Of a stretch of DNA of 64,000 bases, positions 1 through 64,000 are shown in pieces. The stretch spans positions 119,075-183,074 of the forward strand of contig JBBEBG010000001.1 of the NCBI GenBank assembly GCA_040882465.1, in the 5' to 3' direction. The stretch comes from Gemmatimonadota bacterium. Its GTDB lineage: Bacteria; Gemmatimonadota; Gemmatimonadetes; Longimicrobiales; Gaopeijiaceae. Both the position numbers and the translations under genes were made by a program. Position 1 is the stretch's first letter, and each line of letters begins with the position of its first letter. Under the pieces are notes generated by a model, which saw only the letters and a list, made by a program, of their open reading frames with translations, had not been told where the DNA came from and ran no database searches.

Positions 1-516
1 GATTCCCGCGGCCACGTTGAGTCCCGAGTCCGATCCCACCCGAAGGCCGTGGATACGAAGTGCGAGGTGCACCGCGTTGTACGTCACGAGGAAGGTGGCC
101 AGCACGACTCCCGGTCCCCCGCCGAGGAGCGCAACGCATCCGGCCCCGAGCAGGCACGCCGGACGCCATCCTCCCCAAACGAGGCCGTCCCCGAGTCCCC
201 CGAGGGGGCTCCGGAGCGCTTGGCGGAAGGCCCGGATCCGCGCCGGATCGACGCCGTCTTCGCGCATGCGGGCGAGCGCTCCGAGTGCTACCGGGGAGAG
301 ATACGGGTGTGTGTTGAAGGGCTCCGCGGCCCTTGCCACCTCGTCGGCTTCCGTGTCCCGGCGACCCGAGGGACCTCCCTCCGGCCCCGAAACCGACCCG
401 TTTTCCGGCCTGAGCGCCCAGGCGAAACCCGTGCCGAGAAGGTTCCGGTAGTTCCACGATCCCTGGATGAAAAAGGACCGAACGAGAAGTCGAGTCCGAC
501 TGAACGAATGCCCCAT
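1..516 (-). CDS. PTS mannose/fructose/sorbose-family EIID (3' end beyond window)
   Basis: Membrane subunit of a mannose-type phosphotransferase permease; EIID acts with EIIC in the inner membrane to move a sugar while EIIB phosphorylates it. The reading frame starts at an ATG whose A is also the last base of the EIIC stop codon, and it runs off the left edge. The N-terminus has the family-typical pattern FIQGSWNYRNLLGTGFAWAL, then after an insert the NTHPYLSPVALGALARM block, and a hydrophobic run near the edge. Gene order EIIA-EIIB-EIIC-EIID on the minus strand supports the call. About 172 residues are visible; the family is usually 250-280. Later PTS genes (HPr, EI) may lie beyond the edge. 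The substrate cannot be inferred. Confidence 0.85.
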   Translation of the reverse strand, partial: MGHSFSRTRLLVRSFFIQGSWNYRNLLGTGFAWALRPENGSVSGPEGGPSGRRDTEADEVARAAEPFNTHPYLSPVALGALARMREDGVDPARIRAFRQALRSPLGGLGDGLVWGGWRPACLLGAGCVALLGGGPGVVLATFLVTYNAVHLALRIHGLRVGSDSGLNVAAGI

Positions 517-1190
517 CAGAGGATGACCGCCAAAGCCACTCCGCCGAGCGCGCCGATCAAGAAGAAGAGGGCCCGCCGCCGCGGAAAGGACCAGGACCGA
601 AGGAGGGCGCCGCCCGCGAGCGCTCCCGGAAGGAGGAGGAGGGCGACGGTATCCGGAGTTCCGAGAGGCCACCACGCGCCGCCGAGGCGCGTCGAGAGCG
701 CCGTGCCCATCCCGATCCCGACCGCGGTCAATACCGCGCCCCTGGTCCCGTCGAGCGCGATACACGCCCAGTGCCGGAGGGAAAGCGCGCGATAGTCGCT
801 TCGTCCCTCGTCCACCGGACGGGTGATCCTTCCGTTCGCCCGGCGCAGGAGCGATATGGATCCGCCACCGAGCAGGCCCCACACCGTCCCGAGCGCGGCC
901 CCCGCGGCGAGGCCCGGCGACCCGCCGAGACTCACGGCCACCACGACCCCCGGAATCGCCGCCGGGCCGGGCTCCGGGAGTCGGGCGCCGCCCATGGGAA
1001 GGCCCCCAAGGTGAACGGCTTCCAGGACCCCACCCAGGAGGAGGCCCGTCTGAGGGTCGCCCAGGACCCACCCCGCGAGCGTTCCCGACACCAGGGGCCG
1101 CGAGATCATGATCTGTCCAACCGAGGTCGTGTCGAGAGCAGCCGCCACTCCGACGGCGACGAGAAGTAGCCAACTCGAGGGCTCAAGCAT
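516..1190 (-). CDS. PTS mannose/sorbose-family EIIC
   Basis: Polytopic inner-membrane subunit of the mannose-type PTS. The protein is about 224 residues and almost entirely hydrophobic. It has the EIIC pattern of an early TTSVGQIMISRPLVSGTLAGWVLGD block followed by a Gly-rich helix with LLLGGVLEAVHLGGLPMGGA. I chose the ATG that overlaps the last codons of EIIB (start MLEPSSW) rather than a longer frame lying inside the EIIB gene. It overlaps EIIB by 8 bases and EIID by 1 base, so the three are translationally coupled. It is slightly short for the family (about 260). Confidence 0.85.
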   Translation of the reverse strand: MLEPSSWLLLVAVGVAAALDTTSVGQIMISRPLVSGTLAGWVLGDPQTGLLLGGVLEAVHLGGLPMGGARLPEPGPAAIPGVVVAVSLGGSPGLAAGAALGTVWGLLGGGSISLLRRANGRITRPVDEGRSDYRALSLRHWACIALDGTRGAVLTAVGIGMGTALSTRLGGAWWPLGTPDTVALLLLPGALAGGALLRSWSFPRRRALFFLIGALGGVALAVIL

Positions 1191-1665
1191 CGAGGAGCCG
1201 GGCGGCGGAAGTCTTTGCCGAGGATGGGAGGTCCTGCGCGACGATGTCCACTCCTTCGGCGACAAGCGCGCGGATGCGCTCCTCGTCGGCATCGTCGAGG
1301 AAGAGGTAGGGAAGCCGCTCGCGCCGGCCCGGCCCGTGGTGGATCCCCCCGAGGTTCACGGTTTCCCCGGCGAGCGCGCCTCCACGAGCGAGGCGCGTCA
1401 TGTGATCCAGGTCGCGGGTGAGTAGGACGACTCTCTCGGCACCCCTTCGCCACTCCGCGAGCCGCCCGCGGGCCTCCTCCACGCCGACGAAGTCCGAGGT
1501 GGCCTCCTGCGGCGTCCCGAGCTGGTAGAGATCCTTTTCCCAACCGCTCGCGGCCAGGGCATCGTCCACCACGACATAGTGTGAAGGCCGGATTCTCTCC
1601 CCCCAACCGAGGGTGACCTGCCCGTGGATGAGCCGCTCGTCCACGCGAAAGAGAAGGATCGCCAC
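1183..1665 (-). CDS. PTS mannose/fructose/sorbose-family EIIB
   Basis: Cytoplasmic phosphocarrier that takes phosphate from EIIA and passes it to the sugar during transport. The 160-residue length is normal. The active-site motif FRVDERLIHGQV is at residues 6-17, with the phosphorylated His at about residue 15. The DRD-type and IVAQDLP segments later in the chain also fit the EIIB-man fold. It lies 14 bases after EIIA and overlaps EIIC. Sugar specificity is unknown. Confidence 0.9.
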   Translation of the reverse strand: MAILLFRVDERLIHGQVTLGWGERIRPSHYVVVDDALAASGWEKDLYQLGTPQEATSDFVGVEEARGRLAEWRRGAERVVLLTRDLDHMTRLARGGALAGETVNLGGIHHGPGRRERLPYLFLDDADEERIRALVAEGVDIVAQDLPSSAKTSAARLLDA

Positions 1666-1679
1666 CCGCCGTCTCTTCC

Positions 1680-2084
1680 TCAGGGCGTTTCCAGTTGGAA
1701 GGAGCGCACCGCCTCCCTCCCTCTCTCCAGGACGCGCTGGACAAGCGCATCAAGGGAAAGGTGGCGGTGGAAAACGAAGTCGAGGAGCATCGGAAGGTTC
1801 GTGCCATAAACGACCCGGCGCCCGTCGGGGTCTCGGCAGGCAAATCTGGCGGCGAGGGCACAGCTCCCGGTTTGGAGGTCGGTGAAGATGATGGCGGGAC
1901 CGGGCCCGGCCAGCTCATCCACGGTCCGGAGGAGCTCGTCTGGCCCCTTCGCCTCGTTGCTCACCGGAACGAGTGCGTCGGCCGGGGCTCCCGCGATCTT
2001 TCGCACCGCGTCCACCATTCCGAAGCACATGGAGCCATGGGTCACGAGGACGCCCCGCACGAGGGGGACCTCTCGCTCACTCAT
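1680..2084 (-). CDS. PTS mannose-family EIIA
   Basis: Small soluble phosphocarrier (134 residues) that accepts phosphate from HPr and gives it to EIIB. The core reads GVLVTHGSM near residues 11-19, where the His of THGS is the expected phosphorylation site. A later FTDLQTGS segment matches the EIIA-man strand and loop. Its ATG overlaps the hprK stop region by 8 bases, which ties transport and HPr kinase into one operon. It could serve a regulatory rather than a transport role, as in many bacteria with sparse PTS sets. Confidence 0.88.
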   Translation of the reverse strand: MSEREVPLVRGVLVTHGSMCFGMVDAVRKIAGAPADALVPVSNEAKGPDELLRTVDELAGPGPAIIFTDLQTGSCALAARFACRDPDGRRVVYGTNLPMLLDFVFHRHLSLDALVQRVLERGREAVRSFQLETP

Positions 2085-3039
2085 AGTCCTCCTCCAGGTA
2101 TTCCCCGACCGGAGCCATCCCTCTCTGAAGATGCAAGTCGAACTCCGCCGCCGAATTTACGCCGGCGTATTTGAGGAGGTGGTTCATAGCCACGACTTCC
2201 GAGATGACCGTGATGTTTTTTCCCGGATTCAGCGGAATGGTGACGCGAGGCAGATTCACACCGAGGATTTGTGTCTCGTCCACGTCGAGGCCGGTGCGAT
2301 CGAAGGGGCGCGAATCGTCCCACTCGTCCAGCTGCACGATGACCTCGATCCGCTTCTGGAGGCGTATGGCCCGGATCCCGAAGAGCGCCTGAACGTCAAT
2401 GATCCCGATCCCGCGGATCTCCATGTGATGTCGCTGGCGTTCGTGTCCCCGTCCGATCAGAACGTCGTTTCCCCGTTCGGACACCATGACGAGGTCGTCG
2501 GCTACGAGGCGATGTCCGCGCTCGATGAGGTCGAGGACACATTCGCTTTTCCCGATCCCGCTTTTTCCCATGAAAAGAAGTCCGACTCCGTAAACGTCGG
2601 CGAGGGAGCCGTGCACGGTCGTGGAGGGTGCAAGGGTGACCTCCACGTACGGCTTGATTCGCCGGAAGAAATCACGGGTGCTCAACGAGGACCGGAAGAC
2701 GGGAACGCCGGCGGCAAGGGCGATGTCCAGCAGGACGGAAGGAACCTGCTGACCCTTGGTGACGAAGGCCGCGGGGACCGCCTTCGAGAAAAAGGCCTCG
2801 AGCCGGACGCGTCGCTCCTCTTCCGAGAGCGTGGAGAGGTAGGTCATTTCGGTCTCGCCGAAGACCTGCATCCGCCCATCGGGGAACCGCGCGACGTAGC
2901 CCGCGAGCGCGAGGCCCGGCGTGGAGACGTCCGCGTCGGAACACTCCCGGTCGAGTGAAACTCCGGGGGTGAGGAGCTCGAGGGCGAGCGTCTCGCCCCG
3001 GGTGTCCATGAGCTCCTGGATGCGGAAACTTCCGGCCAT
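2077..3039 (-). CDS. hprK: HPr kinase/phosphorylase
   Basis: Bifunctional enzyme that phosphorylates or dephosphorylates the regulatory Ser of HPr, linking carbon status to PTS activity. Visible features (numbering from the chosen ATG) are an N-terminal DRTGG-like domain (1-130), a catalytic His in TTVHGS near 143, a Walker A GKSGIGKS near 158-165, and the C-terminal family signature around LPRVTIPLNPGKN. I chose the internal ATG (MAGSFRIQ) because GAGAAGGGG lies just upstream of it; an ATG ten codons earlier has no clear ribosome-binding site. The result is 320 residues, the usual length. It is the first gene of the PTS operon. Confidence 0.95.
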   Translation of the reverse strand: MAGSFRIQELMDTRGETLALELLTPGVSLDRECSDADVSTPGLALAGYVARFPDGRMQVFGETEMTYLSTLSEEERRVRLEAFFSKAVPAAFVTKGQQVPSVLLDIALAAGVPVFRSSLSTRDFFRRIKPYVEVTLAPSTTVHGSLADVYGVGLLFMGKSGIGKSECVLDLIERGHRLVADDLVMVSERGNDVLIGRGHERQRHHMEIRGIGIIDVQALFGIRAIRLQKRIEVIVQLDEWDDSRPFDRTGLDVDETQILGVNLPRVTIPLNPGKNITVISEVVAMNHLLKYAGVNSAAEFDLHLQRGMAPVGEYLEEDYE

Positions 3040-3081
3040 CTTGGACCCCTTCTCCCCTCGTTGGGCCATGGACGAAAAAAG

Positions 3082-4209
3082 CTAGCGGCCGTCCCCGGAG
3101 GCGGCTACTGCGTCCTCGAAAACCCGCCCCAGGCGGGCGGCGGCCCGGTCCCAGGAGAGCCCTTCGGCAAAACTCCGCCCCGCCCGACCAAACGCCCGGC
3201 GCAGGTCCTCATTATCGAGGAGGCGTCGGATGCTCCGGGCGAGCGCAGAGACGTCACCGTGTTGCACCAATAACCCGGTTTTTTCGTGTAGGACCGAGTC
3301 GCGGAGCCCGAGGACGTCGCTCGCGACGCTCGGAGTGCCGCAGGCGGCAGCCTCCAGGATGGAGATCCCCCACCCTTCCTTTTCGGAGGTCAGGACATGT
3401 ACCCAGCTCCGCTGAAGGAGGCGGACCTTATCCTCCTCCGAAATGAAGCCGAGAAACCGAATCTCCCCTTCCCCGAGTTCCAGCCGCCGGGCTTCCCTCT
3501 CCAGTACCGGACGGCGGTCGCCCTCCCCGGCAATGAGAAGCTGCACCGGAAGGCCTTCCGCTCTCAGGGCCGCCGCGGCTCGCAGCACCAGATCCACCCG
3601 CTTGTAGCGCTTCAGCCGCCCCAGATAGAGGAGGGTGGGATCCTGGAAACGGGCCCCGTCGTCCCCCGGTCTGAAGCGCTCCGCGTCCACGCCATTTTCG
3701 ACGACCTCGATGCGCGCGGGGTCGAGCCCGCGGCGGGCGAGATCCTCGCGTGTGCTTTGCGAAATCGCCACGATCGGGACGCCCCGATAAACCCGAGGAA
3801 TGGGGCGCTCGAGGATCCAGGTGGCGGCGGCGATCGGAAACCTCGCCTCATGGAAGGCGGTTCGTCCGAAGAGGTGGTGCACGAGGAGCACGACGGGAAG
3901 GTCCGTCCAGCGCGGCGCGAAGAGGGGGACCTTGTTCAGGTCCTCCACCACCAGCGAGAAACGGTCCGCCGCCAAGAGGCCCCGCGCGTAGCTCGGAGCC
4001 GCCGCTGCGAAGGTATGCCGCCCCCCTATGCGGTGCACCTCGATGCCGTCGAGAACACATCGGCCCGGGGCACCCGGCCACCCCGAGGTGACCAGGGTCA
4101 CCTTCCATCCCTGGGCCACCAGTCTTCCAAAGCACTGGTGCAGGTGGTGCTCCGCTCCGCCGGCCTGCGGGTTCTCCCGATCCAGCCAGTTGAGCAGGAG
4201 GACGTTCAT
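3082..4209 (-). CDS. Glycosyltransferase family 4 (GT-B fold)
   Basis: Predicted cytoplasmic nucleotide-sugar glycosyltransferase of 375 residues. The N-terminal acceptor-domain motif NPQAGGAEHHLHQ (about residues 14-26) and a C-terminal donor domain are seen. The donor domain has the E-x7-E-type element around SEKEGWGISILEAAACGTPSVAS, typical of GT4. VVENGVDAERF is the usual linker signature. Likely acceptors are a polysaccharide or lipid carrier, but none can be named. It sits between hprK and nusB on the same strand with short gaps and shows no functional tie to either. Confidence 0.85.
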   Translation of the reverse strand: MNVLLLNWLDRENPQAGGAEHHLHQCFGRLVAQGWKVTLVTSGWPGAPGRCVLDGIEVHRIGGRHTFAAAAPSYARGLLAADRFSLVVEDLNKVPLFAPRWTDLPVVLLVHHLFGRTAFHEARFPIAAATWILERPIPRVYRGVPIVAISQSTREDLARRGLDPARIEVVENGVDAERFRPGDDGARFQDPTLLYLGRLKRYKRVDLVLRAAAALRAEGLPVQLLIAGEGDRRPVLEREARRLELGEGEIRFLGFISEEDKVRLLQRSWVHVLTSEKEGWGISILEAAACGTPSVASDVLGLRDSVLHEKTGLLVQHGDVSALARSIRRLLDNEDLRRAFGRAGRSFAEGLSWDRAAARLGRVFEDAVAASGDGR

Positions 4210-4214
4210 GGGGT

Positions 4215-4685
4215 TCAGGAGGATGGAGTCTTCCGCGGGTTGGCCCGGTACACGGCGTCGAGCACACCGTTCACAAACCGGTGGGAGTCGTCGCCGCCGT
4301 ATTGCCCGGCGAGGCGAACGCCCTCCTGGAGCGCCACTTTCTGAGGAGTCTCCTCCGCGAAGAGGAGCTCGGCCGTGGCGAGCCGAAGGACCGACCGGTC
4401 CACCCGCGAGAGCCGCTCCAGCCGCCAGTTCTCCATCGCGTCCCGGAGGGCACGGTCGATTTCGGGAAGGTGGTCCTTCACGAGCGCCAGGTGGCGGCGG
4501 ATGAAGGGCTTCCGGGTGGGCGCGACCCGTCGCGTCCGGAATACGTCTTCCATCGCGTCCTCGAGCGGACGGTGCGGGGTCGTGCTCTCCCAGGCGTAGA
4601 GCACCTGGAGCGCCCAGGAGCGGGCGCGCACCCGCTGCACTCGCTCGGACGCCGAAAGCGTTCCCACGCGGGTGCCCGCCGTCAC
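4215..4685 (-). CDS. nusB: Transcription antitermination factor NusB
   Basis: RNA-binding helical protein that with NusE helps antitermination on rRNA operons. Family hallmarks are RARSWALQVLYAWE near the N-terminus and RLSRVDRSVLRLATAELLF followed by VALQEGVRLAGQYGGDDSHRFVNGVLDAV. The proposed GTG start overlaps the ribH stop as GTGA; another GTG six codons downstream is possible, giving 156 or 150 residues. Placement directly after ribH is a widely conserved order. Confidence 0.93.
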   Translation of the reverse strand: MTAGTRVGTLSASERVQRVRARSWALQVLYAWESTTPHRPLEDAMEDVFRTRRVAPTRKPFIRRHLALVKDHLPEIDRALRDAMENWRLERLSRVDRSVLRLATAELLFAEETPQKVALQEGVRLAGQYGGDDSHRFVNGVLDAVYRANPRKTPSS

Positions 4686-5146
4686 CGGAGTGTACCGTAG
4701 AGGTTCGCCATTTCCAGGGCGGTGAGCGCCGCCTCCCACCCCTTGTTCTCGGATCCGCTTCCCGCGCGAACGAGTGCCTGTTCGAGAGTTTCCGTCGTGA
4801 GAAGGCCGAAGCCGAAGGAGAGCTTCGACTCCCTTGCGAGCTCGCCCAGTCCCCGGGTGGTTTCGCCGGCCACGAAGTCGAAGTGGGGTGTGTCGCCGCG
4901 GATCACGCACCCGAGCGCGACGACGCCGTCCACTCCACCTCGTTCGATGACGCGAGCGCAGGCACCGGGAAGCTCGAACGCCCCGGGAACCCGCACGATC
5001 TCGATCTCTTCGGGAGAGACACCGTGCGTGGTGAGGGCTTCGAGGGCCCCCGCGGTGAGCTCTTCGGTCACCACCTCGTTGAAACGCGAAACGACGATGG
5101 CGAATCGCCTCCCCGCCCCGTCGAGCGACCCCACCCGCTCCTTCAC
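4682..5146 (-). CDS. ribH: 6,7-dimethyl-8-ribityllumazine synthase
   Basis: Condenses the pyrimidinedione of the riboflavin pathway with 3,4-dihydroxy-2-butanone 4-phosphate to lumazine. Motifs are FAIVVSRFNEVVTEEL (N-terminal substrate loop), VRVPGAFELP, VVALGCVIRGDTPHFDFVAGE with the catalytic His, and a C-terminal NKGWEAALTALEM. The length is 154 residues. The GTG start overlaps the ribBA stop (GTGA), so translation is coupled; longer upstream frames run inside ribBA and were rejected. Confidence 0.96.
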   Translation of the reverse strand: MKERVGSLDGAGRRFAIVVSRFNEVVTEELTAGALEALTTHGVSPEEIEIVRVPGAFELPGACARVIERGGVDGVVALGCVIRGDTPHFDFVAGETTRGLGELARESKLSFGFGLLTTETLEQALVRAGSGSENKGWEAALTALEMANLYGTLR

Positions 5147-6342
5147 GGAAGGTGCCCGAGCTTTCGCCGTTTGGTTTCGAGGTAGGCGGCGTTGTGTGTC
5201 CCCGGTTCGATCCGGAGTGGTTCGCGACCGGTGATCTCGAGCCCATACCCCTCGAGTCCGACGATCTTTTTCGGGTTGTTCGTGAGAAGCCGGATCCTGG
5301 AGAGCCCGAGGTCCACGAGAATCTGTGCGCCGATCCCGTAGTCCCGGAGATCCGGCTTGAAGCCGAGCGTCAGATTTGCCTCCACCGTGTCCTGCCCCTG
5401 CTCCTGCAGCTCGTAAGCACGGAGCTTGTTCCCGAGCCCCATCCCCCTCCCTTCCTGGCGGAGGTAGACGATCGCGCCGAGCCCCTCGGCCTCGATACGT
5501 GCCATCGCGGCATCGAGCTGCTCCCCGCAATCGCAACGGAGCGACCCGAACACATCTCCCGTCAGGCACTCCGAGTGCATTCGCACGAGGACGTCTTCTT
5601 TTCCGGCGATTTCGCCCCTCACGAGCGCCACGTGTTCCCGATCGTCTATGAGGCTCTCGTAGCCGATGAGGCGAAAGTCTCCGCGCCGCGTAGGGAGGCC
5701 GACTTCGGCGATGCGACGGACGAGGCGTTCCTTCGCGAGGCGATACGCGACCAGCTGGGCCACGGTCACGAAGCGGATCGAGTGTTCGCGCGCGAAGGCT
5801 TCGAGTTGCGGGCGGCGCGCCATCGTCCCGTCGGGATTCAGGATCTCGCAGATGACCCCGACGGGCGGGAGGCCGGCCAGCCGTGCCAGGTCGACGGCCG
5901 CCTCGGTCTGCCCCACCCGGCGAAGCACACCGCCGGGCTGCGCGCGGAGGGGGAAGATGTGCCCGGGGCGCCGGAGGTCGGCCGGCTTGGATTGGTCGTC
6001 CGCGAGGACACGGATCGTCGTGGCGCGATCGTGCGAGCTGATCCCCGTCGTCACGCCGAATCTCTGGTTCGCATCCACCGAGATCGTGAACGCGGTGCGA
6101 TTCGGGTCGGTATTCTGATCCGTCATCAGGGGAAGATCGAGCTCGTCCGCCCTCTCACGGGTCAGCGCCACGCAGATGAGGCCGCGCCCATGTTTCGCCA
6201 TGAAGTTGACGTGCTCCGAGGTGACCTCCGCGGCCGCGCACACGAGGTCCCCCTCGTTTTCGCGATCCTCATCGTCCGCCACGATGATCATCCGGCCGTC
6301 CCGGATGTCCCGGATGGCTTCCTCGATACGGTCAAACGGCAT
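5143..6342 (-). CDS. ribBA: Bifunctional DHBP synthase / GTP cyclohydrolase II (RibBA)
   Basis: Carries the two entry activities of riboflavin synthesis. The N-terminal half (about 1-200) is 3,4-dihydroxy-2-butanone-4-phosphate synthase with the acidic loop DDEDRENEGDL (23-33). The C-terminal half is GTP cyclohydrolase II with the zinc site CLTGDVFGSLRCDCGEQ and the loop RQEGRGMGLGNKLRAYELQ. Oddity: the block normally reading GHTEAxxDL in the first domain reads VGQTEAAVDL here, so Gln145 replaces a conserved metal-binding His. The synthase half may therefore be weakened or use an altered metal site. The protein has 399 residues, normal for a fusion. Confidence 0.95.
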   Translation of the reverse strand: MPFDRIEEAIRDIRDGRMIIVADDEDRENEGDLVCAAAEVTSEHVNFMAKHGRGLICVALTRERADELDLPLMTDQNTDPNRTAFTISVDANQRFGVTTGISSHDRATTIRVLADDQSKPADLRRPGHIFPLRAQPGGVLRRVGQTEAAVDLARLAGLPPVGVICEILNPDGTMARRPQLEAFAREHSIRFVTVAQLVAYRLAKERLVRRIAEVGLPTRRGDFRLIGYESLIDDREHVALVRGEIAGKEDVLVRMHSECLTGDVFGSLRCDCGEQLDAAMARIEAEGLGAIVYLRQEGRGMGLGNKLRAYELQEQGQDTVEANLTLGFKPDLRDYGIGAQILVDLGLSRIRLLTNNPKKIVGLEGYGLEITGREPLRIEPGTHNAAYLETKRRKLGHLP

Positions 6343-6970
6343 CCGCCGGCCCTCCCTTCGTCTCTTCGCCCCGCAACCCGCTGCGGAGAAGCTTGCCCAC
6401 GTATTTTCCGATCAGGTCCCCCTCCACGTTCACCGCGTCCCCCGCTTTCAGCCATCGAAAGTTGGTGTTTTCCCAGGTGTGCGGGATGATCCCGACCTCG
6501 ACGCCATCGTCGCCGAGGAGACGGTTCACGGTCAGGCTCACTCCGTTGAGTGCGATCGACCCATGGAGGAGGGTCGTCCGATGCACCTCGGGCGGAATCA
6601 GGATCTCGAGGACCCGGAATTCCCCGACCTCGCGAATCTCCTTCAGGAAACCTAGTCCATCCACATGTCCCTGAACCAGATGCCCGTCCAGGCGTTCCCC
6701 AAGGGCCATCGCCCTTTCGAGATTGACCCGGCTTCCGGGGACATAGGTTCCGGCGAGGGTCCGCGCCACCGTGGTGCCAATCGCCTCGACGAGGAATCCC
6801 GCCCCTCCGACGCTGACCGGGGTCAGGCAAGCTCCGTCCACGGCGAGCGAAGAGCCGGGCGAAACGTCCGCGAGGAGGGCTTCATCCGCCTCGATATGGA
6901 TCCGCCGCACCCCGTCCCCCTCCTCCACGCCGGCGACTCGCCCGACGCCCTCCACGATTCCGGTGAACAT
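6332..6970 (-). CDS. ribE: Riboflavin synthase (alpha subunit)
   Basis: Dismutates two lumazine molecules to riboflavin. It has the duplicated barrel: N-terminal MFTGIVEGVGRV and internal GHLVQGHVDGLG, with LAVDGACLTPVSV and ALNGVSLTVNRL as the paired active-site strands. It has 212 residues. I chose the MFTGIVE start because it is the canonical N-terminus and follows the ribD stop directly (TGATG, 1 base shared). The 3' end overlaps ribBA by 11 bases. Confidence 0.96.
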   Translation of the reverse strand: MFTGIVEGVGRVAGVEEGDGVRRIHIEADEALLADVSPGSSLAVDGACLTPVSVGGAGFLVEAIGTTVARTLAGTYVPGSRVNLERAMALGERLDGHLVQGHVDGLGFLKEIREVGEFRVLEILIPPEVHRTTLLHGSIALNGVSLTVNRLLGDDGVEVGIIPHTWENTNFRWLKAGDAVNVEGDLIGKYVGKLLRSGLRGEETKGGPADAV

Positions 6971-8103
6971 CAGGAACTTTCCTCCGTCGGACCCGGCTTC
7001 AGGGCGAGCCAGAGATCCTCGCCGAGCCGTCGGGGCGCCTCTCCAAAGCTCCATGCCGCGCCGGCCGCGCCGGCAACCGGGGGAGACGGTAGCCCGGGAA
7101 AGGCCGGAACGCCTTCCTCTCCCAGGAAGCGGGGCGCGAGCGCCAGGTAGAGTCGGTCCACGAGCCCGGAGCTGAGCAGCGACGAGGCCACCTCCCCGCC
7201 CCCTTCGCAAAGAAGGCTTTCGATTCCGCGTCTCCGCAACTCTTTCATCGCCGTATCCAGATCCACCCTTCCACCCGCGGTCGCGGGGACGTCGACCAGG
7301 ATCGCACCCTTTTCTTCCACAACGCGCCGCCAGCTCTTCGGGCTCTCGGGAGTGGTGACGATCCACACCTCGCTCTCCCTGTCCCCGAACACCTGGGCAC
7401 GCGGGCCGAGCTTGCCGGTCGCATCGAGGAGGATCCGGCGCGGCGCGATTCGGGGCTCCACGGGGCCCCGAACCGTCAGGAGGGGATCGTCCGCGATGGC
7501 GGTGCCTGTTCCCACGAGAATTCCATCGAACCCCGCCCGCAGGCGATGAACTTCCTCGAGAGCTTCACGCCCCGACAGTGTGCCGCGTTCCCCCGCCCTC
7601 GCCGCGATGCGACCGTCGAGGGAGAGGGCGAGCTTGAGCGCGGTCCATGGCCGCTCCCTCTCGGCGGCGAAGAAAGTGGGATTCTCCCACCGGGCCTCTT
7701 CCGCCGTCATGGCGGGACCGATGACCGCGATCCCCTTCGCGGCGAGGAGGGGCCCTCCGCCGCCGGACTCCTCCCCGGGATCGGAGGCCCCGAAGACGAC
7801 CCGCGAAACTCCGGCGGCGAGAAGGGCGTCCGTGCAGGGCGGAGTTTGGCCCTGATGCCGGCAGGGTTCCAGCGAGACAAACACCTCCGCCCCGTTGCTG
7901 CGATTCCCCGCGGCCGCCAGGGCGACGACCTCGGCGTGGGGGCCGCCATATTCGGCGTGCCATCCCTCTCCGACGACCTCTCCATCTCGCACGATGACAC
8001 ACCCGACAAGGGGATTCGGGTGAACCCGACCCCACCCCTTTCGCCCCAGCTCCACGGCCCGTTGCAGGGAACCGCGGTCACGAGGCGAGAGGGAAGCCGG
8101 CAC
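6970..8103 (-). CDS. ribD: Bifunctional deaminase/reductase RibD
   Basis: Two consecutive steps of riboflavin synthesis. The N-terminal zinc deaminase has HPNPLVGCVI, HAEVVAL (about 56-62) and the zinc cysteines in EPCRHQGQTPPC (79-90). The C-terminal NADPH-dependent reductase (about 150-377) has LALSLDGRIA, GTGTAIADDPLLTVR and LLCEGGGEVASSLL. The GTG start at the first codon after a GGTGGTG stretch gives 377 residues, the usual length. First gene of the rib cluster. I see no FMN riboswitch fold in the short gap upstream. Confidence 0.94.
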   Translation of the reverse strand: MPASLSPRDRGSLQRAVELGRKGWGRVHPNPLVGCVIVRDGEVVGEGWHAEYGGPHAEVVALAAAGNRSNGAEVFVSLEPCRHQGQTPPCTDALLAAGVSRVVFGASDPGEESGGGGPLLAAKGIAVIGPAMTAEEARWENPTFFAAERERPWTALKLALSLDGRIAARAGERGTLSGREALEEVHRLRAGFDGILVGTGTAIADDPLLTVRGPVEPRIAPRRILLDATGKLGPRAQVFGDRESEVWIVTTPESPKSWRRVVEEKGAILVDVPATAGGRVDLDTAMKELRRRGIESLLCEGGGEVASSLLSSGLVDRLYLALAPRFLGEEGVPAFPGLPSPPVAGAAGAAWSFGEAPRRLGEDLWLALKPGPTEESS

Positions 8104-8132
8104 TTCACCACCACCGACTGGGTCGCGCTTCG

Positions 8133-9161
8133 TCAGAAAGTCACCCTCACGCTGAACGTGCCCTGGAGCTCGCGCTCGCCGGGACGGTAGGGGCCCGTCC
8201 CCTCCAGGGAAGCGGCGGGCGAGGCCGAGTCTGCCCAGACGATTTCGGCTGCGGCCTGGGCGACCACCCAGGTGAAATTCGCGCCGAGAAAAAGATACCG
8301 CCGCCGCATTTCGAGCTCCTCCGACCCGGCGCTTCCGGTCACCGCCGGCGACCCCGGAAGGCTCGGGTTTAGAGGCGCGCTTGCGGCGATCCTTCCGTTC
8401 CCGCCGTAATGGTCCCACCCGACGCCGCCCGAGACTCCCACGGTCAGGAGGTCCTTCCCCACGATCGCCCGATACGACGTGGCGCGGGGTCCGATCGTCG
8501 CTTCTCCCCCGGAGCTTTCGGGGATTCCATTGCGAACTCCGCCCATGCGGTAATGCATGGCGGAAAGCGTCACTCCGGGAAGCGAAAAGGATTCCCTCAT
8601 GACGCCGACCCGGAACCCGCCGCCCCATCCCGCCACCGAGCCCGAAAACCCGCCCGAACCGGGAAGTCGGAGGAGTTGGGCGGTCGCGACCGCATCCACG
8701 GCAAATACTCCCCCGAACCCCGGAGCCGGCGAGAATCCCTCGAAGAGACCGACCGCCGCGGTTACCCGCGGACCGAACGCGAAGCTCCTGCGGTCCTCGA
8801 GAGCGCCGTTCACGGGAGCCCTGGCTAGATCGGGATGCCGAAACGAGGCCCATCCGACGCCGGCGTCCACCACGACACGGGGCTGGGTGGAGAGCCGCCG
8901 CCCGGCCGTGCTCGGGCTCGCGGGAACCGGTCCGCCCGCGGTCATGAGGAGGCCCAGCCCCGCTTCGAGAGCCTCCACCGCGAGCGCCGCATCGGCACAC
9001 CGCCCGGCAAGCCCCTGGTGCCCCTGCGCCCCAGCGGCGCAGGTCGTGAAGAGCCGCTCGCCGGCCGTCTGAGCATGAACGAGTCCCGGAACCGCCGCGA
9101 AAAAAATCGCGAGGGGGCCGAAGAAGCCGGGGAGGACCCCGAGGACGCGTAGCCCGGCCAT
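8133..9161 (-). CDS. Predicted outer-membrane beta-barrel protein, unknown role
   Basis: No family recognised. The ATG at MAGLRVLG starts a clear Sec signal peptide (hydrophobic to about residue 30, cleavage likely after VHAQ). The rest alternates Gly and aromatic or hydrophobic residues in strand-like runs and ends in a terminal Phe (SVRVTF), typical of outer-membrane barrels. CAAGAQGHQGLAGRC near the N-terminus gives a possible disulfide. About 342 residues. It lies 10 bases after purM and 29 bases before ribD on the same strand. A role in flavin or vitamin traffic would be speculation. Confidence 0.65.
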   Translation of the reverse strand: MAGLRVLGVLPGFFGPLAIFFAAVPGLVHAQTAGERLFTTCAAGAQGHQGLAGRCADAALAVEALEAGLGLLMTAGGPVPASPSTAGRRLSTQPRVVVDAGVGWASFRHPDLARAPVNGALEDRRSFAFGPRVTAAVGLFEGFSPAPGFGGVFAVDAVATAQLLRLPGSGGFSGSVAGWGGGFRVGVMRESFSLPGVTLSAMHYRMGGVRNGIPESSGGEATIGPRATSYRAIVGKDLLTVGVSGGVGWDHYGGNGRIAASAPLNPSLPGSPAVTGSAGSEELEMRRRYLFLGANFTWVVAQAAAEIVWADSASPAASLEGTGPYRPGERELQGTFSVRVTF

Positions 9162-9171
9162 CACTCGGGCC

Positions 9172-10206
9172 TCATACAAATCGCACGCCGGAGTCGGCGG
9201 TGACCTCACCGAGGATCCAGGCGGCCTCCCCGCGGTCACGGAGCCGGGCGAGGAGGGCGCCGGAACCCTCCGGATCCACGATCGCGATCATGCCGACACC
9301 CATGTTGAAGACCCTTAGCATCTCCTCATCCTCCACCAATCCGAGCGACTGGAGCGCCTCGAAGAGGGGGGGCACCGTCCAGCTCCCCCGCTCGACCTTC
9401 GCCCCGAGCGTCCCCGGCAGAGAACGCGGAAGATTTCCGGGGATCCCCCCCCCGGTGATGTGCGCGAGGGCCCGAATCGTTCCCCCCTCCAGTTCCGGCG
9501 CCAGCACCCGGAGGTAGCTGCGATGGGGCCGCAGGAGGGCCTCTCCGACCGTTTCCTCGAGCCCGGGAACGGAATCTGACACGCCGAGCCCGGCGGCTTC
9601 GAGGAGAATCTCCCGGGCGAGCGTGTACCCGTTCGTGTGGAGCCCCGCCGAGGGAAGGCCGATCAGGTGATCGCCGGCCCGGACCCTGGATCCGTCCAGG
9701 ATTCGGGCCCGCGCTACAATCCCCACGATGAAGCCGGCCAGATCGTACTCGCCCTCACCGTAGAAGCCCGGCATCTGGGCCGTTTCACCCCCGAGGAGGA
9801 CACACTCGTTTTCTCGGCACCCGGCAGTGACCCCGGTCACCACCGCGTGCACGACTCCCTCCGCCACCGGGCCGGTGGCCAGGTAGTCGAGGAAAAAGAG
9901 TGGTCGGGCGCCCTGCACGAGGATGTCGTTCACGCAGTGATTGACCAGGTCGTGGCCGACCGTGTCGTGACGTCCGGAGAGGAAGGCGATCTTGAGCTTC
10001 GTCCCGACCCCATCCGCGGAGGAGACGAGCACCGGCTCCGGAACGTCCCCGGGCACAGCGTAGAGCCCCCCAAAAAGTCCGAGCTCGGAAAGGGTGCGTT
10101 CGTCGCGGGTGGCGTCGAGGAGATCGCGGAACCCCGCTTTGTCTCGCTCAGCGCGGTCGAGGTCCACCCCCGCCGTCCGGTAGTCGAGCCTCCGCCCCCC
10201 GCTCAT
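9172..10206 (-). CDS. purM: Phosphoribosylformylglycinamidine cyclo-ligase
   Basis: AIR synthetase, fifth step of de novo purine synthesis. It belongs to the PurM/ThiL/SelD superfamily. Motifs are DYRTAGVDLD at the N-terminus, SSADGVGTKLKIA, NHCVNDILVQGARPLFFLDY (ATP and metal binding) and LLGGETAQMPGFY. It has 344 residues, normal. It overlaps the upstream sugar kinase by 4 bases (ATGA). Confidence 0.97.
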   Translation of the reverse strand: MSGGRRLDYRTAGVDLDRAERDKAGFRDLLDATRDERTLSELGLFGGLYAVPGDVPEPVLVSSADGVGTKLKIAFLSGRHDTVGHDLVNHCVNDILVQGARPLFFLDYLATGPVAEGVVHAVVTGVTAGCRENECVLLGGETAQMPGFYGEGEYDLAGFIVGIVARARILDGSRVRAGDHLIGLPSAGLHTNGYTLAREILLEAAGLGVSDSVPGLEETVGEALLRPHRSYLRVLAPELEGGTIRALAHITGGGIPGNLPRSLPGTLGAKVERGSWTVPPLFEALQSLGLVEDEEMLRVFNMGVGMIAIVDPEGSGALLARLRDRGEAAWILGEVTADSGVRFV

Positions 10207-11135
10207 CCCTCGACCCCCATCCCCGCGAGCGCGAGGTCGAATTGCGTCATCCGCCCAATCTCCTGAACGCGGGAGGCCACTTCCCGCGGACTCAGCCGCG
10301 CCAGACGGCGGACCCCGAAGTCTTCGACGGCGAAGGACCCGATCGCCGACCCGACGACCGCAGCCCCCCGGAGCGCGGCCGGCGAGAGTACCTCCACGTT
10401 GTGCAGGAACCCGAGGACTCCCCCGGCGAAGCTGTCCCCCGCGCCGGTCGGGTCGTTCAGGTCCTCCAGCGGATACCCGGGAACGAAGAAGATCTCATCC
10501 CGGTCGAAGAGGACCGCGCCGTGCTCCCCTTTCTTGACCATGACCCGAGCCGGGCCACGGCGCTGAACCCACCGGGCGGCGCGCACCAGATTGGGGTCGT
10601 CGGCGAGCTGCCGGATTTCGCCATCGTTCACGATGAGAAGGTCCACCCGCTCCAGGAGGCGGAGGAGGTCGTCCCGTTTCCCCACGATCCAGAAGTTCAT
10701 CGTGTCGCAGGCGACGAGCCGAGGAGTTTCCACCTGGTCGAGCACTTCCAGCTGGAGGGTGGGATCGATGTTGCCGAGAAACACGATATCAGGTGACCTA
10801 AACTCCTTTGGAATACGGGGATGAAAGTCTGCGAAGACTCCCAGTTTCGTCTCCAGCGTTTCGGGCGAGGAGAGGTCGTGCGTGTATCTTCCCGACCAGC
10901 GGAAGCTCTCCCCCGGAGCCGCCTCGAGACCACTCAGATCCACTCCCCGCTCTTTCAGGAAGTCGAGCTCCGCCAGCGGATAGTCATCCCCGACCACGCC
11001 GACAACCTGCACCGGCGCAAAAAGTGAAGCCGCTGCCGAAAAGTGGACCACGGATCCGCCCAGGGTGTCTTCGGCACTCCCGAAGGGAGTCTCGAGCGAG
11101 TCGAGCGCCACGCTCCCCACCGCGAGGATCGCCAT
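10203..11135 (-). CDS. PfkB-family carbohydrate/nucleoside kinase
   Basis: Ribokinase-fold sugar kinase of 310 residues. The first block is VGSVALDSLETPFG followed by the Gly-Gly motif LGGSVVHFSAAAS. The second PfkB signature near the C-terminus is LNDPTGAGDSFAGGVLG, holding the catalytic Asp and the anion hole. The substrate is not evident; members phosphorylate ribose, fructose, adenosine and others. Next to purM, a nucleoside or ribose substrate is possible but unproven. Confidence 0.85.
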   Translation of the reverse strand: MAILAVGSVALDSLETPFGSAEDTLGGSVVHFSAAASLFAPVQVVGVVGDDYPLAELDFLKERGVDLSGLEAAPGESFRWSGRYTHDLSSPETLETKLGVFADFHPRIPKEFRSPDIVFLGNIDPTLQLEVLDQVETPRLVACDTMNFWIVGKRDDLLRLLERVDLLIVNDGEIRQLADDPNLVRAARWVQRRGPARVMVKKGEHGAVLFDRDEIFFVPGYPLEDLNDPTGAGDSFAGGVLGFLHNVEVLSPAALRGAAVVGSAIGSFAVEDFGVRRLARLSPREVASRVQEIGRMTQFDLALAGMGVEG

Positions 11136-11136
11136 C

Positions 11137-12840
11137 CTACCTCTCCTCTCCTTCCTCTGGACTCGCGCCTCGGGTCATTTGCTCCGGCGCCTCGAGCCCC
11201 AGGAGGCCCAGGCCGTTTCGCAGGACGATCCTGACCGCATGGGCGAGCACGAGCCGCGCGCGGCGGAGCTCCGGGTCGTCCACGAGGACGGCGAGCTTCG
11301 GATCCCTCGTGGGGTTTCCCGCATGGTACCATGAATTGACCTCGCCCGCGGTCCGGTCCAGGTACTCGCAAACGAGGTGCGGGGCGCGGGCCTCAGCGGC
11401 ACCCGCCACGGCCTCGGGAAAAGCCCCGAGCTGCTGGATCAGGGACCGCTCGCGCTCGTCCACGAGAAGCGAGGGATCCCCATACCCGGGACCGACCTCT
11501 CCGTGCGCTACGTCCGCCTTTCGAAAGATCGAGCACATGCGCGCATGCGCGTATTTCACCTTATAGACGGGATTCCGGTCCGATTGATCGAGCGCCTGAT
11601 CGAGGTCGAAGATGAGGTGCGCTTCCGGCTTTCGCATGAGGAAGAAGTAGCGGGTCACGTCCACTCCCACCTGTTCCATCAGGTCTCGGAGGGTGACGTA
11701 GTCACCGGCACGCTTCGAGAACTTGACCTCCCGCCCTTCTTTTTCCACGGTCACCATCTGGTGGAGGAGGTACTCGGGATATGCGGGAGGAAGTCCCAGG
11801 GCTCGGAGCCCGGCTCGCACTCGCGCCACCGTGCCATGATGGTCCGATCCCTGCACGTTGATCGCGTGGTGGAAGCCTCGTTCCCATTTCGTCAGGTGGT
11901 AGGCGACGTCCGGGAGGAAATAGGTTGGGGAGCCGTCGGACTTGACCATGACGCGGTCCTTTTGGTCCCCGAGCTCCGAGGTGCGGAGCCAGATCGCGCC
12001 CTCGAGGTCGTAGACGAGGCCGGTTCCGCGCAGGCGCTCGATCGTCTCCGTGACCTTCCCGTCCTCGTAGAGCGATGATTCGAGGAAATACCGGTCGAAG
12101 TGAACGCCGAAGGTCGTAAGGTCGCGATCCTGCTCCTCCCGGAGCCGCCCCACGGCGAAGGCCCGCATTCGTTCTAGGGCAACGGGAAGGGAGGCCGACA
12201 GCCACCGGTCGCCATCCTCCCGCGCCAACTCGGCCGCGATCTCGACCAGGATCTCCCCGTGATACCCATCTTCGGGAATTTCCGTCTCGACGCCGAAGTG
12301 CTGGCGATACCTCGCGAGGACGCTCTCGGCGAGCCGTTCGATCTGCCGCCCCGCGTCGTTGTAGTAGAACTCCCTCGAGACGACCCACCCCGTCCATTCG
12401 AGGAGGGCCCCGATAGCGTCCCCCAGGGCGGCTTGCCTCCCATGCCCCAGGTGGAGGAGCCCGGTCGGATTCGCGGAGACGAACTCCAGGAGGATTGGCT
12501 CACCTCCCCCCGCGTCGGTCCGGCCGAAGCGCTCGTCTTGCTCGAGCGCTTGGGTCAGCAGCTCGCCGACGCTCCCGGCCGAGATCCGGAAGTTCAGGAA
12601 CCCGGGTCCCGCCACCTCGACGGAGTCCACGCCGGCGCTCCCCGGAGCGATCTTCGCGGCGATCGCCTCGGCGATCGCGCGGGGCGGCCTCCGAAGCCGC
12701 GAGGCCAGCGTCAGGGCGATGTTTGTCGCGAGATCTCCGTGTGTCGGGTCTCGCGGGCGTTCGAGCTGGATCTCGGGGTCGGCGACGCCGAGATCCCGAA
12801 CGATCCCCTCTAAAAGGGCGCGAAGTGCGTCCTGAGACAT
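11137..12840 (-). CDS. argS: Arginyl-tRNA synthetase
   Basis: Class I aminoacyl-tRNA synthetase charging tRNA-Arg. An N-terminal additional domain (1-110) is followed by VSANPTGLLHLGHGRQAALGDA with the HIGH-type motif (HLGH). The catalytic core has EFYYNDAGRQI, and a KMSKS-like KFSKRAG is present. The C-terminal DALR anticodon domain has YLDRTAGEVNSWYH. I chose the start MSQDALRA, which gives 567 residues, the family length; longer frames run through the upstream zinc-ribbon gene. Confidence 0.97.
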   Translation of the reverse strand: MSQDALRALLEGIVRDLGVADPEIQLERPRDPTHGDLATNIALTLASRLRRPPRAIAEAIAAKIAPGSAGVDSVEVAGPGFLNFRISAGSVGELLTQALEQDERFGRTDAGGGEPILLEFVSANPTGLLHLGHGRQAALGDAIGALLEWTGWVVSREFYYNDAGRQIERLAESVLARYRQHFGVETEIPEDGYHGEILVEIAAELAREDGDRWLSASLPVALERMRAFAVGRLREEQDRDLTTFGVHFDRYFLESSLYEDGKVTETIERLRGTGLVYDLEGAIWLRTSELGDQKDRVMVKSDGSPTYFLPDVAYHLTKWERGFHHAINVQGSDHHGTVARVRAGLRALGLPPAYPEYLLHQMVTVEKEGREVKFSKRAGDYVTLRDLMEQVGVDVTRYFFLMRKPEAHLIFDLDQALDQSDRNPVYKVKYAHARMCSIFRKADVAHGEVGPGYGDPSLLVDERERSLIQQLGAFPEAVAGAAEARAPHLVCEYLDRTAGEVNSWYHAGNPTRDPKLAVLVDDPELRRARLVLAHAVRIVLRNGLGLLGLEAPEQMTRGASPEEGEER

Positions 12841-12857
12841 GGGGGGAGCGGGCTGGC

Positions 12858-13229
12858 TCAGGGCGCGGACGAGGAGGCGCCGCCCTTCTTCTTGGGCGCG
12901 GTTTTCGTGGAAGGGGGTGGCGCAGCCGGGCTCTCCTTCACGGGCGGGTCCTTCTCTTCTCCCGCGGCCGGAGGTTTGGCCGAGCCCCCCTCTGTTCCGG
13001 CCGCATCCCCGCCCCCCTTCCCCTCGGACTTCGCGGCCTTGCGATAGTCCTCGGAGCGGGAGTCGGTGATGTAGAAGCCTTCTCCCTTGAAGAGAAATCC
13101 GGCGCCCGACGAGAGGAGCCGGGCCGCTGCGGCGCCACAGGTGGGGCACCTCGCCCGTGGCTCGTCCGACATCCTCTGGAAGAGTTCGAACTCGTGGCCC
13201 TTCGGGCAGCGGTATTCGTAGGTAGGCAT
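12858..13229 (-). CDS. FmdB-type zinc-ribbon protein
   Basis: 123 residues. The N-terminal MPTYEYRCPKGHEFE with a later RCPTCG matches the FmdB putative regulatory zinc-ribbon family, although the first knuckle is C-x3-H rather than the common C-x2-C. The last ~60 residues are a low-complexity Gly/Ala/Pro/Lys tail with no predicted fold. Function unknown in most bacteria. It lies between the cupin and argS genes with short gaps and is probably co-transcribed. Confidence 0.75.
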   Translation of the reverse strand: MPTYEYRCPKGHEFELFQRMSDEPRARCPTCGAAAARLLSSGAGFLFKGEGFYITDSRSEDYRKAAKSEGKGGGDAAGTEGGSAKPPAAGEEKDPPVKESPAAPPPSTKTAPKKKGGASSSAP

Positions 13230-13238
13230 CCGTTAAAG

Positions 13239-13670
13239 CTAATCGTCGATCGGTTGGGGTGAAGGTGGCTCTTGCTCCCGCCCCGCCCAGGACACGGTCA
13301 GGAGGAAGGCGCTGTCTTCGAGCGCCTCCACGTCGTGTGGAATTCCCTGGTCCAGCGTGAGAAGGCCTCCGGTGGGGAGACGGAAGGTCCGGCCCAGTGC
13401 CCCCACCCGGATCTGGCCCTTCAGGGTATGAATGGAAACTCGTCCGCCCGCCGAATGCTCCTGCATTCCCGCGTGCGCCTTCAGCGCGATGAGGACGATC
13501 CGGAGGTCCGGATACTTCGCGAGCGTGCGCGCGTTCTGGCCGTTCGCCCACTCGGCTTCGCGGTGGAGGAGCTCGAGCTCCCTGCCGAGGTCGAACTCCA
13601 AAAAAGGCGCCGCGAGCGACTTCGCGTGAGTTCGACGAAGTTGTCCACCTCCGATCATTCCTTCGGACAT
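13239..13670 (-). CDS. Small cupin-domain protein
   Basis: 143 residues from an ATG with a strong AGGAGG six bases upstream; an earlier in-frame ATG overlaps the mutase gene and was rejected. The central part (KAHAGMQEHSAGGRVSIHTLKGQ) has the cupin pattern H-x-H/E-H-rich then G-x-I-x-V, and DQGIPHDVEALEDSAFLLTV fits the second cupin motif. Possibly a metal-binding sensor or an isomerase-like protein. The fold is likely; the function is not assigned. Confidence 0.7.
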   Translation of the reverse strand: MSEGMIGGGQLRRTHAKSLAAPFLEFDLGRELELLHREAEWANGQNARTLAKYPDLRIVLIALKAHAGMQEHSAGGRVSIHTLKGQIRVGALGRTFRLPTGGLLTLDQGIPHDVEALEDSAFLLTVSWAGREQEPPSPQPIDD

Positions 13671-13689
13671 CGGTTCCTCCTGTTGGCGT

Positions 13690-15270
13690 TCACGTCCCGG
13701 CATCGAAGGTACCCCAGACACGCCTGAGCGTGTGCGAGATCTCGCCGAGGGTCGCCATCGCCCGCACGGCGTCGAGGATGTGAGGCATTAGCGGACCAGC
13801 CCCCTCTGCGGCCTGGCTCAAGGCCGCAAGGGCTTCGTCAACCCGCCCTTTTTCCCGGTCTGCCCGCAACCGGGACAGGTGACTCTTCTGCACCCCCGCG
13901 AGGGCGGCATAGTCGGGGGCGGGCGGATTCGGAGGAAGAAGGCCTTCCTCACGAAACCGGTTCACGCCGACTACCACCCGCTCCCCGGACTCGATCTCTT
14001 TCTGAAAGCGGTACGCCGAGTCCTGGATTTCGGACTGCATGTAGTCGAGCGCGCGCGCCGCGCCTCCCTGGCGTCCGATCTCCGCGACGTAGCGTTCCGC
14101 TTCCTCTTCGATCCGGTCGGTGAGGCTCTCGACGAGAAAGCTTCCGGCGAGCGGGTCCACCGCCCTCGCGACTCCGGACTCGTATGCGATGAGCTGTTGG
14201 GTACGGAGGGCGAGCTTCGCCGCCGCTTCGGATGGGAGTGCGAGGGCCTCGTCGTAACCGTTCGTGTGGAGAGACTGGGTTCCCCCGAGGACCGCCGAAA
14301 GCGCCTGGGTCGTCACACGTACGACATTGTTCAGGGGCTGCTGCGCGGTCAGGGTCGATCCCCCCGTCTGCGTGTGGAAGCGAAGCCGGCATGCCGCATC
14401 GGAGGCGCCGTAACGCTCGCGCATGATCCGCGCCCAGAGCCGCCGGGCCGCGCGAAACTTCGCCACCTCCTCGAAAAAGTCGTTGTGTGCCGCGAAGAAA
14501 AAGGAGAGGCGGGGCGCGATGTCCTCGAGGCCGGCACCGGACCTGAGCACGCGATCCACATATTCGAGCGCATTCGCGAAGGTGAAGGCGACCTCCTGCG
14601 GGGCGGTGGCCCCCGCTTCGCGCATGTGATAACCCGAGACCGAGATCGGATTCCAGCGAGGAACGCGTGCGGCGCAGTACCGGATGAGATCCGACACCAG
14701 CCGGAGAGAAGGCTCGACGGGGAAAATGTAAGTCCCGCGCGCGACGTATTCCTTGAGGATATCGTTCTGGACCGTGCCCGAGAGGACCTCCGGTGCCACG
14801 CCCTGTTCTTCCGCGACCGCAACGTAGAGGGCCAGGAGGATCGGCGCGGTGGCGTTGATCGTCATGGAGGTGGAGACGCCGTCGAGCCGGATTCCCTCGA
14901 AGAGGGCCCGCATGTCACGCAGGGAATCGATCGCGACCCCGGCTCGTCCCACTTCTCCGCCGGCGCGCGGATCATCCGAGTCGAGCCCCATCTGGGTCGG
15001 AAGATCGAAGGCGACGGAAAGCCCCGTCTGTCCTTCCGCGAGCAGGTAACGGTACCGCGCGTTCGTCTCGGCCGCGGTTCCAAAGCCGGCGTACTGCCGC
15101 ATCGTCCAGAGCCGTTCCCGGTACATGGTCGGATGGATGCCGCGGGTGAAGGGAAAAGCGCCGGGCTGGCCCAGCTGCGATTCCAGATCCTCGGAGAGGT
15201 CGCGCGGACCGTAACTTGCTTCCAACGGCAACCCCGAGTCGGTGCGGGTCCGTCGTTCGGAACCGGTCAT
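13690..15270 (-). CDS. Methylmalonyl-CoA mutase, large (catalytic) subunit without B12 domain
   Basis: TIM-barrel subunit that rearranges methylmalonyl-CoA to succinyl-CoA with adenosylcobalamin. Visible motifs are FPFTRGIHPTMYRERLWTMR, GLSVAFDLPTQMGLDSD, SVSGYHMREAGATAPQEVAF (active-site His) and GGTQSLHTNGYDEALALPS. It ends at 526 residues, so the B12-binding domain must come from a separate small subunit not in this window. I chose the ATG with GGGAGGGG upstream. It overlaps the biotin carrier gene by 4 bases (ATGA), coupling it to propionyl-CoA carboxylation. Confidence 0.93.
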   Translation of the reverse strand: MTGSERRTRTDSGLPLEASYGPRDLSEDLESQLGQPGAFPFTRGIHPTMYRERLWTMRQYAGFGTAAETNARYRYLLAEGQTGLSVAFDLPTQMGLDSDDPRAGGEVGRAGVAIDSLRDMRALFEGIRLDGVSTSMTINATAPILLALYVAVAEEQGVAPEVLSGTVQNDILKEYVARGTYIFPVEPSLRLVSDLIRYCAARVPRWNPISVSGYHMREAGATAPQEVAFTFANALEYVDRVLRSGAGLEDIAPRLSFFFAAHNDFFEEVAKFRAARRLWARIMRERYGASDAACRLRFHTQTGGSTLTAQQPLNNVVRVTTQALSAVLGGTQSLHTNGYDEALALPSEAAAKLALRTQQLIAYESGVARAVDPLAGSFLVESLTDRIEEEAERYVAEIGRQGGAARALDYMQSEIQDSAYRFQKEIESGERVVVGVNRFREEGLLPPNPPAPDYAALAGVQKSHLSRLRADREKGRVDEALAALSQAAEGAGPLMPHILDAVRAMATLGEISHTLRRVWGTFDAGT

Positions 15271-15782
15271 TCCCCTCCCTCGGACTTCTCGAATTCGACC
15301 AGGATCTGATCCTTTTCCACCGCCTCGCCTTCGCGGGCATGCACTGCGCGCACCCGACCCGCGCCCACGGCCCGGAGCTCGTTTTCCATCTTCATCGCCT
15401 CGACGATCATGATTCCTCCGCCGGCTTCGACCAGGTCGCCGACCTGGACCTCGACCCGCACGACGAGTCCCGGCATCGGCGCGCGGACGGGAGGAGGGCC
15501 TCCCGAATCGGTGGATGCGGCGCGGATGCGGCGCATCGCGGCTTCTCCCGGGTCCATGACCTCGACGCGTCGCCTCACTCCGCCGACTTCGAGCGACCAC
15601 GCCCCCGTCCCGTTCCGCTCCGGAACGACACGGAGGGAGCGACCATCCACCCGGGTACTGCGAACGGGGCCGAGTCCCCGTGGGGCGAGCTCGACATCGA
15701 CCGGCTTGCCGTCCACCTCGGTCCCGTCCTTTCCGATTCGCACATGAAAGGAGCGGCCCTCGACCTGAACCGTGAGATCCAT
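15267..15782 (-). CDS. Biotin carboxyl carrier protein of an acyl-CoA carboxylase
   Basis: 171 residues. The C-terminal biotinyl/lipoyl domain (about 95-171) has PMPGLVVRVEVQVGD and the biotinylation site VEAMKMENEL, with the target Lys at about 131. The N-terminal part is a variable all-beta linker. It carries CO2 from biotin carboxylase to the carboxyltransferase. With the mutase, biotin carboxylase and carboxyltransferase nearby it most likely belongs to propionyl-CoA carboxylase. Confidence 0.92.
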   Translation of the reverse strand: MDLTVQVEGRSFHVRIGKDGTEVDGKPVDVELAPRGLGPVRSTRVDGRSLRVVPERNGTGAWSLEVGGVRRRVEVMDPGEAAMRRIRAASTDSGGPPPVRAPMPGLVVRVEVQVGDLVEAGGGIMIVEAMKMENELRAVGAGRVRAVHAREGEAVEKDQILVEFEKSEGGE

Positions 15783-15787
15783 TGCGC

Positions 15788-17101
15788 TCAGCTCTTCGTC
15801 AGAGTGAGAAGGGTCTCGACGCGCGCGGTCTGCGGGAAGAGATCAAAAACCTCCAGGGTCCGGATGGCGTAGCTGCTCCCAAGCCTGGCCACATCCCGCG
15901 CGAGCGTGGCGGGATCGCAGCTCACATAAATGACGCGTGGCGTGACCGCGGCCGCGAGCCGCTCCATGACTCCGTCTTCGACGCCGGCCCGCGGCGGATT
16001 CAGGAGGGCGAGATCCGCGGGAAGCGCCTCGCCGATCCGATCCTCCACTCGCCCCTCCAGGAGACTGAACCCCACTTCGACGCCCTCTCGCGCCATGCGA
16101 GCGGCGCCCGGGTCGGATTCGATCCCGATACATTGGGCTCCCCGGCATGCCGCCCAACGGCCGTACCCCCCGGACCCGCAGTAAGCGTCGAGAACTCGCA
16201 TCTCGCGGACCTCGCCCATCGCCCGCACGACGGCGCGGTGCAGAAGCTCCGCGGCCCTCCGGTTCACTTGGAGGAAGGCCATGGGCCCAAGGCGGAACGC
16301 CTCTCCCATCCACTCCTCGGTCAGCCCCTGGTCTCCGGCCAAAAGGACCGGCTCGGACCCGTCGCCGCCGGGAAGCCGCCAGATCGCGCGAAGCCCGGGG
16401 ACGCGGGCCAGCAACTCAACGGGATCGCCGTCTCCGTGGCCGCCCGCCACGACGAGGAGGACTTCGCCCCCCGCGGTCGCTCGAAGGGTCAGCCGGAGCT
16501 CTTCCCCCTCGGGAAGGAGGCGGGCGCCCGGGCCCCAGCCCTCTCGAAGCCCTTTCCAGGCACGGAGAACGGGAACTTCCCCGAGAAGACAGCGATCGTC
16601 TACGTCCACGATCCGTTCGGGGCGGTCCATGGCGTGAAGTCCGGCCACGACCCGGCCCCCGCTCAATCTCCTCAGGGTGAAGGTGAGCCGATTCCGGTAA
16701 TGGAACTCTTCCGGGGCAGCGTGGAGCCTTGCGGCCGGAAGGTTCTCTCGCTTCCCGATTCGGTGGAGCGCGGCCGTGACGATGGAGGCCTTGGCCGCGA
16801 GCTGCCCTTCGTACCGGAGGTGTTGGAGCGTGCACCCTCCGCAGCGATCGAAGAAGGGGCAGGGTGCCGAGCGGCGATCCGGGCCCTCGTCCAGGAGAGT
16901 GAGGAGGCGCCCCCGGGCCCATCGCGCCCCGGAGTGCACAACTTCGATCTCCACCCGATCGCCGGGAGCAGTTCGGTGCACGAACACGGCCCGGCCGTCC
17001 GGGAGGCGTCCGACCCCCGCACCTTCCGAGGTGATTCCGTCCACCGTGACCTCGACTTGCCGGCGGATCACCATTCGATCCTGGATCGGCACCCGGGTCA
17101 T
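15788..17101 (-). CDS. TrmA/RlmD-family RNA (uracil-5-)-methyltransferase
   Basis: 437 residues. An N-terminal TRAM domain (about 8-65) is followed by the iron-sulfur cluster cysteines CPFFDRCGGC, then a SAM-binding LDAYCGSGGYG, a LLNPPRAG motif and the catalytic Cys in YVSCDPATLARD. It methylates C5 of a uracil in 23S rRNA or tRNA; RlmD (U1939) is the likeliest match, but the target base cannot be read from sequence. The start ATG overlaps the stop of the biotin carboxylase gene (ATGA). It is functionally unrelated to the carboxylase genes flanking it. Confidence 0.88.
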   Translation of the reverse strand: MTRVPIQDRMVIRRQVEVTVDGITSEGAGVGRLPDGRAVFVHRTAPGDRVEIEVVHSGARWARGRLLTLLDEGPDRRSAPCPFFDRCGGCTLQHLRYEGQLAAKASIVTAALHRIGKRENLPAARLHAAPEEFHYRNRLTFTLRRLSGGRVVAGLHAMDRPERIVDVDDRCLLGEVPVLRAWKGLREGWGPGARLLPEGEELRLTLRATAGGEVLLVVAGGHGDGDPVELLARVPGLRAIWRLPGGDGSEPVLLAGDQGLTEEWMGEAFRLGPMAFLQVNRRAAELLHRAVVRAMGEVREMRVLDAYCGSGGYGRWAACRGAQCIGIESDPGAARMAREGVEVGFSLLEGRVEDRIGEALPADLALLNPPRAGVEDGVMERLAAAVTPRVIYVSCDPATLARDVARLGSSYAIRTLEVFDLFPQTARVETLLTLTKS

Positions 17102-18603
17102 GGACGCTTCGACCAGGGAGCGACCGCAGTCCGCCAGGGCGACAACCCGTCCGTGGCTTCGCCTCGAGCCCGCGGAGTCTCGGCCGAACGTCGCCACTCG
17201 GCTTCCAGATGCGCAGCGGTCGCGGCGAGGGCGACGATCTCTGCTTCGCTCGCGCTGTCTCCGTCCCGCAGAGAAGGATGCTCTTCCAGGTAATGCGTCG
17301 AGAGATCCCCGGCGCGGAAATCGTCCTCTCGGACGACCCGCGCGAGGAACGATGCGCAGGTTTGCACGCCTTGCACGACCAGCTCGTCGAGGGCACAGGC
17401 CATCCGGTCGAGGGCCGCGTTCCTCGAGGGAGCATGCACGATGAGCTTGCCGAGGAGGGGATCGTAGTGGAGTCCGACTTCGGACCCTAGGGTGATCCCC
17501 CCGTCCCAGCGGACACCCGGACCTCCGGGAATCTCCAGGTGACGGACTGTCCCGGTCGCGGGGAGGAAGCCGGCGCCCGGGTCCTCCGCCGTGATTCGGC
17601 ACTCGACGGCGTGCCCCCGGAATTGAATGGCATCCTGCTCCAGGTCGAGCCCGGCACCCGCCGCCACACGGAGCTGGGCCTGCACCAGGTCCACTCCGGT
17701 CACCAGCTCGGTGACGGGATGCTCCACCTGGATTCGCGTGTTCATCTCGATGAAATAGAAGTCGCCGTCCTGAAGGAGAAATTCGATCGTCCCGGCGCCG
17801 CGGTAGTGCACCGATCGAGCCGCCTGGACCGCGGCCTCACCCATCGCCCGCCTTAGAGCGGGCGAAACCGCGGGAGAAGGCGACTCCTCGATCAACTTCT
17901 GGTGGCGACGCTGGACCGAACACTCGCGCTCGCCGAGGTGGACCACGTTCCCGCGCCCGTCTCCCAGGAGCTGAATCTCGATGTGTCGGGGACGGTCCAG
18001 ATATCGTTCGAGGTACACCGCTCCGTCTCCGAACGCCGCGAGCGCCTCCCTCCGCGCCGCGTCGAGCGCGCGGGCCAGTTCACCGCTCGAGGCCACGACC
18101 CTCATCCCCTTTCCTCCTCCCCCCGCAACCGCCTTGAGCACCACCGGGTAGCCGATCTCGTCCGCGCGCCTTGCCGCGTCGTCGGCATCTTCGATCGGAC
18201 CCTCGGAGCCCGGAACGACGGGGACTCCCGCCTTCCGCATGAGATCCCGAGCCTCCGACTTGTCTCCCATCGCCGAGATCGTCTCCGGGGCGGGACCGAT
18301 GAAGATCAGCCCCGCCTCCTCGACCGCGCGGGCGAATTCGGCCCTCTCGGAGAGAAGGCCATACCCGGGATGGACCCCATCCACACGCGCGCGCCGCGCG
18401 ACCTCCAGGATCCGGTCCATGCGCAGATAACTTTCGGAGACAGGAGGTGGACCGAGCCGATGGGCTTCGTCGGCGAGGAAGACGTGCGGGGCCAGGCGGT
18501 CCGCGTCCGAGTAGACGGCGACGGAGCGAAGTCCCAACTCCCTGCACGCTCGAACGATCCGCACCGCAATTTCGCCGCGGTTGGCGATGAGGACGGAATT
18601 CAT
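17098..18603 (-). CDS. Biotin carboxylase subunit of acyl-CoA (propionyl-CoA) carboxylase
   Basis: ATP-dependent carboxylation of the biotin on the carrier protein. The N-terminal MNSVLIANRGEIAVRIVRAC is canonical and fixes the start. The ATP-grasp loop AVAGGGGKGMRVV, the HIEIQLLGDG strand and IEMNTRIQVEHPVTELVTG are present. 501 residues; the last ~50 (Ala/Glu-rich) extend beyond the usual AccC end. It is separated from the carrier gene by the RNA methyltransferase gene. Confidence 0.94.
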   Translation of the reverse strand: MNSVLIANRGEIAVRIVRACRELGLRSVAVYSDADRLAPHVFLADEAHRLGPPPVSESYLRMDRILEVARRARVDGVHPGYGLLSERAEFARAVEEAGLIFIGPAPETISAMGDKSEARDLMRKAGVPVVPGSEGPIEDADDAARRADEIGYPVVLKAVAGGGGKGMRVVASSGELARALDAARREALAAFGDGAVYLERYLDRPRHIEIQLLGDGRGNVVHLGERECSVQRRHQKLIEESPSPAVSPALRRAMGEAAVQAARSVHYRGAGTIEFLLQDGDFYFIEMNTRIQVEHPVTELVTGVDLVQAQLRVAAGAGLDLEQDAIQFRGHAVECRITAEDPGAGFLPATGTVRHLEIPGGPGVRWDGGITLGSEVGLHYDPLLGKLIVHAPSRNAALDRMACALDELVVQGVQTCASFLARVVREDDFRAGDLSTHYLEEHPSLRDGDSASEAEIVALAATAAHLEAEWRRSAETPRARGEATDGLSPWRTAVAPWSKRP

Positions 18604-18667
18604 CGGGGCAAGGTAGCCGACGGCGCGATTCGGCGTAAAGTGAAGGGAGAGCGGCGGCCGCGGCCGA

Positions 18668-19666
18668 TCAGGTGCGTAGCCGCCCCAGCACCCGGGCCCG
18701 GAACGCTTGGAAGGCGGGACCGTCATAAGACGCGTTGTCCAGGATGGCCGCCACCTCTTCGGCTTCCCTCCACTCCGCTTCGAGCGCTTCCCCTTCGGCG
18801 TCTTCGTCCAGGGCGATCCCGAGTGCCACGCGCTCCGTTCGCCCCAGGTCTCCCAGCGCTGTCCCGAGTTCCCCGAGTCCTCGCAGGAGGAGAGACCGGC
18901 CGCCGGCGCGGTCCAGCGCCTCGCCCGCCGACTCCCCTACCTTGCGTGCCTCGGGCCCGCTGTCGAGTACGGCAAGCCCCAGCCGGATGGCGGGGCGCGC
19001 GTCCCTCAGGTCGAGGAGGACGAGCTCGCCGCAGCTCCCGCACGGCGCCTCCACGCCGGCCCGGCCTTCGGACGTGCGAAGGGTCACCTCCTGGAAGTCC
19101 CAGGGATAAAGGGGCATCTCCCCGCCGCACGCGGGACACTCTCGGGCGAAGGGAAAAGAGGTGAAGGCGAGCGTGAGTGGCCGGGCGCTCTCCAGAAACG
19201 GCGAGGCGAGCCACTCCAGGGGCCCACTCTTCCCTCCCACCCCACCCAGCGGCCCGGTCAGCCCATACGGGTCGTACCCTTCCAGGGGAGGGGGCGGAAG
19301 GACTTCGACGAGGCGGGAAAAAAACGACGGTGCGGGACCCGTGGCGATGAGCCTACTCCCGTAGCGCCACCCGCCCCATTCAGGCGGTGGTGGACGCCCC
19401 ACCCGCACCACCTCGTTTTTCCCGACGCGCAGGAGGGCGAGCTCGGAGGTTTCGAGAACGGTTCGGCCCTCCCGGCGAACCCGCTCTTCCCATTCCTCGA
19501 CCGCCTCCCAACGGAGCTCGAGAGGAACGGGACTCCACCGCCAGCACCGGGAGCAGACGTCCCACAAGCGCCCGAGAGTGGGATCGTAGGCCTGCCTGCG
19601 CCCGCTGACCGTCACCTCCGGGTCTGTGCCAGGGAGCCGTGCATCGCAATAGAGGCAACGTCGCAT
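18668..19666 (-). CDS. Four-CxxC zinc-binding protein of unknown function
   Basis: 332 residues from an ATG with AGGAGG eight bases upstream. Two cysteine-pair zones are clear. RCLYCDA and VCSRCWRW are in the first 50 residues, and ECPACGGEMPLYPW plus PCGSCGEL are near 190-225, consistent with two zinc ribbons. The C-terminal ~110 residues are Leu/Glu/Ala-rich and probably helical. No family recognised. It sits between the biotin carboxylase and carboxyltransferase genes on the same strand, with gaps of 64 and 119 bases. Confidence 0.7.
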   Translation of the reverse strand: MRRCLYCDARLPGTDPEVTVSGRRQAYDPTLGRLWDVCSRCWRWSPVPLELRWEAVEEWEERVRREGRTVLETSELALLRVGKNEVVRVGRPPPPEWGGWRYGSRLIATGPAPSFFSRLVEVLPPPPLEGYDPYGLTGPLGGVGGKSGPLEWLASPFLESARPLTLAFTSFPFARECPACGGEMPLYPWDFQEVTLRTSEGRAGVEAPCGSCGELVLLDLRDARPAIRLGLAVLDSGPEARKVGESAGEALDRAGGRSLLLRGLGELGTALGDLGRTERVALGIALDEDAEGEALEAEWREAEEVAAILDNASYDGPAFQAFRARVLGRLRT

Positions 19667-19785
19667 AAGGTTCGCCTCCTTCCGCACGGCGTGGGAGGGG
19701 GGGCGGCCAGGCAGAGATAGTTGGCCAGCCCGTCAAAAAAATCCGCGAAGAATCCGCCTCGGATCGGTGGTCCCGATCGTCGACC

Positions 19786-21336
19786 CTATAGGGGAAGGTT
19801 TCCGTGCTTCCGAGGCGGGTTGGAGTCGCGCTTGTTTCGGAGCATATCGAGCCCCGAGATCAGGCGCTCGCGCGTTCGCCGCGGATCGATGACATCGTCT
19901 ACGAACCCCCGCGCCGCGGCGATGTAGGGATTCGCGAACTTGGTCCGGTACTCCGACTCACGTTCGGTCGCCGCCTTCTCCGGGTCCGACGCTTCCGCGA
20001 TCTCCCTCTTGAAGAGAATCTCGACCGCGCCCTTCGGGCCCATGACGGCGATTTCCGCGGTCGGCCATGCGAGGTTCAGGTCTCCGCGGATGTGTTTCGA
20101 GTTCATCACGTCGTACGCGCCGCCGTACGCCTTCCGCGTAATGACCGTGAGCCTCGGGACGGTCGCTTCGGCGAAGGCGTAGAGAAGCTTCGCCCCATGG
20201 CGGATGATTCCGCCGTGCTCCTGGCGAACTCCGGGGAGAAAACCCGGAACGTCTTCGAAGACGACCAACGGGATGTTGAACGCGTCGCAGAACCGCACGA
20301 AGCGGGCTCCTTTGACCGACGCGTCGATGTCGAGCACCCCCGCGAGTACGGCGGGCTGGTTCGCGACGATCCCAACCGCGTGACCGCCGAGGTGTGCGAA
20401 GCCGACAATCAGGTTTTCCGCGAAGCGGGCGTGGACCTCGTAGAAGCGCCCCCCGTCCGTGACTGCCCGGAGCACGCGGTGCATATCGTACGGCTTATTC
20501 GGATTGTCGGGAACGAGATCCAGGAGGAGCGCCTCGGAGCCTTCGGGCGGCGGATCACCCGCACCCCGGGGCGGAAGTTCTGTGTTGTTCTGGGGAAGGT
20601 ACTGGATCAGGTCGCGCACGGCCGCGATCGCATCCGCTTCGGAGTCGTGCGCGAAGTGCGCCACCCCGGAAACCGAGGCATGCACGTCCGCCCCCCCGAG
20701 CCCTTCCATGTCCACGCCCTCGTGCGTGACCGCTTTCACCACGCCCGGGCCCGTCACGAACATGTAGCTCGTTCCCCGCACCATATACACGAAGTCGGTG
20801 ATCGCGGGCGAATAGACGGCGCCCCCGGCACAGGGCCCGAGTATCAGCGAGATCTGGGGGACGACGCCCGAGGCGAGGGTGTTGCGGAGAAAGATGTCCG
20901 CGTAACCTCCGAGCGAGACGACCCCCTCCTGGATTCGCGCTCCTCCCGAGTCGTTGAGTCCGATCAGGGGAGCCCCACCCCGGATCGCCAACTCCTGCAC
21001 CTTCACTATCTTTTCGGCGTGGGTCTCGGAGAGAGAGCCGCCGAATACGGTGAAGTCCTGCGAAAAGACATAGACCGGTCGGCCCAGGATCGTCCCGTAG
21101 CCGGTAACGACACCGTCTCCCAGGATTCGCTTCCCGTCCAGACCGAAGTCCGTCGAGCGATGTGTGACGAAGCGGTCCAGCTCCACGAAGGAGTCGGGGT
21201 CGAGGAGGAGGCGGAGCCGCTCCCGCGCCGAGAGCTTCCCTCGCTCATGCTGCGCCGCAAGGCGATCGGCGCCGCCGCCCTGGAGCGCCTCAGCGCCGAG
21301 GCGCTCCAACTCCGCCAGCTTCTCTCTGGAGCTCAC
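19786..21336 (-). CDS. Acyl-CoA (propionyl-CoA) carboxylase, carboxyltransferase subunit
   Basis: 516 residues of the crotonase-fold carboxyltransferase beta type. The N-terminal half has [26 protein letters not shown] with the first oxyanion hole. The C-terminal half has [28 protein letters not shown] and [34 protein letters not shown]. Fully conserved in appearance. The full-length PccB-type organisation rather than split AccA/AccD argues for propionyl-CoA or a related substrate. It overlaps the upstream lipoprotein gene by 4 bases. Confidence 0.94.
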
Positions 21337-23171
21337 GGCGTGAGTGGAATCACCCGGCGGTTCTCGAGCCGGACCGGCTGGTAGCTCCGCCGGACTCTAC
21401 CGTCCACGACCGAGAGGACTCCCGTCGCACCCTCGAAGTCTCGAATCTCTTGGAAGGCGCGCAGGGTGCCGGCCGGGGTTCCGCCTCCGGCGCGTGCGGC
21501 CCGGAGAAGGAGGCGAGCGGAGTCATACCCCAGCGCGGAGACCGGAGAACGGAGGGTTCGGCGGAAGTGTGCCTCGTATGCTTGGACGAAGTCGGTCCAT
21601 CCCGGGCCGAATTCGCCCTCCTGCACCCACGTCGTCACGGAGAGGATGCCGTCCGTATGGCGCGGCGGAACGACCTGGAGGACGGACTGGCTCACCCAGG
21701 CCTCGTTCCCGAAGATCGTGAGGCCCGCGATCGTATTGACCCCGTAAAAGGAGAGTTGGGGTGCGAGCGTTTCGATGTCCTGCTGAGAGAGGATGAGAAC
21801 GAGTCCGCGCGGGGCCAGGCTCGCGACTTCTCCGAGGGGGGCCGCGAGGCTCGTGGCTCCCACGGGGTAGGTCAGCGTCCGCACGATCGTTCCACCGCCC
21901 GCGAGATACGCCTCGCGGAACCACCGCACCTCCTCCAGGATCTCGGCGGATGTGGGGTGGAGCAGGACGACCTGTCGGATCCCCTGCTGGAAGACGAGTG
22001 CCGCGAGGGCGCGCCCCGCTTCCGGGTCCACTCCCGTCAAGGAGAAGACGCCCGGCCCGGCATCGGGGACCATCCTCACAGTCGGGGAGAGAATGGCGAG
22101 GGGCTCACTCCGCGAGCGCGCCGCCGCGCCGAGCGACGCCTCTTCGAGCGGCCCCACGACGCCGGCGACGCCCTGGCTCTCGAGCGCGGATATCGCCTCC
22201 GCGACCCCGGAAAGTGTCCCCTGCTCGTTCATCGCGACGAACCGGACGCGAAGATCCGTCGCCTCCTCCTCGACGACAAGAGCCACTTCGATCCCCTCGC
22301 GAATCTCCTGCGCGAGCTCCCGCACCGAAGGGGAGCCCGATTCGGGGAGGATCGCCCCGATCACGGCCGCGACATTCAATTCGGCGTCGAGGGTGCCGGC
22401 GAGAAGGCTTCGCGCCCGCGCCTCCGTCCGCTCCCCAGGGTCGAGGGAAAGCGCCTGTTCAGCGAGGCCGAGCGCCTCGGCTTCCGCGCCGGCGAGGTGG
22501 CGGCGCACACCCAGCTCGAGAATGAAGACGGGAAGCAGCCGAGGGTGCGAGGGCGCCTGGTTTACCAGGTCGTGAAGGGCTTGAGTCTCCACGGCCACGG
22601 CCCAGCTCGCGGCACGCGCCTCTGCCGCGTTCAGCAGCTCTTCCCTCGATCCCGGCGGAATCTGGAAGAGGGCCTCCAGTGCCCCCCCGAGTTCGCCCTC
22701 CCAACGCACCTCGGCCCGGAGGAGAAGCGCTTCGCCGATCCGCACGTCCCCGGCCGGAAAGAGAGGCATAAAGGTGCCGAGGGCATTGTCGGCGGCCGTC
22801 CACTCCTCGAGTCCCATGGATGCCCGGGCACCCAGGAGAAGAGCGAGGGCCGACCCCTCTGTCGTCGCGAAGCGCGTCTCGATTTCGCGGCCGCGGTCCC
22901 TTGCTTCGGCGAATCGCCCCTGGTTGAGGAGCTCCGTACCCTCCGCGAGGAGACGGGCAACCTCCGCGGCCGTGCCGGGATCACTGGCGCCCGCACGAAG
23001 TGCAGGGCCGGAGATGACGGGACCGGGAGGAAGTGCGCCCTCGGACGGCCCCGCGAGCCGGCACCCGGTCGAGAGAGGGGCGAGCCCCAGGGCGAGGAGA
23101 AACAGGCGTGGCGCGAGGGCGTTGGGACGACCCACGCCTTTCCGGTTCCTCCTCACGATTGGACTTCTCAT
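21333..23171 (-). CDS. Lipoprotein with TPR-like region and periplasmic binding-protein domain
   Basis: 612 residues. The N-terminus carries a positively charged start, a hydrophobic stretch and a lipobox LSTGC, so it is lipid-anchored. Residues about 60-260 are helical with TPR-like repeats ([18 protein letters not shown] and similar). From about 275 a Leu/Ile/Val-binding-type (Peripla_BP_6) fold follows, including [20 protein letters not shown] and LAILSPTVR. The architecture resembles LpoA-type activators of penicillin-binding proteins, but that remains a fold-level guess. SD GGGGGGAG is next to the ATG. Confidence 0.75.
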
Positions 23172-23203
23172 GCTCCCCCCGAAGGCCTCTGCGATCCCCT
23201 GGA

Positions 23204-25102
23204 TCAGGATTCGGTGGTGCCTTCCTCCGCATCCGGCACAGCGTCCGGCACGGCGGCCGTCGCGCTCACCGGTGCCTCGGCCTCCACCGCAACGGTTTCA
23301 CCTTCCGCCGTTTCCGCGGTGGGTTCCGTGGGCTCCACCGGCTCGGGAAGGGCCATCCGCTCCGGCACAGTCGTCACTTCCAGCACGATGCGGCGGTTGG
23401 CGGCGTCCGACTCGAGGACCCGGAGGTCCACGGCCTCACCCGGCCGGAAGTATTCGGCGAGACGATTCGCGTCTTCGACCGCGGTGTGCGAGGTCGGCAC
23501 GAAGCCCTCGATCTCGTCACCGAGATCCACGACCACACCCTTGTCCTGGAGCCGGATCACCTTCCCCTCCAGCTCGACGCCGGGCGCGAACCGCTGCACG
23601 ATTCCGGGCCACGGATCGTCCACCAACTGCTTGATACCGAGGGAGATTCTCTTCTGATCCGAGTCTATGTCGAGGACCATGACCTGTACGTCGTCACCCT
23701 TCTCCACGATCTCCGAGGGGTGCTCCACCCGGCGCGTCCAGCTCATGTCGGAGACGTGGACCAGCCCGTCAATTCCAGATTCGATCTCGACGAATGCGCC
23801 GAACGACGTGAGGTTGCGCACCTTCCCGGAGAGGATCGTCCCCGTCGGGTACTGCATCGGGAGGGAGAGCCACGGATCCTCCTCGATCTGTTTCATTCCC
23901 AGCGAGATCTTTTCTTCCTGCGGATCTACCTTCAGGACGACCGCTTCGATCTCGTCCCCGATCGTCACGAGCTTGGAAGGGTGCCGGACATTCCGCGTCC
24001 ACGACATCTCGGAGATGTGGACGAGCCCCTCGACTCCCTTCTCCAACTCGACGAAGGCCCCGTAGTTGGTGATCGAAACGACTTTCCCGCGGACGCGATA
24101 CCCCACAGGGTATTTCTTGTCGATGTCCGTCCAGGGATAGGGGAGGAGCTGCTTCAGCCCGAGGGAAATCCGCTCGCGGTTCCAGTCGATGTCCAGGACT
24201 TTGATGTCCACCGCCTGTCCGATCTCGACCACCTCGGACGGATGCCCGACCCTTCCCCAAGACATATCCGTAATGTGGAGGAGCCCGTCGAGGCCGCCGA
24301 GGTCGATGAAGGCGCCGAAGTCGGTGATATTTTTCACCAGGCCCTCGCGCACCTGCCCGACAAGGAGTTCCTTCACCAGGTTCTCCCGCTTCTTCTCGCG
24401 CTCCGCCTCGAGGATCACGCGCCGCGAAACCACGATGTTGCGACGCCGCTTGTTCAGTTTGATGATCTTGAACTTGTAAGTCTCTCCGAGCAGATCTTCG
24501 ATGTGCGGGACCCGGCGCAGAGCGATCTGGGACCCCGGGAGGAAGGCATCCACTCCCATGAGGTCCACGGTGACCCCTCCCTTGATCTTCCGGGCGAGGG
24601 TTCCCTTGACCGGGCGGTCGTTTTCATAGGCGTCCTTGATCTTCTCCCAGACGCGCAGGAAGTCGGCCTTCCGCTTGGAGAGAACGACGACTCCGTCGTC
24701 GTCTTCGAGGCTCTCCAGCAGGACTTCGACTTGGTCCCCCGGAGACAGCGTCGAAGGATCCTTGAATTCGTCCAGTGGAACGGAGCCTTCGCTCTTGAAT
24801 CCGAATTCGAGGATCACCGCGTTTTCGGTGACAGAAAGGATCTTCGCGGTGACGATCTCCCCTTCCCGCATGTCCTGCATCTCGCCGCCGAACTCCTCGA
24901 GCATCGCCTCGAAGTCGTCGCGGGAGAGGTCCATCTCCTCTTCCCCGTAGGGATCCCTGTAGAGCTCGGGAGAGATACCGTCGGGGATTTCCTCCCGCTT
25001 CGGCTTGGGCTTGGCGGCAGTCGCCACGGCACCGGGATCTGAGGAGAGCGCTTCCGAGGCTTCGGTTTCGGAGGCGTTCTGGTCTTCGGGAAGGGAGAAC
25101 AT
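23204..25102 (-). CDS. rpsA: 30S ribosomal protein S1
   Basis: Six consecutive S1 (OB-fold) domains are visible; domains 3-5 share the pattern V-x-G-x-V-x-x-I-T-x-(F/Y)-G-A-F-V-x-(I/L) and end in RISLGLKQL-type segments. Roles are mRNA binding and translation initiation on structured leaders. I chose the ATG at MFSLPEDQ, giving 632 residues; a TTG ten codons upstream is also in frame. The acidic N-terminal extension (~75 residues) and the Ala/Glu/Val-rich C-terminal tail lie outside the S1 folds. It sits directly after cmk, as in many bacteria. Confidence 0.96.
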   Translation of the reverse strand: MFSLPEDQNASETEASEALSSDPGAVATAAKPKPKREEIPDGISPELYRDPYGEEEMDLSRDDFEAMLEEFGGEMQDMREGEIVTAKILSVTENAVILEFGFKSEGSVPLDEFKDPSTLSPGDQVEVLLESLEDDDGVVVLSKRKADFLRVWEKIKDAYENDRPVKGTLARKIKGGVTVDLMGVDAFLPGSQIALRRVPHIEDLLGETYKFKIIKLNKRRRNIVVSRRVILEAEREKKRENLVKELLVGQVREGLVKNITDFGAFIDLGGLDGLLHITDMSWGRVGHPSEVVEIGQAVDIKVLDIDWNRERISLGLKQLLPYPWTDIDKKYPVGYRVRGKVVSITNYGAFVELEKGVEGLVHISEMSWTRNVRHPSKLVTIGDEIEAVVLKVDPQEEKISLGMKQIEEDPWLSLPMQYPTGTILSGKVRNLTSFGAFVEIESGIDGLVHVSDMSWTRRVEHPSEIVEKGDDVQVMVLDIDSDQKRISLGIKQLVDDPWPGIVQRFAPGVELEGKVIRLQDKGVVVDLGDEIEGFVPTSHTAVEDANRLAEYFRPGEAVDLRVLESDAANRRIVLEVTTVPERMALPEPVEPTEPTAETAEGETVAVEAEAPVSATAAVPDAVPDAEEGTTES

Positions 25103-25275
25103 GCGGGTTCCGGATCTCGTATTCCCCGGCAAATGCTTCGCCCGGGAGGGTGATGGACCTGCCGCGAGGGGCGAAATTCGCCTCGGGGATCCTGGTGAAG
25201 TAAGAGGGGCGGCCGGTCCCCGGGGGTGGGGCTGTCTTCCGTCCCAGCCCTTCGAAAGGGCAGCGTCGAACCCTT

Positions 25276-25305
25276 ATGTTATTCCGCCGCCTCGCTTCGG
25301 GTCAA
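25276..25305 (-). promoter_or_regulatory. Predicted sigma-70-type promoter for rpsA
   Basis: On the minus strand TTGACC (25300-25305) is followed after 18 bases by TAACAT (25276-25281), matching the -35 and -10 consensus at 5/6 and 4/6 positions. It overlaps the end of cmk and leaves a 170-base leader before rpsA. The local AT content is higher than around it. This is a consensus match only. Confidence 0.4.
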
Positions 25306-26066
25306 CCCGTGAGGCCACTCCTTGGCGCCCCGCCGGGCGGGGTTGCGCCCGACCCACCCGTCGCGGCCGCCGCCTGGACCCTGCGGACCGCCTCCACTAT
25401 CCGGTTCACCTGCTCCTCGAATCCGAGCTCGGTCGTGTCCAGAAGGAGCGCGCCGGGGGCCCGCCGGAGCGGCGCCACGGCGCGAGTCTCGTCGGATGCG
25501 TCGCGGTCCCGGATCCGGCCCGCCTCATTCGCGATCTCGCCTTCTCCGGCACTCCGACCCTCCTGGAGGAGTCGGCGGCGCGCCCGCTCGCCCAGCGAGG
25601 CCGTGAGGAAGACTTTCACGGGCGCCTGGGGAAACACGATCGTTCCCATATCCCGCCCGTCTGCCACCAGCCCTCCGAACGTCGCCGCGGCGCGTTGAAG
25701 GGGAAGGAGGCGCCTGCGGACCGCGGGAAACTTCGCGACCCACGCCGCGAGGCGGGTTACCTCCTCCGTACGGATCGCTTCACCGGGATCGGCGCCGTCG
25801 AGGAGGAGGCGGAATCCGCCTTCCTCGGGCAGGAGCGCCAGATCCAGCGCCGAAAGAAGCTCGGAGTCCGGTTCTCGCTCGAGCGCCCCTTCCATTCCGG
25901 CGCGGAGGAGCCCCAGCGCGACAGTTCGGTAGAGGGCGCCTGAATCGAGATGCCGAAAGTCGAGGCGGCGCGCGATTTCCCGCGCTGTGGATGATTTTCC
26001 CGAGCCCGCCGGACCGTCAATCGTAACGACGATCGTGCCCCGCAGTGGCGTCGGGGGGAGGCTCAT
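25302..26066 (-). CDS. cmk: Cytidylate kinase
   Basis: Phosphorylates CMP and dCMP. The P-loop TIDGPAGSGKSSTAREIARRL (residues about 14-34), YRTVALGLL, VADGRDMGTIVFPQAPVKVFLTAS and the RxxxDxxDETRAVAPL segment are typical. 254 residues; the last ~25 form a low-complexity Gly/Pro tail. The start was chosen at MSLPPTPLRG because of the ATGA overlap with aroA and the GGGGGGAGG upstream. Confidence 0.95.
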   Translation of the reverse strand: MSLPPTPLRGTIVVTIDGPAGSGKSSTAREIARRLDFRHLDSGALYRTVALGLLRAGMEGALEREPDSELLSALDLALLPEEGGFRLLLDGADPGEAIRTEEVTRLAAWVAKFPAVRRRLLPLQRAAATFGGLVADGRDMGTIVFPQAPVKVFLTASLGERARRRLLQEGRSAGEGEIANEAGRIRDRDASDETRAVAPLRRAPGALLLDTTELGFEEQVNRIVEAVRRVQAAAATGGSGATPPGGAPRSGLTG

Positions 26067-27394
26067 GCCTGGCCGATCCCGCCCTTCGCGCCGGTTCCCG
26101 CCGAAAGCGATGCGAGCAGCTCCCAAAACCCCGGAAAGCTCACGTCGGCCGCGCCCGGGTCGTCCACGGTCACGCGCTGGTTCGGGAGGGCGCCCAACAC
26201 CCCGAACGCCATCGCGATCCGATGGTCGCGATGCACGCTCACGCGTCCCTCCAGGGGCGCCGCCGCTCCGCGGATCCGGAGGCCGTCCGGAAGCTCCTCC
26301 ACTTTCGCCCCGAGCGTCCGCAGGTTTCCGGCGATGACGTTCAGTCGATCGGACTCCTTGACCCTCAGCTCGGCCGCGTCTCGGATCTCGGTGACTCCTT
26401 CCGCGCGAGCCGCGAGTACGGCGAGAATCGGGATTTCGTCCAGGAGGAGGGGAATCGTCGCCCCGCCGACCGAAGTGCCTCGGAGCTCGGACGGCGACAC
26501 GACGAGCGTTCCGGCGGGCTCGCCGGCCGGGTCGCCCTCCTCCCTGCCATCTTCCACCCGAATCTCCGCGCCCATGGCGCGGAGGACATCGAGGAGCCCG
26601 GTTCTCGTGGGATTGAGACCGACGTTTTCGATGCGGAGCTCCTCTCCGCTCCCCCCCATAAGGCCGAAGGCCACGAGAAAGGCGGCGGATGAGAAGTCTC
26701 CCGGAACATGAAAGCGGAGGGGCGCCAACTCCTTGGGAGGATCCGGGATCCGCACCCGCCAACCCGAAGGGCCCGCCTCTTCCTCGACGGCAACTCCCAT
26801 TCGCCGGAGCATTCGCTCCGTGTGGTCACGCGATCGATGGGGCTCCTCCACTTCCACGGGGACCCCGCCGGTCACCGCGGCGAGGAGGAGGGCACTCTTG
26901 ATCTGGGCGCTCGCGACCGGAGACCTGTACGAAAAGGACGACAACTTTCCGCCCTTCACCGTGAGGGGAAGGCGATCCGGCTTGCCCTTGTCCTCGAATC
27001 GCGCCCCCATGCTCCCGAGAGGCTGCGTGACGCGGCGCATCGGTCTCGACTGGAGCGACAGGTCCCCGGTTAGCGTGGCTTCGACCGGGAGCCCCGCAAG
27101 GAGTCCGAGGAGGAGGCGCGCGGTTGTCCCTGAGTTGCCGCAATCGAGAACCTGGGTTGGACTGCCAAGCCCGTGGAGGCCGACCCCTTCGATCCCGAAC
27201 TCGCTCCCGTCGTCGGGAAGGGGGGGAAGTCGAGCCCCCAGCGCCCGCAGCACGCGCGCCGTGCTCTGGCAGTCTTCTCCATTGAGGAGACCGCGAATGT
27301 TGCTCCGGCCGCCACTCAACACCCCGAGAAGGAGGGCACGATGGCTGATGGACTTATCGCCGGGCACCTCGATCATGAAACCCCCGATCGCCAC
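26063..27394 (-). CDS. aroA: 3-phosphoshikimate 1-carboxyvinyltransferase (EPSP synthase)
   Basis: Sixth step of the shikimate pathway. Diagnostic motifs present in order are PGDKSISHRALLLG, CGNSGTTARLLLG, SLQSRPMRRV, PGDFSSAAFLV, LRVKESDRLN and HRDHRIAMAFGVLG. 443 residues. Its 5' end overlaps tyrA by 22 bases, and cmk follows, giving the order tyrA-aroA-cmk-rpsA. Confidence 0.97.
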   Translation of the reverse strand: MAIGGFMIEVPGDKSISHRALLLGVLSGGRSNIRGLLNGEDCQSTARVLRALGARLPPLPDDGSEFGIEGVGLHGLGSPTQVLDCGNSGTTARLLLGLLAGLPVEATLTGDLSLQSRPMRRVTQPLGSMGARFEDKGKPDRLPLTVKGGKLSSFSYRSPVASAQIKSALLLAAVTGGVPVEVEEPHRSRDHTERMLRRMGVAVEEEAGPSGWRVRIPDPPKELAPLRFHVPGDFSSAAFLVAFGLMGGSGEELRIENVGLNPTRTGLLDVLRAMGAEIRVEDGREEGDPAGEPAGTLVVSPSELRGTSVGGATIPLLLDEIPILAVLAARAEGVTEIRDAAELRVKESDRLNVIAGNLRTLGAKVEELPDGLRIRGAAAPLEGRVSVHRDHRIAMAFGVLGALPNQRVTVDDPGAADVSFPGFWELLASLSAGTGAKGGIGQA

Positions 27395-28311
27395 TTCTTG
27401 GTCCTCTCCATGAACTCCGAGATCTTATCCACGTCACGGCGCGCCAAGAGATCCGCGAGCACGTTGAGGGCGTTGGATACGGAGGTGAGTCCCGACCCGG
27501 TGACGGGCGCGGACGACGCCAGCAAGTCCTTCCAGACCTCGGGATTGGAAGCGGCGAGGCGGGTCATGTCGCGTCCGCCCGGGCCGAGGTCCTGGACCCC
27601 GTACCCCGCGGCGTCGAGCGCGCCCGCCAGCGCGTTCGAGACGAGTTGAGGCAGGTGCGACACCCAGGCCATGGTCACGTCGTGTTTTTCGGCCTCGATC
27701 CAACGCGGCACTCCGCCCAACCAGGACCAGAAGGATTCGGCCCGGACGCGGAGCCCCTGCTCGACCTCATCGTGCGCGCACAGCCAAATCGTCGCGTCCT
27801 CGAAGAGATCCCCGCGAGCGGCGGCGAAGCCGGACGCCTCGCCCCCGCAAATTGGATGTGCCCCCACGACCTTCCCCGCGAAGCCGCCCCTGACCGCTTC
27901 ACGGATGATCGGGGCTTTGAGGCTCACGACGTCGGTGACCATCGTGTCCGGGCCCCAGAGTGCGGCGTGGGCCCGCATCAGGCGAACGGCCTCTCCCAGC
28001 GGCGTCGCGTACACGACCACATTCGCAGCCCGAAGGAGTCCCTCCGGAGTCGGCTCGAGACGATCCACGACACCGGCTTCTACGGCCCGGGCCCCCTGCG
28101 ACTCATCCCGGTCGAAGCCCGCAATCTCCGGCCGACCCGGGCGTGCGCGCAGGGCGCGGCATACGGAGCCACCCATGAGTCCGAGGCCGACGACCGCGAC
28201 GCGCCGAGGCGCATCCCCTTCCCCACCTTCGATCACCCCTGGCTCTCCGGCTGGATCATTCCCGTCGTCGCGCCCCGTTGTCCGGGCCTCACTCCCCGTT
28301 GTCCGGGTCAT
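27373..28311 (-). CDS. tyrA: Prephenate dehydrogenase family protein
   Basis: NAD(P)-dependent oxidative decarboxylation in tyrosine synthesis. The Rossmann motif VAVVGLGLMGGSVCRAL and its acidic partner FDRDE are followed by GAHPICGGEASG (substrate His) and GPGGRDMTRLAASNPEVWKDL near the C-terminus. The proposed ATG (MTRTTGSEA) lies inside the 3' end of the RNase Z gene, a 23-base overlap. The first ~35 residues are non-conserved, so a later GTG (VIEGGEG) is possible. Cyclohexadienyl versus arogenate specificity cannot be read. Confidence 0.9.
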   Translation of the reverse strand: MTRTTGSEARTTGRDDGNDPAGEPGVIEGGEGDAPRRVAVVGLGLMGGSVCRALRARPGRPEIAGFDRDESQGARAVEAGVVDRLEPTPEGLLRAANVVVYATPLGEAVRLMRAHAALWGPDTMVTDVVSLKAPIIREAVRGGFAGKVVGAHPICGGEASGFAAARGDLFEDATIWLCAHDEVEQGLRVRAESFWSWLGGVPRWIEAEKHDVTMAWVSHLPQLVSNALAGALDAAGYGVQDLGPGGRDMTRLAASNPEVWKDLLASSAPVTGSGLTSVSNALNVLADLLARRDVDKISEFMERTKKWRSGVS

Positions 28312-29212
28312 ATCCGATTTCGACCGACAGGCCGTCGTAGGCGACCTCCGCCGTCGGGAAGAGTCGGCGCGCCTCCTTCTCCAGGGGCGTGGCATTCGCG
28401 GAATACCGCGCCGAGAGATGGGTCAGGAAGAGGCGCTTCACCCCCGCGTCGCGCGCCACCTGAGCGGCTTCGAGGGCAGTGCTGTGGTAGGTCTCCCGGG
28501 CCCGGGAAGCTTCGTCTTCGCTGAACGTCGCATCATGCACCAGGAGATCCGCTCCGCGCGCCCGCTCGACGAGTTCCGGCGCGGGCGCGGTGTCTCCGGA
28601 GTAGACGACGAGCCTCCCCGGTCGGGGGGCACCCACGACTTCTTCGGGTTCGATCCGCCGCCCCACCACCTCCACTCCTTGTCCCCGGTGCAGCATTCCG
28701 AAGAGCGGTCCCTCCGGAATCCCGAGCGCCCGGGCCTTCTCCACGTCGAATCGCCCGGCTCTCGGATGTTCGCGCAAGGCGTACCCCAACGCCGCCGTCC
28801 CGTGCCTGACGGGAAGGGCCTCGATGCGAAACTCGTCCCAGGTCACGGTGCCCCCCGGCTCGAGCTCGGTGATCTCCACCGGAAAGCCCGTTCGGTTCCC
28901 GCCGAGATTCACGGCGGCATCGAGGGTGGGAGCCGATCCGCGAGGGCCGTAGAGGTGCATCGGCTCGGTCCGGCCCTGAAGCGCGAGGGTGCGGAGGAGG
29001 CCGATGATTCCGAGGTAATGATCGGCGTGAAGGTGCGAGATAAAGATGTGATCCAGGGCGAATCCCGTTCCGAAACGCATCATCTGGCGCTGGGTGCCCT
29101 CCCCGCAATCGAAGAGGAAGAGTTGACCCTCACGCTGAACGGCGAGGGACGAAACGTTTCGGCCGACCGTGGGCCGGGAAGCGCAGGTTCCGAGGAAGGT
29201 GACGCGGATCAT
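28289..29212 (-). CDS. rnz: Ribonuclease Z
   Basis: tRNA 3'-end processing metallo-beta-lactamase. Start MIRVTFLGTCASRPTVGRN, then DCGEGTQRQMMRF, the zinc motif HLHADHYLGIIGLLRTL (HxHxDH), PVRHGTAALGYAL and a C-terminal FLTHLSARY. 307 residues, as usual. A 98-codon longer frame was rejected because MIRVTFLG is the canonical N-terminus. Confidence 0.95.
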   Translation of the reverse strand: MIRVTFLGTCASRPTVGRNVSSLAVQREGQLFLFDCGEGTQRQMMRFGTGFALDHIFISHLHADHYLGIIGLLRTLALQGRTEPMHLYGPRGSAPTLDAAVNLGGNRTGFPVEITELEPGGTVTWDEFRIEALPVRHGTAALGYALREHPRAGRFDVEKARALGIPEGPLFGMLHRGQGVEVVGRRIEPEEVVGAPRPGRLVVYSGDTAPAPELVERARGADLLVHDATFSEDEASRARETYHSTALEAAQVARDAGVKRLFLTHLSARYSANATPLEKEARRLFPTAEVAYDGLSVEIGYDPDNGE

Positions 29213-29273
29213 GCGACCGAAGGTAGCGGGTCCCGGGGACCGATCAACCGGCGAAAGCAGTCGGAAGTCGGCC

Positions 29274-29302
29274 TGGACACGGCCTTTGGGAATCCCTAAT
29301 CT
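29274..29302 (+). promoter_or_regulatory. Possible promoter of the copC-copD fusion gene
   Basis: TGGACA at 29274-29279 and TAATCT at 29297-29302 are 17 bases apart in the divergent gap between rnz and the plus-strand gene at 29384. The -35 is good (5/6) and the -10 weak (3/6). Confidence 0.25.
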
Positions 29303-29383
29303 GCCCGCGAAGGGGCGCTCTCCGGATGGCGGTGGCGCGCCGCCCTCCCTGGCCATGACACGAGTCCCCCGGCAAAGGATCCG

Positions 29384-30844
29384 ATGACCGTCCGAAATGT
29401 TCGCACGGGGCGCGGGCTGAATCCGCGAAGCTCTCAGCGGCGACTGCGCCTTCTCTCGCTCTTCGCCGCCGCGCCCTTTCTCGCGGCCGCGGGGCTTCCA
29501 CTGCACACCGCGCTCGAACGCTCCATTCCCGATGCGAACAGCGTCCTGGAAATGGCGACGGACCGGATCGTCCTCGACTTCACCACGCCGGTGGACGCGG
29601 CCCTTTCCCGCATCACAGTACGGGGTCCGGGGGGCACGCCCGTCGAGACCGGCCCAGTGGAATACACGGAAGCGGGAGAAGACCAGATCCGGGTGGTGTT
29701 CGCTTCACCGACCGCGCCGGGCCCGTATCAGGTGGACTGGCAGGCCCTGGCGCCCGACGGACATGTGGTGACGGGGACCTTCGTCTTCCTTGTGTCGGCT
29801 CCGGCCCAAGCGCAACCGGCTCCTGGCGGGGGGGCGGGAGCCCCGGGGGCCGGTCAGACCGAGGTCGCCGGGTCCCCCCAGACCGATCCCGTTGCGGCGG
29901 AGCCCGCGCTTTCGCGCACGATGGACGTCGGAACGCGTTGGCTCCAACTGATCGGGGCGGCCCTTTTCCTGGGAATCGCGGGGATCCGCTTCGACGTGCT
30001 GCGAGTTCTCGGCCGCGCGGGTGCGCTCCCCGAGGTTCGAACCCGCATCCGAGGCGGAATCTGGCGCTTCGGCTGGTTCGCGACCTTCTTACTCCTCGTG
30101 GCCCTTCCGCTCCGATTGTGGAATCAGACCGTGGCGCTCGGCGGGGAACTGGACACTTCGCAACTCTCTCATCTCCTCTTTCAGACGGGATGGGGGGCCG
30201 GGTGGTGGCTCCATCTGACGGTGCTGGTGCTCGGAACGATCGGCCTCACCCTCGCTTCGCCGCGCGGGCTCGGAGAACGGGGTTGGGGAATCTTCGCGGG
30301 CGCGGCGGTTCTTCTTCCCCTCGTGCCTGCCCTACAGGGGCACGCATGGGGGGCCGAAGGGGGGAGGGCGCTCGCGGCGACTTCACTCTACTTCCATGTG
30401 GCGGGAGCCGGCCTCTGGCTGGGCGGCCTGATCCTCCTCGTGGCGGTCGGGATGCCGGCCGTGCGGGCGACTCCTCCGGCCCCGGAGGAGCTGGGCGACG
30501 AGCCCTCCGTCCTTCCCACCCTCGCCCGGCTGGTGAACGCCTTTTCACGGCTCGCCCTGCTCTCCGTTGCGCTCGTCCTTCTGACCGGCGCGATCAACGC
30601 GTGGATGAATGTCGGAACCATCGGAAATCTTTTGGGAAGTGCCTACGGCCGAACCCTGCTCCTCAAACTCGCGGTCGTGGCGGGCGCGCTGATGCTCGGA
30701 TTCTACAACTGGAGGAAGGTGAGGCCGGCCCTTGCCAAACGCCCGGACCCGGGAGCCCTCCGAATTCCCGCGACGGTCGAGGCGGCCCTCGGGATCGGCG
30801 TACTCCTCGTAACGGCCTTCCTCGTCTCGACCGCGGCGCCCTGA
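29384..30844 (+). CDS. CopC-CopD fusion copper resistance/uptake protein
   Basis: 486 residues. After a signal segment (hydrophobic around 22-38) a CopC domain follows, with LHTALERSIPDANSVLE, IVLDFTTPVDAALSRI and DGHVVTGTFVFLV, including His residues typical of Cu(II) sites. An Ala/Gly/Pro linker (about 140-175) leads to a CopD-like part with about eight TM helices. YcnJ-type fusions of this kind move or sense copper at the inner membrane, with CopC in the periplasm. It is a single plus-strand gene divergent from rnz. Copper is inferred from the family. Confidence 0.85.
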   Translation: MTVRNVRTGRGLNPRSSQRRLRLLSLFAAAPFLAAAGLPLHTALERSIPDANSVLEMATDRIVLDFTTPVDAALSRITVRGPGGTPVETGPVEYTEAGEDQIRVVFASPTAPGPYQVDWQALAPDGHVVTGTFVFLVSAPAQAQPAPGGGAGAPGAGQTEVAGSPQTDPVAAEPALSRTMDVGTRWLQLIGAALFLGIAGIRFDVLRVLGRAGALPEVRTRIRGGIWRFGWFATFLLLVALPLRLWNQTVALGGELDTSQLSHLLFQTGWGAGWWLHLTVLVLGTIGLTLASPRGLGERGWGIFAGAAVLLPLVPALQGHAWGAEGGRALAATSLYFHVAGAGLWLGGLILLVAVGMPAVRATPPAPEELGDEPSVLPTLARLVNAFSRLALLSVALVLLTGAINAWMNVGTIGNLLGSAYGRTLLLKLAVVAGALMLGFYNWRKVRPALAKRPDPGALRIPATVEAALGIGVLLVTAFLVSTAAP

Positions 30845-30869
30845 CCTGCGGGGCCGCTGGAACGCCTCG

Positions 30870-31496
30870 TCATTCGGGACGAATCCCGATATGCGCCGCC
30901 GCGAGAAACTCCTCCGCGGAGACGACTCTCGGCTCCGACTCCCCGGCGACTGCCGCCAGCCACTCGGGCGCGCGAAGTTCCAAATTGACCTTCAGCCGGA
31001 TGTCGTCTCTGAGGAGAATCTGGAGATCCTCCTCGAGCACGAGAAACCCTTCGTTCCCGAGGTCCACGGTGACGACTCCGCCGCCGCTCGACTCCGAGGA
31101 CCCTAGCCCCGAGGTCACATCCGCCCTGATCTCGGTGAAGAGGATGCGCAGCCCCTGGTAAACGCCGGGCGAGATAAGGAACGTGTTGAGTGGTGTGGAC
31201 ACGCCTTCAATCAGGCTGACCTCGACTTCCTGGTCCGCACCGGAAATGGAGATGGGAAAGGCTCCGGCGACGAGAAAGGCGCGCAGCCGCACGGTGACCG
31301 TGCCTTCGAAGGAGTGCGCGACCTGAAGGGCTGGAGTCGCCCGGGGAGGGCCCACCGAGGGTGCCGGTGCGACTACAACCTCCTTGTCGCCGAAGATGGT
31401 GACGTCGGCCTCCGCCGCGCCTCCTCCAACGACACTATTGCATCCCGCGGAGAGAATGAGAAGGAGCGCGCCACACCTAAACATGCTCGTTGACAT
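30870..31496 (-). CDS. Small predicted lipoprotein, unknown function
   Basis: 208 residues from MSTSMFRCG. The lipobox LSAGC is at about 17-21. The body is beta-rich with alternating Val/Thr and a central segment SPGVYQGLRILFTEIRADV like a DUF4382-type beta-sandwich lipoprotein (low confidence). It is convergent with the copper gene, only 25 bases away, and divergent from the cupin gene to the right. No partner is obvious. Confidence 0.6.
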   Translation of the reverse strand: MSTSMFRCGALLLILSAGCNSVVGGGAAEADVTIFGDKEVVVAPAPSVGPPRATPALQVAHSFEGTVTVRLRAFLVAGAFPISISGADQEVEVSLIEGVSTPLNTFLISPGVYQGLRILFTEIRADVTSGLGSSESSGGGVVTVDLGNEGFLVLEEDLQILLRDDIRLKVNLELRAPEWLAAVAGESEPRVVSAEEFLAAAHIGIRPE

Positions 31497-31670
31497 GTTC
31501 GTTCCAATTCGCTGCATCCTTCATCCCCCCGCGTCTCCCGGACCTTTCCGCCGGGATGCCCGTCAATCGAGTGATCCACCCCAGAGCACCGCAACTTACC
31601 CCCGATCGTTTTTCCCTCGCCACTCCGCTTCGGATCCAGACCCTCGATCCCCAGCTTCGGAGCTCGATCC

Positions 31671-31997
31671 ATGAGACCGATTGAAGATTACCGAAGGCAC
31701 GTCGGCATGCGGGAAGGGACACATCACAAGGCGACACTCTTTCGAAGCGACCGTCTCCTCCTCGGGCTCAACTGCCTCGAGCCAGGGCAATCCCAGGCGG
31801 TCCACCGGCACGCGGGGCAGGACAAATTTTACCTGGTCATGGAGGGGCGCGGGAAGTTCACGGTTGGCCGTTCCCTCGTCGAAGCCGGACCCGGGGAAAT
31901 CGTCTGGGCGGCCGCGGAGGAAGACCACGGGGTGGAGAATCAGAGTGCCGAGCGCCTCGTTCTCGTGGTGGGAATCGCTCCGGCGCCTTTGCCCTGA
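31671..31997 (+). CDS. Single-domain cupin
   Basis: 108 residues. Cupin motif 1 reads LEPGQSQAVHRHAGQDKFYLVMEGRGKF with His, His and Glu-like metal ligands. Motif 2 is AGPGEIVWAAAEEDHGVEN. A compact RmlC-like barrel, probably metal dependent; the substrate is unknown. It stands alone on the plus strand in a 170-base divergent gap. Confidence 0.8.
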   Translation: MRPIEDYRRHVGMREGTHHKATLFRSDRLLLGLNCLEPGQSQAVHRHAGQDKFYLVMEGRGKFTVGRSLVEAGPGEIVWAAAEEDHGVENQSAERLVLVVGIAPAPLP

Positions 31998-32048
31998 GCC
32001 GCGGGGAATGCCACGGGCACCCTGCAGGCGGGCCCGCCGCTGCCCTCG

Positions 32049-32831
32049 TTACATCCCCGGGCAAGGCTGGACGGGAATCTGCACCGGGCGGTACCCGTAG
32101 TTCGGCTCACGCAACTCCGCGCCCGTCGCCTCGAAGTACTCCTCCCAGAAGCGGCGTACGACCTGCGATCGGTCGTTGTCGTCCACGGCGCCCACCACGA
32201 CCACGCAGAGCCCCGATAGATCGGGGAGGGTTCGCGCCGCCGCCTGCCTCGCCACCCAATCGGCGGGCGGCATGCGGACAAGGCCCTCCATGTTCATGAT
32301 CTCATTCGCCTGGAGCATGTCCGAGTAGAGCACGAGCGTGGACAGGTGTCCGGGATTCACGGCCAGCTCCTCGTCCACCAGATGAAGCGTCGAAAGGATG
32401 TCCGTACCGCGAATCTCCTCCCGCCCCGCCGGATCGGTGAAGATTCCCACGTAGTCGCGGGCGTCTTGAAGGAACCGGGCAAGCGTCACCGAATCGCGCG
32501 GCATGGTCCGGTCCGGAAACTCGCGTTCCGGGACCTGCTGGGCCCAGCGATGCGGCTCCTCCACGAGCGAAAGCTGGAGGATCTCGAGGGCCACGAATCG
32601 GTCCCCGTGCGTGAGGCGCCGCATCCGGTCGCGGGTCAACGAGGCGGCGTGCGCAAGCTCGTGCTCCAGGATCGAGGACGAACGATCGAACGCGAAGATC
32701 ACCAGGGAGGGCGGGTTCAGGGGGTCCGAAGCCTGGGCCAACCGCTCCCCGGGGAGCTCGCTGCACCCCGACGCGATCACGATCGCGAGAAGGACCGCCA
32801 CCGCGAGCGCAACTCTACGGCGGGTCAGCAT
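32049..32831 (-). CDS. VWA-type lipoprotein (MIDAS motif), partner of upstream membrane and AAA+ genes
   Basis: 260 residues. Lipobox ASGC with Cys at 23 after a hydrophobic run, so lipid-anchored. Immediately after the anchor, LVIFAFDRSSSILEHEL carries the DxSxS metal-ion-dependent adhesion motif (Asp 49), and LSTLVLYSDMLQANEI matches the later VWA strand with Asp. These are hallmarks of a von Willebrand A fold, though divergent. It overlaps the 4-TM gene by 7 bases. VWA proteins frequently pair with MoxR-type AAA+ ATPases, and the neighbour two genes upstream is an AAA+ ATPase. Confidence 0.75.
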   Translation of the reverse strand: MLTRRRVALAVAVLLAIVIASGCSELPGERLAQASDPLNPPSLVIFAFDRSSSILEHELAHAASLTRDRMRRLTHGDRFVALEILQLSLVEEPHRWAQQVPEREFPDRTMPRDSVTLARFLQDARDYVGIFTDPAGREEIRGTDILSTLHLVDEELAVNPGHLSTLVLYSDMLQANEIMNMEGLVRMPPADWVARQAAARTLPDLSGLCVVVVGAVDDNDRSQVVRRFWEEYFEATGAELREPNYGYRPVQIPVQPCPGM

Positions 32832-34390
32832 GAGAAAGCCACCTCCTCGTTGAACTGCGACCGGAGTGCATCGAACCTCGCGGAGAGCGTATTGCGCTCC
32901 TTCACGTACTCCTCGGGATCTCGCAGCGTCAGCCCTCCCGCGGCCTCCAGCGCCTCGACGTCGAGGCGGAGCGGTGTGCGGAAGGCGGCAATCGCGTGGG
33001 GATCCAGCCGCCGCGCCCGCCCGTTTTCAGACCTGTAGGTCGCGAGGACGGAATCGAGCTGGTGCAACGCCGAACGCCATTCCATGGCGTGCCCTCCCGC
33101 CGAGAGCGTGCGGAGCGCTCGGGCCTCCTTCATAACGTCTGCGAGAAGCTGCGCCGTTTCCTTGGCACATTGCTCACCCTGGTCGGCGAAGGCCTTTCGA
33201 TCTTCCTCGAAGGGATGCTCGTTGAAACTCTCCGATCGTCCGTCCCTCCGATGGAAATACGCCGCAGAGATCGCGCAGAGCACCAGCGTCAGATTCAGGA
33301 GAAGAATCGGGACGTTCATCCGCGACATGGAAAGCGAATATTCGCGGAGCTCCGTCGCCGCGTTCTCCATGTCCTCGGCGCGGTTCGTCAGCTCGTTTGC
33401 GGAGAGGATCTCTCCATCCACGCGCAGCCACCCGGCCTGGCGGCGAAGTTCTTCGACCTGCGCCATGTCGTTCGTGTATCTTTCGGCACCCACTTCGCCC
33501 AGCTGAACCCGGGCCTGAAAGAGGACTCCGAGGACCAGTACGAGCCCGACCGCCGAGAGCACCAGGGGCACGATGTTTTCGCGGGCCGAACGGCTCTGGA
33601 CGGTATTGAAGTGTCCTCGCCGTTCACCCTGCATCACTAGATCCCGGAGCGAATGCCCGAAGAAGTGTCCGAGCACGCAAAGTAATGTGATCACACCTGC
33701 CGCAAGAAGGGCGGCGTCGGGGCGGAAGATGATGTGCGCCCCGACTCGCTCCAGCCCCGCGATCCATCCCGTGGAAGCCTCGGTAAGAAGCCGGATCTGC
33801 CGCTCCGTGAGGGGGTCCCGGGGTAGGAGCGTGCCGAATACCGGCGCGTTCGCGAAAAACTCGACGACCCCCAGAAAAAAGAGGGCACCGGCGTAGACGG
33901 GAGTGGGAAGCCCCCGATCCCGGCGTGCCCCCTCGCTCTCCAGCTCTTTCGTGACCTCCCGGCGGCGCATCTCCCGGCGCGCCTTGAGGCGCACGAGCTC
34001 ATTCGTGAGGCGCTGGAATCGGTCCACGCCGAGATTCGCCTGCGCGAGTGCGTCTGCGAGGCGCTCTTCGTGCTCCGCTGCCGCGTTCACCAGCCCCCGC
34101 CGCTCTCTCGACTGCCACCGCGCAAAGAAGGCCGTGCAGCGGTTCTTCAGCTCGATTTCGGACTCTGTCGGTCCCATGGATTCGGGTGCCGGCACGCCGC
34201 TGGCTGCATCCGCCCGCGCGATGCGTCTGGCCTCCTCGCGGAGCCTATCGACTTCCGCCTCGAAGGCGTCCTGCTGCCTGCTCCCCAGGTCCACATAAGG
34301 GGCGGTTCCGTTACCGGTCGGCGAGGAGGCTTCCTCTGTCGCTACGGGCTCCGACTCCTCGAGCCAGGACGCGCGAGATCGCTCAGCCAT
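32825..34390 (-). CDS. Large protein with four TM helices and coiled-coil segments, unknown function
   Basis: 521 residues from MAERSRAS, which overlaps the stop of the ATPase gene. Residues about 40-170 are Glu/Arg/Ala-rich and likely helical or coiled. TM segments are at roughly 175-200, 230-255, 280-300 and 350-370. The last ~130 residues are again Glu/Arg-rich and soluble. No catalytic motif is seen. It lies between the AAA+ and VWA genes with overlaps on both sides, so it is probably their membrane scaffold. No known family recognised. Confidence 0.7.
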   Translation of the reverse strand: MAERSRASWLEESEPVATEEASSPTGNGTAPYVDLGSRQQDAFEAEVDRLREEARRIARADAASGVPAPESMGPTESEIELKNRCTAFFARWQSRERRGLVNAAAEHEERLADALAQANLGVDRFQRLTNELVRLKARREMRRREVTKELESEGARRDRGLPTPVYAGALFFLGVVEFFANAPVFGTLLPRDPLTERQIRLLTEASTGWIAGLERVGAHIIFRPDAALLAAGVITLLCVLGHFFGHSLRDLVMQGERRGHFNTVQSRSARENIVPLVLSAVGLVLVLGVLFQARVQLGEVGAERYTNDMAQVEELRRQAGWLRVDGEILSANELTNRAEDMENAATELREYSLSMSRMNVPILLLNLTLVLCAISAAYFHRRDGRSESFNEHPFEEDRKAFADQGEQCAKETAQLLADVMKEARALRTLSAGGHAMEWRSALHQLDSVLATYRSENGRARRLDPHAIAAFRTPLRLDVEALEAAGGLTLRDPEEYVKERNTLSARFDALRSQFNEEVAFSC

Positions 34391-35819
34391 GATCGCCTTC
34401 CCCCTCCCCATTGTCGTGCAGGCTGTTACGTCCGTTTCCGTTGCCGCTGCCGTTCCCCTCGGCCCGGAGTTGCGGGGTGTTGATGAAGTACGCCAGGCAG
34501 GCGTCCATCATCGCCTCCTCGGTCAGGATGGGCGGCAGGCTCCGGTATTTTGCCTGGTCGCACACGTCGGCGATCAGGTCTCCCGGATGGCAGGAACGAG
34601 GTTCGATTCCGCGCCTCAGATAGAACTCGTCGAAGACAAGGGTGACTGCGCTCTCCTCGAACTTGATCTCCCTACGGGCGCACATGCGGCGGAAGATCTC
34701 CCCGAACTGTTGCCTCGAAGGATTCGGCATCAGAAGCTTGTACCGGATCCGGCGGAGAAACGCCTCTTCCGCGAGGTCAGCCGGATTCAGGTTGGTCGCG
34801 AAGAAGACCAGACAGTCAAAGGGCACTTCGAGCTTAAAGCCACTCGCGAGCCCGAGGTAGTCAGTTCCCCGGTCCAGCGGGATCATCCACCGGTTGAGGA
34901 GGTCCCGCGGACGCACCCGCTGACGGCCGAAGTCATCGATCACGAAGACGCCCCCGTTCGCCTTCATTTGGGGCGGCGCGGTGTACACGCCCGCCTCGTT
35001 GGTCTGGTGGAGCTCGAGCGCGTCGAGGGTGAGCTCGCCTCCCACGACCACGGCCGGCCTCCTGACTCGCGCGAACCGCGGATCATGCAACGATACGTCC
35101 CGGAGTAGCGCCGAGCGCAACCCTGGCGACAAACCTTCACTTTCGCTCTCAGCAGGATGGTGCACATCCGGATCGTAGATCTGGATCACTTCACCATCCA
35201 TTTCGACGGCGTGCGGAACGTAAATTGCGCCACCCATGATCTGGGACATCGCGAAGGCGATCTCCGTCTTGCCGTTTCCGGGCTGGCCGTAAAGAAAGAT
35301 GGACTTTCCGGAGTTGATCCCGGGCCCGAGACGGTCGATAAATTTCTCGTCCAGAACGAGATGGCTGAGCCCCGCATGAATCCGGTCGCGAGGGATGGGA
35401 TCGTTTCGCACACTCTGCACAGCGATCCACCAGCGATACGCCTCACGCGTGACCGGCGCCGGCCCGACATATCCGTTCGCCTCGCGGAGCTCGCGGGCGC
35501 GGGCACGCCCCTCCCCGGTCAGGTCGAAGACGTAAGACCGACGCCCGTGCCCCTCCACCCCTCGGACCTCGAGGAGGCTCCGCTTCTGGAGGGGAAGGAG
35601 CTGCTCGTCGAGGATCGAGAAGGGGAGCTTGATCCGACCGGCCAGATAGTCCCCGGACCGGGCGCCATCAACGTAAAGGACCTTCAGAACAAGGTCTGAA
35701 ACGAATGTGGCGGACAGGCCCGTCTCGGCCAGGGTCTCCGGTGCGATCGGATACTCCAGCCCTTCGGCTCTTCGGCCGGCGGCCTGCCGATAAGCGTTGC
35801 GAACGATTTCAGTTTGCAT
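34383..35819 (-). CDS. AAA+ ATPase (MoxR/RuvB-like), N-terminal helical domain, Gly/Asn-rich tail
   Basis: 479 residues. I chose MQTEIVRN because GGAGGAAATC precedes it. The N-terminal ~130 residues look like a winged-helix region (RGVEGHGRRSYVFDLTGEG). Walker A GQPGNGKT is at 178-185, Walker B reads GGVFVIDDFGRQRVRPRD, and ATNLNPADL matches sensor 1 followed by FLRRIRYKLLMPNPS. The C-terminal tail GNGSGNGNGRNS resembles the Gly/Asn repeats at the start of CpaE. It heads a three-gene overlapping module directly after the Tad genes; a chaperone-like role in pilus assembly is inference. Confidence 0.85.
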   Translation of the reverse strand: MQTEIVRNAYRQAAGRRAEGLEYPIAPETLAETGLSATFVSDLVLKVLYVDGARSGDYLAGRIKLPFSILDEQLLPLQKRSLLEVRGVEGHGRRSYVFDLTGEGRARARELREANGYVGPAPVTREAYRWWIAVQSVRNDPIPRDRIHAGLSHLVLDEKFIDRLGPGINSGKSIFLYGQPGNGKTEIAFAMSQIMGGAIYVPHAVEMDGEVIQIYDPDVHHPAESESEGLSPGLRSALLRDVSLHDPRFARVRRPAVVVGGELTLDALELHQTNEAGVYTAPPQMKANGGVFVIDDFGRQRVRPRDLLNRWMIPLDRGTDYLGLASGFKLEVPFDCLVFFATNLNPADLAEEAFLRRIRYKLLMPNPSRQQFGEIFRRMCARREIKFEESAVTLVFDEFYLRRGIEPRSCHPGDLIADVCDQAKYRSLPPILTEEAMMDACLAYFINTPQLRAEGNGSGNGNGRNSLHDNGEGEGDHG

Positions 35820-35845
35820 GATTTCCTCCTCCCCGCGCTCCGTGG

Positions 35846-36229
35846 CTACCGCCCGGAGGCTCCCCCCTGTGAGTGCCACTCGATCTCGTCCCCTTCTTCC
35901 GTTCCGCTCCGTCCGATCGCGCCTACCGGAAGCTCGAGTGCAACCCGGGCATTCCCGTGCATTCGTGTCCGGGAACCCGGTGAAAGCTCCGGGTACGAAG
36001 CCACGACGCGCCGCTCCTGATCGAGGAGGAGGACGTCGAGCGCATACTTCATCCCGTACATATGCACTCCCCCGCTCGGAAGGATGAGGAGTCCCTCTCC
36101 TTCCTCGAGCTCCGGATGTCCGAGCAGTCCCTTGAGGCGGCTGAAAAATCCGTCCGCCAGCGCAATCCGGTCACCGAGCAAGTGTCCACGCGTCCGATTC
36201 ACGACCGTCATCGTGTGCTGGGCACCCAT
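35846..36229 (-). CDS. DUF192-family protein
   Basis: 127 residues. The core has FFSRLKGLLGHPELEEGEGLLILPSGGVHMYGMKYALDVLLLDQERRVV, the usual DUF192 strand and loop pattern. Family function is unknown; members often occur near secretion or pilus genes. Its ATG shares one base with the tadC stop codon (TGATG), so it is coupled to the Tad operon. No signal peptide, unlike some family members. Confidence 0.8.
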   Translation of the reverse strand: MGAQHTMTVVNRTRGHLLGDRIALADGFFSRLKGLLGHPELEEGEGLLILPSGGVHMYGMKYALDVLLLDQERRVVASYPELSPGSRTRMHGNARVALELPVGAIGRSGTEEGDEIEWHSQGGASGR

Positions 36230-37170
36230 CAGGGAACGCCCCCCATGACGCCGAAAAGTTCTCCGATCCGGAAGATCGCCGGGCCGAGAATCACGATAAA
36301 AAGCGATGGGAAGATGAAAAGCACGATCGGAATGAGGAGCTTCACGGCGAGTTTGGCTGCCGCCTCCTCCGCCATCTGGCGCCGCCGTGTCCGCGATTCA
36401 TCCGCGTGAATTCGAAGTGCGTGCGCGATCGAGGTCCCGAAACGATCCGTCTGGATCAGCATCGAGACGAAGCTCCGGACCTCCGCGAGCCCGGTGCGGT
36501 CGCCCAGGTGCCGAAGGGCGTCGTCCCGGGGCGTTCCGGCTCGGATCTCCAGGCTAACCAGGACGAATTCCTCCGAAAGGGCGCTGCTCACCCGATCGAT
36601 CTCCTCCCCAACCCGCACCAGGGCTTGATTGAGCCCGAGTCCCGCCTCGACACACACGACCATGAGGTCGAGTGCGTCGGGAAGTGCCCGCTGGAGCTCG
36701 TCCTGGCGCCGGCGCATCTTCCGCTTGACCGCCATGAAGGGGACCATCCACCCGAAAAGGAACCCCGCCGCGACCATGAAGAGGCGGTTCTGTGGCGACA
36801 CTCCGAAGATTGCGGCCGCGACGATCCCCAGGAAAAGAAAGATGGCCGCCAGCGCTACACGAGTCCCCATGAAGATCAGACCGGCACTGGGGTGCCTGAA
36901 TCCGGCATGGAGAAGTGTGTCGCGGAGCTTCTTTTTCCCGGCCGCATTGCTCCCGACGCGCGCCCCAAAAGCCTCGAGGAAGTTTTCGAGCGACTCGCGC
37001 TGGGCCCTCCGGCGACGACGCTCGCGCACCTCCTGCACGCCACCGTTGGTCGCCAGAGACTGAAGCCTCCGGCGGACGAGACGCGTGTCGGACTGCGTCA
37101 CGAGCTGTGAGCCGCCCAAAACGAGCAGCGTCACCGAAATGGCCGTGAGGCCGACGACGAACCAGATCAT
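36229..37170 (-). CDS. tadC: Tad pilus inner-membrane platform protein TadC
   Basis: 313 residues of the GspF/TadC family. About three or four hydrophobic segments, a cytoplasmic loop with MVVCVEAGLGLNQALVRVGEEI and SFVSMLIQTDRFGTSIAHALRIHADESRTRRRQMAEE. Partner of TadB in the platform that works with the CpaF ATPase. It lies 37 bases after tadB. Confidence 0.9.
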   Translation of the reverse strand: MIWFVVGLTAISVTLLVLGGSQLVTQSDTRLVRRRLQSLATNGGVQEVRERRRRRAQRESLENFLEAFGARVGSNAAGKKKLRDTLLHAGFRHPSAGLIFMGTRVALAAIFLFLGIVAAAIFGVSPQNRLFMVAAGFLFGWMVPFMAVKRKMRRRQDELQRALPDALDLMVVCVEAGLGLNQALVRVGEEIDRVSSALSEEFVLVSLEIRAGTPRDDALRHLGDRTGLAEVRSFVSMLIQTDRFGTSIAHALRIHADESRTRRRQMAEEAAAKLAVKLLIPIVLFIFPSLFIVILGPAIFRIGELFGVMGGVP

Positions 37171-37207
37171 TGTGTTTCGTGCAGCTCCCGAGCCGGACTT
37201 CCGGCTC

Positions 37208-38221
37208 CTAGTACTTGATATCCACCATCCGGCGAATCACAAAAAAGGCCATCACCATCATCCCGAGGCCGAGTGCGAGCATCATCCGTCCGAGCGGTTC
37301 GACGAACATGGGGGTCATGTACTCCGGGTTCACCATGTACATCCCGACGGCCGCGACGAACGGCGCGGCCGCGACGACGAGCCCAGTGATCCGTCCATGG
37401 GCGGTCTTCGTCTTCACGTCGCGCTTGAAGCGGAAGCGGCCTCGGATCACGCTCGACAGCCCATCGAGGCTTTCGGCCAGGTTCCCCCCGGACTCGCGCT
37501 GGATGAGGACCGCAGTCACGAGAATCCGCACGTCCACGATGTCCACTCGGTCCGCGAGACCCAGGAGGGCATCCTGGATCGGAAGCCCGAAGCGCTGCTC
37601 TTCGAAGACTTGGCGGAACTCGGATGCAATCGGCTCGGCGCCCTCTTCGGAAACGACTTCGAGCCCGGATGCCAGCGAGTGACCCGCCCGCGCCGCCCGC
37701 GCCAGGAGATCGATCGCATCCGGAAATCCCTCTTCGAATGCGGCGAAGCGCCGGTTCCTCTTGATCTTCAGGAAGCCGATGGGGATGTATCCCCCCAGGG
37801 CTGCCCCCGGGAGCGCCGCGATGAGATTGCCGGTCAGGACGAAGACGATCCCCGCGAGCACCACTGCGATACCGACAGAGGCCACGAGGATCGTCGGGAT
37901 GCTCAGAGCACGGATTCCCGCCTGGTCCAAAAGGCGCTGGAGGTCATCCCGGTGGGGAAGTCGGACCACAATCGCTTCGAGCCAAGGGGGAACCCCACTT
38001 CCTTCCTCCGCACGGAGAAGGCTTCCCGCCTTTCGCGCGTCATCTTTGCCCTTCTGCACACGTGCCGCCGAGATTTCCCGGAGTGCGCGGGATGCGGACT
38101 GCGCCCGCAGCCAGCGGCGCGCTCCCTCCCAGAGGAGTCCGATAGCGACCGTGCCCAGCGCGACGACGATGAAGGCCGTGATCGCGAGGATCAGCCCGCG
38201 AGAATTCAGGAGTTCTGACAT
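37208..38221 (-). CDS. tadB: Tad pilus inner-membrane platform protein TadB
   Basis: 337 residues, GspF/TadB type, with an N-terminal TM (LAITAFIVVALGTVAIGLL), a paired internal TM region and DAIDLLARAARAGHSLASGLEVVSEE plus TAVLIQRESGGNLAESLDGLSSVIRGRFRFKRDVK. It starts 8 bases after cpaF. The C-terminus contains two further TMs. Confidence 0.9.
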   Translation of the reverse strand: MSELLNSRGLILAITAFIVVALGTVAIGLLWEGARRWLRAQSASRALREISAARVQKGKDDARKAGSLLRAEEGSGVPPWLEAIVVRLPHRDDLQRLLDQAGIRALSIPTILVASVGIAVVLAGIVFVLTGNLIAALPGAALGGYIPIGFLKIKRNRRFAAFEEGFPDAIDLLARAARAGHSLASGLEVVSEEGAEPIASEFRQVFEEQRFGLPIQDALLGLADRVDIVDVRILVTAVLIQRESGGNLAESLDGLSSVIRGRFRFKRDVKTKTAHGRITGLVVAAAPFVAAVGMYMVNPEYMTPMFVEPLGRMMLALGLGMMVMAFFVIRRMVDIKY

Positions 38222-38229
38222 GGCGGCTC

Positions 38230-39660
38230 CTACCGGCCCCGCGCCGGCATGTCGGAGAAGAGTGTCTCTTCCAGGTTGATCCCGACCGCCTGGAGCCGTT
38301 CCGCAGCGCGCGGGCGTATCCCTCGTGCCCGGAAAGCTCCCGTAACGGATCCGTCTTCGCCCACGCCCTTCCTCTCGAAGAGGAAGAGGTCCTGCATGGT
38401 GATGACCTCGCCCTCCATCCCGACGACCTCCGAAATGTTCATGACCTTCCTCTTCCCGTCCGAAAGGCGGGAGAGGTGGATCACGATGTCGATGGCCGAC
38501 GCGATCTGCCGGCGCATCGCGGATTCCCCGAGGCTCATTCCGGCCATCTGGATCAGCGTCTCCAGGCGGCCGAGGGCGTCCCGCGGCGAGTTCGCGTGGA
38601 GGGTCGTGATGGACCCGTCGTGCCCGGTATTCATGGCCTGAAGCATGTCGAGGGCCTCGGCGCTCCGGACCTCCCCGACGACGATCCGGTCGGGGCGCAT
38701 GCGGAGGGCATTGATGACGAGCTGGCGCTGGTCCACCTGCCCGCGACCTTCGATGTTCGGCGGACGGGTCTCGAGCCGAACCACGTGGGGCTGACGGAGC
38801 TGGAGCTCCGCCGAGTCCTCGATGGTCACGATTCGTTCGTTCGCGGGAATCGCGTCGGAGAGGACGTTCAGGAAGGTCGTCTTCCCTGAGCCGGTTCCCC
38901 CCGAGATCAGGATGTTCAGTCGAGCTGCCACTGCGGCGCGCAGGAAGGTCAACATGGACTCGCTGATCGAGCCGTTTCGAATGAGATCCTCCGCTGAGAG
39001 CACGTCTCGACGGAACTTACGGATCGAGATGTGAGGACCGTCGAGCGCGAGCGGGGGGATGATCGCGTTCACGCGCGAGCCGTCGCGAAGCCGTGCGTCC
39101 ACCATCGGCGACGAGTCGTCGATACGGCGGCCGACCGCCGACACGATCCGGTCGATTACCTGGAGGAGGTGCTGGTTGTCCCGAAAATTGATGCTCGACT
39201 TGTAGAGGCGACCGTTCCGCTCCACGTACACCGAATTGTAGCCGTTCACCAGGATGTCCGAGATGGACTGGTCCTTGATTAACGGTTCGAGTGGGCCGAG
39301 GCCGAAGATTTCGTGGACCACCTGCTCCACGATTTTCTCCCGCTCCTCCATGTTGAGGGGAGCGCTTTCCGTCGCCAACATCTGGCGGACGATGCGTCCG
39401 ACCTCCGTCTCGGCCTCTTCCTGATTGCGCTCGCTCAGCGAGCTCAGGTTCAGGCGCTCCAGAAGCTTCCGGTGGAGCCTCGTCTTGATTTCCTGGAATT
39501 CGGTGGAGCCTTCGTTCCCTTCCTCGTCGACCCCTTCCGGATTCCAGATGGCCTCGAGAGTCTCCGGGATCGCGGGGAGGTCGGAGGGATTCCAAACCGC
39601 TCCGCGCTCGTGCCCGGGACTGCTCACGGAATTCGTCTTGCCGCGCGCGAACACGCTCAT
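38230..39660 (-). CDS. cpaF: Tad/Flp pilus assembly ATPase CpaF (TadA)
   Basis: 476 residues. Secretion ATPase with an N-terminal helical part, a central [16 protein letters not shown] segment, Walker [11 protein letters not shown] (252-261), Asp/His boxes ([35 protein letters not shown]) and Walker [29 protein letters not shown]. It powers pilus polymerisation at the inner membrane. The ATG overlaps the cpaE stop (ATGA). Confidence 0.96.
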
Positions 39661-41021
39661 CGGTTGCTACCCTTGGTTGCGAGCTGCGAAGTGAATCGGG
39701 TCGTTCGGTCCTTTGGGACCTGGCCGCCGCGCTTCCCACTCAACAGGCTACCGAAGAAACCGCCTTTCTCGTCTTCGGAGGGCCCCATCCCGGTAATCCG
39801 CGCGGCAAGCTTTCGGACGTCCTCTCCATATTTCGACTTCTTGTTCAGCACGACGGGCCGCCCTTCGTTGATCGAATCCATGATCGGGCGGTAGTCGTTC
39901 TGGAGAGTGTGGTAGACCTTCATTCCCAGCGTCCGCTCCACTTCGCCCACGCTGATGGGGAGGGAGGGGTTGAAGCGGTTCACGATGGGACGGATCCAGT
40001 TATCGGGTCGTTCCCCGGCGAGTCCCTTCAGAAGGGGAAGCGACCGGGTGACGTTCCGAAGCGACTGGAGATCCGCCGTGCAAAGTAGGTAGATCTGGTC
40101 CGACGCCTCGAAGGCGTTCATGGTGACCGGATTCAGCGTCTTCGGGGCGTCCGCGACGATGTAGTCGTAATGCTCCTTGAGGAAGCCGAGGATCATCCCG
40201 ATCCTTTCGCCGTCCACACTGTGGAAATCCGCCGGCTGATATGGAGCCGAGAGGAGCTCCGTGCCGGATTCGTCGCGCTCGATATATGAGGCTAGGAGTC
40301 CCTCGTCCACGCGGTGATAGTTCCGCACCAGATCCACGCTGCTGAAGCGCGGCTCCATTCCCAGAAGGAGTGCGGTCTCACCCAGCTCGAGATCCAGGTC
40401 GACGATCAAGGTGCGCTTTCGCGTCAACTGATGGATGGCGACCGCGAGATTCACCGCGAAGGTGGTTGCGCCTGAGCCGCCCTTAGGGCTGAATACCGAC
40501 AAAAGCTTTCCGACCTCCGCCCCATTTCCAACCGTGCGTCCGGATTTCCCGGCCTTCTTCTGAAGCCGTTCGATCACGCCGGAAAGGCGGTTGGATTCGA
40601 GCGGCTTCGGGAGAAACTCCTGGATTCCCGCCTGCATCGCCTGGAGGAGGATCTCCGGCGAATCCGCGCTCCCCGACGCCACGATCGCGCGGCCGAGGGC
40701 CGAATCGACGAGGAACTGGGCGAACTTGAGACCGATCTGGGGATCCGACTCGAGATCCACAAAAACGACATCGGGATCGAGGCGGCGTAGAGCCTCCAGG
40801 TGCGAATCCGTGATCGAGGTGAACGGCTCAGCCACCTCGAGCGCCATACGCACGTCGGCCGAGGGCGGAAACATCTCCACCAGCCGTCGTGCGAATTCCG
40901 GGTCCGTGGACACGATGGCGCTAATCAACGCGCTGTGTCCGTTCCCGTTTCCGTTTCCATTGCCGGTGGGGTGTCCGTTCCCCTGGCCGTGTCCCTGTCC
41001 ATTCCCCGATGCGTTCGTCAC
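39657..41021 (-). CDS. cpaE: CpaE/TadZ-type localisation protein, receiver-like plus MinD-like ATPase
   Basis: 454 residues. Residues 1-29 are a Gly/Asn/His low-complexity repeat. Residues about 30-155 form a receiver-like domain (VVFVDLESD). From about 170 a MinD/ParA-like domain follows, with KGGSGATT (180-187), [17 protein letters not shown] and [14 protein letters not shown]. The P-loop has Ala where the catalytic Lys would be, as in many CpaE/TadZ proteins, so ATP turnover is doubtful. It positions the Tad machine at the cell pole in studied species. Confidence 0.92.
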
Positions 41022-41108
41022 GTCACTACCCCTCTCTTCGAGAACCTCCGGGCGTCCCGGAGTCTGATTCCTGATCCAACCAAGGGCCGTTCGCGAGGCC
41101 CCGTCGCG

Positions 41109-42542
41109 TCAGCGGTCGTTCGTCGCGTCGTTCACTTCGTCCACGGTAGATTCGACCTCCACATCCTGTTCGCTCTCCTCGGCCGGATCTCGCATGAAGC
41201 GCATCCAATCCCAGGTGCCGGGCTCACCAGTCGGAATCTCCGGCACTAGGGCATCCGGACCAACCAGGAAAGGCGTCACGAGAACGAGTAGCTCGGTCTC
41301 GGACTGCTGCACCGCGGTGGAGCGGAAAAGCGCACCCAGGATCGGAATGTCTCCGAGGATCGGGATCTTCCTCACGCTCTCGGTCATCTGGTGATCCAGG
41401 AGTCCAGCGATCGCGAACGTCTGCCCTTCCTGGATCTCGACCACCGTGCTCGCACGGCGGGAGAGGAGGACAGGGATCTGGAACCCCGAGATCTCGAGAC
41501 CGCCCGAAAAGTCGAGGGTCGAGACCTCGGGCTGGACCGACATCCGAATGGCGCCCGCGTTCGTGATTTCGGGCGTGAAGCTCAACCGGATCCCGAATTC
41601 GCGGAATTCGATACTCACACCACCGGCTGCGGCGCCCCCCTGCACGACCGGGAAGGGGAACTCCCCACCCGCCAGGAAGGAGGCCGTCTCGCCCGGAAGG
41701 GTCATGAGGTTCGGCTCGGCGAGACTCTTGAAACTCCCCTCCGTCTGGAGCGCTTGGATCAGCGCGGAGACATTCGACTGCTTGTGGAAGAGGAAAAAGT
41801 TGACCGCGTCGGAGAACGTCTGGTCGGGCCCCGGAGGGTCGTTCAGAAGGTTCCCGCTGGGCGGCACGACGCCCCCCGGCGAGAGGATCCCCTCATCGTC
41901 CCCGCGGAGGTTGAATGGATCGACCCGCACGATGTGCGCGCCGAGGTCGCGAATGGCGTTTCGACTCACTTCCGCGAAGCGAACCTGCAGGAGCACCTGT
42001 CCTCGGTCCGGGACCTGGATGTAGTCCACCACCTGCGCGTCGCCCTCCAGGCTCGTGGCCAGCGCGAAAGCGCGCGCAGCCGCGACCGAATTCATGGTCT
42101 CGCCGGAGAGAATCAGGGTGTTTCCGACCGCGGTCACTTCGAACGACTCGTCCGGGAAAACCCGGGTGAACTCGCTCTGAAGGCTCGCCGCATCCCTGGT
42201 GACTCGCACTGAGTAGCTCGTGCGGACGCCGTTGATGTCCCAGAAGAGAAGCGTCGTCGTGCCGGGGGTAACCCCGTTCACCACAATCTCCTGGGCGGAA
42301 ACGGGGACCACATCCGCGATTGCGGGATCCCCGATCAGTATTCTCTGGAGAATGACCGGATGCGCGACCACGATGGAGTTTCCTCTCGCCACGGTCAGCT
42401 GCTGCATCTGCTGCGCTTGGGACCCTTCAGGGAGCGTCAGGAAAGCGAACCCTAGGAGCGCCCACCTCCACCCCACGCACCTACGTGCGTGTCCGCGACC
42501 AATCCCGCGTGGGAGTCGCGAATTCCTCTCTGCCTCTCTCAC
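41109..42542 (-). CDS. cpaC: Tad/Flp pilus secretin CpaC (RcpA)
   Basis: 477 residues. Signal peptide with hydrophobic core ALLGFAFLTLPEG and likely cleavage after SQAQ. An N-terminal pilus-assembly domain (LTVARGNSIVVAHP, IVVNGVTPGTTTLLFWD) precedes the secretin core with RVRFAEVSRNAIRDLGAH-like text, SFKSLAEPNLMTLPGETASFLAGGEFPFPV and the C-terminal VRKIPILGDIPILGALFRSTAV. It forms the outer-membrane channel. It overlaps cpaB by 4 bases. Confidence 0.94.
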   Translation of the reverse strand: MREAERNSRLPRGIGRGHARRCVGWRWALLGFAFLTLPEGSQAQQMQQLTVARGNSIVVAHPVILQRILIGDPAIADVVPVSAQEIVVNGVTPGTTTLLFWDINGVRTSYSVRVTRDAASLQSEFTRVFPDESFEVTAVGNTLILSGETMNSVAAARAFALATSLEGDAQVVDYIQVPDRGQVLLQVRFAEVSRNAIRDLGAHIVRVDPFNLRGDDEGILSPGGVVPPSGNLLNDPPGPDQTFSDAVNFFLFHKQSNVSALIQALQTEGSFKSLAEPNLMTLPGETASFLAGGEFPFPVVQGGAAAGGVSIEFREFGIRLSFTPEITNAGAIRMSVQPEVSTLDFSGGLEISGFQIPVLLSRRASTVVEIQEGQTFAIAGLLDHQMTESVRKIPILGDIPILGALFRSTAVQQSETELLVLVTPFLVGPDALVPEIPTGEPGTWDWMRFMRDPAEESEQDVEVESTVDEVNDATNDR

Positions 42543-43414
42543 GAGCCACCTCCTCCGCTTGCCTCAAGGGTACGATCTACATCGGACGTCGAACGCTCGG
42601 GTCCGCGATATACTTCGAGCTGCAACTGCGTCGGCGCCTGGGGCGCCGGGGTCGTGGCGGCCGGGCGCGGCGCAGTGGACCTTACCACCGGCTGCGGGCG
42701 ACCCGCGATGACCTGACTCGCCGTGATTCCGGGAGTGGACACCGAGTCCATGTCGAGGGGGTTTCTGAGGGCAAGCTGGAGACGCCCGTTCGAGTGTGAA
42801 ATGGCGAGCTGCTCGGCTTGGTCCGGAGCTACGAGAACCGTGACGACCGCGACCTCCACCGGATTCCCATCGGGGTCCCGCTCGAGCGACTGCCCGGCCG
42901 AAACCACTTCGATGTTCTGGAGCACGAGGCGCGTCTGCGCCTCGTCGCTCGATCCGGTCCGATCCATCGTTACGACCACGTCCACGCGGGTCCCCGGAAG
43001 GACGAAGCCGGCGACGCCGACCACCTCGTCCACGCGAACCGACATGGCGCGTTTCCCTTGAGGAATCATGATCGGCATCCCGCCGCCCGATTCCACGCTG
43101 GCCAATTTCTCAGAGAGGAGCGGCTCGTTCGTCCGGACGGGCTGCAGGAGCCCCCGTCCAAGCACGTCCGCGGCCGAAGTGCTGTAGCCCGCGGGGAGGT
43201 GGCTCGCCGGCCACTCCACCATGGTCACGTCTTCCGGCCCCAAGAGAGTCCCGGCGTTCATGTCTCGGGCGGCAACCGCGACACTCGTCATGCCCGTCTC
43301 CGCCGCCTGAGCCACGTTCGACTCGGGAGTTCGGAGCACGCGCATGGCGAGGAGAGCCGCAGCTCCCCCGGCCGCCACCGCCAGGATCAGTAATATCATT
43401 GCCTGTCTTCGCAT
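42539..43414 (-). CDS. cpaB: Tad/Flp pilus assembly protein CpaB (RcpC), SAF domain
   Basis: 291 residues. N-terminal signal anchor (ILLILAVAAGGAAALLAMRV), a SAF domain SVAVAARDMNAGTLLGPEDVTMVEWP and the RcpC domain with IPQGKRAMSVRVDEVVGVAGFVLPGTRVDVVVTM. The C-terminal ~60 residues are Ala/Pro/Thr-rich and non-conserved. A periplasmic partner of the secretin. Confidence 0.92.
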   Translation of the reverse strand: MRRQAMILLILAVAAGGAAALLAMRVLRTPESNVAQAAETGMTSVAVAARDMNAGTLLGPEDVTMVEWPASHLPAGYSTSAADVLGRGLLQPVRTNEPLLSEKLASVESGGGMPIMIPQGKRAMSVRVDEVVGVAGFVLPGTRVDVVVTMDRTGSSDEAQTRLVLQNIEVVSAGQSLERDPDGNPVEVAVVTVLVAPDQAEQLAISHSNGRLQLALRNPLDMDSVSTPGITASQVIAGRPQPVVRSTAPRPAATTPAPQAPTQLQLEVYRGPERSTSDVDRTLEASGGGGS

Positions 43415-43546
43415 GGCCCTTTCCGGTTCGTGTCAACCACTCGCTTCTTTTCCCGATGCCGGCTGGCATCGTGGACGCCTCCCACGGCGTTGCCACCTTC
43501 CCCTACCCTTCCCCTCCACGACCATGAGGGCGGGACTCCCCGGGTC

Positions 43547-44077
43547 TCAGAAAAACCAGGCGAAGACCGCACCCGCCGAAATCGCCAGTGCGTACGGAAC
43601 GGTCACCGCACCGGCTGAGTGAATCGTGAGCCAACCGTCCGAATCCCCCTTCTTCCATCCCGTGAGCGTTCCACGGCCGAGCGTCATCGCCATGAAGAAG
43701 AGATTCCTGAACGTCCGACCCACTGCGCGGCGTCGAATCATCTCCACGGCCGCGAGAACTCCGCCCACCAGCGCCATCGCGATGAATCCGCTGACCAGGC
43801 GCTGCGGACCCAAAAACGCACCGAATGCCGTGAGGAGCTTGACGTCCCCACCCCCCAACCCTCCCACCAGAAAAAGCGGAAGAGCGAAGAGGAAGCAGAT
43901 CGCCGCGCCCGCCAGCGCCATCCCGACCCCGGGGAGTCCATCCGCCAGTCCCATGAGAACCGCGAAGCCCAGGGAAGGGATCGTGAGCGCGTTCGGCACC
44001 CGCCGTTCGCGGAGATCGAACCATGACGCTGTGATAGCCACCAGGATCAGTGTCCCGCCGATCATCCATTCGAACAC
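43547..44077 (-). CDS. cpaA: Prepilin peptidase CpaA/TadV
   Basis: 176 residues from a GTG start with AGGAGG seven bases upstream. Polytopic A24-type aspartyl protease with the first catalytic Asp near WFDLRERRVPNALT and the second in GGLGGGDVKLLTAFGAFLG. It cleaves the Flp leader. It lies between cpaB and flp, the standard place. A longer upstream frame that would overlap flp was rejected. Confidence 0.92.
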   Translation of the reverse strand: MFEWMIGGTLILVAITASWFDLRERRVPNALTIPSLGFAVLMGLADGLPGVGMALAGAAICFLFALPLFLVGGLGGGDVKLLTAFGAFLGPQRLVSGFIAMALVGGVLAAVEMIRRRAVGRTFRNLFFMAMTLGRGTLTGWKKGDSDGWLTIHSAGAVTVPYALAISAGAVFAWFF

Positions 44078-44196
44078 GTCGTTTCCTCCTGGACTGCACC
44101 TACGAGAGTCTGCCAGACTGCCCAGCGGCCAGAACGGAAGACCGGAAAGGCCTCCCTCATCCTGACCGCTGGGCCGCCAGAGGCACACGTGATGCG

Positions 44197-44385
44197 TTAG
44201 GGCGCACCGCCGCCACCGCCACCGAACAGCGCGTTGGTGACCTGAGTGAACCCACCCGACACGGCGTTCGCGAACGGCGTAAGGACAGCCATCACGACGA
44301 TCGCCACGAGGACGAGCAGCATGGCGTATTCCGCCAGGTCCTGCCCCGACTCGTCCTGCCAGAGACTCCTGAACATCTGCGACAT
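44197..44385 (-). CDS. flp: Flp-type pilin
   Basis: 62 residues. Leader ends in ESG, then QDLAEYAMLLVLVAIVVMAVL: cleavage after Gly14 leaves the Glu5-Tyr6 signature (Glu19, Tyr20 here), followed by the hydrophobic helix and a Gly-rich end. SD GGGAGG with a five-base spacer; a hairpin GGCC-TTTC-GGCC (plus strand, 44397-44408) directly abuts it. First gene of the Tad locus. Confidence 0.94.
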   Translation of the reverse strand: MSQMFRSLWQDESGQDLAEYAMLLVLVAIVVMAVLTPFANAVSGGFTQVTNALFGGGGGGAP

Positions 44386-44584
44386 TCTTTCCTCCCGGCC
44401 TTTCGGCCATTGATTCAGATCTCGGCTCTCTCGGCTTGCGGTCGGTCCGGCCCATCGAGGAGCCTCGCCGCGGACGCGCCGTTAAGGGGCCCGTCGCGCC
44501 CTATCCCGCAAACCCGGACCGGAGGGATCTGAGGCCCCGATCTCCGCATTGGATGTCTTTGATTCCCAACCCCCTTCCTTCGAT

Positions 44585-44779
44585 CTACGCCTCCACTCCC
44601 TCCACCCGCCGTCCTCGCCGCTTGGCGAAGAACCAAGCCGTCACGCCGGCAGCGACGAGGAGGAGTCCGGACCTCCCATCCCCTGCGATGAGCGCGAGCA
44701 CTCCCAGCAGGGCCACGACGACGCCGCCCCAACTGAAGAGCGCGGTGAAACGCAGTGGCTTGACCTCTTTTTCCGACAT
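44585..44779 (-). CDS. Small protein with two TM helices, unknown function
   Basis: 64 residues starting at an ATG with AGGAGC upstream. Two hydrophobic stretches (ALFSWGGVVVALLGVLALIAG and GLLLVAAGVTAWFFA) with a basic C-terminal RRGRR. No family. It lies 199 bases upstream of flp on the same strand, so it could share its promoter region, but no role can be given. Confidence 0.55.
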   Translation of the reverse strand: MSEKEVKPLRFTALFSWGGVVVALLGVLALIAGDGRSGLLLVAAGVTAWFFAKRRGRRVEGVEA

Positions 44780-45230
44780 GATCCGCTCCTTTTCTCCGTG
44801 CCCTCGTTGCTGCCGCGTTCGCGGCGGCACCCGACCGCCGTGCATCCGATCTTCGGCCCGAAGCGCCGACCCATTAGCCGGCGCGGATCCAGTGCTACAG
44901 CGCGGGTCCGACAGAAGGGGGGGAAGTGCATGGTCTGTGCCACGCCGTCCAGAGAGGGCGATTGCGCCCATTCCACAGTCACTTTGAGGGGTTTGGCAGG
45001 GATCCAGTGGAGAGCGCAGTATCGGTAACTCCTTCGGCACTTTTGTTCGGTATGCAGGAGGGGTTTGAAGCGCACGCGGCATGGAATCGCCTCGTTGGGC
45101 GAATCGAGTCTCCGGCACGCTCGATGCATGGTATGGAAGGGACGACGACTGCGGAGAGACCTTCGCGGGTCCTCGAGCCAACGAGGATCGGCACCTAGGG
45201 AGATGTCATGTACCTTCAGTGCACTTCGTA
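44780..45230. other. Intergenic region, no gene seen
   Basis: About 450 bases between the small membrane gene (minus) and the glycosyltransferase (plus). Frames here are short or lack codon and domain support. It probably holds the divergent promoters, but no convincing -10/-35 pair was found. Confidence 0.5.
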
Positions 45231-46595
45231 ATGCATCAGGCTCTCGGAACGTTGACTTCGAGTCGCGTTGCCGTGGCGGGCGGTGGTTTTCGCTCGACGC
45301 TCCCCCCCGAAGTCCCTTCGGTGAACGTCCGCGCCTCGCGCCTCCCCCCGGGTCCTTCGCTCCGCGTGCTCTGGCTCGCAGATTCGGAGCGTGAGGCCCT
45401 TGTCGAGACCCGGGTCGAGGCCTTCGCCGAAGCGGCCGATCCGGAGCAGCTCCGAATCGAGTTGCTTGGATGCTCCCGGCCGGACGGTGCGCTTTCCTCC
45501 GACGTCGGCTTCCACCCAGCCATGCGGCCAGAGTCCCTGGACGGCCGAACCCCTCGTGACATCGCCGCCTTCATGCGGCTGGTTCGACTTCTCAGGAGCG
45601 GTGACTACGATCTGATTCACGCCCACCTTCCCTGGGCGTGTGTGTGGGGATCGCTCGCCGCCCGGCTGACCGGCGTTCCCCTCGTCGCGAGTCTTTACGG
45701 AACCGGGGGCACGGAAGGGGAAGCCGCCGCCTACGCGAAGCTCGAGCGGACGGCCGTGAAGTCGCTGCAGCGCTGGTCGCGCCGCGTGGTCGCCCTCTCG
45801 GGAGCGCAATGGGACCAGTTCGTGCGGAACCACGTCTTTCCCCGTGGGCTTCTCGAGGTCGTTTACCCTGGCGTGGACACGATTTCGCTACCGGAGCCGA
45901 ACGTGCGGGACCGCCTCGCGCTCCGCCGCATGACCGGGTTCTCCGCGGATGCCCTCGTGGCCGTGACGATCGCCGAGCTGGAGGACCGCCGGAGCGGCGT
46001 GGATCTCCTCCTCTGGGCCATCCCCGAGATCCTCGCCGCGATTCCCGACATCCGTTTCCTGATCGTCGGGGGTGGGACGGCCAAGAATGAGCTAATTCGC
46101 AGGGTTAAGGCGCGTGGCCTAAATCGTTATGTACATTGGCACGACGATGGACCGGAGGCCCGCAGGTTGCTCACGGGAGCGGACTTCTTGATCCACCCGA
46201 ACTCAGGGGAACCGTTTCCCTTTCCAGTTGTGGAAGCCATGGCCGCCGGCCTCCCCGTCGTCGCGACGCGCGCCGGGGGCGCGCCGGAGCTCCTGGGACC
46301 CGACAACGCGGGGCGTCTCGTTCCTTCGACCAATCCTGAGTCGCTGGCCAAGACTGTCATCGAGCTTGCACAGGTCCCCGAGCAGCTCGCACGAATGGGG
46401 CTGGCCGGGCAGGCTCGCGTTCGGGACAAATTCTCCTCGGATCGCTGGGTGTCTCAGATGACGCGAATTTATCGGAGCGTCGTGGCCGAGGCGGAGTCGG
46501 GGGTGAAGCGGCCGGCGTGGCCACATGCGGGCCTCAGTGTCGAACTCCTGGGACTGAAAAAGGGACTGGCCGCACTCGCATCTGCGCGCCGCTGA
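45231..46595 (+). CDS. Glycosyltransferase family 4
   Basis: GT-B fold glycosyltransferase of about 454 residues. HAHLPWACVWGSLAARLTGVPLVASLYG lies in the acceptor domain. VVYPGVDTISLP, FLIVGGGTAKNELIRRV and EPFPFPVVEAMAAGLPVVATRAGGAPELLG make the UDP/GDP-sugar donor domain. The ATG at 45231 is my choice; a GTG four codons earlier and a far upstream ATG are alternatives, none with a strong SD. It is flanked by unrelated genes; the product sugar is unknown. Confidence 0.85.
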   Translation: MHQALGTLTSSRVAVAGGGFRSTLPPEVPSVNVRASRLPPGPSLRVLWLADSEREALVETRVEAFAEAADPEQLRIELLGCSRPDGALSSDVGFHPAMRPESLDGRTPRDIAAFMRLVRLLRSGDYDLIHAHLPWACVWGSLAARLTGVPLVASLYGTGGTEGEAAAYAKLERTAVKSLQRWSRRVVALSGAQWDQFVRNHVFPRGLLEVVYPGVDTISLPEPNVRDRLALRRMTGFSADALVAVTIAELEDRRSGVDLLLWAIPEILAAIPDIRFLIVGGGTAKNELIRRVKARGLNRYVHWHDDGPEARRLLTGADFLIHPNSGEPFPFPVVEAMAAGLPVVATRAGGAPELLGPDNAGRLVPSTNPESLAKTVIELAQVPEQLARMGLAGQARVRDKFSSDRWVSQMTRIYRSVVAEAESGVKRPAWPHAGLSVELLGLKKGLAALASARR

Positions 46596-46673
46596 GAGCT
46601 GGCCCCGTAAGTTAGTCCCGTGTGTCACCCGGGGTTACGGTACCACACCTCGCCTCGCTTCGGCGCCGCGTGC

Positions 46674-47231
46674 CTAAGAGTCTCCGGCCCCACCTTCGGG
46701 TAGCAGGAGCGGCCCCGGCCGGGTTCCTTCCGCCGACACCCGATCGACGCCCGATACGGTCACCGCGAAGCGCCCGTCCTCGAGCCGCTCGATCCATCCT
46801 TGTTCCTTCAAGTACCAGACATGGAATTTCATGTGCTCGGACGGACAGTCGAGGAGCCGTTCCAGCTCATAGATTCCCACTCCCGGCTGGTCCACGTCCT
46901 GCCGCCGGGCGGCGTATAGGAGTGCGAGGATGGCGGTGCGAATGCGGAGGTCCGAGGCGAACTCGTTCTCGGCGGGTCCGGGGTCGAGGAGCTTCCACCG
47001 TTCCGCACGGATTCTCGAATGGCGGGCGTCGTATTGGGCGCGGCGCTCCGCGTCGGTGAGGACCCGGAACGCATCCGTGATCATCGCGAATCGGTCGGGA
47101 TCCCCTCCGTCGGGCCCGTCCGGATGGTAGCGCTTCGCGAGAAAACGAAAGACCCGCCCGATCGTTTCACTGTCCGCGTTCGGGCTGACCTGCAGGATCT
47201 CGTAATAGTCCGCCGATTCCCCACTTGCCAT
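46674..47231 (-). CDS. DnaJ-domain protein with C-terminal wHTH-like region
   Basis: 185 residues. J-domain at 8-70 with YYEILQVSPNADSETIGRVFRFLAKRYHPD (HPD present) and FRVLTDAERRAQYDARH, so it can stimulate an Hsp70. Residues 95-185 (IYELERLLDCPSEHMKFHVWYLKEQGWIERLEDGRFAVTVSG) look like a winged helix, an unusual partner for a J-domain. GGGGGGGAAG precedes the ATG. It is not a DnaJ chaperone proper: there is no Gly/Phe or zinc region. Confidence 0.85.
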   Translation of the reverse strand: MASGESADYYEILQVSPNADSETIGRVFRFLAKRYHPDGPDGGDPDRFAMITDAFRVLTDAERRAQYDARHSRIRAERWKLLDPGPAENEFASDLRIRTAILALLYAARRQDVDQPGVGIYELERLLDCPSEHMKFHVWYLKEQGWIERLEDGRFAVTVSGVDRVSAEGTRPGPLLLPEGGAGDS

Positions 47232-47249
47232 GGCACTTCCCCCCCCTGG

Positions 47250-47552
47250 TTACCCTCCGGAAATCGCCCCGATGACCAGGAAGGCCTCGGATCCATCGAG
47301 TACCGAATCGGGCAACGGCGTATTTGTCGGATCATGGGAAAGATCCGTGCCATCGGCGAAATACCGAATGAAGGCCCGGCGCTCCTTCGTCCTCTGGTCC
47401 CGAATTGTCCCACGCAGCATCGGGTAATGGCCCTCGAGGGCATCCAGGACATCTTTGATGGTCGGCGCCTCCACCAGGTCCACATGCACTTCTCCCCCCA
47501 CGCGCGCGAGCGTGCGAAGGTGTGCGGGAAGCGCGACCCGGACCGATCTCAC
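47250..47552 (-). CDS. MoaD/ThiS-family ubiquitin-like protein
   Basis: 100 residues, beta-grasp fold ending in Gly-Gly (GAISGG), the C-terminus used for sulfur transfer or conjugation in MoaD and ThiS. The GTG start overlaps the stop of the BNR gene (GTGA), so the two are translationally coupled. The adenylating partner (MoeB/ThiF type) is not in the window. Confidence 0.82.
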
Positions 47553-48664
47553 GGAAGTGTCTGAACCTCGACCGAATAAACGGCCGGAAGATTCTTCACG
47601 ATCGGCTTCCAGCTGTCCCCTCCGTCGGGGGAAACGTAGACTTGCCCGCCCGTGGTGCCGAAATAGACCCCGCAATCGTCCAATGAGTCCACGGCCAACG
47701 CGTCGCGGAGGACGTTCACGTAACAGTTCCGCTGCGGGAGCCCCTTTCCCAACATCTCCCACTCGTTCCCCGCGGTCCGGCTCCGTGCAACCCGGAGCCG
47801 TCCGCCGGGAGGATAGTGCAACGCGTCGCTCGTGATTGGAATCACGTAAATCGTCTCCGGTTCGTGGGCATGCACGGCGATCGGGAAGCCGAAGTCCGTC
47901 GGGAGGTTTCCGCTTACCTCGATCCACGACTCTCCGGCGTTGTCGCTCCGGCAGACGTCCCAGTGCTTCTGCATGAAGACGGTGTCCGGACGCGACGGAT
48001 GGAAGGCGAGGTTGTGAACGCAGTGACCGACGCTCGCGGTGGGATTCGGGAGAAAGTCAGAATTGAGTCCGCCCGTCGCGACATGCCAGGATGCGCCCCC
48101 GTCATCCGTGCGGAAGGCTCCCGCGGCGGAGATCGCGACATACATGCGCTTGGGATTCGCGGGATCGATCAGAATCGTATGGAGGCACATTCCGCCCGCC
48201 CCCGGCATCCACGCTTGCGGAGTGCAGTCGGTGCGGAGGGCGGGAAGCTCCGACCAGCTCTTCCCTCCGTCCCGTGACTGGAAGAGGGCGGCGTCCTCGA
48301 CCCCCGCGAACACGGTGTCGGGATCGGTCACCGAAGGCTCCAGGTGCCAGACTCGCTTGAAGGCCCAAGGGTGGGGGGTCCCGTCATACCAGAGATGCAT
48401 GCCCGGCTCGCCGCGATAGGCGAACTCGTTCCCGACCGGCTCCCAACTCTTCCCTCCATTGTCCGAACGCTGGACGACCTGCCCATGCCAGTCCGTCCAT
48501 TGCGAAGCATAGATCCGGTTCGGATCCGCGGCCGAGCCGTTCACATGCATCACTTCCCACCCCCCGAAGTGAGGGCCCGACACCTTCCAGCTCCGCCGCG
48601 CTCCGTCGGACGAAAGAACGAACGCGCCCTTCTTCGTGCCGACGAGGACTCGGACTCCGGTCAT
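47549..48664 (-). CDS. BNR/VPS10-type beta-propeller protein
   Basis: 371 residues with no signal peptide. Repeats with the Asp-box pattern (S-x-D-x-G-x-x-W) occur several times: [55 protein letters not shown]. Such propellers are annotated as exo-alpha-sialidase-like or photosystem-assembly-like, but catalytic residues of sialidases are not obvious. Strong GGAGG at the ATG. Coupled to the MoaD-like gene; a stable cytosolic pair is suggested. Confidence 0.8.
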
Positions 48665-48691
48665 AACAACCTCCGCTTCGCATGGACCGAC

Positions 48692-49546
48692 GTGGGAAAG
48701 TGGAACTACTCAAGGGTCGAATACGGAAAGATAGTCGCCCGGGGAAATGGGGGACAGCCTTACTCGGGGGCTGATCTCGTGGCCCTTTCCGGACGAATTC
48801 CTGACCTTTTGGAGGGTGGCGCGGTCGTGCTCCGCTTCACGGAGCACGGCGGAAAGTTCATTGACACGGCACCCTCTTATGGCGCTTCCGAGCAGGTGCT
48901 CGGGGAGCTCGCCCGGGATATCGGGAGCTCCGACGAGATGTGGTGGGCCACGAAAGTCAGTGGAGTGAATGGTCGCGCCACGGGGCTGGCGCAGGTCGCG
49001 CAATCCGAGGCACGCTTGGCTCCCGGCCGGATCCGGTTGCAGCAGGTCCATAATCTGGGTGACTGGCAGGTCCAGCTCCCGCTCCTCCGCGAGCTCAAGG
49101 CCGAAGGGCGGATCAGCTATCTCGGGATCACGACGACGGGCGACAATCGTTACGAGGACGTAATCCAGATGCTGCGGAACGAGACGCTCGACTTTGTCCA
49201 ACTCGACTTCGCGATCGACAATCGTGAGGTGGAGGAGACCATCTTTCCGATCGCGCGCGACCGGGGCATCGCGACCATCGCCGCCCTTCCCTTTGGGCGA
49301 GCGCGCCTCTTCAGCCGCGTGCAGGGACGGACTCTCCCCGAGTGGGCCGCAGAGTTCGACGCGAATTCGTGGGCCCAATTCTTCCTCAAGTATCTCCTCA
49401 GCAATCCGGATATGACCGTAGTGATTCTGGGGACTTCGAACCCGGACAACCTGGTGGACAACATGGGTGCTGGACTGGGGAGGCTACCGGACGCGGCCAT
49501 GCGCCGCCGGATGGCGGAACACGTGGACGCGCTGCCGCAGGCCTGA
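48692..49546 (+). CDS. Aldo/keto reductase lacking the first beta strand (possibly truncated)
   Basis: About 284 residues if the GTG at 48692 is used; no clear SD. The catalytic tetrad is visible: Asp58 and Tyr63 in [15 protein letters not shown], Lys88 in ATKVSG, His120 in QVHNLGDW. The C-terminal end [25 protein letters not shown] is typical. The usual N-terminal strand with the G-x-G-T-W motif is missing: the first ~45 residues do not look like the family. The gene begins only 27 bases from the divergent BNR start, leaving no room for a promoter. A pseudogene cut at its 5' end is likely. Confidence 0.7.
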
Positions 49547-49598
49547 CGCGCCGCGCCGAAGCGGCGCCATCCGGCTACGACGTCGGATCGGATCGGGC

Positions 49599-50861
49599 TC
49601 AGCGACGGTCGAAGATGACGCCGACGAGGATCCATCCGGCGGCCGGCTCGCCCGCGATGCGCCCTGGAGTGAAGGCGAAGTCATGGGCGACGCGGAGCGC
49701 CGCTTCGTCCAGCTCGGAAGCTCCGGAGCTCTGGTGCAGCTGAACACTTTCCGCCACCCCCTCATTGTTGACGTAGAACCACAAGTCGGCTCTTCCTCCG
49801 ATCCCCGCCTCCAGCAGGTTCGAGGGGTATTCCCTGCGAAGCGCCGCTCGGACCGCGGTGGAGTTGCTGACGCGGGGCGGGACCTCGAAAAAAGTGACGA
49901 TCGGCCGGCCCCTGGGGTCCACCGCCGGCGACGGAGCCGCGGTGGGAGCGGACAGGAGGTCTTCGATTCTCACCACCTCGGCGATCGTAGGTAGGCCGAC
50001 ATCCCCGCCGTCCGACGGGAGTTCAGCGCTCAGTTCGATCACGGGCGGCGGGATCGGAATGCTCTGAACTGCCTCGTCCACAAGGACCGCGGGATCCACC
50101 TCGAAGTCGGACTCGGACACGCGAACGGCCTCGGAGCCTTCCGGGACCAGTCGGAAGGGCGCCGGCGGTGAAACTGCGCGATCGGCGCCGAGATCCGTCA
50201 TGGCGATCGGACCAAGGCCGAGGTCCAACACGGACTTCGCCCTCGTAAGGTTCGTGGAGTCCGCGAACGCCTCCTCCGTTCTCAAGCGGGGGATGACCAG
50301 GAATGCGGCCACCACGAGAGCTCCGGCAATCGTTATGAGAAACGCCGCCGCGCGGCGTGGACTTCCGATTGAAACCCGAGCTGGGAACGATGGGCTGGGC
50401 TGGAGCGGGGATCGGACGGAAGGAATGTCGGGAATCGCGGCCGCGACCTCGAGGGACGGTGGCTCGACCTTCGCGGGGGCGCCGACACTGCCGACCGCCG
50501 CGGGTGGAGCACCCGACGCAGACGTCGTTTCGACGGACGCGACTGACTCCGTCCTATCCGTCGTTGTCTCGGAGATGGCATCGGAGCCCGCGACCCAGGC
50601 CTCCAGCGGCTCCTGCAGCTGGAGGCTCGCCTCTTCCACGACGAATCTCACCACCGGGATGTCACCTGCCCGCCGCCACTCGTTCGTCCCCGAGTCGTAA
50701 ATCGGCGTATCCGGCAGGACATCCCCGCGGACGACGCGGAGGGTCAACGCCTCCATCGAGAGAACGGCGAGCTCGCCACCGTCCGTCGTGCGAATGCGGA
50801 AGCCGGGGGGAGGAAGAGGACAAAAGTTCGCCTTCGCGGAAGATGATACCGCTCTCCACAC
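49599..50861 (-). CDS. TonB-C-terminal-domain protein with N-terminal GYF-like region
   Basis: 420 residues from a GTG. Residues ~20-75 (IRTTDGGELAVLSMEALTLRVVRGDVLPDTPIYDSGTNEWRRAGDI) look like a GYF/DUF4339-type fold. A long Ala/Pro/Ser-rich region contains one TM (AAAFLITIAGALVVAAFLVIP). Residues ~340-420 match the TonB C-terminal fold (ADLWFYVNNEGVAESVQLHQSSG). The start is uncertain: an ATG at 50868 opens another frame (MNRVESGIIFREGELLSSSS) that would join after a run of C residues, so a frameshift near the 5' end is possible. Confidence 0.7.
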   Translation of the reverse strand: MWRAVSSSAKANFCPLPPPGFRIRTTDGGELAVLSMEALTLRVVRGDVLPDTPIYDSGTNEWRRAGDIPVVRFVVEEASLQLQEPLEAWVAGSDAISETTTDRTESVASVETTSASGAPPAAVGSVGAPAKVEPPSLEVAAAIPDIPSVRSPLQPSPSFPARVSIGSPRRAAAFLITIAGALVVAAFLVIPRLRTEEAFADSTNLTRAKSVLDLGLGPIAMTDLGADRAVSPPAPFRLVPEGSEAVRVSESDFEVDPAVLVDEAVQSIPIPPPVIELSAELPSDGGDVGLPTIAEVVRIEDLLSAPTAAPSPAVDPRGRPIVTFFEVPPRVSNSTAVRAALRREYPSNLLEAGIGGRADLWFYVNNEGVAESVQLHQSSGASELDEAALRVAHDFAFTPGRIAGEPAAGWILVGVIFDRR

Positions 50862-51339
50862 GGTTCATCGCAGTAGCCGTCCGAGTGAGACCGATGGGGA
50901 AGACCCCTTCCCTACGCGACCCCAGGCACCCCGCACGGCCGGAGCACCGAGTGGATCGGTGGAGGCAAGAGCAAGTGCCCTGCGCCGCACTACGCCGGGA
51001 ACATACCAGGGCCTCCGCCAGCGAGAGTCCCGGAGTCTCGAGACGATTAGGGAAAGCAAGTTCCGAGCCGTGGAGCCGTCGCCGGGTGACGCCCCATCGG
51101 ATGCGCCCTAAACGACTGCCCTAGCCTTGAGATGATGGGCGTCGAGCGCCAGAGCCTGAAACGGCGAGAACCTGGCGGGACCCTGTCAGTTCGCTGGACA
51201 GCTACGCCCCCCCTAGCACCGCCGGCCGGAAGCGAGGCCGTGCGGAAGATTGGGCGCAGCCGGCAAGCCGAGCTCTCCGCGCTTGTATACCTGTTGCACG
51301 GTAGGCCGAATATGCTTATATTGAAGCATGGACAGTCAC
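50862..51339. other. Intergenic region left of the IS element
   Basis: 478 bases without a convincing gene. The right end is AT-rich and holds the palindrome ATGCTT-ATATTG-AAGCAT at 51311-51328, which may be a terminator, an operator or near the edge of the IS. Confidence 0.5.
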
Positions 51340-51498
51340 TCACTCCTTCGGCGCGGGCTTCGGATCGTCCTTGTGGGCGACCTTCTTAAGCTCTTTGACG
51401 ACCTTTTTGGAAAATACCTTCTCCATGAGTTCGTCGGCCGTGAGTGCTCTCACGTCGGCCGGAAGCTTGTCTTTCTCCCTACGCTTGGTTTCTGACAT
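51340..51498 (-). CDS. Small basic protein sharing the CATG start tetranucleotide with the transposase
   Basis: 52 residues: MSETKRREKDKLPADVRALT then ADELMEKVFSKKVVKELKKV and a Pro/Lys end; Lys/Arg/Glu-rich and probably helical. Its ATG is the reverse complement of the CATG whose forward ATG starts the transposase, so the two genes diverge from the same four bases. It could be a passenger or regulator of the IS, or a chance frame; codon usage looks coding. Confidence 0.45.
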   Translation of the reverse strand: MSETKRREKDKLPADVRALTADELMEKVFSKKVVKELKKVAHKDDPKPAPKE

Positions 51499-52405
51499 GC
51501 CTAACACCGCTAAGCTGAATTTGATGTCCCTTATGGATCAGTTCGGGGACGACAACACTTGCCGCGAGTACATCGAGAAGCTTCGCTGGCCTTCCGGCGT
51601 TGCTTGCCCGCGTTGCGGGGATCTTTCCGTCTCGGAGATCAGCACTCGCGACCAGTTCGATTGCAACGGGTGCCGCTACCGCTTCTCGGTTACGTCGGGG
51701 ACGATCTTCGACAACACCAAGCTTCCCCTGCGGAAGTGGTTCGTCGCGATTTACCTCATGCTCGAATCCAAGAAGGGGATCAGCGCGAACCAGATGAAGC
51801 GGACCCTCGGTGTCTCCTACAAAACCGCATGGCATCTGTGCCATCGGATTCGTGAGGCGATGGAGGGTGGCAACTTCAGCATCGGCCCCACGCTGTTCGG
51901 GATCGTCGAGGTGGACGAAACGCTCGTGGGCGGTAAGCGCGAAGGTGTAGGGACCGGCAACACCGTCGGCAAGCATTGGGTTGTCGGTGCCGTCCAGCGC
52001 GGCGGCAACATCCGCCTTGAGGCCATTCCGAACGTGCGGAAAGCCACCCTGCACGACTTCATCTTCCGGCACGTCAGCGACGAGACTGAGGCCATCTACA
52101 CCGACGAGCTCCGCGCCTACCTCGGGATCGCGGACCACAACACGCGCCACCAGACGGTCAAACACATCGCGAAGGAGTGGGTCACTCCCGATGGCGTTCA
52201 CACGAACACCGTCGAAGGCGTCTGGAGCCTCCTCAAGCGTTCGATCATGGGTGCGTTCCACAAGGTCAGCGTGAAGCATCTGAATCGCTACCTCGAAGAG
52301 CTTGAATGGCGGTTCAATAACCGGGACAACGAGTTCATGTTTCGGGACCTTCTGACTCGGCTGGTGGAGGGGGAGGCGCTACGGTACCATGCCCTGACAT
52401 CGTGA
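51497..52405 (+). CDS. IS1595-family transposase
   Basis: 302 residues from MPNTAKLN. An N-terminal zinc ribbon (CPRCGDLSV, CNGCRYRFSV) is followed by an HTH-like GISANQMKRTLGVSYKTAWHLCHRIREAM, then a DDE-type core: FGIVEVDETLVGGKREG (first Asp), IYTDELRAYLGI (second Asp) and VHTNTVEGVWSLLKRSIMGAFHKVSVKHLNRYLEELEWRFNNRD (Asn and Glu). No frameshift, so it is probably active. Longer upstream starts overlap the small divergent gene and were rejected. Confidence 0.9.
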   Translation: MPNTAKLNLMSLMDQFGDDNTCREYIEKLRWPSGVACPRCGDLSVSEISTRDQFDCNGCRYRFSVTSGTIFDNTKLPLRKWFVAIYLMLESKKGISANQMKRTLGVSYKTAWHLCHRIREAMEGGNFSIGPTLFGIVEVDETLVGGKREGVGTGNTVGKHWVVGAVQRGGNIRLEAIPNVRKATLHDFIFRHVSDETEAIYTDELRAYLGIADHNTRHQTVKHIAKEWVTPDGVHTNTVEGVWSLLKRSIMGAFHKVSVKHLNRYLEELEWRFNNRDNEFMFRDLLTRLVEGEALRYHALTS

Positions 52406-53621
52406 CGGTAATACCCGAACTGGTCGCACCGTATTTGCCTATGAGTTCATCCAGCCTGGACATACGCCACTCCACCCGGCCCCTGACGGCTTCGGGCATT
52501 AGCCCCATGAATCGGTGCGGCTCATACAGACCACCGAAGGCGACTACGTCTTCGTCTCCCCTTGATGCGTGAAGGTATTCGCACACTCGCCCAATCCATT
52601 CTTCGATCCTCCCAAGGACGCCGTCAGTGCTGTCCGCCGCCTCGTTCGCGAGTCTATCGCCCTCTTGGCGAAACTCGTTCAGCCGGAAGGGAGAAGGCGG
52701 CGCCTTAAGCGGCGGCATGTCGATAGGCGTTCTATGTAGCGGCGGCAACTCGCGGATCAGCTTTTCAAGACTTTCCATCGTTGGCTGTGCCCGCAGTGTT
52801 TCGAGCGAGGCCAACGCCTTGTCATCCCTTGGGAGCCATTCTCGGTACTGGATGAGTAGCGCCAGATCCTGCCCCGTCTTTTCTGCGAACCGCCTGCACA
52901 CCTCGCGAAGTGCGTTATACGCGCCGTAGAACTCCACGAGTGGGCGTTCCGGCTCCGCGTTTTCGCCTTGCAACAACGTTTCCTTTAGGTCGTTCATGGC
53001 CCGGTTCATCGGTTTGAGGTGAGATTCGTCGATGCACCGACTCAGCCAATTTTGGATCGAACTGGGCGACGGGTCCTGTTCCGCCAACCGTCTCCACACG
53101 CGACCCAGCGAATGGGCCGCTGCTTCGATGTCCGGCATAGCTTCCGATGCCCTAACGACGGCCTGTTGCCGGGCTACCGATGGGGGCTCGTTAGCTGGTG
53201 GGGCGATGGCTTGTACGAGGCGCAGGTCCGGGTTGTGCGCCACCCCAGCGCGGCCGTGTCTTCCCTCACGCCAGATCGCGCCAGCGAGCAAGGTTGTCGC
53301 GGCCAAGAACAAGAGGGATGGGGCGGGAGTCCACCACGGCCACGGGATCAGCACGGGCATAGCACGGGCGTTCACGGCCGCCTGGGCTATGCCCGACGCC
53401 GTAAAACCCGCCGACAGCCAAATGAGGACGGTGCGGGTGCCCAATGGCCGCAGGCGTGGCAGAGAAGACCACGCAATAAGTGCCAATCCTGCCACCGCGA
53501 TCGCCCACTTGATATTGGCGTCAAGTTCCTCGATGAATGGCGTCACGACAGTGACGACCAAGAAGATGCCGAGGGCCGCTGTAGCCTTTTTCCACTTCGC
53601 GCCGATCTCCATGCCCGCCAA
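52335..53621 (-). CDS. Membrane-anchored protein of unknown function, 3' end changed by IS insertion
   Basis: 428 residues. Three hydrophobic segments in the first 120 residues (ALGIFLVVTVVTPF, WAIAVAGLALIAWSSL, LLFLAATTLLAGAIW), then a soluble helical domain to about 400. The last 23 codons are antisense to the 3' end of the transposase gene, so the natural C-terminus was probably lost and replaced. No recognised family. It lies 87 bases downstream of tRNA-Leu, convergent with the IS. Confidence 0.65.
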   Translation of the reverse strand: MAGMEIGAKWKKATAALGIFLVVTVVTPFIEELDANIKWAIAVAGLALIAWSSLPRLRPLGTRTVLIWLSAGFTASGIAQAAVNARAMPVLIPWPWWTPAPSLLFLAATTLLAGAIWREGRHGRAGVAHNPDLRLVQAIAPPANEPPSVARQQAVVRASEAMPDIEAAAHSLGRVWRRLAEQDPSPSSIQNWLSRCIDESHLKPMNRAMNDLKETLLQGENAEPERPLVEFYGAYNALREVCRRFAEKTGQDLALLIQYREWLPRDDKALASLETLRAQPTMESLEKLIRELPPLHRTPIDMPPLKAPPSPFRLNEFRQEGDRLANEAADSTDGVLGRIEEWIGRVCEYLHASRGDEDVVAFGGLYEPHRFMGLMPEAVRGRVEWRMSRLDELIGKYGATSSGITVTMSGHGTVAPPPPPAESEGPET

Positions 53622-53708
53622 TCTAAACAGTCACCGGACCGTGCAACAGGGTGATAAGCGCCGAGCTCTCGGGACCGCCCGGGCGTGGGTCCCTTCTCTC
53701 CTCGATGA

Positions 53709-53792
53709 TGCCGGGGCCGGGAGTTGAACCCGGAAGGGCCTAAGCCCAGAGGATTTTAAGTCCCCTGCGGTTACCAATTTCGCCACCCCGGC
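53709..53792 (-). tRNA. tRNA-Leu (anticodon UAA)
   Basis: 84 bases. Acceptor 5' GCCGGGG pairs with CCCCGGC plus discriminator A. The anticodon loop CTTAAAA reads anticodon TAA (Leu, UUA). A long variable arm GGGCTTAGGCCC marks a class II tRNA, and the T-arm has GGGTTCAACTCCC. CCA is not encoded. A tyrosine recombinase gene lies just upstream on the same strand, but no duplicated tRNA end was found nearby. Confidence 0.93.
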
Positions 53793-53903
53793 GGGTTATT
53801 GTCACTGCAACAACTTACGGCCATCTCGGCCCGGTGCGTCTGGCCCACTCGGTGACAACCCCGGTGACAAACGGGTGCCAGAAAAGTCCAGTGCGTTTCC
53901 ATA

Positions 53904-54818
53904 CTACTTCCCTTCCGCGCGCTTACGGAAGGGGACAACCTTCGCCTCGCGGTACTCGACGACGGCGCTCCGCACGCGGACCTCGAGCAGGTGGCCGTAT
54001 GTCTTCTCGATGAGCGACAGCGAGGAGTGCCCGAGCTCGCGCATCACCGTATAGGCGCTCACGGGCTGTCCGTGGTCCATGGTCTGAAGGCGCGTTGCCG
54101 CATACGTGTGCCGGAAGGTGTGGGGTGTGACCAGCTTCTCGATCTTCGCTCTCTTCACGGCGGATGCAAGGGCGCTTCGCAAGTCCTTGATCATCCCGCC
54201 GCTCGCCGAAGGGAAGATCAGAGCTCCTTCAGACCGTATGTCCAGGTGGAGCGTGAGGATCTCCCGAAGCTGAGGCCAGAGCGGGATCCACCTCCGGTGG
54301 CGCGGCCGTTTCAGGGCGCGGTACCGGTTCGGTCGGAAGTGAACCTGTCCGTTCACGAGGTCGACGTCCTCCCGGAGGAGCCCCAGCACTTCCTGGGCGC
54401 GTCCTCCGGTGAGGAGAAACGTGGCGAGGAGCGGCCGAAGGAAACGAACCCGGCGGCCGGCACGGCCTCCGTCTAGGTCGCCCGCAGCCTTGAGGAGCCT
54501 CGCCGCCTCTCCGATCTCCAGGTACTCCGCCTCCCGGCGTTCCACCTCGGGCTTCTGCGGAAGGCGCGGGACCGGGTTCACCTCCGCCCTACCCTCCGCC
54601 ACGGCCCGCTTGAAGAGGGACGACAGCGCATGGATCTCGTGGAGGATCGCCTGAGAGGCAATGCGGGTGCCGTCACGCACCGCGGGGTGCCGGCGCCGGG
54701 CCGATTCGTACGCGGTTAGCGCGGCCACGTCGATGTCCGAGAGGCGAACTTCTGGCCCGAAGAACTCGAGCACCCTCGGCCATGAGGGCCTCCATTCAAG
54801 AATTCCTTGCTCCCTCAA
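53904..54818 (-). CDS. Tyrosine recombinase/integrase, N-terminus probably truncated
   Basis: 304 residues from a TTG. Core-binding domain LEFFGPEVRLSDIDVAALTAYE (about 18-40) and the catalytic domain with Arg140 (LTGGRAQEVL), His233-x-x-Arg236 (TPHTFRHTYA), His264 (LGHSSLSL) and Tyr274 (IEKTYGH) are all present, so catalysis could be intact. The N-terminal arm domain is absent; upstream sequence is the repeat at 54779-54873, which appears to have replaced it. Target site unknown; the tRNA-Leu 3' of the gene is a candidate attachment site. Confidence 0.85.
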   Translation of the reverse strand: MREQGILEWRPSWPRVLEFFGPEVRLSDIDVAALTAYESARRRHPAVRDGTRIASQAILHEIHALSSLFKRAVAEGRAEVNPVPRLPQKPEVERREAEYLEIGEAARLLKAAGDLDGGRAGRRVRFLRPLLATFLLTGGRAQEVLGLLREDVDLVNGQVHFRPNRYRALKRPRHRRWIPLWPQLREILTLHLDIRSEGALIFPSASGGMIKDLRSALASAVKRAKIEKLVTPHTFRHTYAATRLQTMDHGQPVSAYTVMRELGHSSLSLIEKTYGHLLEVRVRSAVVEYREAKVVPFRKRAEGK

Positions 54819-54873
54819 AACCCCGGCCCCACCTTGCTGTCCCGCTCCGAGGGCCTTTGAAATGCCTATCCCT
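54779..54873 (+). repeat. Direct repeat copy 1 (~95 bp), linked to an IS91-family end
   Basis: Shares GCCATGAGGGCCTCCA, then GAATTCCTTGCTCCCTCAAA and GAGGGCCTTTGAAATGCCT with 62379-62477, with small indels and about 80-85% identity by eye. Copy 2 lies 110 bases after an IS91 transposase 3' remnant, which suggests that the repeat is an IS91-type terminal sequence. This copy contains the integrase TTG start. Confidence 0.75.
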
Positions 54874-54972
54874 GGGAACTGATCGACCGCCTCGGAAAAG
54901 GCTCGTCAGATGGGGAACCGGCGGGGCACCGATGAGTTGCGGGAAGCGTCCTCGGACGGCGACTTTCGATCC

Positions 54973-57276
54973 ATGCTTTCTCCCTCCCTCCTCCTGCTCA
55001 TGGCGCTCCAGCAGCCGGGGGCCGCGCAGGGGTCCCTGGAAGGCACGGTCCGCGACGCGACCACGGGGCGCCCTGTCGCGGGGGCGTCGCTCCTCCTCGC
55101 CGACCTCGACTGGGGCGTACTGACCGACGCCAACGGCGCGTACATCCTCTCCCAGGTGCCGCCGGGGCCCCAGCACTTGACCGTCTCCGCCCTGGGATAC
55201 GCGGAGCGGACGATCCATGCCCTCGTCCCACGGGCCGATCGGCTCCGGCTCGACGTGTCGCTCGATCCACGGCCCTTCCCGTTGCGCGGTCTTGAGGTAA
55301 GTGCACCCTCGGTCTATTCCGGAGTCCCCGGTGCGGTGGGGACGGTCCTCCGGGAGAGAGAGGCCGCTCTTCCCGCGATTCGGCAGGATCCGACCCTGGC
55401 GGAGCCCGATCCCTTCCTCGCGCTCACCGGAGGGGAGGTCTTCACGGCGCCGGAGACCTCCAGCGGAGTGCATCTCTGGGGAGGAGCCGCGGAACACACC
55501 GGATATCTCCTCGACGGGATTCCGGTGCTCAATCCGTTCCACGCCGGTGGTTTCTTCAGCGCCTGGAACCCGGACGCGCTAGCGGAGATCGGAGTCAGCT
55601 CGATCGTGCCGAGCCCGACCCTTCCCTCGGCGCTCTCCGGCATCGTGGCCGGCCGCACGCGGTCCCCCGGACCGCGCTTCGCCGCCCGTGGCGCGCTGAG
55701 CACAGCCCAGGGCCGGATCACTGTCGATGGACCAGTCGGCGTCCACGGCATCGGATACCTCGCTAGCTGGCGTACCGGATTCCCGAGTCCCCTCGGAGGA
55801 AGCCGCGAGTCTTCGTACCTGCGGGGCGAGACGGCGGATCTCCTCCTGAAGTTGACGGTGCCCAGCCTTCTCGGAGGGGAACTCGGCGTACTCTTCTACG
55901 ACAACGACAATGAGCTCACCGCCGCGCGGGAAGCGCCCCGCCAGAGCGACGCGCCCACCCCGGACCCCCTCCCGCGCCACGGCTTCGCCTGGCGTTCCGA
56001 GTCGGCGGGTGCGACTTGGAGCCGGACCCGCGGCTCCATGGAAATCGTGTTAGCGCTCTGGAGGGCCCGCTCGCACGCCCTCTCCCAGTGGCAGCTGGCA
56101 AGCGTCCCCACGGCCCTGGGCTCGGACCACCGGGACCTCGGCCTCCAGGCAATCGTCCGACAAGAGGGATCGGGCTCGGCCACCCAGTTGGGATGGCGGG
56201 TCCAGAGAATTCGCGCCTCATACGACCTGCGGACTGGGGAAGGGGGGGGAAGCGACGCTGAGGGGGCATCGATCCCAGCCGACGAATTCGGGGCACCCCG
56301 CTCCACCCTAGAATCGACGATCACGATTGAGCGCACGGACGAAATCGGGGCCACATTCGCCACTCGGGGCGGCGCTGCCTTGACCTTCTTCGGAGGACGC
56401 ATCTACTTCGCCCCGCGGGCGGGTGTGGAGTGGCAGGCCACCGGGTCCGTTTCCATAGGGTTCGGATATTCCCGCGGCGTCCAGTTCACACAGTCGGCCG
56501 CGAATCCGGAGTCCCCCGTGCGCACCATATTCCCCACGGAGCTTACGGTCGTGGCCGGACGTGCTGGAGTCCCCGTTCCTCGCAGCGATCTTGGGGTGCT
56601 CGGTGTGGAATGGCATCCCGCGCCCGGTGTTGCACTGGGGGCGCGCGGCTTCGTGCGCGGGATGGACGACCTGCTCCTCGTGGCCCTGGGGGAAGAGGGC
56701 CCATTTGCCCAGGACGGCGCCCCCGTCGGATCGGGGAGGGCGTCCGGCCTCACGGTGAACGCGTCGGCGATGGGCGCCCGGTACGTGGCGAAGGCCAGTT
56801 ACGCGTGGCAGCGGGTCGAACTCGAGACGAGCGACGCGGAGCTTCTCCCCTCGTATAGCTCTCGGCAGCGCGTTGAAGCGGGCCTCGGCGTGTTTCCCTC
56901 CCCGACGCTCTCGCTTCGCGTCTCCGTTTCCGGAGGATTCGGCCGCAGGGGAACGGCGATCGCCGGGGCCTTCGAATGGGAGGCGTGCAATCTCATGGAC
57001 GAAGGGTGCGAGTTCGCGGGCACTCCTCTCCTCGCCGGCGAAATCGGGGGACTTTCGCTGCCCGACTATCTCCGCGTGGACCTCGGAGTCCGCAAACACT
57101 GGCACCTGCGCATCGCCGGGCGCGACACCCTCATCTCCACCTTCGGTACTCTCACGAACCTCCTCGGGAGGCGGAATGTCCTCGCGTACACAATCGACGG
57201 CCAAACGGGCACGAAGACTGCGGTGGAAATGCTCCCCTTCTCCCCTCTCGTGATCGGCGTGGACTGGGAATTCTGA
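54973..57276 (+). CDS. TonB-dependent receptor with N-terminal carboxypeptidase-regulatory-like domain
   Basis: 767 residues. Signal peptide LSPSLLLLMALQQPGAAQ. Residues about 20-100 form a CarboxypepD_reg-like domain (GTVRDATTGRPVAGASLLL, YILSQVPPGPQHLTVSALGY). A plug-like segment reads GVHLWGGAAEHTGYLLDGIPVLNPFH, followed by many barrel strands and a C-terminal Phe (GVDWEF). No STN signalling domain. The substrate (siderophore, glycan or other) is not deducible. Two co-directional genes for a sigma/anti-sigma pair follow. Confidence 0.82.
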   Translation: MLSPSLLLLMALQQPGAAQGSLEGTVRDATTGRPVAGASLLLADLDWGVLTDANGAYILSQVPPGPQHLTVSALGYAERTIHALVPRADRLRLDVSLDPRPFPLRGLEVSAPSVYSGVPGAVGTVLREREAALPAIRQDPTLAEPDPFLALTGGEVFTAPETSSGVHLWGGAAEHTGYLLDGIPVLNPFHAGGFFSAWNPDALAEIGVSSIVPSPTLPSALSGIVAGRTRSPGPRFAARGALSTAQGRITVDGPVGVHGIGYLASWRTGFPSPLGGSRESSYLRGETADLLLKLTVPSLLGGELGVLFYDNDNELTAAREAPRQSDAPTPDPLPRHGFAWRSESAGATWSRTRGSMEIVLALWRARSHALSQWQLASVPTALGSDHRDLGLQAIVRQEGSGSATQLGWRVQRIRASYDLRTGEGGGSDAEGASIPADEFGAPRSTLESTITIERTDEIGATFATRGGAALTFFGGRIYFAPRAGVEWQATGSVSIGFGYSRGVQFTQSAANPESPVRTIFPTELTVVAGRAGVPVPRSDLGVLGVEWHPAPGVALGARGFVRGMDDLLLVALGEEGPFAQDGAPVGSGRASGLTVNASAMGARYVAKASYAWQRVELETSDAELLPSYSSRQRVEAGLGVFPSPTLSLRVSVSGGFGRRGTAIAGAFEWEACNLMDEGCEFAGTPLLAGEIGGLSLPDYLRVDLGVRKHWHLRIAGRDTLISTFGTLTNLLGRRNVLAYTIDGQTGTKTAVEMLPFSPLVIGVDWEF

Positions 57277-57364
57277 GAACCCAGGCCCCGCTTCACGGGC
57301 TCCCATCCGTCACAAGCGGAGGGTTTCGCCGGTTCCTCCCCCAAGAAGGAGGATGGCGAACGCC

Positions 57365-57964
57365 ATGTCCAATGCATTGCTGCTCGACTTGGCACCCCGT
57401 GGACTGCGGGAGGTGACGAACCCGCCACCCCAAGCCCGTGGCCCGGAGCGGGGCGACGAGGAGTTCCGCCATGCGGTCTCCGGCCTCTTCGACGAGCACT
57501 TCCCGCGCCTCTTCCGAGTCCTGGACCGCGCCTGCGGCGATCCGGATCTGGCTGCGGACCTCGCGCAGGAGGCCTTCGTGCGGTTGATCCGCCGTGGCGA
57601 GCTCCCGGACGCTCCGGAGAGTTGGCTGATCACCGTGGCCCTGAATCTCCTGAGGAACGCCAGGACCGGCGGACGGCGGAGACGCGAGATCCTGCAGGCG
57701 GTCCCCGCGGGTCGAACCCACGCGGATCCCGCCCCGCCTCCTTCGGCCTCAGCGGAGTCGCGAGAGACCCGCTGCAGGGTCCGCTTCGCGCTCGATGCCC
57801 TTCCGGAGCGAGAGAGGGACCTGCTCCTCCTGCGCGCCGAAGGCTACAGCTATCGGGATCTGGCCCTCGCGCTCGGTCTCAACGAGTCGAGTGTGGGCAC
57901 GCTCTTGGCCCGCGCCCGTGAAGCGTTCAAACGCACCTTCGGAGAGGTGAGCCATGCACCCTGA
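57365..57964 (+). CDS. ECF-type RNA polymerase sigma factor
   Basis: 199 residues. Region 2 has FDEHFPRLFRVLDRACGDPDLAADLAQEAFVRLIRR and region 4 has ALDALPERERDLLLLRAEGYSYRDLALALGLNESSVGTLLARAREAFKR. The ATG at 57365 follows AAGGAGG by 12 bases; an ATG at 57353 abuts the SD and is less likely. It overlaps the next gene by 11 bases, typical of sigma/anti-sigma pairs. Confidence 0.88.
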   Translation: MSNALLLDLAPRGLREVTNPPPQARGPERGDEEFRHAVSGLFDEHFPRLFRVLDRACGDPDLAADLAQEAFVRLIRRGELPDAPESWLITVALNLLRNARTGGRRRREILQAVPAGRTHADPAPPPSASAESRETRCRVRFALDALPERERDLLLLRAEGYSYRDLALALGLNESSVGTLLARAREAFKRTFGEVSHAP

Positions 57965-58571
57965 CCGAGAGCCTTCGGACTCCGACCCCGCAACACTGCT
58001 CTCGCACCTCGATCACCCGGTCCCCGAGGTGTCCCTGGATGACGTGTGGTCTCGGGCCCAGGGTCGTGAACCCCGCCGGTGGCGCCACTCTTGGGCGGCC
58101 GGCGTGATACTCGCATTGGGGGTGGCGGGAGTGGCGTACGCAGCTCCCGGTTCACCCATCCCACGGTGGATCCGAGCGCTCACAGAGCGGGACGGGGTCG
58201 ATGCGGGGGCGCCGACCGCCCAGGCCGAAGACTTGCGGGGGCTTTCGTTCGGCGCCGGCGAGCCGCTCCTGGTGGAGATTGCCCCCAGCAGCCAACCTTA
58301 CTCCCTGCGCGTCACCCTGACCGACGACGCGGCCATCCTGGTCGGGACGTCGCGGGACGACACCGAGTTCGACGTGCGGCCCAATGGTGTCCGCGTCCAA
58401 ATCGCCCCGGAAGACATGCTCCACGTGCGGCTACCCCGAGGCGCCGCGCGAGTCGAGGTGGTCGGCCAAGGCCGGACGCTTTTCCTTTGGGACGGCGTGC
58501 AGATTCGGACCGAGGCCTCTCGGGAAGCGGACGGAAGCCTCCTCCTGAGGGTTGTGCCCCCCGCACCCTGA
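57954..58571 (+). CDS. Putative anti-sigma factor, single-TM membrane protein
   Basis: 205 residues. A soluble N-terminus, one TM (about 46-66, AAGVILALGVAGVAYAAP) and a beta-rich periplasmic part. No zinc-binding HxxxCxxC motif is present, so it is not a ZAS-type anti-sigma factor. The position after the sigma gene, with an 11-base overlap, is the main evidence. Confidence 0.6.
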   Translation: MHPDREPSDSDPATLLSHLDHPVPEVSLDDVWSRAQGREPRRWRHSWAAGVILALGVAGVAYAAPGSPIPRWIRALTERDGVDAGAPTAQAEDLRGLSFGAGEPLLVEIAPSSQPYSLRVTLTDDAAILVGTSRDDTEFDVRPNGVRVQIAPEDMLHVRLPRGAARVEVVGQGRTLFLWDGVQIRTEASREADGSLLLRVVPPAP

Positions 58572-58910
58572 ACTCGCCCCGTCACAAGACGGCCCCCTCG
58601 ATGGCTTCCGCTGACGAGGAGAGCATCCACCTACCGTCGACGGAGGGAACCGATGAACACCCACGGGTCCTCGCCTTCGCGACTCCCCTCCCCCGACTCA
58701 AGCCGGAAACGCGATGGAAATACGAGGGCGAGGCCGAGGACGGGGCCGAGGGCCTGAGCGTCACGCCGGCGCACGGGCTTGAGTGGGCAAGCGCCCTGGA
58801 ACCGAGCGCTCCCGGATGGGATCCCGCGGCGCCGAGCCTGGCGGTCGCGAGGGGAAGGGCAACGGGGCGGAAGGTACCGGGGGGGACAGAGCATGCTGCG
58901 CCAACCGGCG
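58572..58910. other. Intergenic region, no convincing gene
   Basis: 339 bases between the anti-sigma candidate (plus) and the convergent ArnT-like gene (minus). A 34-codon frame at 58652-58756 has a good GGAGGGAACC before its ATG, but its composition (Ser/Pro/Arg) is not protein-like; it is probably noise. Confidence 0.4.
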
Positions 58911-60476
58911 CTATGGTCCCCGAGCCTCTGGGGTCACGATCCAGATCCGCCAACCCATTCCCGGCGGGGCCTCACGGCATTCCACGCCGACGGAGCCGCA
59001 CAACGTGGACTCCACGGCAGCGGCGCGCGTCTCTCGAGCGACGAAGAGGTGAGGTGCGGAAGTCGGTTCGTTCGCGATCGCCGAGATCAGTCCCGTCAAC
59101 GAAGGCGCCGAACCCTCGGGCGCCGTCCGCGCCCAGTTCAGCCTCCCACCCAAATAGAACTGGAGCCCATGGAGAGCCGATTCGTCCACGGCAACGACGA
59201 GCGGTGGCGCCGGGCGCGATGGGCGAAGTGCCGCTTCGCGCGAGAGATCGCTCGAAGAGGCCAGCATGCTCGCGGCGCCAATCGTAGCGTAAAGGCTCGA
59301 CATGTCGCTGCGCGAGGGAAAAACGGCCGAGCCGACCTTGAGCGCCAGGATCAGAATTGCCATGATCGCGGTCGTCCGGGTCACTCGGCGCCGGAGAGTC
59401 TCCTTCGAAAAGCCCGTCACGAGCGCGCGCGCGAGCGCCAAGGGAAGGACCGCGAAGAAGGGGAGCACATAGAGAGGAAGCCGGCTGAGCGAGATCGACA
59501 GAACGGCAAGTGGAAGCGAGAGCCATAGGAACAGGAACAGATGGATCGGATCGCCTGTCAGCGTTTCTCGCAGGGGCCGCCGGGCGGCAGTGGTCCGATG
59601 CGCGCGACGCAGGCTTCTCAGGTGAACGAGCCATCCGCCCAGTCCCAGACCCAGCGGAAGGCCATAGACGAAGAGGGGCTTGTACCACTCCGGATTTCGT
59701 CGGAACTGGTCGGTGGCGACTCGGCCTACCACCTCGTCCCCGAGGAGGTAGCCAAGCAGCCCGGGAGTCCGGTGAATCACATCCAGGTACCATCCGAATC
59801 CCACGACGAGGAACGCGATCAGTCCCGAGGGAGAGGCGAGACGGGGGAGTCCCCAACCCCGCCGAAGTCCCGTCCCGTGAAAGACAAGCACCGCGAGCAA
59901 GGTCAGGAGCCCCGGCGGACCCTTCGTCAGGAAGGCGAGGCCACTCACAGTCCAAAAGGCGAACACCCATGCGCGGGTCGCTCGGGCCGAGTTCTCGCCC
60001 TGGTCTTCCGCGGTTCTCACCGCGCGCCAATAGAACGCGGCCGTCAACACTTCCCAAAGCGTGAGCAGGAGATCCGTGGAAATGGTGCTGGCCGCGACGA
60101 TGGGAAAGAGGGATGTCGCATACGCGAGACCGGCGACTTGTCCGGTCCTGCGATCCCAGAGGAGGGTCCCGAGCCAGGTGACGGCTAGAACGACAAAGGG
60201 GAAGGCGACCCCGTTGACGAGGCGGGCTCCGAGGGCCGTGGGACCGGCGAGCGCGATCCCTGCCGCGATCCCCCAGTAGGTTAGGGGCGGCTTGGTCCAA
60301 TGGGGCTCGTAGTTCAACTGAGGAATCCACCAATCTCCGGACTCCAGCATCTCCCGTCCGACCTCCGCGTACCTTCCCTCGGTCGTCTCGTACAGTCCCC
60401 GGCTTCCCTGGAAGGCGAGTCCCAATAGGAGCGCGAAGAGAAAGAGGAGCAGGGTCGGGCGCCGCGCGGAGGTCAT
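58911..60476 (-). CDS. ArnT/PMT-like integral membrane glycosyltransferase (GT83/GT39 type)
   Basis: 521 residues with about 11-13 TM segments. The N-terminal GLYETTEGRYAEVGREMLESGDWWIPQLNYEPHWTKPPLTYW has the acidic DE/TEGRYAE motif and the KPPL motif of the family. A C-terminal soluble loop is Ala/Ser-rich. It moves a sugar from a polyprenyl phosphate carrier to an acceptor (often lipid A or protein) on the periplasmic side. It overlaps the upstream LpxB-N-like gene by 4 bases. Confidence 0.85.
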   Translation of the reverse strand: MTSARRPTLLLFLFALLLGLAFQGSRGLYETTEGRYAEVGREMLESGDWWIPQLNYEPHWTKPPLTYWGIAAGIALAGPTALGARLVNGVAFPFVVLAVTWLGTLLWDRRTGQVAGLAYATSLFPIVAASTISTDLLLTLWEVLTAAFYWRAVRTAEDQGENSARATRAWVFAFWTVSGLAFLTKGPPGLLTLLAVLVFHGTGLRRGWGLPRLASPSGLIAFLVVGFGWYLDVIHRTPGLLGYLLGDEVVGRVATDQFRRNPEWYKPLFVYGLPLGLGLGGWLVHLRSLRRAHRTTAARRPLRETLTGDPIHLFLFLWLSLPLAVLSISLSRLPLYVLPFFAVLPLALARALVTGFSKETLRRRVTRTTAIMAILILALKVGSAVFPSRSDMSSLYATIGAASMLASSSDLSREAALRPSRPAPPLVVAVDESALHGLQFYLGGRLNWARTAPEGSAPSLTGLISAIANEPTSAPHLFVARETRAAAVESTLCGSVGVECREAPPGMGWRIWIVTPEARGP

Positions 60477-60778
60477 TCCTGCGCGAGGCCGGCCCTCGCG
60501 ACGGTTCGCTTGATGAGCACGAGATTGCGGGCGTACACGAAGAATCCCGTCGATTGCCCGATGATGAAGACCGGGTCCCGAACGTGGACGGCGTATAGGA
60601 GGAGAACTGAAGCCCCACCCAGACTGAGGTACCAAAACGCGGGCGGCACGAAGCTCCGACCGCGCCGCTCGCTCGCGAGCCACTGAACCAGGAAGCGCGC
60701 GCTGAACAAGAGTTGCGCGGAGAGTCCGAGCGCCAGCCAGGCGTTCTCGGCCGACAGAATCGAGACCCACGAGATCAT
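60473..60778 (-). CDS. Lipid-A-disaccharide-synthase N-terminal-domain-like small membrane protein
   Basis: 101 residues, three TM helices. AQLLFSARFLVQWLASERRGRSFVPPAFWYLSLGGASVLLLYAVHVRDPVFIIGQ matches the LAB_N fold, seen as stand-alone proteins next to sugar transferases. It overlaps both neighbours (ATGA on each side), so the three act together. Exact role unknown. Confidence 0.85.
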   Translation of the reverse strand: MISWVSILSAENAWLALGLSAQLLFSARFLVQWLASERRGRSFVPPAFWYLSLGGASVLLLYAVHVRDPVFIIGQSTGFFVYARNLVLIKRTVARAGLAQE

Positions 60779-61644
60779 GAGGGGATCCTCCGGCGTGCGG
60801 ATCCGAGGGCCGTATTCCACACGAAGCCCGCTTCCCCGTCTAATCGGGCGTCCCGCGAGTCGCGTTCGAGGTCCTCGGTCGAGGGCGACCCGATGGTGTC
60901 CGGATTCTGCGGGCGGGTGAGATGGGGCTCGACCCATCGCGCCTTGAGCCAACGGACTCCAAGGGTGTCGACGATGCCCACCCAGAGGCGATTGTGCATG
61001 CCGTATTTGGTCCGCCCGTGGAGCCGAGGCCGATGCCGGACAGGAATCTCCACGACTTCGTAACCCCTCACCCGTGCCAGCGTCGGGAGGAACCGGTGCA
61101 TCCCGCGAAAGGAGGGGAGGGCCGAGACGCATTCGCTTCGAAAGACTCGGAGCGAACAGCCCACGTCGGACACCTTCTCTCCTGTGAGGAAGTTCCTGAA
61201 GCCGTTGCCGATGCGGGAGGATAGCCTACGAAGCCAGGCGTCCTGGCGCCGGGCGCGCACGCCGTTGACCATTCCGGCCCCGCGGCGCTCGAGGTGTTCG
61301 ATGAGACGCGGGAGGTCTCCGGGGTCGTTCTGGAGATCCGCGTCCATCGTCGCGATCAAGGGGGCGCGGATCTCACGGATTCCCGCTAGGAGGGCCGCCG
61401 ACTGGCCGTAATTTCGGTCGAGAGTGAAGACCCGGTGCCGCGCGTCGCGCTCGCGCAGGCGAGCGAGTGCGACGGCGGAACCGTCCGTGCTGCCGTCATC
61501 GACCCAGACACACTCCCAGTGGTGCGTGAGTCCCTCCAGCGCCACCTGGATCTCTTCGGCGAGGACAGGGATGTTGTCGGCTTCGTTCTTGAGAGGAATC
61601 AGGACCGCCAGGTCGACGGCCCTCCGTGCGGTATAGATCATCAT
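60775..61644 (-). CDS. Glycosyltransferase family 2, polyprenyl-phosphate sugar transferase type
   Basis: 289 residues. GT-A motifs are VLIPLKNEADNIPVL, CVWVDDGSTDGS, YGQSAALLAGI and TMDADLQNDPGDL, followed by the DPM/ArnC-like HRPRLHGRTKYGMHNRL block. It likely loads a sugar onto undecaprenyl phosphate for the ArnT-like enzyme two genes downstream. No TM domain at the C-terminus. The start is the first of two adjacent ATGs; longer starts lack an SD. Confidence 0.85.
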   Translation of the reverse strand: MMIYTARRAVDLAVLIPLKNEADNIPVLAEEIQVALEGLTHHWECVWVDDGSTDGSAVALARLRERDARHRVFTLDRNYGQSAALLAGIREIRAPLIATMDADLQNDPGDLPRLIEHLERRGAGMVNGVRARRQDAWLRRLSSRIGNGFRNFLTGEKVSDVGCSLRVFRSECVSALPSFRGMHRFLPTLARVRGYEVVEIPVRHRPRLHGRTKYGMHNRLWVGIVDTLGVRWLKARWVEPHLTRPQNPDTIGSPSTEDLERDSRDARLDGEAGFVWNTALGSARRRIPS

Positions 61645-61941
61645 GGTGTGCGCCACGGTGGGGGCCTCCCGCGGCGCACCGAGGTGCGACTGACGAGGCC
61701 CCATGGGATCATCACCTCCGGCTCGGTTCCCGCTAAAGGAACCGACGAGGGGGTCGACTTGTGACAACGGACCCGTGGCATTTCGTGAGCCTCGCACCTC
61801 GCGCCCTGTTCGGCGGTTCCTGGAGTGGGGAACGTCGAGCCCCCGGGACCGTACTATCCGCCCTTCTGTCGTCGCGCTCGGAAGGCCAATCCCGGAGGAG
61901 CCCGAGCTCGCCCGCGGGCACCGACGCGAAGCGTTGGTGGC
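61645..61941. other. Intergenic region upstream of the GT2 operon and IS91 remnant
   Basis: No gene seen. It probably holds the promoter of the minus-strand glycosyltransferase trio and the decayed left part of the IS91 remnant. Confidence 0.4.
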
Positions 61942-62268
61942 GAGGTGCTCCCGCTCCTGTGCCCCGCCTGCGGCGGCGAGATGAGGGTTCTCTCGTTCAT
62001 CACCGACACACCCACCGTCCAGACAATCCTCCACCATCTCGCCCTTCCCCACCGGCCTCCGCCCCTCACCCCCGCGCGAGCTCCCCCGCAGGCCGAGCTC
62101 GAATTCGATCAGACGTCCACGTTACCGTCGCTTCGCTCCGGTGAGCCGGCGGGACACGAGATCGCCTGCCGAGAAGACCTCGGCCCGCACGGGTTCGACC
62201 CGTCCGATCCCGAACCCCTCCCCGAGCCGGACTTCGCCCAGTCCCCGCCGGGCCACTGGGATGCCTGA
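61942..62268 (+). pseudogene. IS91-family transposase, 3' remnant
   Basis: Only the last ~108 residues remain: EVLPLLCPACGGEMRVLSFIT and HRPPPLTPARAPPQAELEFDQT, ending in EPDFAQSPPGHWDA, the typical C-terminal zinc-ribbon and tail of IS91 transposases. The rolling-circle HUH/Y2 catalytic domain is gone. The remainder of the frame upstream has no similarity. A copy of the ~95 bp repeat follows after 110 bases. Confidence 0.75.
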
Positions 62269-62378
62269 TCCCTTCTTCCGAAACGTCCGCTCCCCGCTCG
62301 TCCTCCCGGCCCATCCGGACATGGGAATCGCGCGGCCTTTCTCCCGGCTCCGTGCGCCGCTCTTCCCTCACCCGTCCA

Positions 62379-62477
62379 GCCATGAGGGCCTCCACACCCG
62401 GGAATTCCTTGCTCCCTCAAAAACCCCTGCCCTACCTGGCTGTTCGCGCTCCGAGGGCCTTTGAAATGCCTCTCCCT
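62379..62477 (+). repeat. Direct repeat copy 2 (~99 bp), likely IS91-type end
   Basis: Same orientation as 54779-54873. It follows the IS91 transposase remnant, where an IS91-type right end would be. The two copies bracket 7.5 kb (TonB receptor, sigma pair and glycosyltransferase trio). Confidence 0.75.
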
Positions 62478-62734
62478 CACTCGCCGAGGGCCGTGACCAG
62501 GCCGTCGCAGCGGACCCGGTCGAATTGGGCCTCGGACACGGCAGCCTCGATCCAGATCCGGAGGGTGCGAAACCCGAAGGCGTCGAACACCGGCTTCAGG
62601 AAGGGGTGCTGTCCCGCCTCGATCGTGAGCCAGCGGTACTCGGGCGGCGACGCGGGCCAGCGTTCGACCGCGCTCCGGGAGGGTGTCGGAGGAGTGGGGG
62701 CGTTGAATCGCCGCTGCAGCCTTGCGTGGGCCAT
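62477..62734 (-). CDS. Hypothetical protein, 85 residues
   Basis: AAGGACGAG before the ATG. Sequence [33 protein letters not shown] is compact and protein-like, but no family is recognised. It ends at the edge of repeat copy 2, so it may itself be a truncated 3' part. Low confidence. Confidence 0.35.
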
Positions 62735-62855
62735 CTCGTCCTTCGCACCGGGGGGTTCGGCGGCCCGTGGGGGGCCGCATTCCGGGGAGGAGGATGCCGG
62801 GGGGCCGTCAAGTCGGCGTCAAGTGACGCAGCGGGGCTGGTGGTAGGCGCGGCCT

Positions 62856-62963
62856 GTGCTCTTCGTGTCCGACGTTCAGAGCGCCCTCCGCTCTTACATC
62901 GACAAGCTCCGCTTCACAAAGAAGCGGCCGATGGACGACGTCTGCCAGATCGACCGGGGGAGG
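62856..62963 (+). pseudogene. VOC (glyoxalase/bleomycin-resistance type) gene, 5' fragment
   Basis: 36 codons: GTG start then [20 protein letters not shown] and VCQIDRGR, matching the first beta-alpha-beta unit of VOC proteins (FVSDVxxSLxFYxDKLGFxxxW). It stops matching exactly where an AraC fragment on the other strand begins. Confidence 0.6.
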
Positions 62964-62967
62964 GTGC

Positions 62968-63147
62968 GAAATCATGGTCGGAGTACCCGCATGCGGTCGC
63001 TATGTCGGCGATCGACAGCTCCTCGCGCGCGAGCAGCCGCATGGCGCGCTCGGCGCGGTACTGCCGGAGCAACTCACCGGGCGTTCGGCCGGTGACCGTT
63101 CGGGACACGCGGGCAGGATGGGAGGGGTGCACTCCCACGGCGAACCG
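62968..63147 (-). pseudogene. AraC-family regulator, C-terminal HTH fragment
   Basis: The reading frame carries [59 protein letters not shown]: parts of both HTH motifs of the AraC DNA-binding domain. The family-typical final strand is lost at 62968, four bases from the VOC fragment. The N-terminal sensor domain is missing. Confidence 0.65.
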
Positions 63148-63154
63148 CTGGGCG

Positions 63155-63322
63155 GGGCTCTTCGCCCAGCTTCACCGGACCGGCGCCCTCGTTCCTGCGA
63201 GCGATCTCGCGGTGGCGGCCACGGCCTTGCACCTGGGATTTGGTGTCCTGGTCGGGCCGGCCGATGAGAGCCATTTCCGTCGGGTGGTGGGACTGCGCGT
63301 CGAGGTGCTGACCTCCGCTTGA
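63155..63322 (+). pseudogene. PIN-domain (VapC-type) toxin, 3' fragment
   Basis: 55 codons: [46 protein letters not shown] matches the last third of PIN nucleases, with the conserved Asp in [10 protein letters not shown]. It begins a few bases after the AraC fragment. No antitoxin is present. Confidence 0.6.
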
Positions 63323-63456
63323 CCGCCGATCCCGTCCTGGAGCGGCTCCTCACCGCGTTGGCGGGAATCTTTCCCGGGCGCACCTACTCCATCGCCTCCT
63401 GAGGTCCCCGCCGGCGACAATATCCCCTTCTTATCTCTCCGGTCTCGCCTGAAACG

Positions 63457-63728
63457 CTACTGTGATTCCTCGACCCAGACTTCTGCCCCGCCCGACCCTT
63501 CATACCGCACATGAACCTGCCAGGGACGGCAGCAAACCTGACAATCTTCGACATAGTCCTGGATCAGGCCCCCCCTGGATCGAGGGTGATCTCGAGCTGC
63601 TCGCCACAGTATGGACATACGACCTGAGCCTCGGTGTGGAGCCCTCGACCCGCTTCCAGCTCCTCTTCCGGGGACTCCTCCCACGGATCCAGGCCGCTCT
63701 CCCGCTCCTCTTCGCTGCTCTCTTTCAT
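63457..63728 (-). pseudogene. CPXCG-motif cysteine-rich protein, split by a frameshift in a G7 tract
   Basis: ATG with GGGAGGATTC. The first frame gives MKESSEEERESGLDPWEESP then VVCPYCGEQLEITLDPGG and a stop. The other frame continues LIQDYVEDCQVCCRPWQVHVRYEGSGGAEVWVEES. Joined, they make one ~90-residue CPXCG-family protein with both Cys pairs. The shift lies in the seven G (C7 on plus, 63569-63575); eight G would restore the frame. Sequencing error, phase variation or a real mutation are all possible. Confidence 0.7.
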
Positions 63729-64000
63729 GAATCCTCCCTGATGCAGGCTAGCGGGCCCCGGGCTGGGGTGCCCGAGGTAGTACGTCCACGCGCGGTGTAA
63801 CGAAGCGCTGCTACGCACGGATCGATTCGATACGCGCCGCGACCGCGCGAAGTTGGGCTCGAGACCGTAACCGCTGGCCGCGGCAGCACTTGACCATCGA
63901 ACCGATCGTGGCCTGTCTCTTGCTTTGTCGCGGGGCGCGCCAGCCGCCGCGGTCGGCGCGCTTCGTTCCCGATGGCTTACCATCCTCCGAGGACTACCCC
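63729..64000. other. Right-edge sequence, nothing assignable
   Basis: 272 bases with no gene, RNA or clear repeat seen. Frames here lack homology or a good start. Confidence 0.5.

Follow-up and report, generated by a model that had tools for sequence, protein, structure and literature searches.

A conserved, unnamed AAA+ ATPase of tad loci and its possible coupling to a membrane protein/VWA lipoprotein pair in some Gemmatimonadota

Do the three genes that close a Tad pilus operon in a Gemmatimonadota bacterium belong to the pilus machine, and do they act as one unit? The operon lies in a window of 64,000 nucleotides, the whole stretch of DNA analyzed, and its last three genes encode an AAA+ ATPase, a protein with four transmembrane segments (4-TM protein) and, as the final gene, a VWA lipoprotein (Table 1). 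In the original prediction, made from the sequence alone, they were read as a single complex for pilus assembly or sensing. Of the features on which this reading was built, these were confirmed: the three genes with overlaps of 8 bases (ATPase/4-TM) and 7 bases (4-TM/lipoprotein), the Walker A motif GQPGNGKT, the four transmembrane segments, the MIDAS motif and the continuity with the Tad operon. No sigma-70-like sites were seen as promoters of the operon, and terminator-like sites occurred at chance level. The DUF192 gene at the ATPase/tadC junction is kept in most related Tad loci. The three genes were found again, in conserved order and with approximately 45-68% identity, in dozens of genomes; this recurrence and the linkage counts given below rule out chance adjacency to Tad. 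Together they may constitute an unrecognized, optional part of the pilus machine.

Table 1. Genes of the Tad operon and its surroundings (positions within the window)
Feature	Position	Strand	Basis
Cupin-like ORF, convergent to lipoprotein gene	31671-31997		
VWA lipoprotein, 260 aa	32049..32831	-	lipobox, MIDAS, fold prediction
4-TM protein, 521 aa	32825..34390	-	ORF translation, AlphaFold, hydrophobic segments
AAA+ ATPase, 478 aa	34383..35819	-	ORF translation, 15-sequence alignment
DUF192 (COG1430), between tadC and ATPase	35846..36229	-	Pfam hmmscan
TadC (T2SSF)	36229..37170	-	Pfam hmmscan
TadB (T2SSF)	37208..38221	-	Pfam hmmscan
TadA/CpaF motor ATPase	38230..39660	-	Pfam hmmscan
TadZ/CpaE	39657..41021	-	Pfam hmmscan
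RcpA/CpaC secretin	41109..42542	-	Pfam + NCBIfam
RcpC/CpaB	42539..43414	-	Pfam + NCBIfam, TIGR03177, 226.7 bits
Prepilin peptidase, start approximate	43547..44080	-	translation with FDLRERRVPN, GGGDVK; relatives at equivalent place
Flp pilin	44197..44385	-	sequence read by eye, MFRSLWQDESGQDLAEYAMLL...

The ATPase carries the features of the AAA+ superfamily: Walker A, Walker B (VIDDFGRQ, with D-D instead of D-E), sensor 1 (ATNLNP) and the arginines of an RRI motif, which, judging from their position, would serve as the arginine finger. The signature residues (G178, G181, G183, K184, T185, D295-D296, N343 and R356-R357) are invariant in an alignment of 15 sequences from Gemmatimonadota and Proteobacteria. 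The AAA+ core is preceded by an N-terminus of about 120 residues, in which we read a winged-helix-like sequence pattern. Of the MoxR/RuvB-like layout initially proposed, the AAA+ assignment stood and MoxR family membership was rejected: the MoxR model (AAA_3, PF07726) gave no match in hmmscan at E-values up to 1, a genome-wide search with it pointed to 7 other places in the source genome and not to this locus, and profile comparison (hhalign) returned a probability of 17% for MoxR versus 95.7% for classical AAA. The score against classical AAA (PF00004) was 13 bits, below the curated cut-off of 21.2, so the ATPase is related to this family and is not a member of it. The TIP49 (RuvBL) match was confined to Walker A and missed its cut-off (16.3 vs 23.8 bits), and no RuvB family appeared in the hmmscan result list. 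A defence-system origin was also discarded: the match to the anti-phage ATPase IetA spans 25-57 residues around Walker A (24.1 bits, cut-off 510), and nothing matched in phage genomes. The protein is covered by no family model and is distinct both from the pilus motor (TadA) and from the localizer TadZ.

Strong matches to the ATPase were found in 28 of 249 Gemmatimonadota genomes. In 23 of these 28, the ATPase gene lies beside tadC, and two of the remaining five are limited by contig ends. The Tad marker RcpC is present in 25 of the 28 genomes (5.3 expected; Fisher p 2e-18), while 22 RcpC-positive genomes lack the ATPase; Tad pili in general can thus do without it. Three divergent homologues (37-41% identity) have no Tad genes as neighbours. 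Alpha-, beta- and gammaproteobacteria contribute relatives that share 33-40% identity over most of the length and are encoded in tad loci, where annotation goes no further than "AAA family ATPase" or similar; these tad-locus proteins belong to the same family as the Gemmatimonadota ATPase. In Rhizobium etli CFN 42 a relative is encoded on a plasmid (NC_007765.1:352677-353846). Each of the eight proteobacterial loci inspected (Burkholderia, Paraburkholderia, Photobacterium, two Rhizobium, Ensifer, Sinorhizobium and Pseudorhodobacter) proved to be a tad locus; in Burkholderia, Paraburkholderia and Photobacterium the gene precedes cpaB, an operon position unlike that in Gemmatimonadota. Conserved linkage to Tad loci in other genomes, on which the original prediction had been made to depend, was thus upheld. 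In our literature search no paper naming this ATPase was found, so that one class of Tad machine, in Gemmatimonadota and the three proteobacterial classes, has a conserved part unnamed in the literature searched. Present-day models of the Tad machine, among them the in situ Caulobacter structure (PMC13170226), comprise Cpa proteins and minor pilins, with no such ATPase. Kil clusters are reported to contain many genes of unknown function (Seef et al., PMC8460266).

The proteobacterial loci contain no 4-TM/VWA pair, and in most taxa the ATPase occurs without it. It is to the ATPase alone that the Tad association belongs, across four bacterial classes. In 11 loci without the pair, the ATPase gene is followed by one for another membrane-anchored protein, in keeping with an ATPase whose membrane partner can be exchanged; these partners are lineage-specific.

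No sequence match to the lipoprotein was found in the PDB, so its fold was predicted. Foldseek searches with the AlphaFold model (pLDDT 82) returned mostly VWA domains as top matches (probability 1.00, E from 2.7e-6), and the predicted fold upholds the VWA assignment, the other point on which the initial reading hung. Pfam VWA models found no match at E-values up to 1 because the sequence is too divergent; the assignment is carried by the fold and the motif. The MIDAS (D49-R-S51-S-S53, T143 and D171) conforms to DxSxS...T...D in 29/29 sequences. The lipobox Cys23, located behind a signal peptide and preceded by Gly or Ala, is equally invariant (29/29), which identifies the protein as a lipoprotein, and Cys209 and Cys257 are conserved. 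Gly or Ser predominates at +2, where Asp does not occur; by the E. coli +2 rule, the protein is probably tethered to the outer membrane.

The 4-TM protein has hydrophobic segments at residues 167-185, 226-244, 273-291 and 360-378, and matches no family in Pfam, NCBIfam or PADLOC. Its AlphaFold model (pLDDT 80; pTM 0.51, at which the arrangement of domains is not fixed) predicts TM1 at 163-188, TM2 at 224-257 and TM4 at 359-379, a TM3 that runs into a periplasmic helical hairpin (about 292-357), and cytoplasmic parts consisting of a coiled coil (76-156) and helices (392-459). Foldseek comparison of this model with the PDB gave nothing below 1e-3, and the matches were mostly coiled coils. Close relatives outside Gemmatimonadota were absent from plasmids and, in genome contigs, restricted to L063; labelled Gammaproteobacteria, this contig groups inside Gemmatimonadota in the tree and is probably misplaced.

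The 4-TM and VWA genes always occur together, though not always at Tad. The ATPase gene lies directly upstream of the pair in 22 of 32 loci. Seven genomes have the pair at another place or with its upstream region truncated; five of these carry the ATPase on another contig, where adjacent Tad genes could be read in three. Distant pairs were found in six Gemmatimonadota genomes without the ATPase, five of which also lack RcpC, so neither the ATPase nor Tad is a necessary partner of the pair. A tree built for the pair sets Tad-linked forms apart from solo ones and allows a single origin of the Tad-linked group, with weak support (34/93 and 82/69). The three genes are not one ancient module but two joined modules: the pair is an addition to the ATPase in some Gemmatimonadota families and occurs without Tad too. 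Of the single Tad-associated module originally envisaged, the link between ATPase and Tad survives; the view of the three genes as one unit does not.

From genetic linkage and co-occurrence, the ATPase is very probably a true accessory part of one class of Tad machine in Gemmatimonadota and Proteobacteria. Genes that share an operon may be regulated together without their products being in contact. The ATPase, in the cytoplasm, would most likely remodel an inner-membrane component of the Tad machine or a dedicated membrane partner, and in some Gemmatimonadota families the 4-TM/VWA pair would be this partner. The 4-TM protein is predicted to extend coiled-coil arms toward the cytoplasm and its hairpin toward the periplasm, where the lipoprotein would display a metal-dependent, ligand-binding VWA domain. 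ATP hydrolysis, transmitted through the 4-TM protein, might establish or break MIDAS contacts with the pilus channel or with the envelope around it, and might in this way gate assembly or report the state of the pilus. The coupling of ATPase, 4-TM protein and VWA domain is plausible but tentative, while the explanation as a whole, an accessory ATPase plus a coupled pair in some families, stands at about an even chance. Possible, yet to be taken with considerable reserve, is the fullest version, a new family of Tad accessory AAA+ ATPases that powers exchangeable membrane partners, among them, in some Gemmatimonadota, an envelope-spanning 4-TM/VWA-lipoprotein complex that would use ATP hydrolysis in the cytoplasm to gate a metal-dependent contact with the pilus channel on the periplasmic side.

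The pair could instead be an independent cell-envelope module that functions without the ATPase and, in some lineages, happens to close the Tad operon, as the loci away from Tad and the six ATPase-free genomes suggest. A comparable cassette of OmpA lipoprotein, multi-TM and VWA-like genes was found in Caballeronia, Paraburkholderia, Pantoea, Acidiphilium and Aliarcobacter, with no Tad genes or Tad ATPase within the annotated stretches. Its VWA gene directly follows the multi-TM gene, as in the pair, and the VWA proteins are homologous (hhalign 98.6%, E 8e-16), although the two membrane proteins are not matched (hhalign 1%); the cassette VWA has a degenerate MIDAS (DQT) and no visible lipobox, and an OmpA lipoprotein is encoded upstream. 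Against independence, 10 of the 13 genomes with the close form of the pair also have the ATPase (1.5 expected, p 1e-8), the exceptions including contigs cut at the ATPase position, and genomes in which the two are split retain both. We regard independence as possible but doubtful. It is unlikely that the ATPase regulates tad expression, its N-terminus binding DNA and its core responding to envelope signals that reach it through the membrane partner: the winged-helix-like pattern and the tad linkage would suit an operon regulator, but winged helices of AAA+ proteins often bind protein, and the ATPase matches no DNA-binding family in Pfam or NCBIfam and lies outside the sigma-54 activator family.

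A classical MoxR-VWA chaperone pair, inserting a cofactor into or maturing one protein apart from pilus mechanics, is a very unlikely reading, already weakened by the failed MoxR model. It would account for an operon holding both an AAA+ protein and a VWA partner, the latter encoded two genes downstream, as AAA+ and MIDAS-bearing VWA genes neighbour each other in NorQ/NorD, RavA/ViaA and CbbQ/CbbO. Most relatives of the ATPase, however, have no adjacent VWA gene, and unlike those systems the present one combines a non-MoxR ATPase with a VWA domain across the membrane and a 4-TM protein between them; since the lipoprotein VWA is secreted, direct docking of the NorQ/NorD type is impossible. The Bat aerotolerance operon (MoxR, DUF58, BatA/BatB) resembles this locus in its cytoplasmic AAA+ and periplasmic MIDAS VWA proteins, and differs in that the BatA VWA lies within a TM protein, DUF58 is present and the AAA+ family is another; to our knowledge, it has no Tad linkage. 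The MIDAS is needed for the client in NorQ/NorD (PMC9976466), and Bat operons pair MoxR with periplasmic VWA proteins (PMC5700661).

The three genes had also been thought to stand in for missing TadE/F genes. A TadE-TadE-TadG trio lies on another contig (C17:63259-65985), and its TadG (L059:8706-9986) has a VWA domain; these genes are missing from the contig of the three-gene set only, not from the genome, so TadE/F/G are not replaced. TadG/CpaL, a Tad minor pilin of the pilus tip and, as CpaL, a candidate mechanosensor (PMC12607857), shares with the lipoprotein a Tad-linked VWA domain with MIDAS; its N-terminal pilin-like Tad segment (PF13400) found no match in the lipoprotein. The source genome carries both proteins, and with the pair the envelope VWA proteins number two, TadG/CpaL being the other; this is relevant to the way in which Tad pili might report surface contact.

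The Tad operon of the window ends with genes for a 478-aa AAA+ ATPase, a 521-aa protein with four predicted TM helices (4-TM protein) and a 260-aa VWA lipoprotein (Table). Located 5′ of the ATPase gene are genes for DUF192, TadC, TadB, TadA, TadZ, the RcpA secretin and RcpC/CpaB, then prepilin peptidase and the Flp pilin; a convergent cupin-like ORF comes after the lipoprotein gene. The gene overlaps of 8 and 7 bases described in the original prediction were borne out, presupposing an internal ATG at 34390, and the ATPase Walker A motif, the lipoprotein DxSxS motif and the four hydrophobic segments of the 4-TM protein were all found as described. Tad operons of Gemmatimonadota regularly include DUF192, which lies between tadC and the ATPase gene in the window and its relatives (fetched loci L034-L058); among the latter, it was not found in L039, L041 and L043.

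Table. Coordinates of the distinguished genes and gene groups (window positions, or positions in fetched loci, designated L).
Feature	Coordinates	Strand	Context
Lipoprotein gene	32049-32831	-	final gene of operon
4-TM protein gene	32825-34390	-	Tad operon end
ATPase gene	34383-35819	-	Tad operon end
DUF192 gene	35846-36229		between tadC and ATPase gene
One-TM family genes	L045:10319-11035, L046:9416-10117, L047-L052, L056-L058		after Tad ATPase
OmpA/multi-TM/VWA-like cassette	L126:4319-8399, L131-L135		

The linkage of the ATPase to Tad genes holds in other genomes. Strong matches (E below 1e-30) were obtained in 28 of 249 genomes drawn from the phylum, 23 of which have tadC inside the 1.5-kb flank of the ATPase gene. 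The other five comprise one match with DUF192 at a contig end, one at a contig start, and three divergent homologues elsewhere in the genome. The Tad marker RcpC is present in 25 of the 28 genomes (5.3 expected, p 2e-18). It also occurs without the ATPase in 22 Gemmatimonadota genomes, so the ATPase marks only a subset of Tad machines. Relatives outside the phylum were found in 75 plasmid records, 73 of them covering at least 80% of the length, and all eight loci opened place the relative inside a tad locus. In Burkholderia, Paraburkholderia and Photobacterium it stands between prepilin peptidase and cpaB; in Rhizobium (two), Ensifer, Sinorhizobium and Pseudorhodobacter it follows tadB/tadC. 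The annotated loci among these eight contain their own TadE/TadG genes, thus the ATPase is no replacement for them. Some genomes carry at least two Tad ATPase copies, separated by approximately 17-19 kb or lying on different contigs (L038 and L039 of G125; the L044 contig of G097; G120).

The supposed absence of TadE/F/G does not extend to the whole source genome: two TadE proteins and a TadG, which carries a Tad segment plus a VWA domain with the MIDAS DQSGS, are encoded on another contig (C17:63259-65985; L059:7260-9986). These genes lie far from the main Tad operon, i.e. the Tad system is split.

None of the three proteins passed Pfam/NCBIfam cut-offs, and a PADLOC search with them returned Walker A matches only. 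In an alignment of 15 ATPase relatives from Gemmatimonadota and Proteobacteria, the AAA+ signature residues G178, G181, GKT, D295-D296, sensor-1 Asn343 and the paired Arg356/357 are invariant. A MoxR identity of the ATPase had to be abandoned, since the MoxR model matched seven places in the source genome, the ATPase gene not among them, and profile comparison gave 95.7% for classical AAA versus 17% for MoxR. The protein also falls under the AAA family cut-off despite this preference, so no AAA+ clade is assigned. The N-terminal 120 residues resemble a winged helix by eye. Divergent homologues in L053 and L055 are not near Tad genes but adjoin a dehydrogenase-like and an agmatinase-like gene, and a second role of the family is possible. 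A few kb away from one Tad locus, a separate ATPase of MoxR/Mg-chelatase-like appearance lies beside a VWA-like ORF (L046:2246-6104).

The arrangement in the window is one among several. The 4-TM/VWA pair comes after the ATPase in eight other fetched phylum loci, while in 11 further ATPase loci the next gene belongs to a single homologous family (about 205-255 aa, one predicted TM helix). The C-terminal part of these proteins appears repetitive by eye, and the one member tested matched no Pfam family. In L040 the ATPase is followed by a multi-pass membrane protein and in L044 by an apparent J-domain protein. The three genes do not make up a single conserved module; the simplest reading would be that the ATPase works with exchangeable membrane partners.

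With the 4-TM alignment as query, 32 loci were identified in 84,980 species genomes; all are labelled Gemmatimonadota save two unclassified bins and the doubtful L063. The contig of L063 is labelled Gammaproteobacteria and its 4-TM and VWA proteins group within Gemmatimonadota; it is probably misbinned. The pair is conserved: the VWA gene lies directly 3′ of the 4-TM gene wherever the contig is long enough. Of the 32 loci, 22 carry the ATPase gene immediately upstream. Six loci contain the pair alone, and the L086 contig begins within the 4-TM gene; five of these seven genomes encode the ATPase on another contig, in three cases adjoining Tad genes (L124, L125 and the L040 contig). Of the 13 genomes in the phylum sample that have the close form of the pair, 10 also have the ATPase (1.5 expected, p 1e-8), and two of the three exceptions involve contig boundaries (the ATPase gene is cut in G151, and G101 begins at the 4-TM gene). 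Six further genomes carry a distant form of the pair (E 1e-14 to 1e-59) in the same 4-TM then VWA order; none of them has the ATPase and five are missing RcpC. The pair thus stands as an independent unit, and the link to Tad applies to its close form. In trees the Tad-linked, solo and distant forms fall apart, with weak support for one origin of the Tad-linked state. Immediately 5′ of one distant pair are genes for a PilZ-domain protein and then a bactofilin-like ORF (L113:10188-12194).

Structure prediction from an alignment of 29 orthologues upheld the proposed VWA fold of the lipoprotein (pLDDT 82; Foldseek E 2.7e-6, best matches chiefly VWA domains); its MIDAS is intact. All 29 orthologues keep D49, S51, S53, T143, D171 and the lipobox Cys23; Cys209 is likewise kept in all and Cys257 in 28, the remaining row being truncated. 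The residue next to the lipid-bearing Cys is Gly or Ser in most and Asp in none; under the E. coli sorting rule, which may not hold in Gemmatimonadota, this would place the protein in the outer membrane. The 4-TM protein model (pLDDT 80, pTM 0.51) is helical nearly throughout: a long coiled coil is predicted ahead of TM1, TM3 is predicted to extend into a periplasmic helical hairpin before TM4, and further helices follow TM4. Foldseek found no similar solved structure.

In the mechanism we propose, the ATPase would act on its membrane partner, the 4-TM protein would relay this action to the lipoprotein, and the VWA domain could touch the pilus channel or its surroundings. In NorQ/NorD, the MIDAS residues can act in client function instead of in binding the ATPase (PMC9976466), which fits a VWA domain across the membrane from the ATPase, and the Tad-linked VWA protein CpaL can regulate surface sensing (PMC12607857); neither analogy proves anything for the window system. 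In the open-access literature we found no paper naming the ATPase or the pair. The individual parts (AAA+, VWA, Tad accessory genes) belong to known kinds; what appears to be new is how they are combined, along with a Tad ATPase family that spans classes.

A weak Caballeronia match led to a cassette encoding an OmpA-family lipoprotein, a multi-TM protein and a VWA-like secreted protein in several classes of Proteobacteria (Burkholderiaceae, Pantoea, Acidiphilium) and in Aliarcobacter, annotated for the most part as hypothetical, OmpA excepted. Homology between its multi-TM protein and the 4-TM protein could not be demonstrated. The VWA-like protein has a degenerate MIDAS (DQT), whereas that of the Gemmatimonadota lipoprotein is intact, but the two are homologous (hhalign 98.6%, E 8e-16, 197 columns), and this relationship supports a putative general envelope role for the 4-TM/VWA pair.
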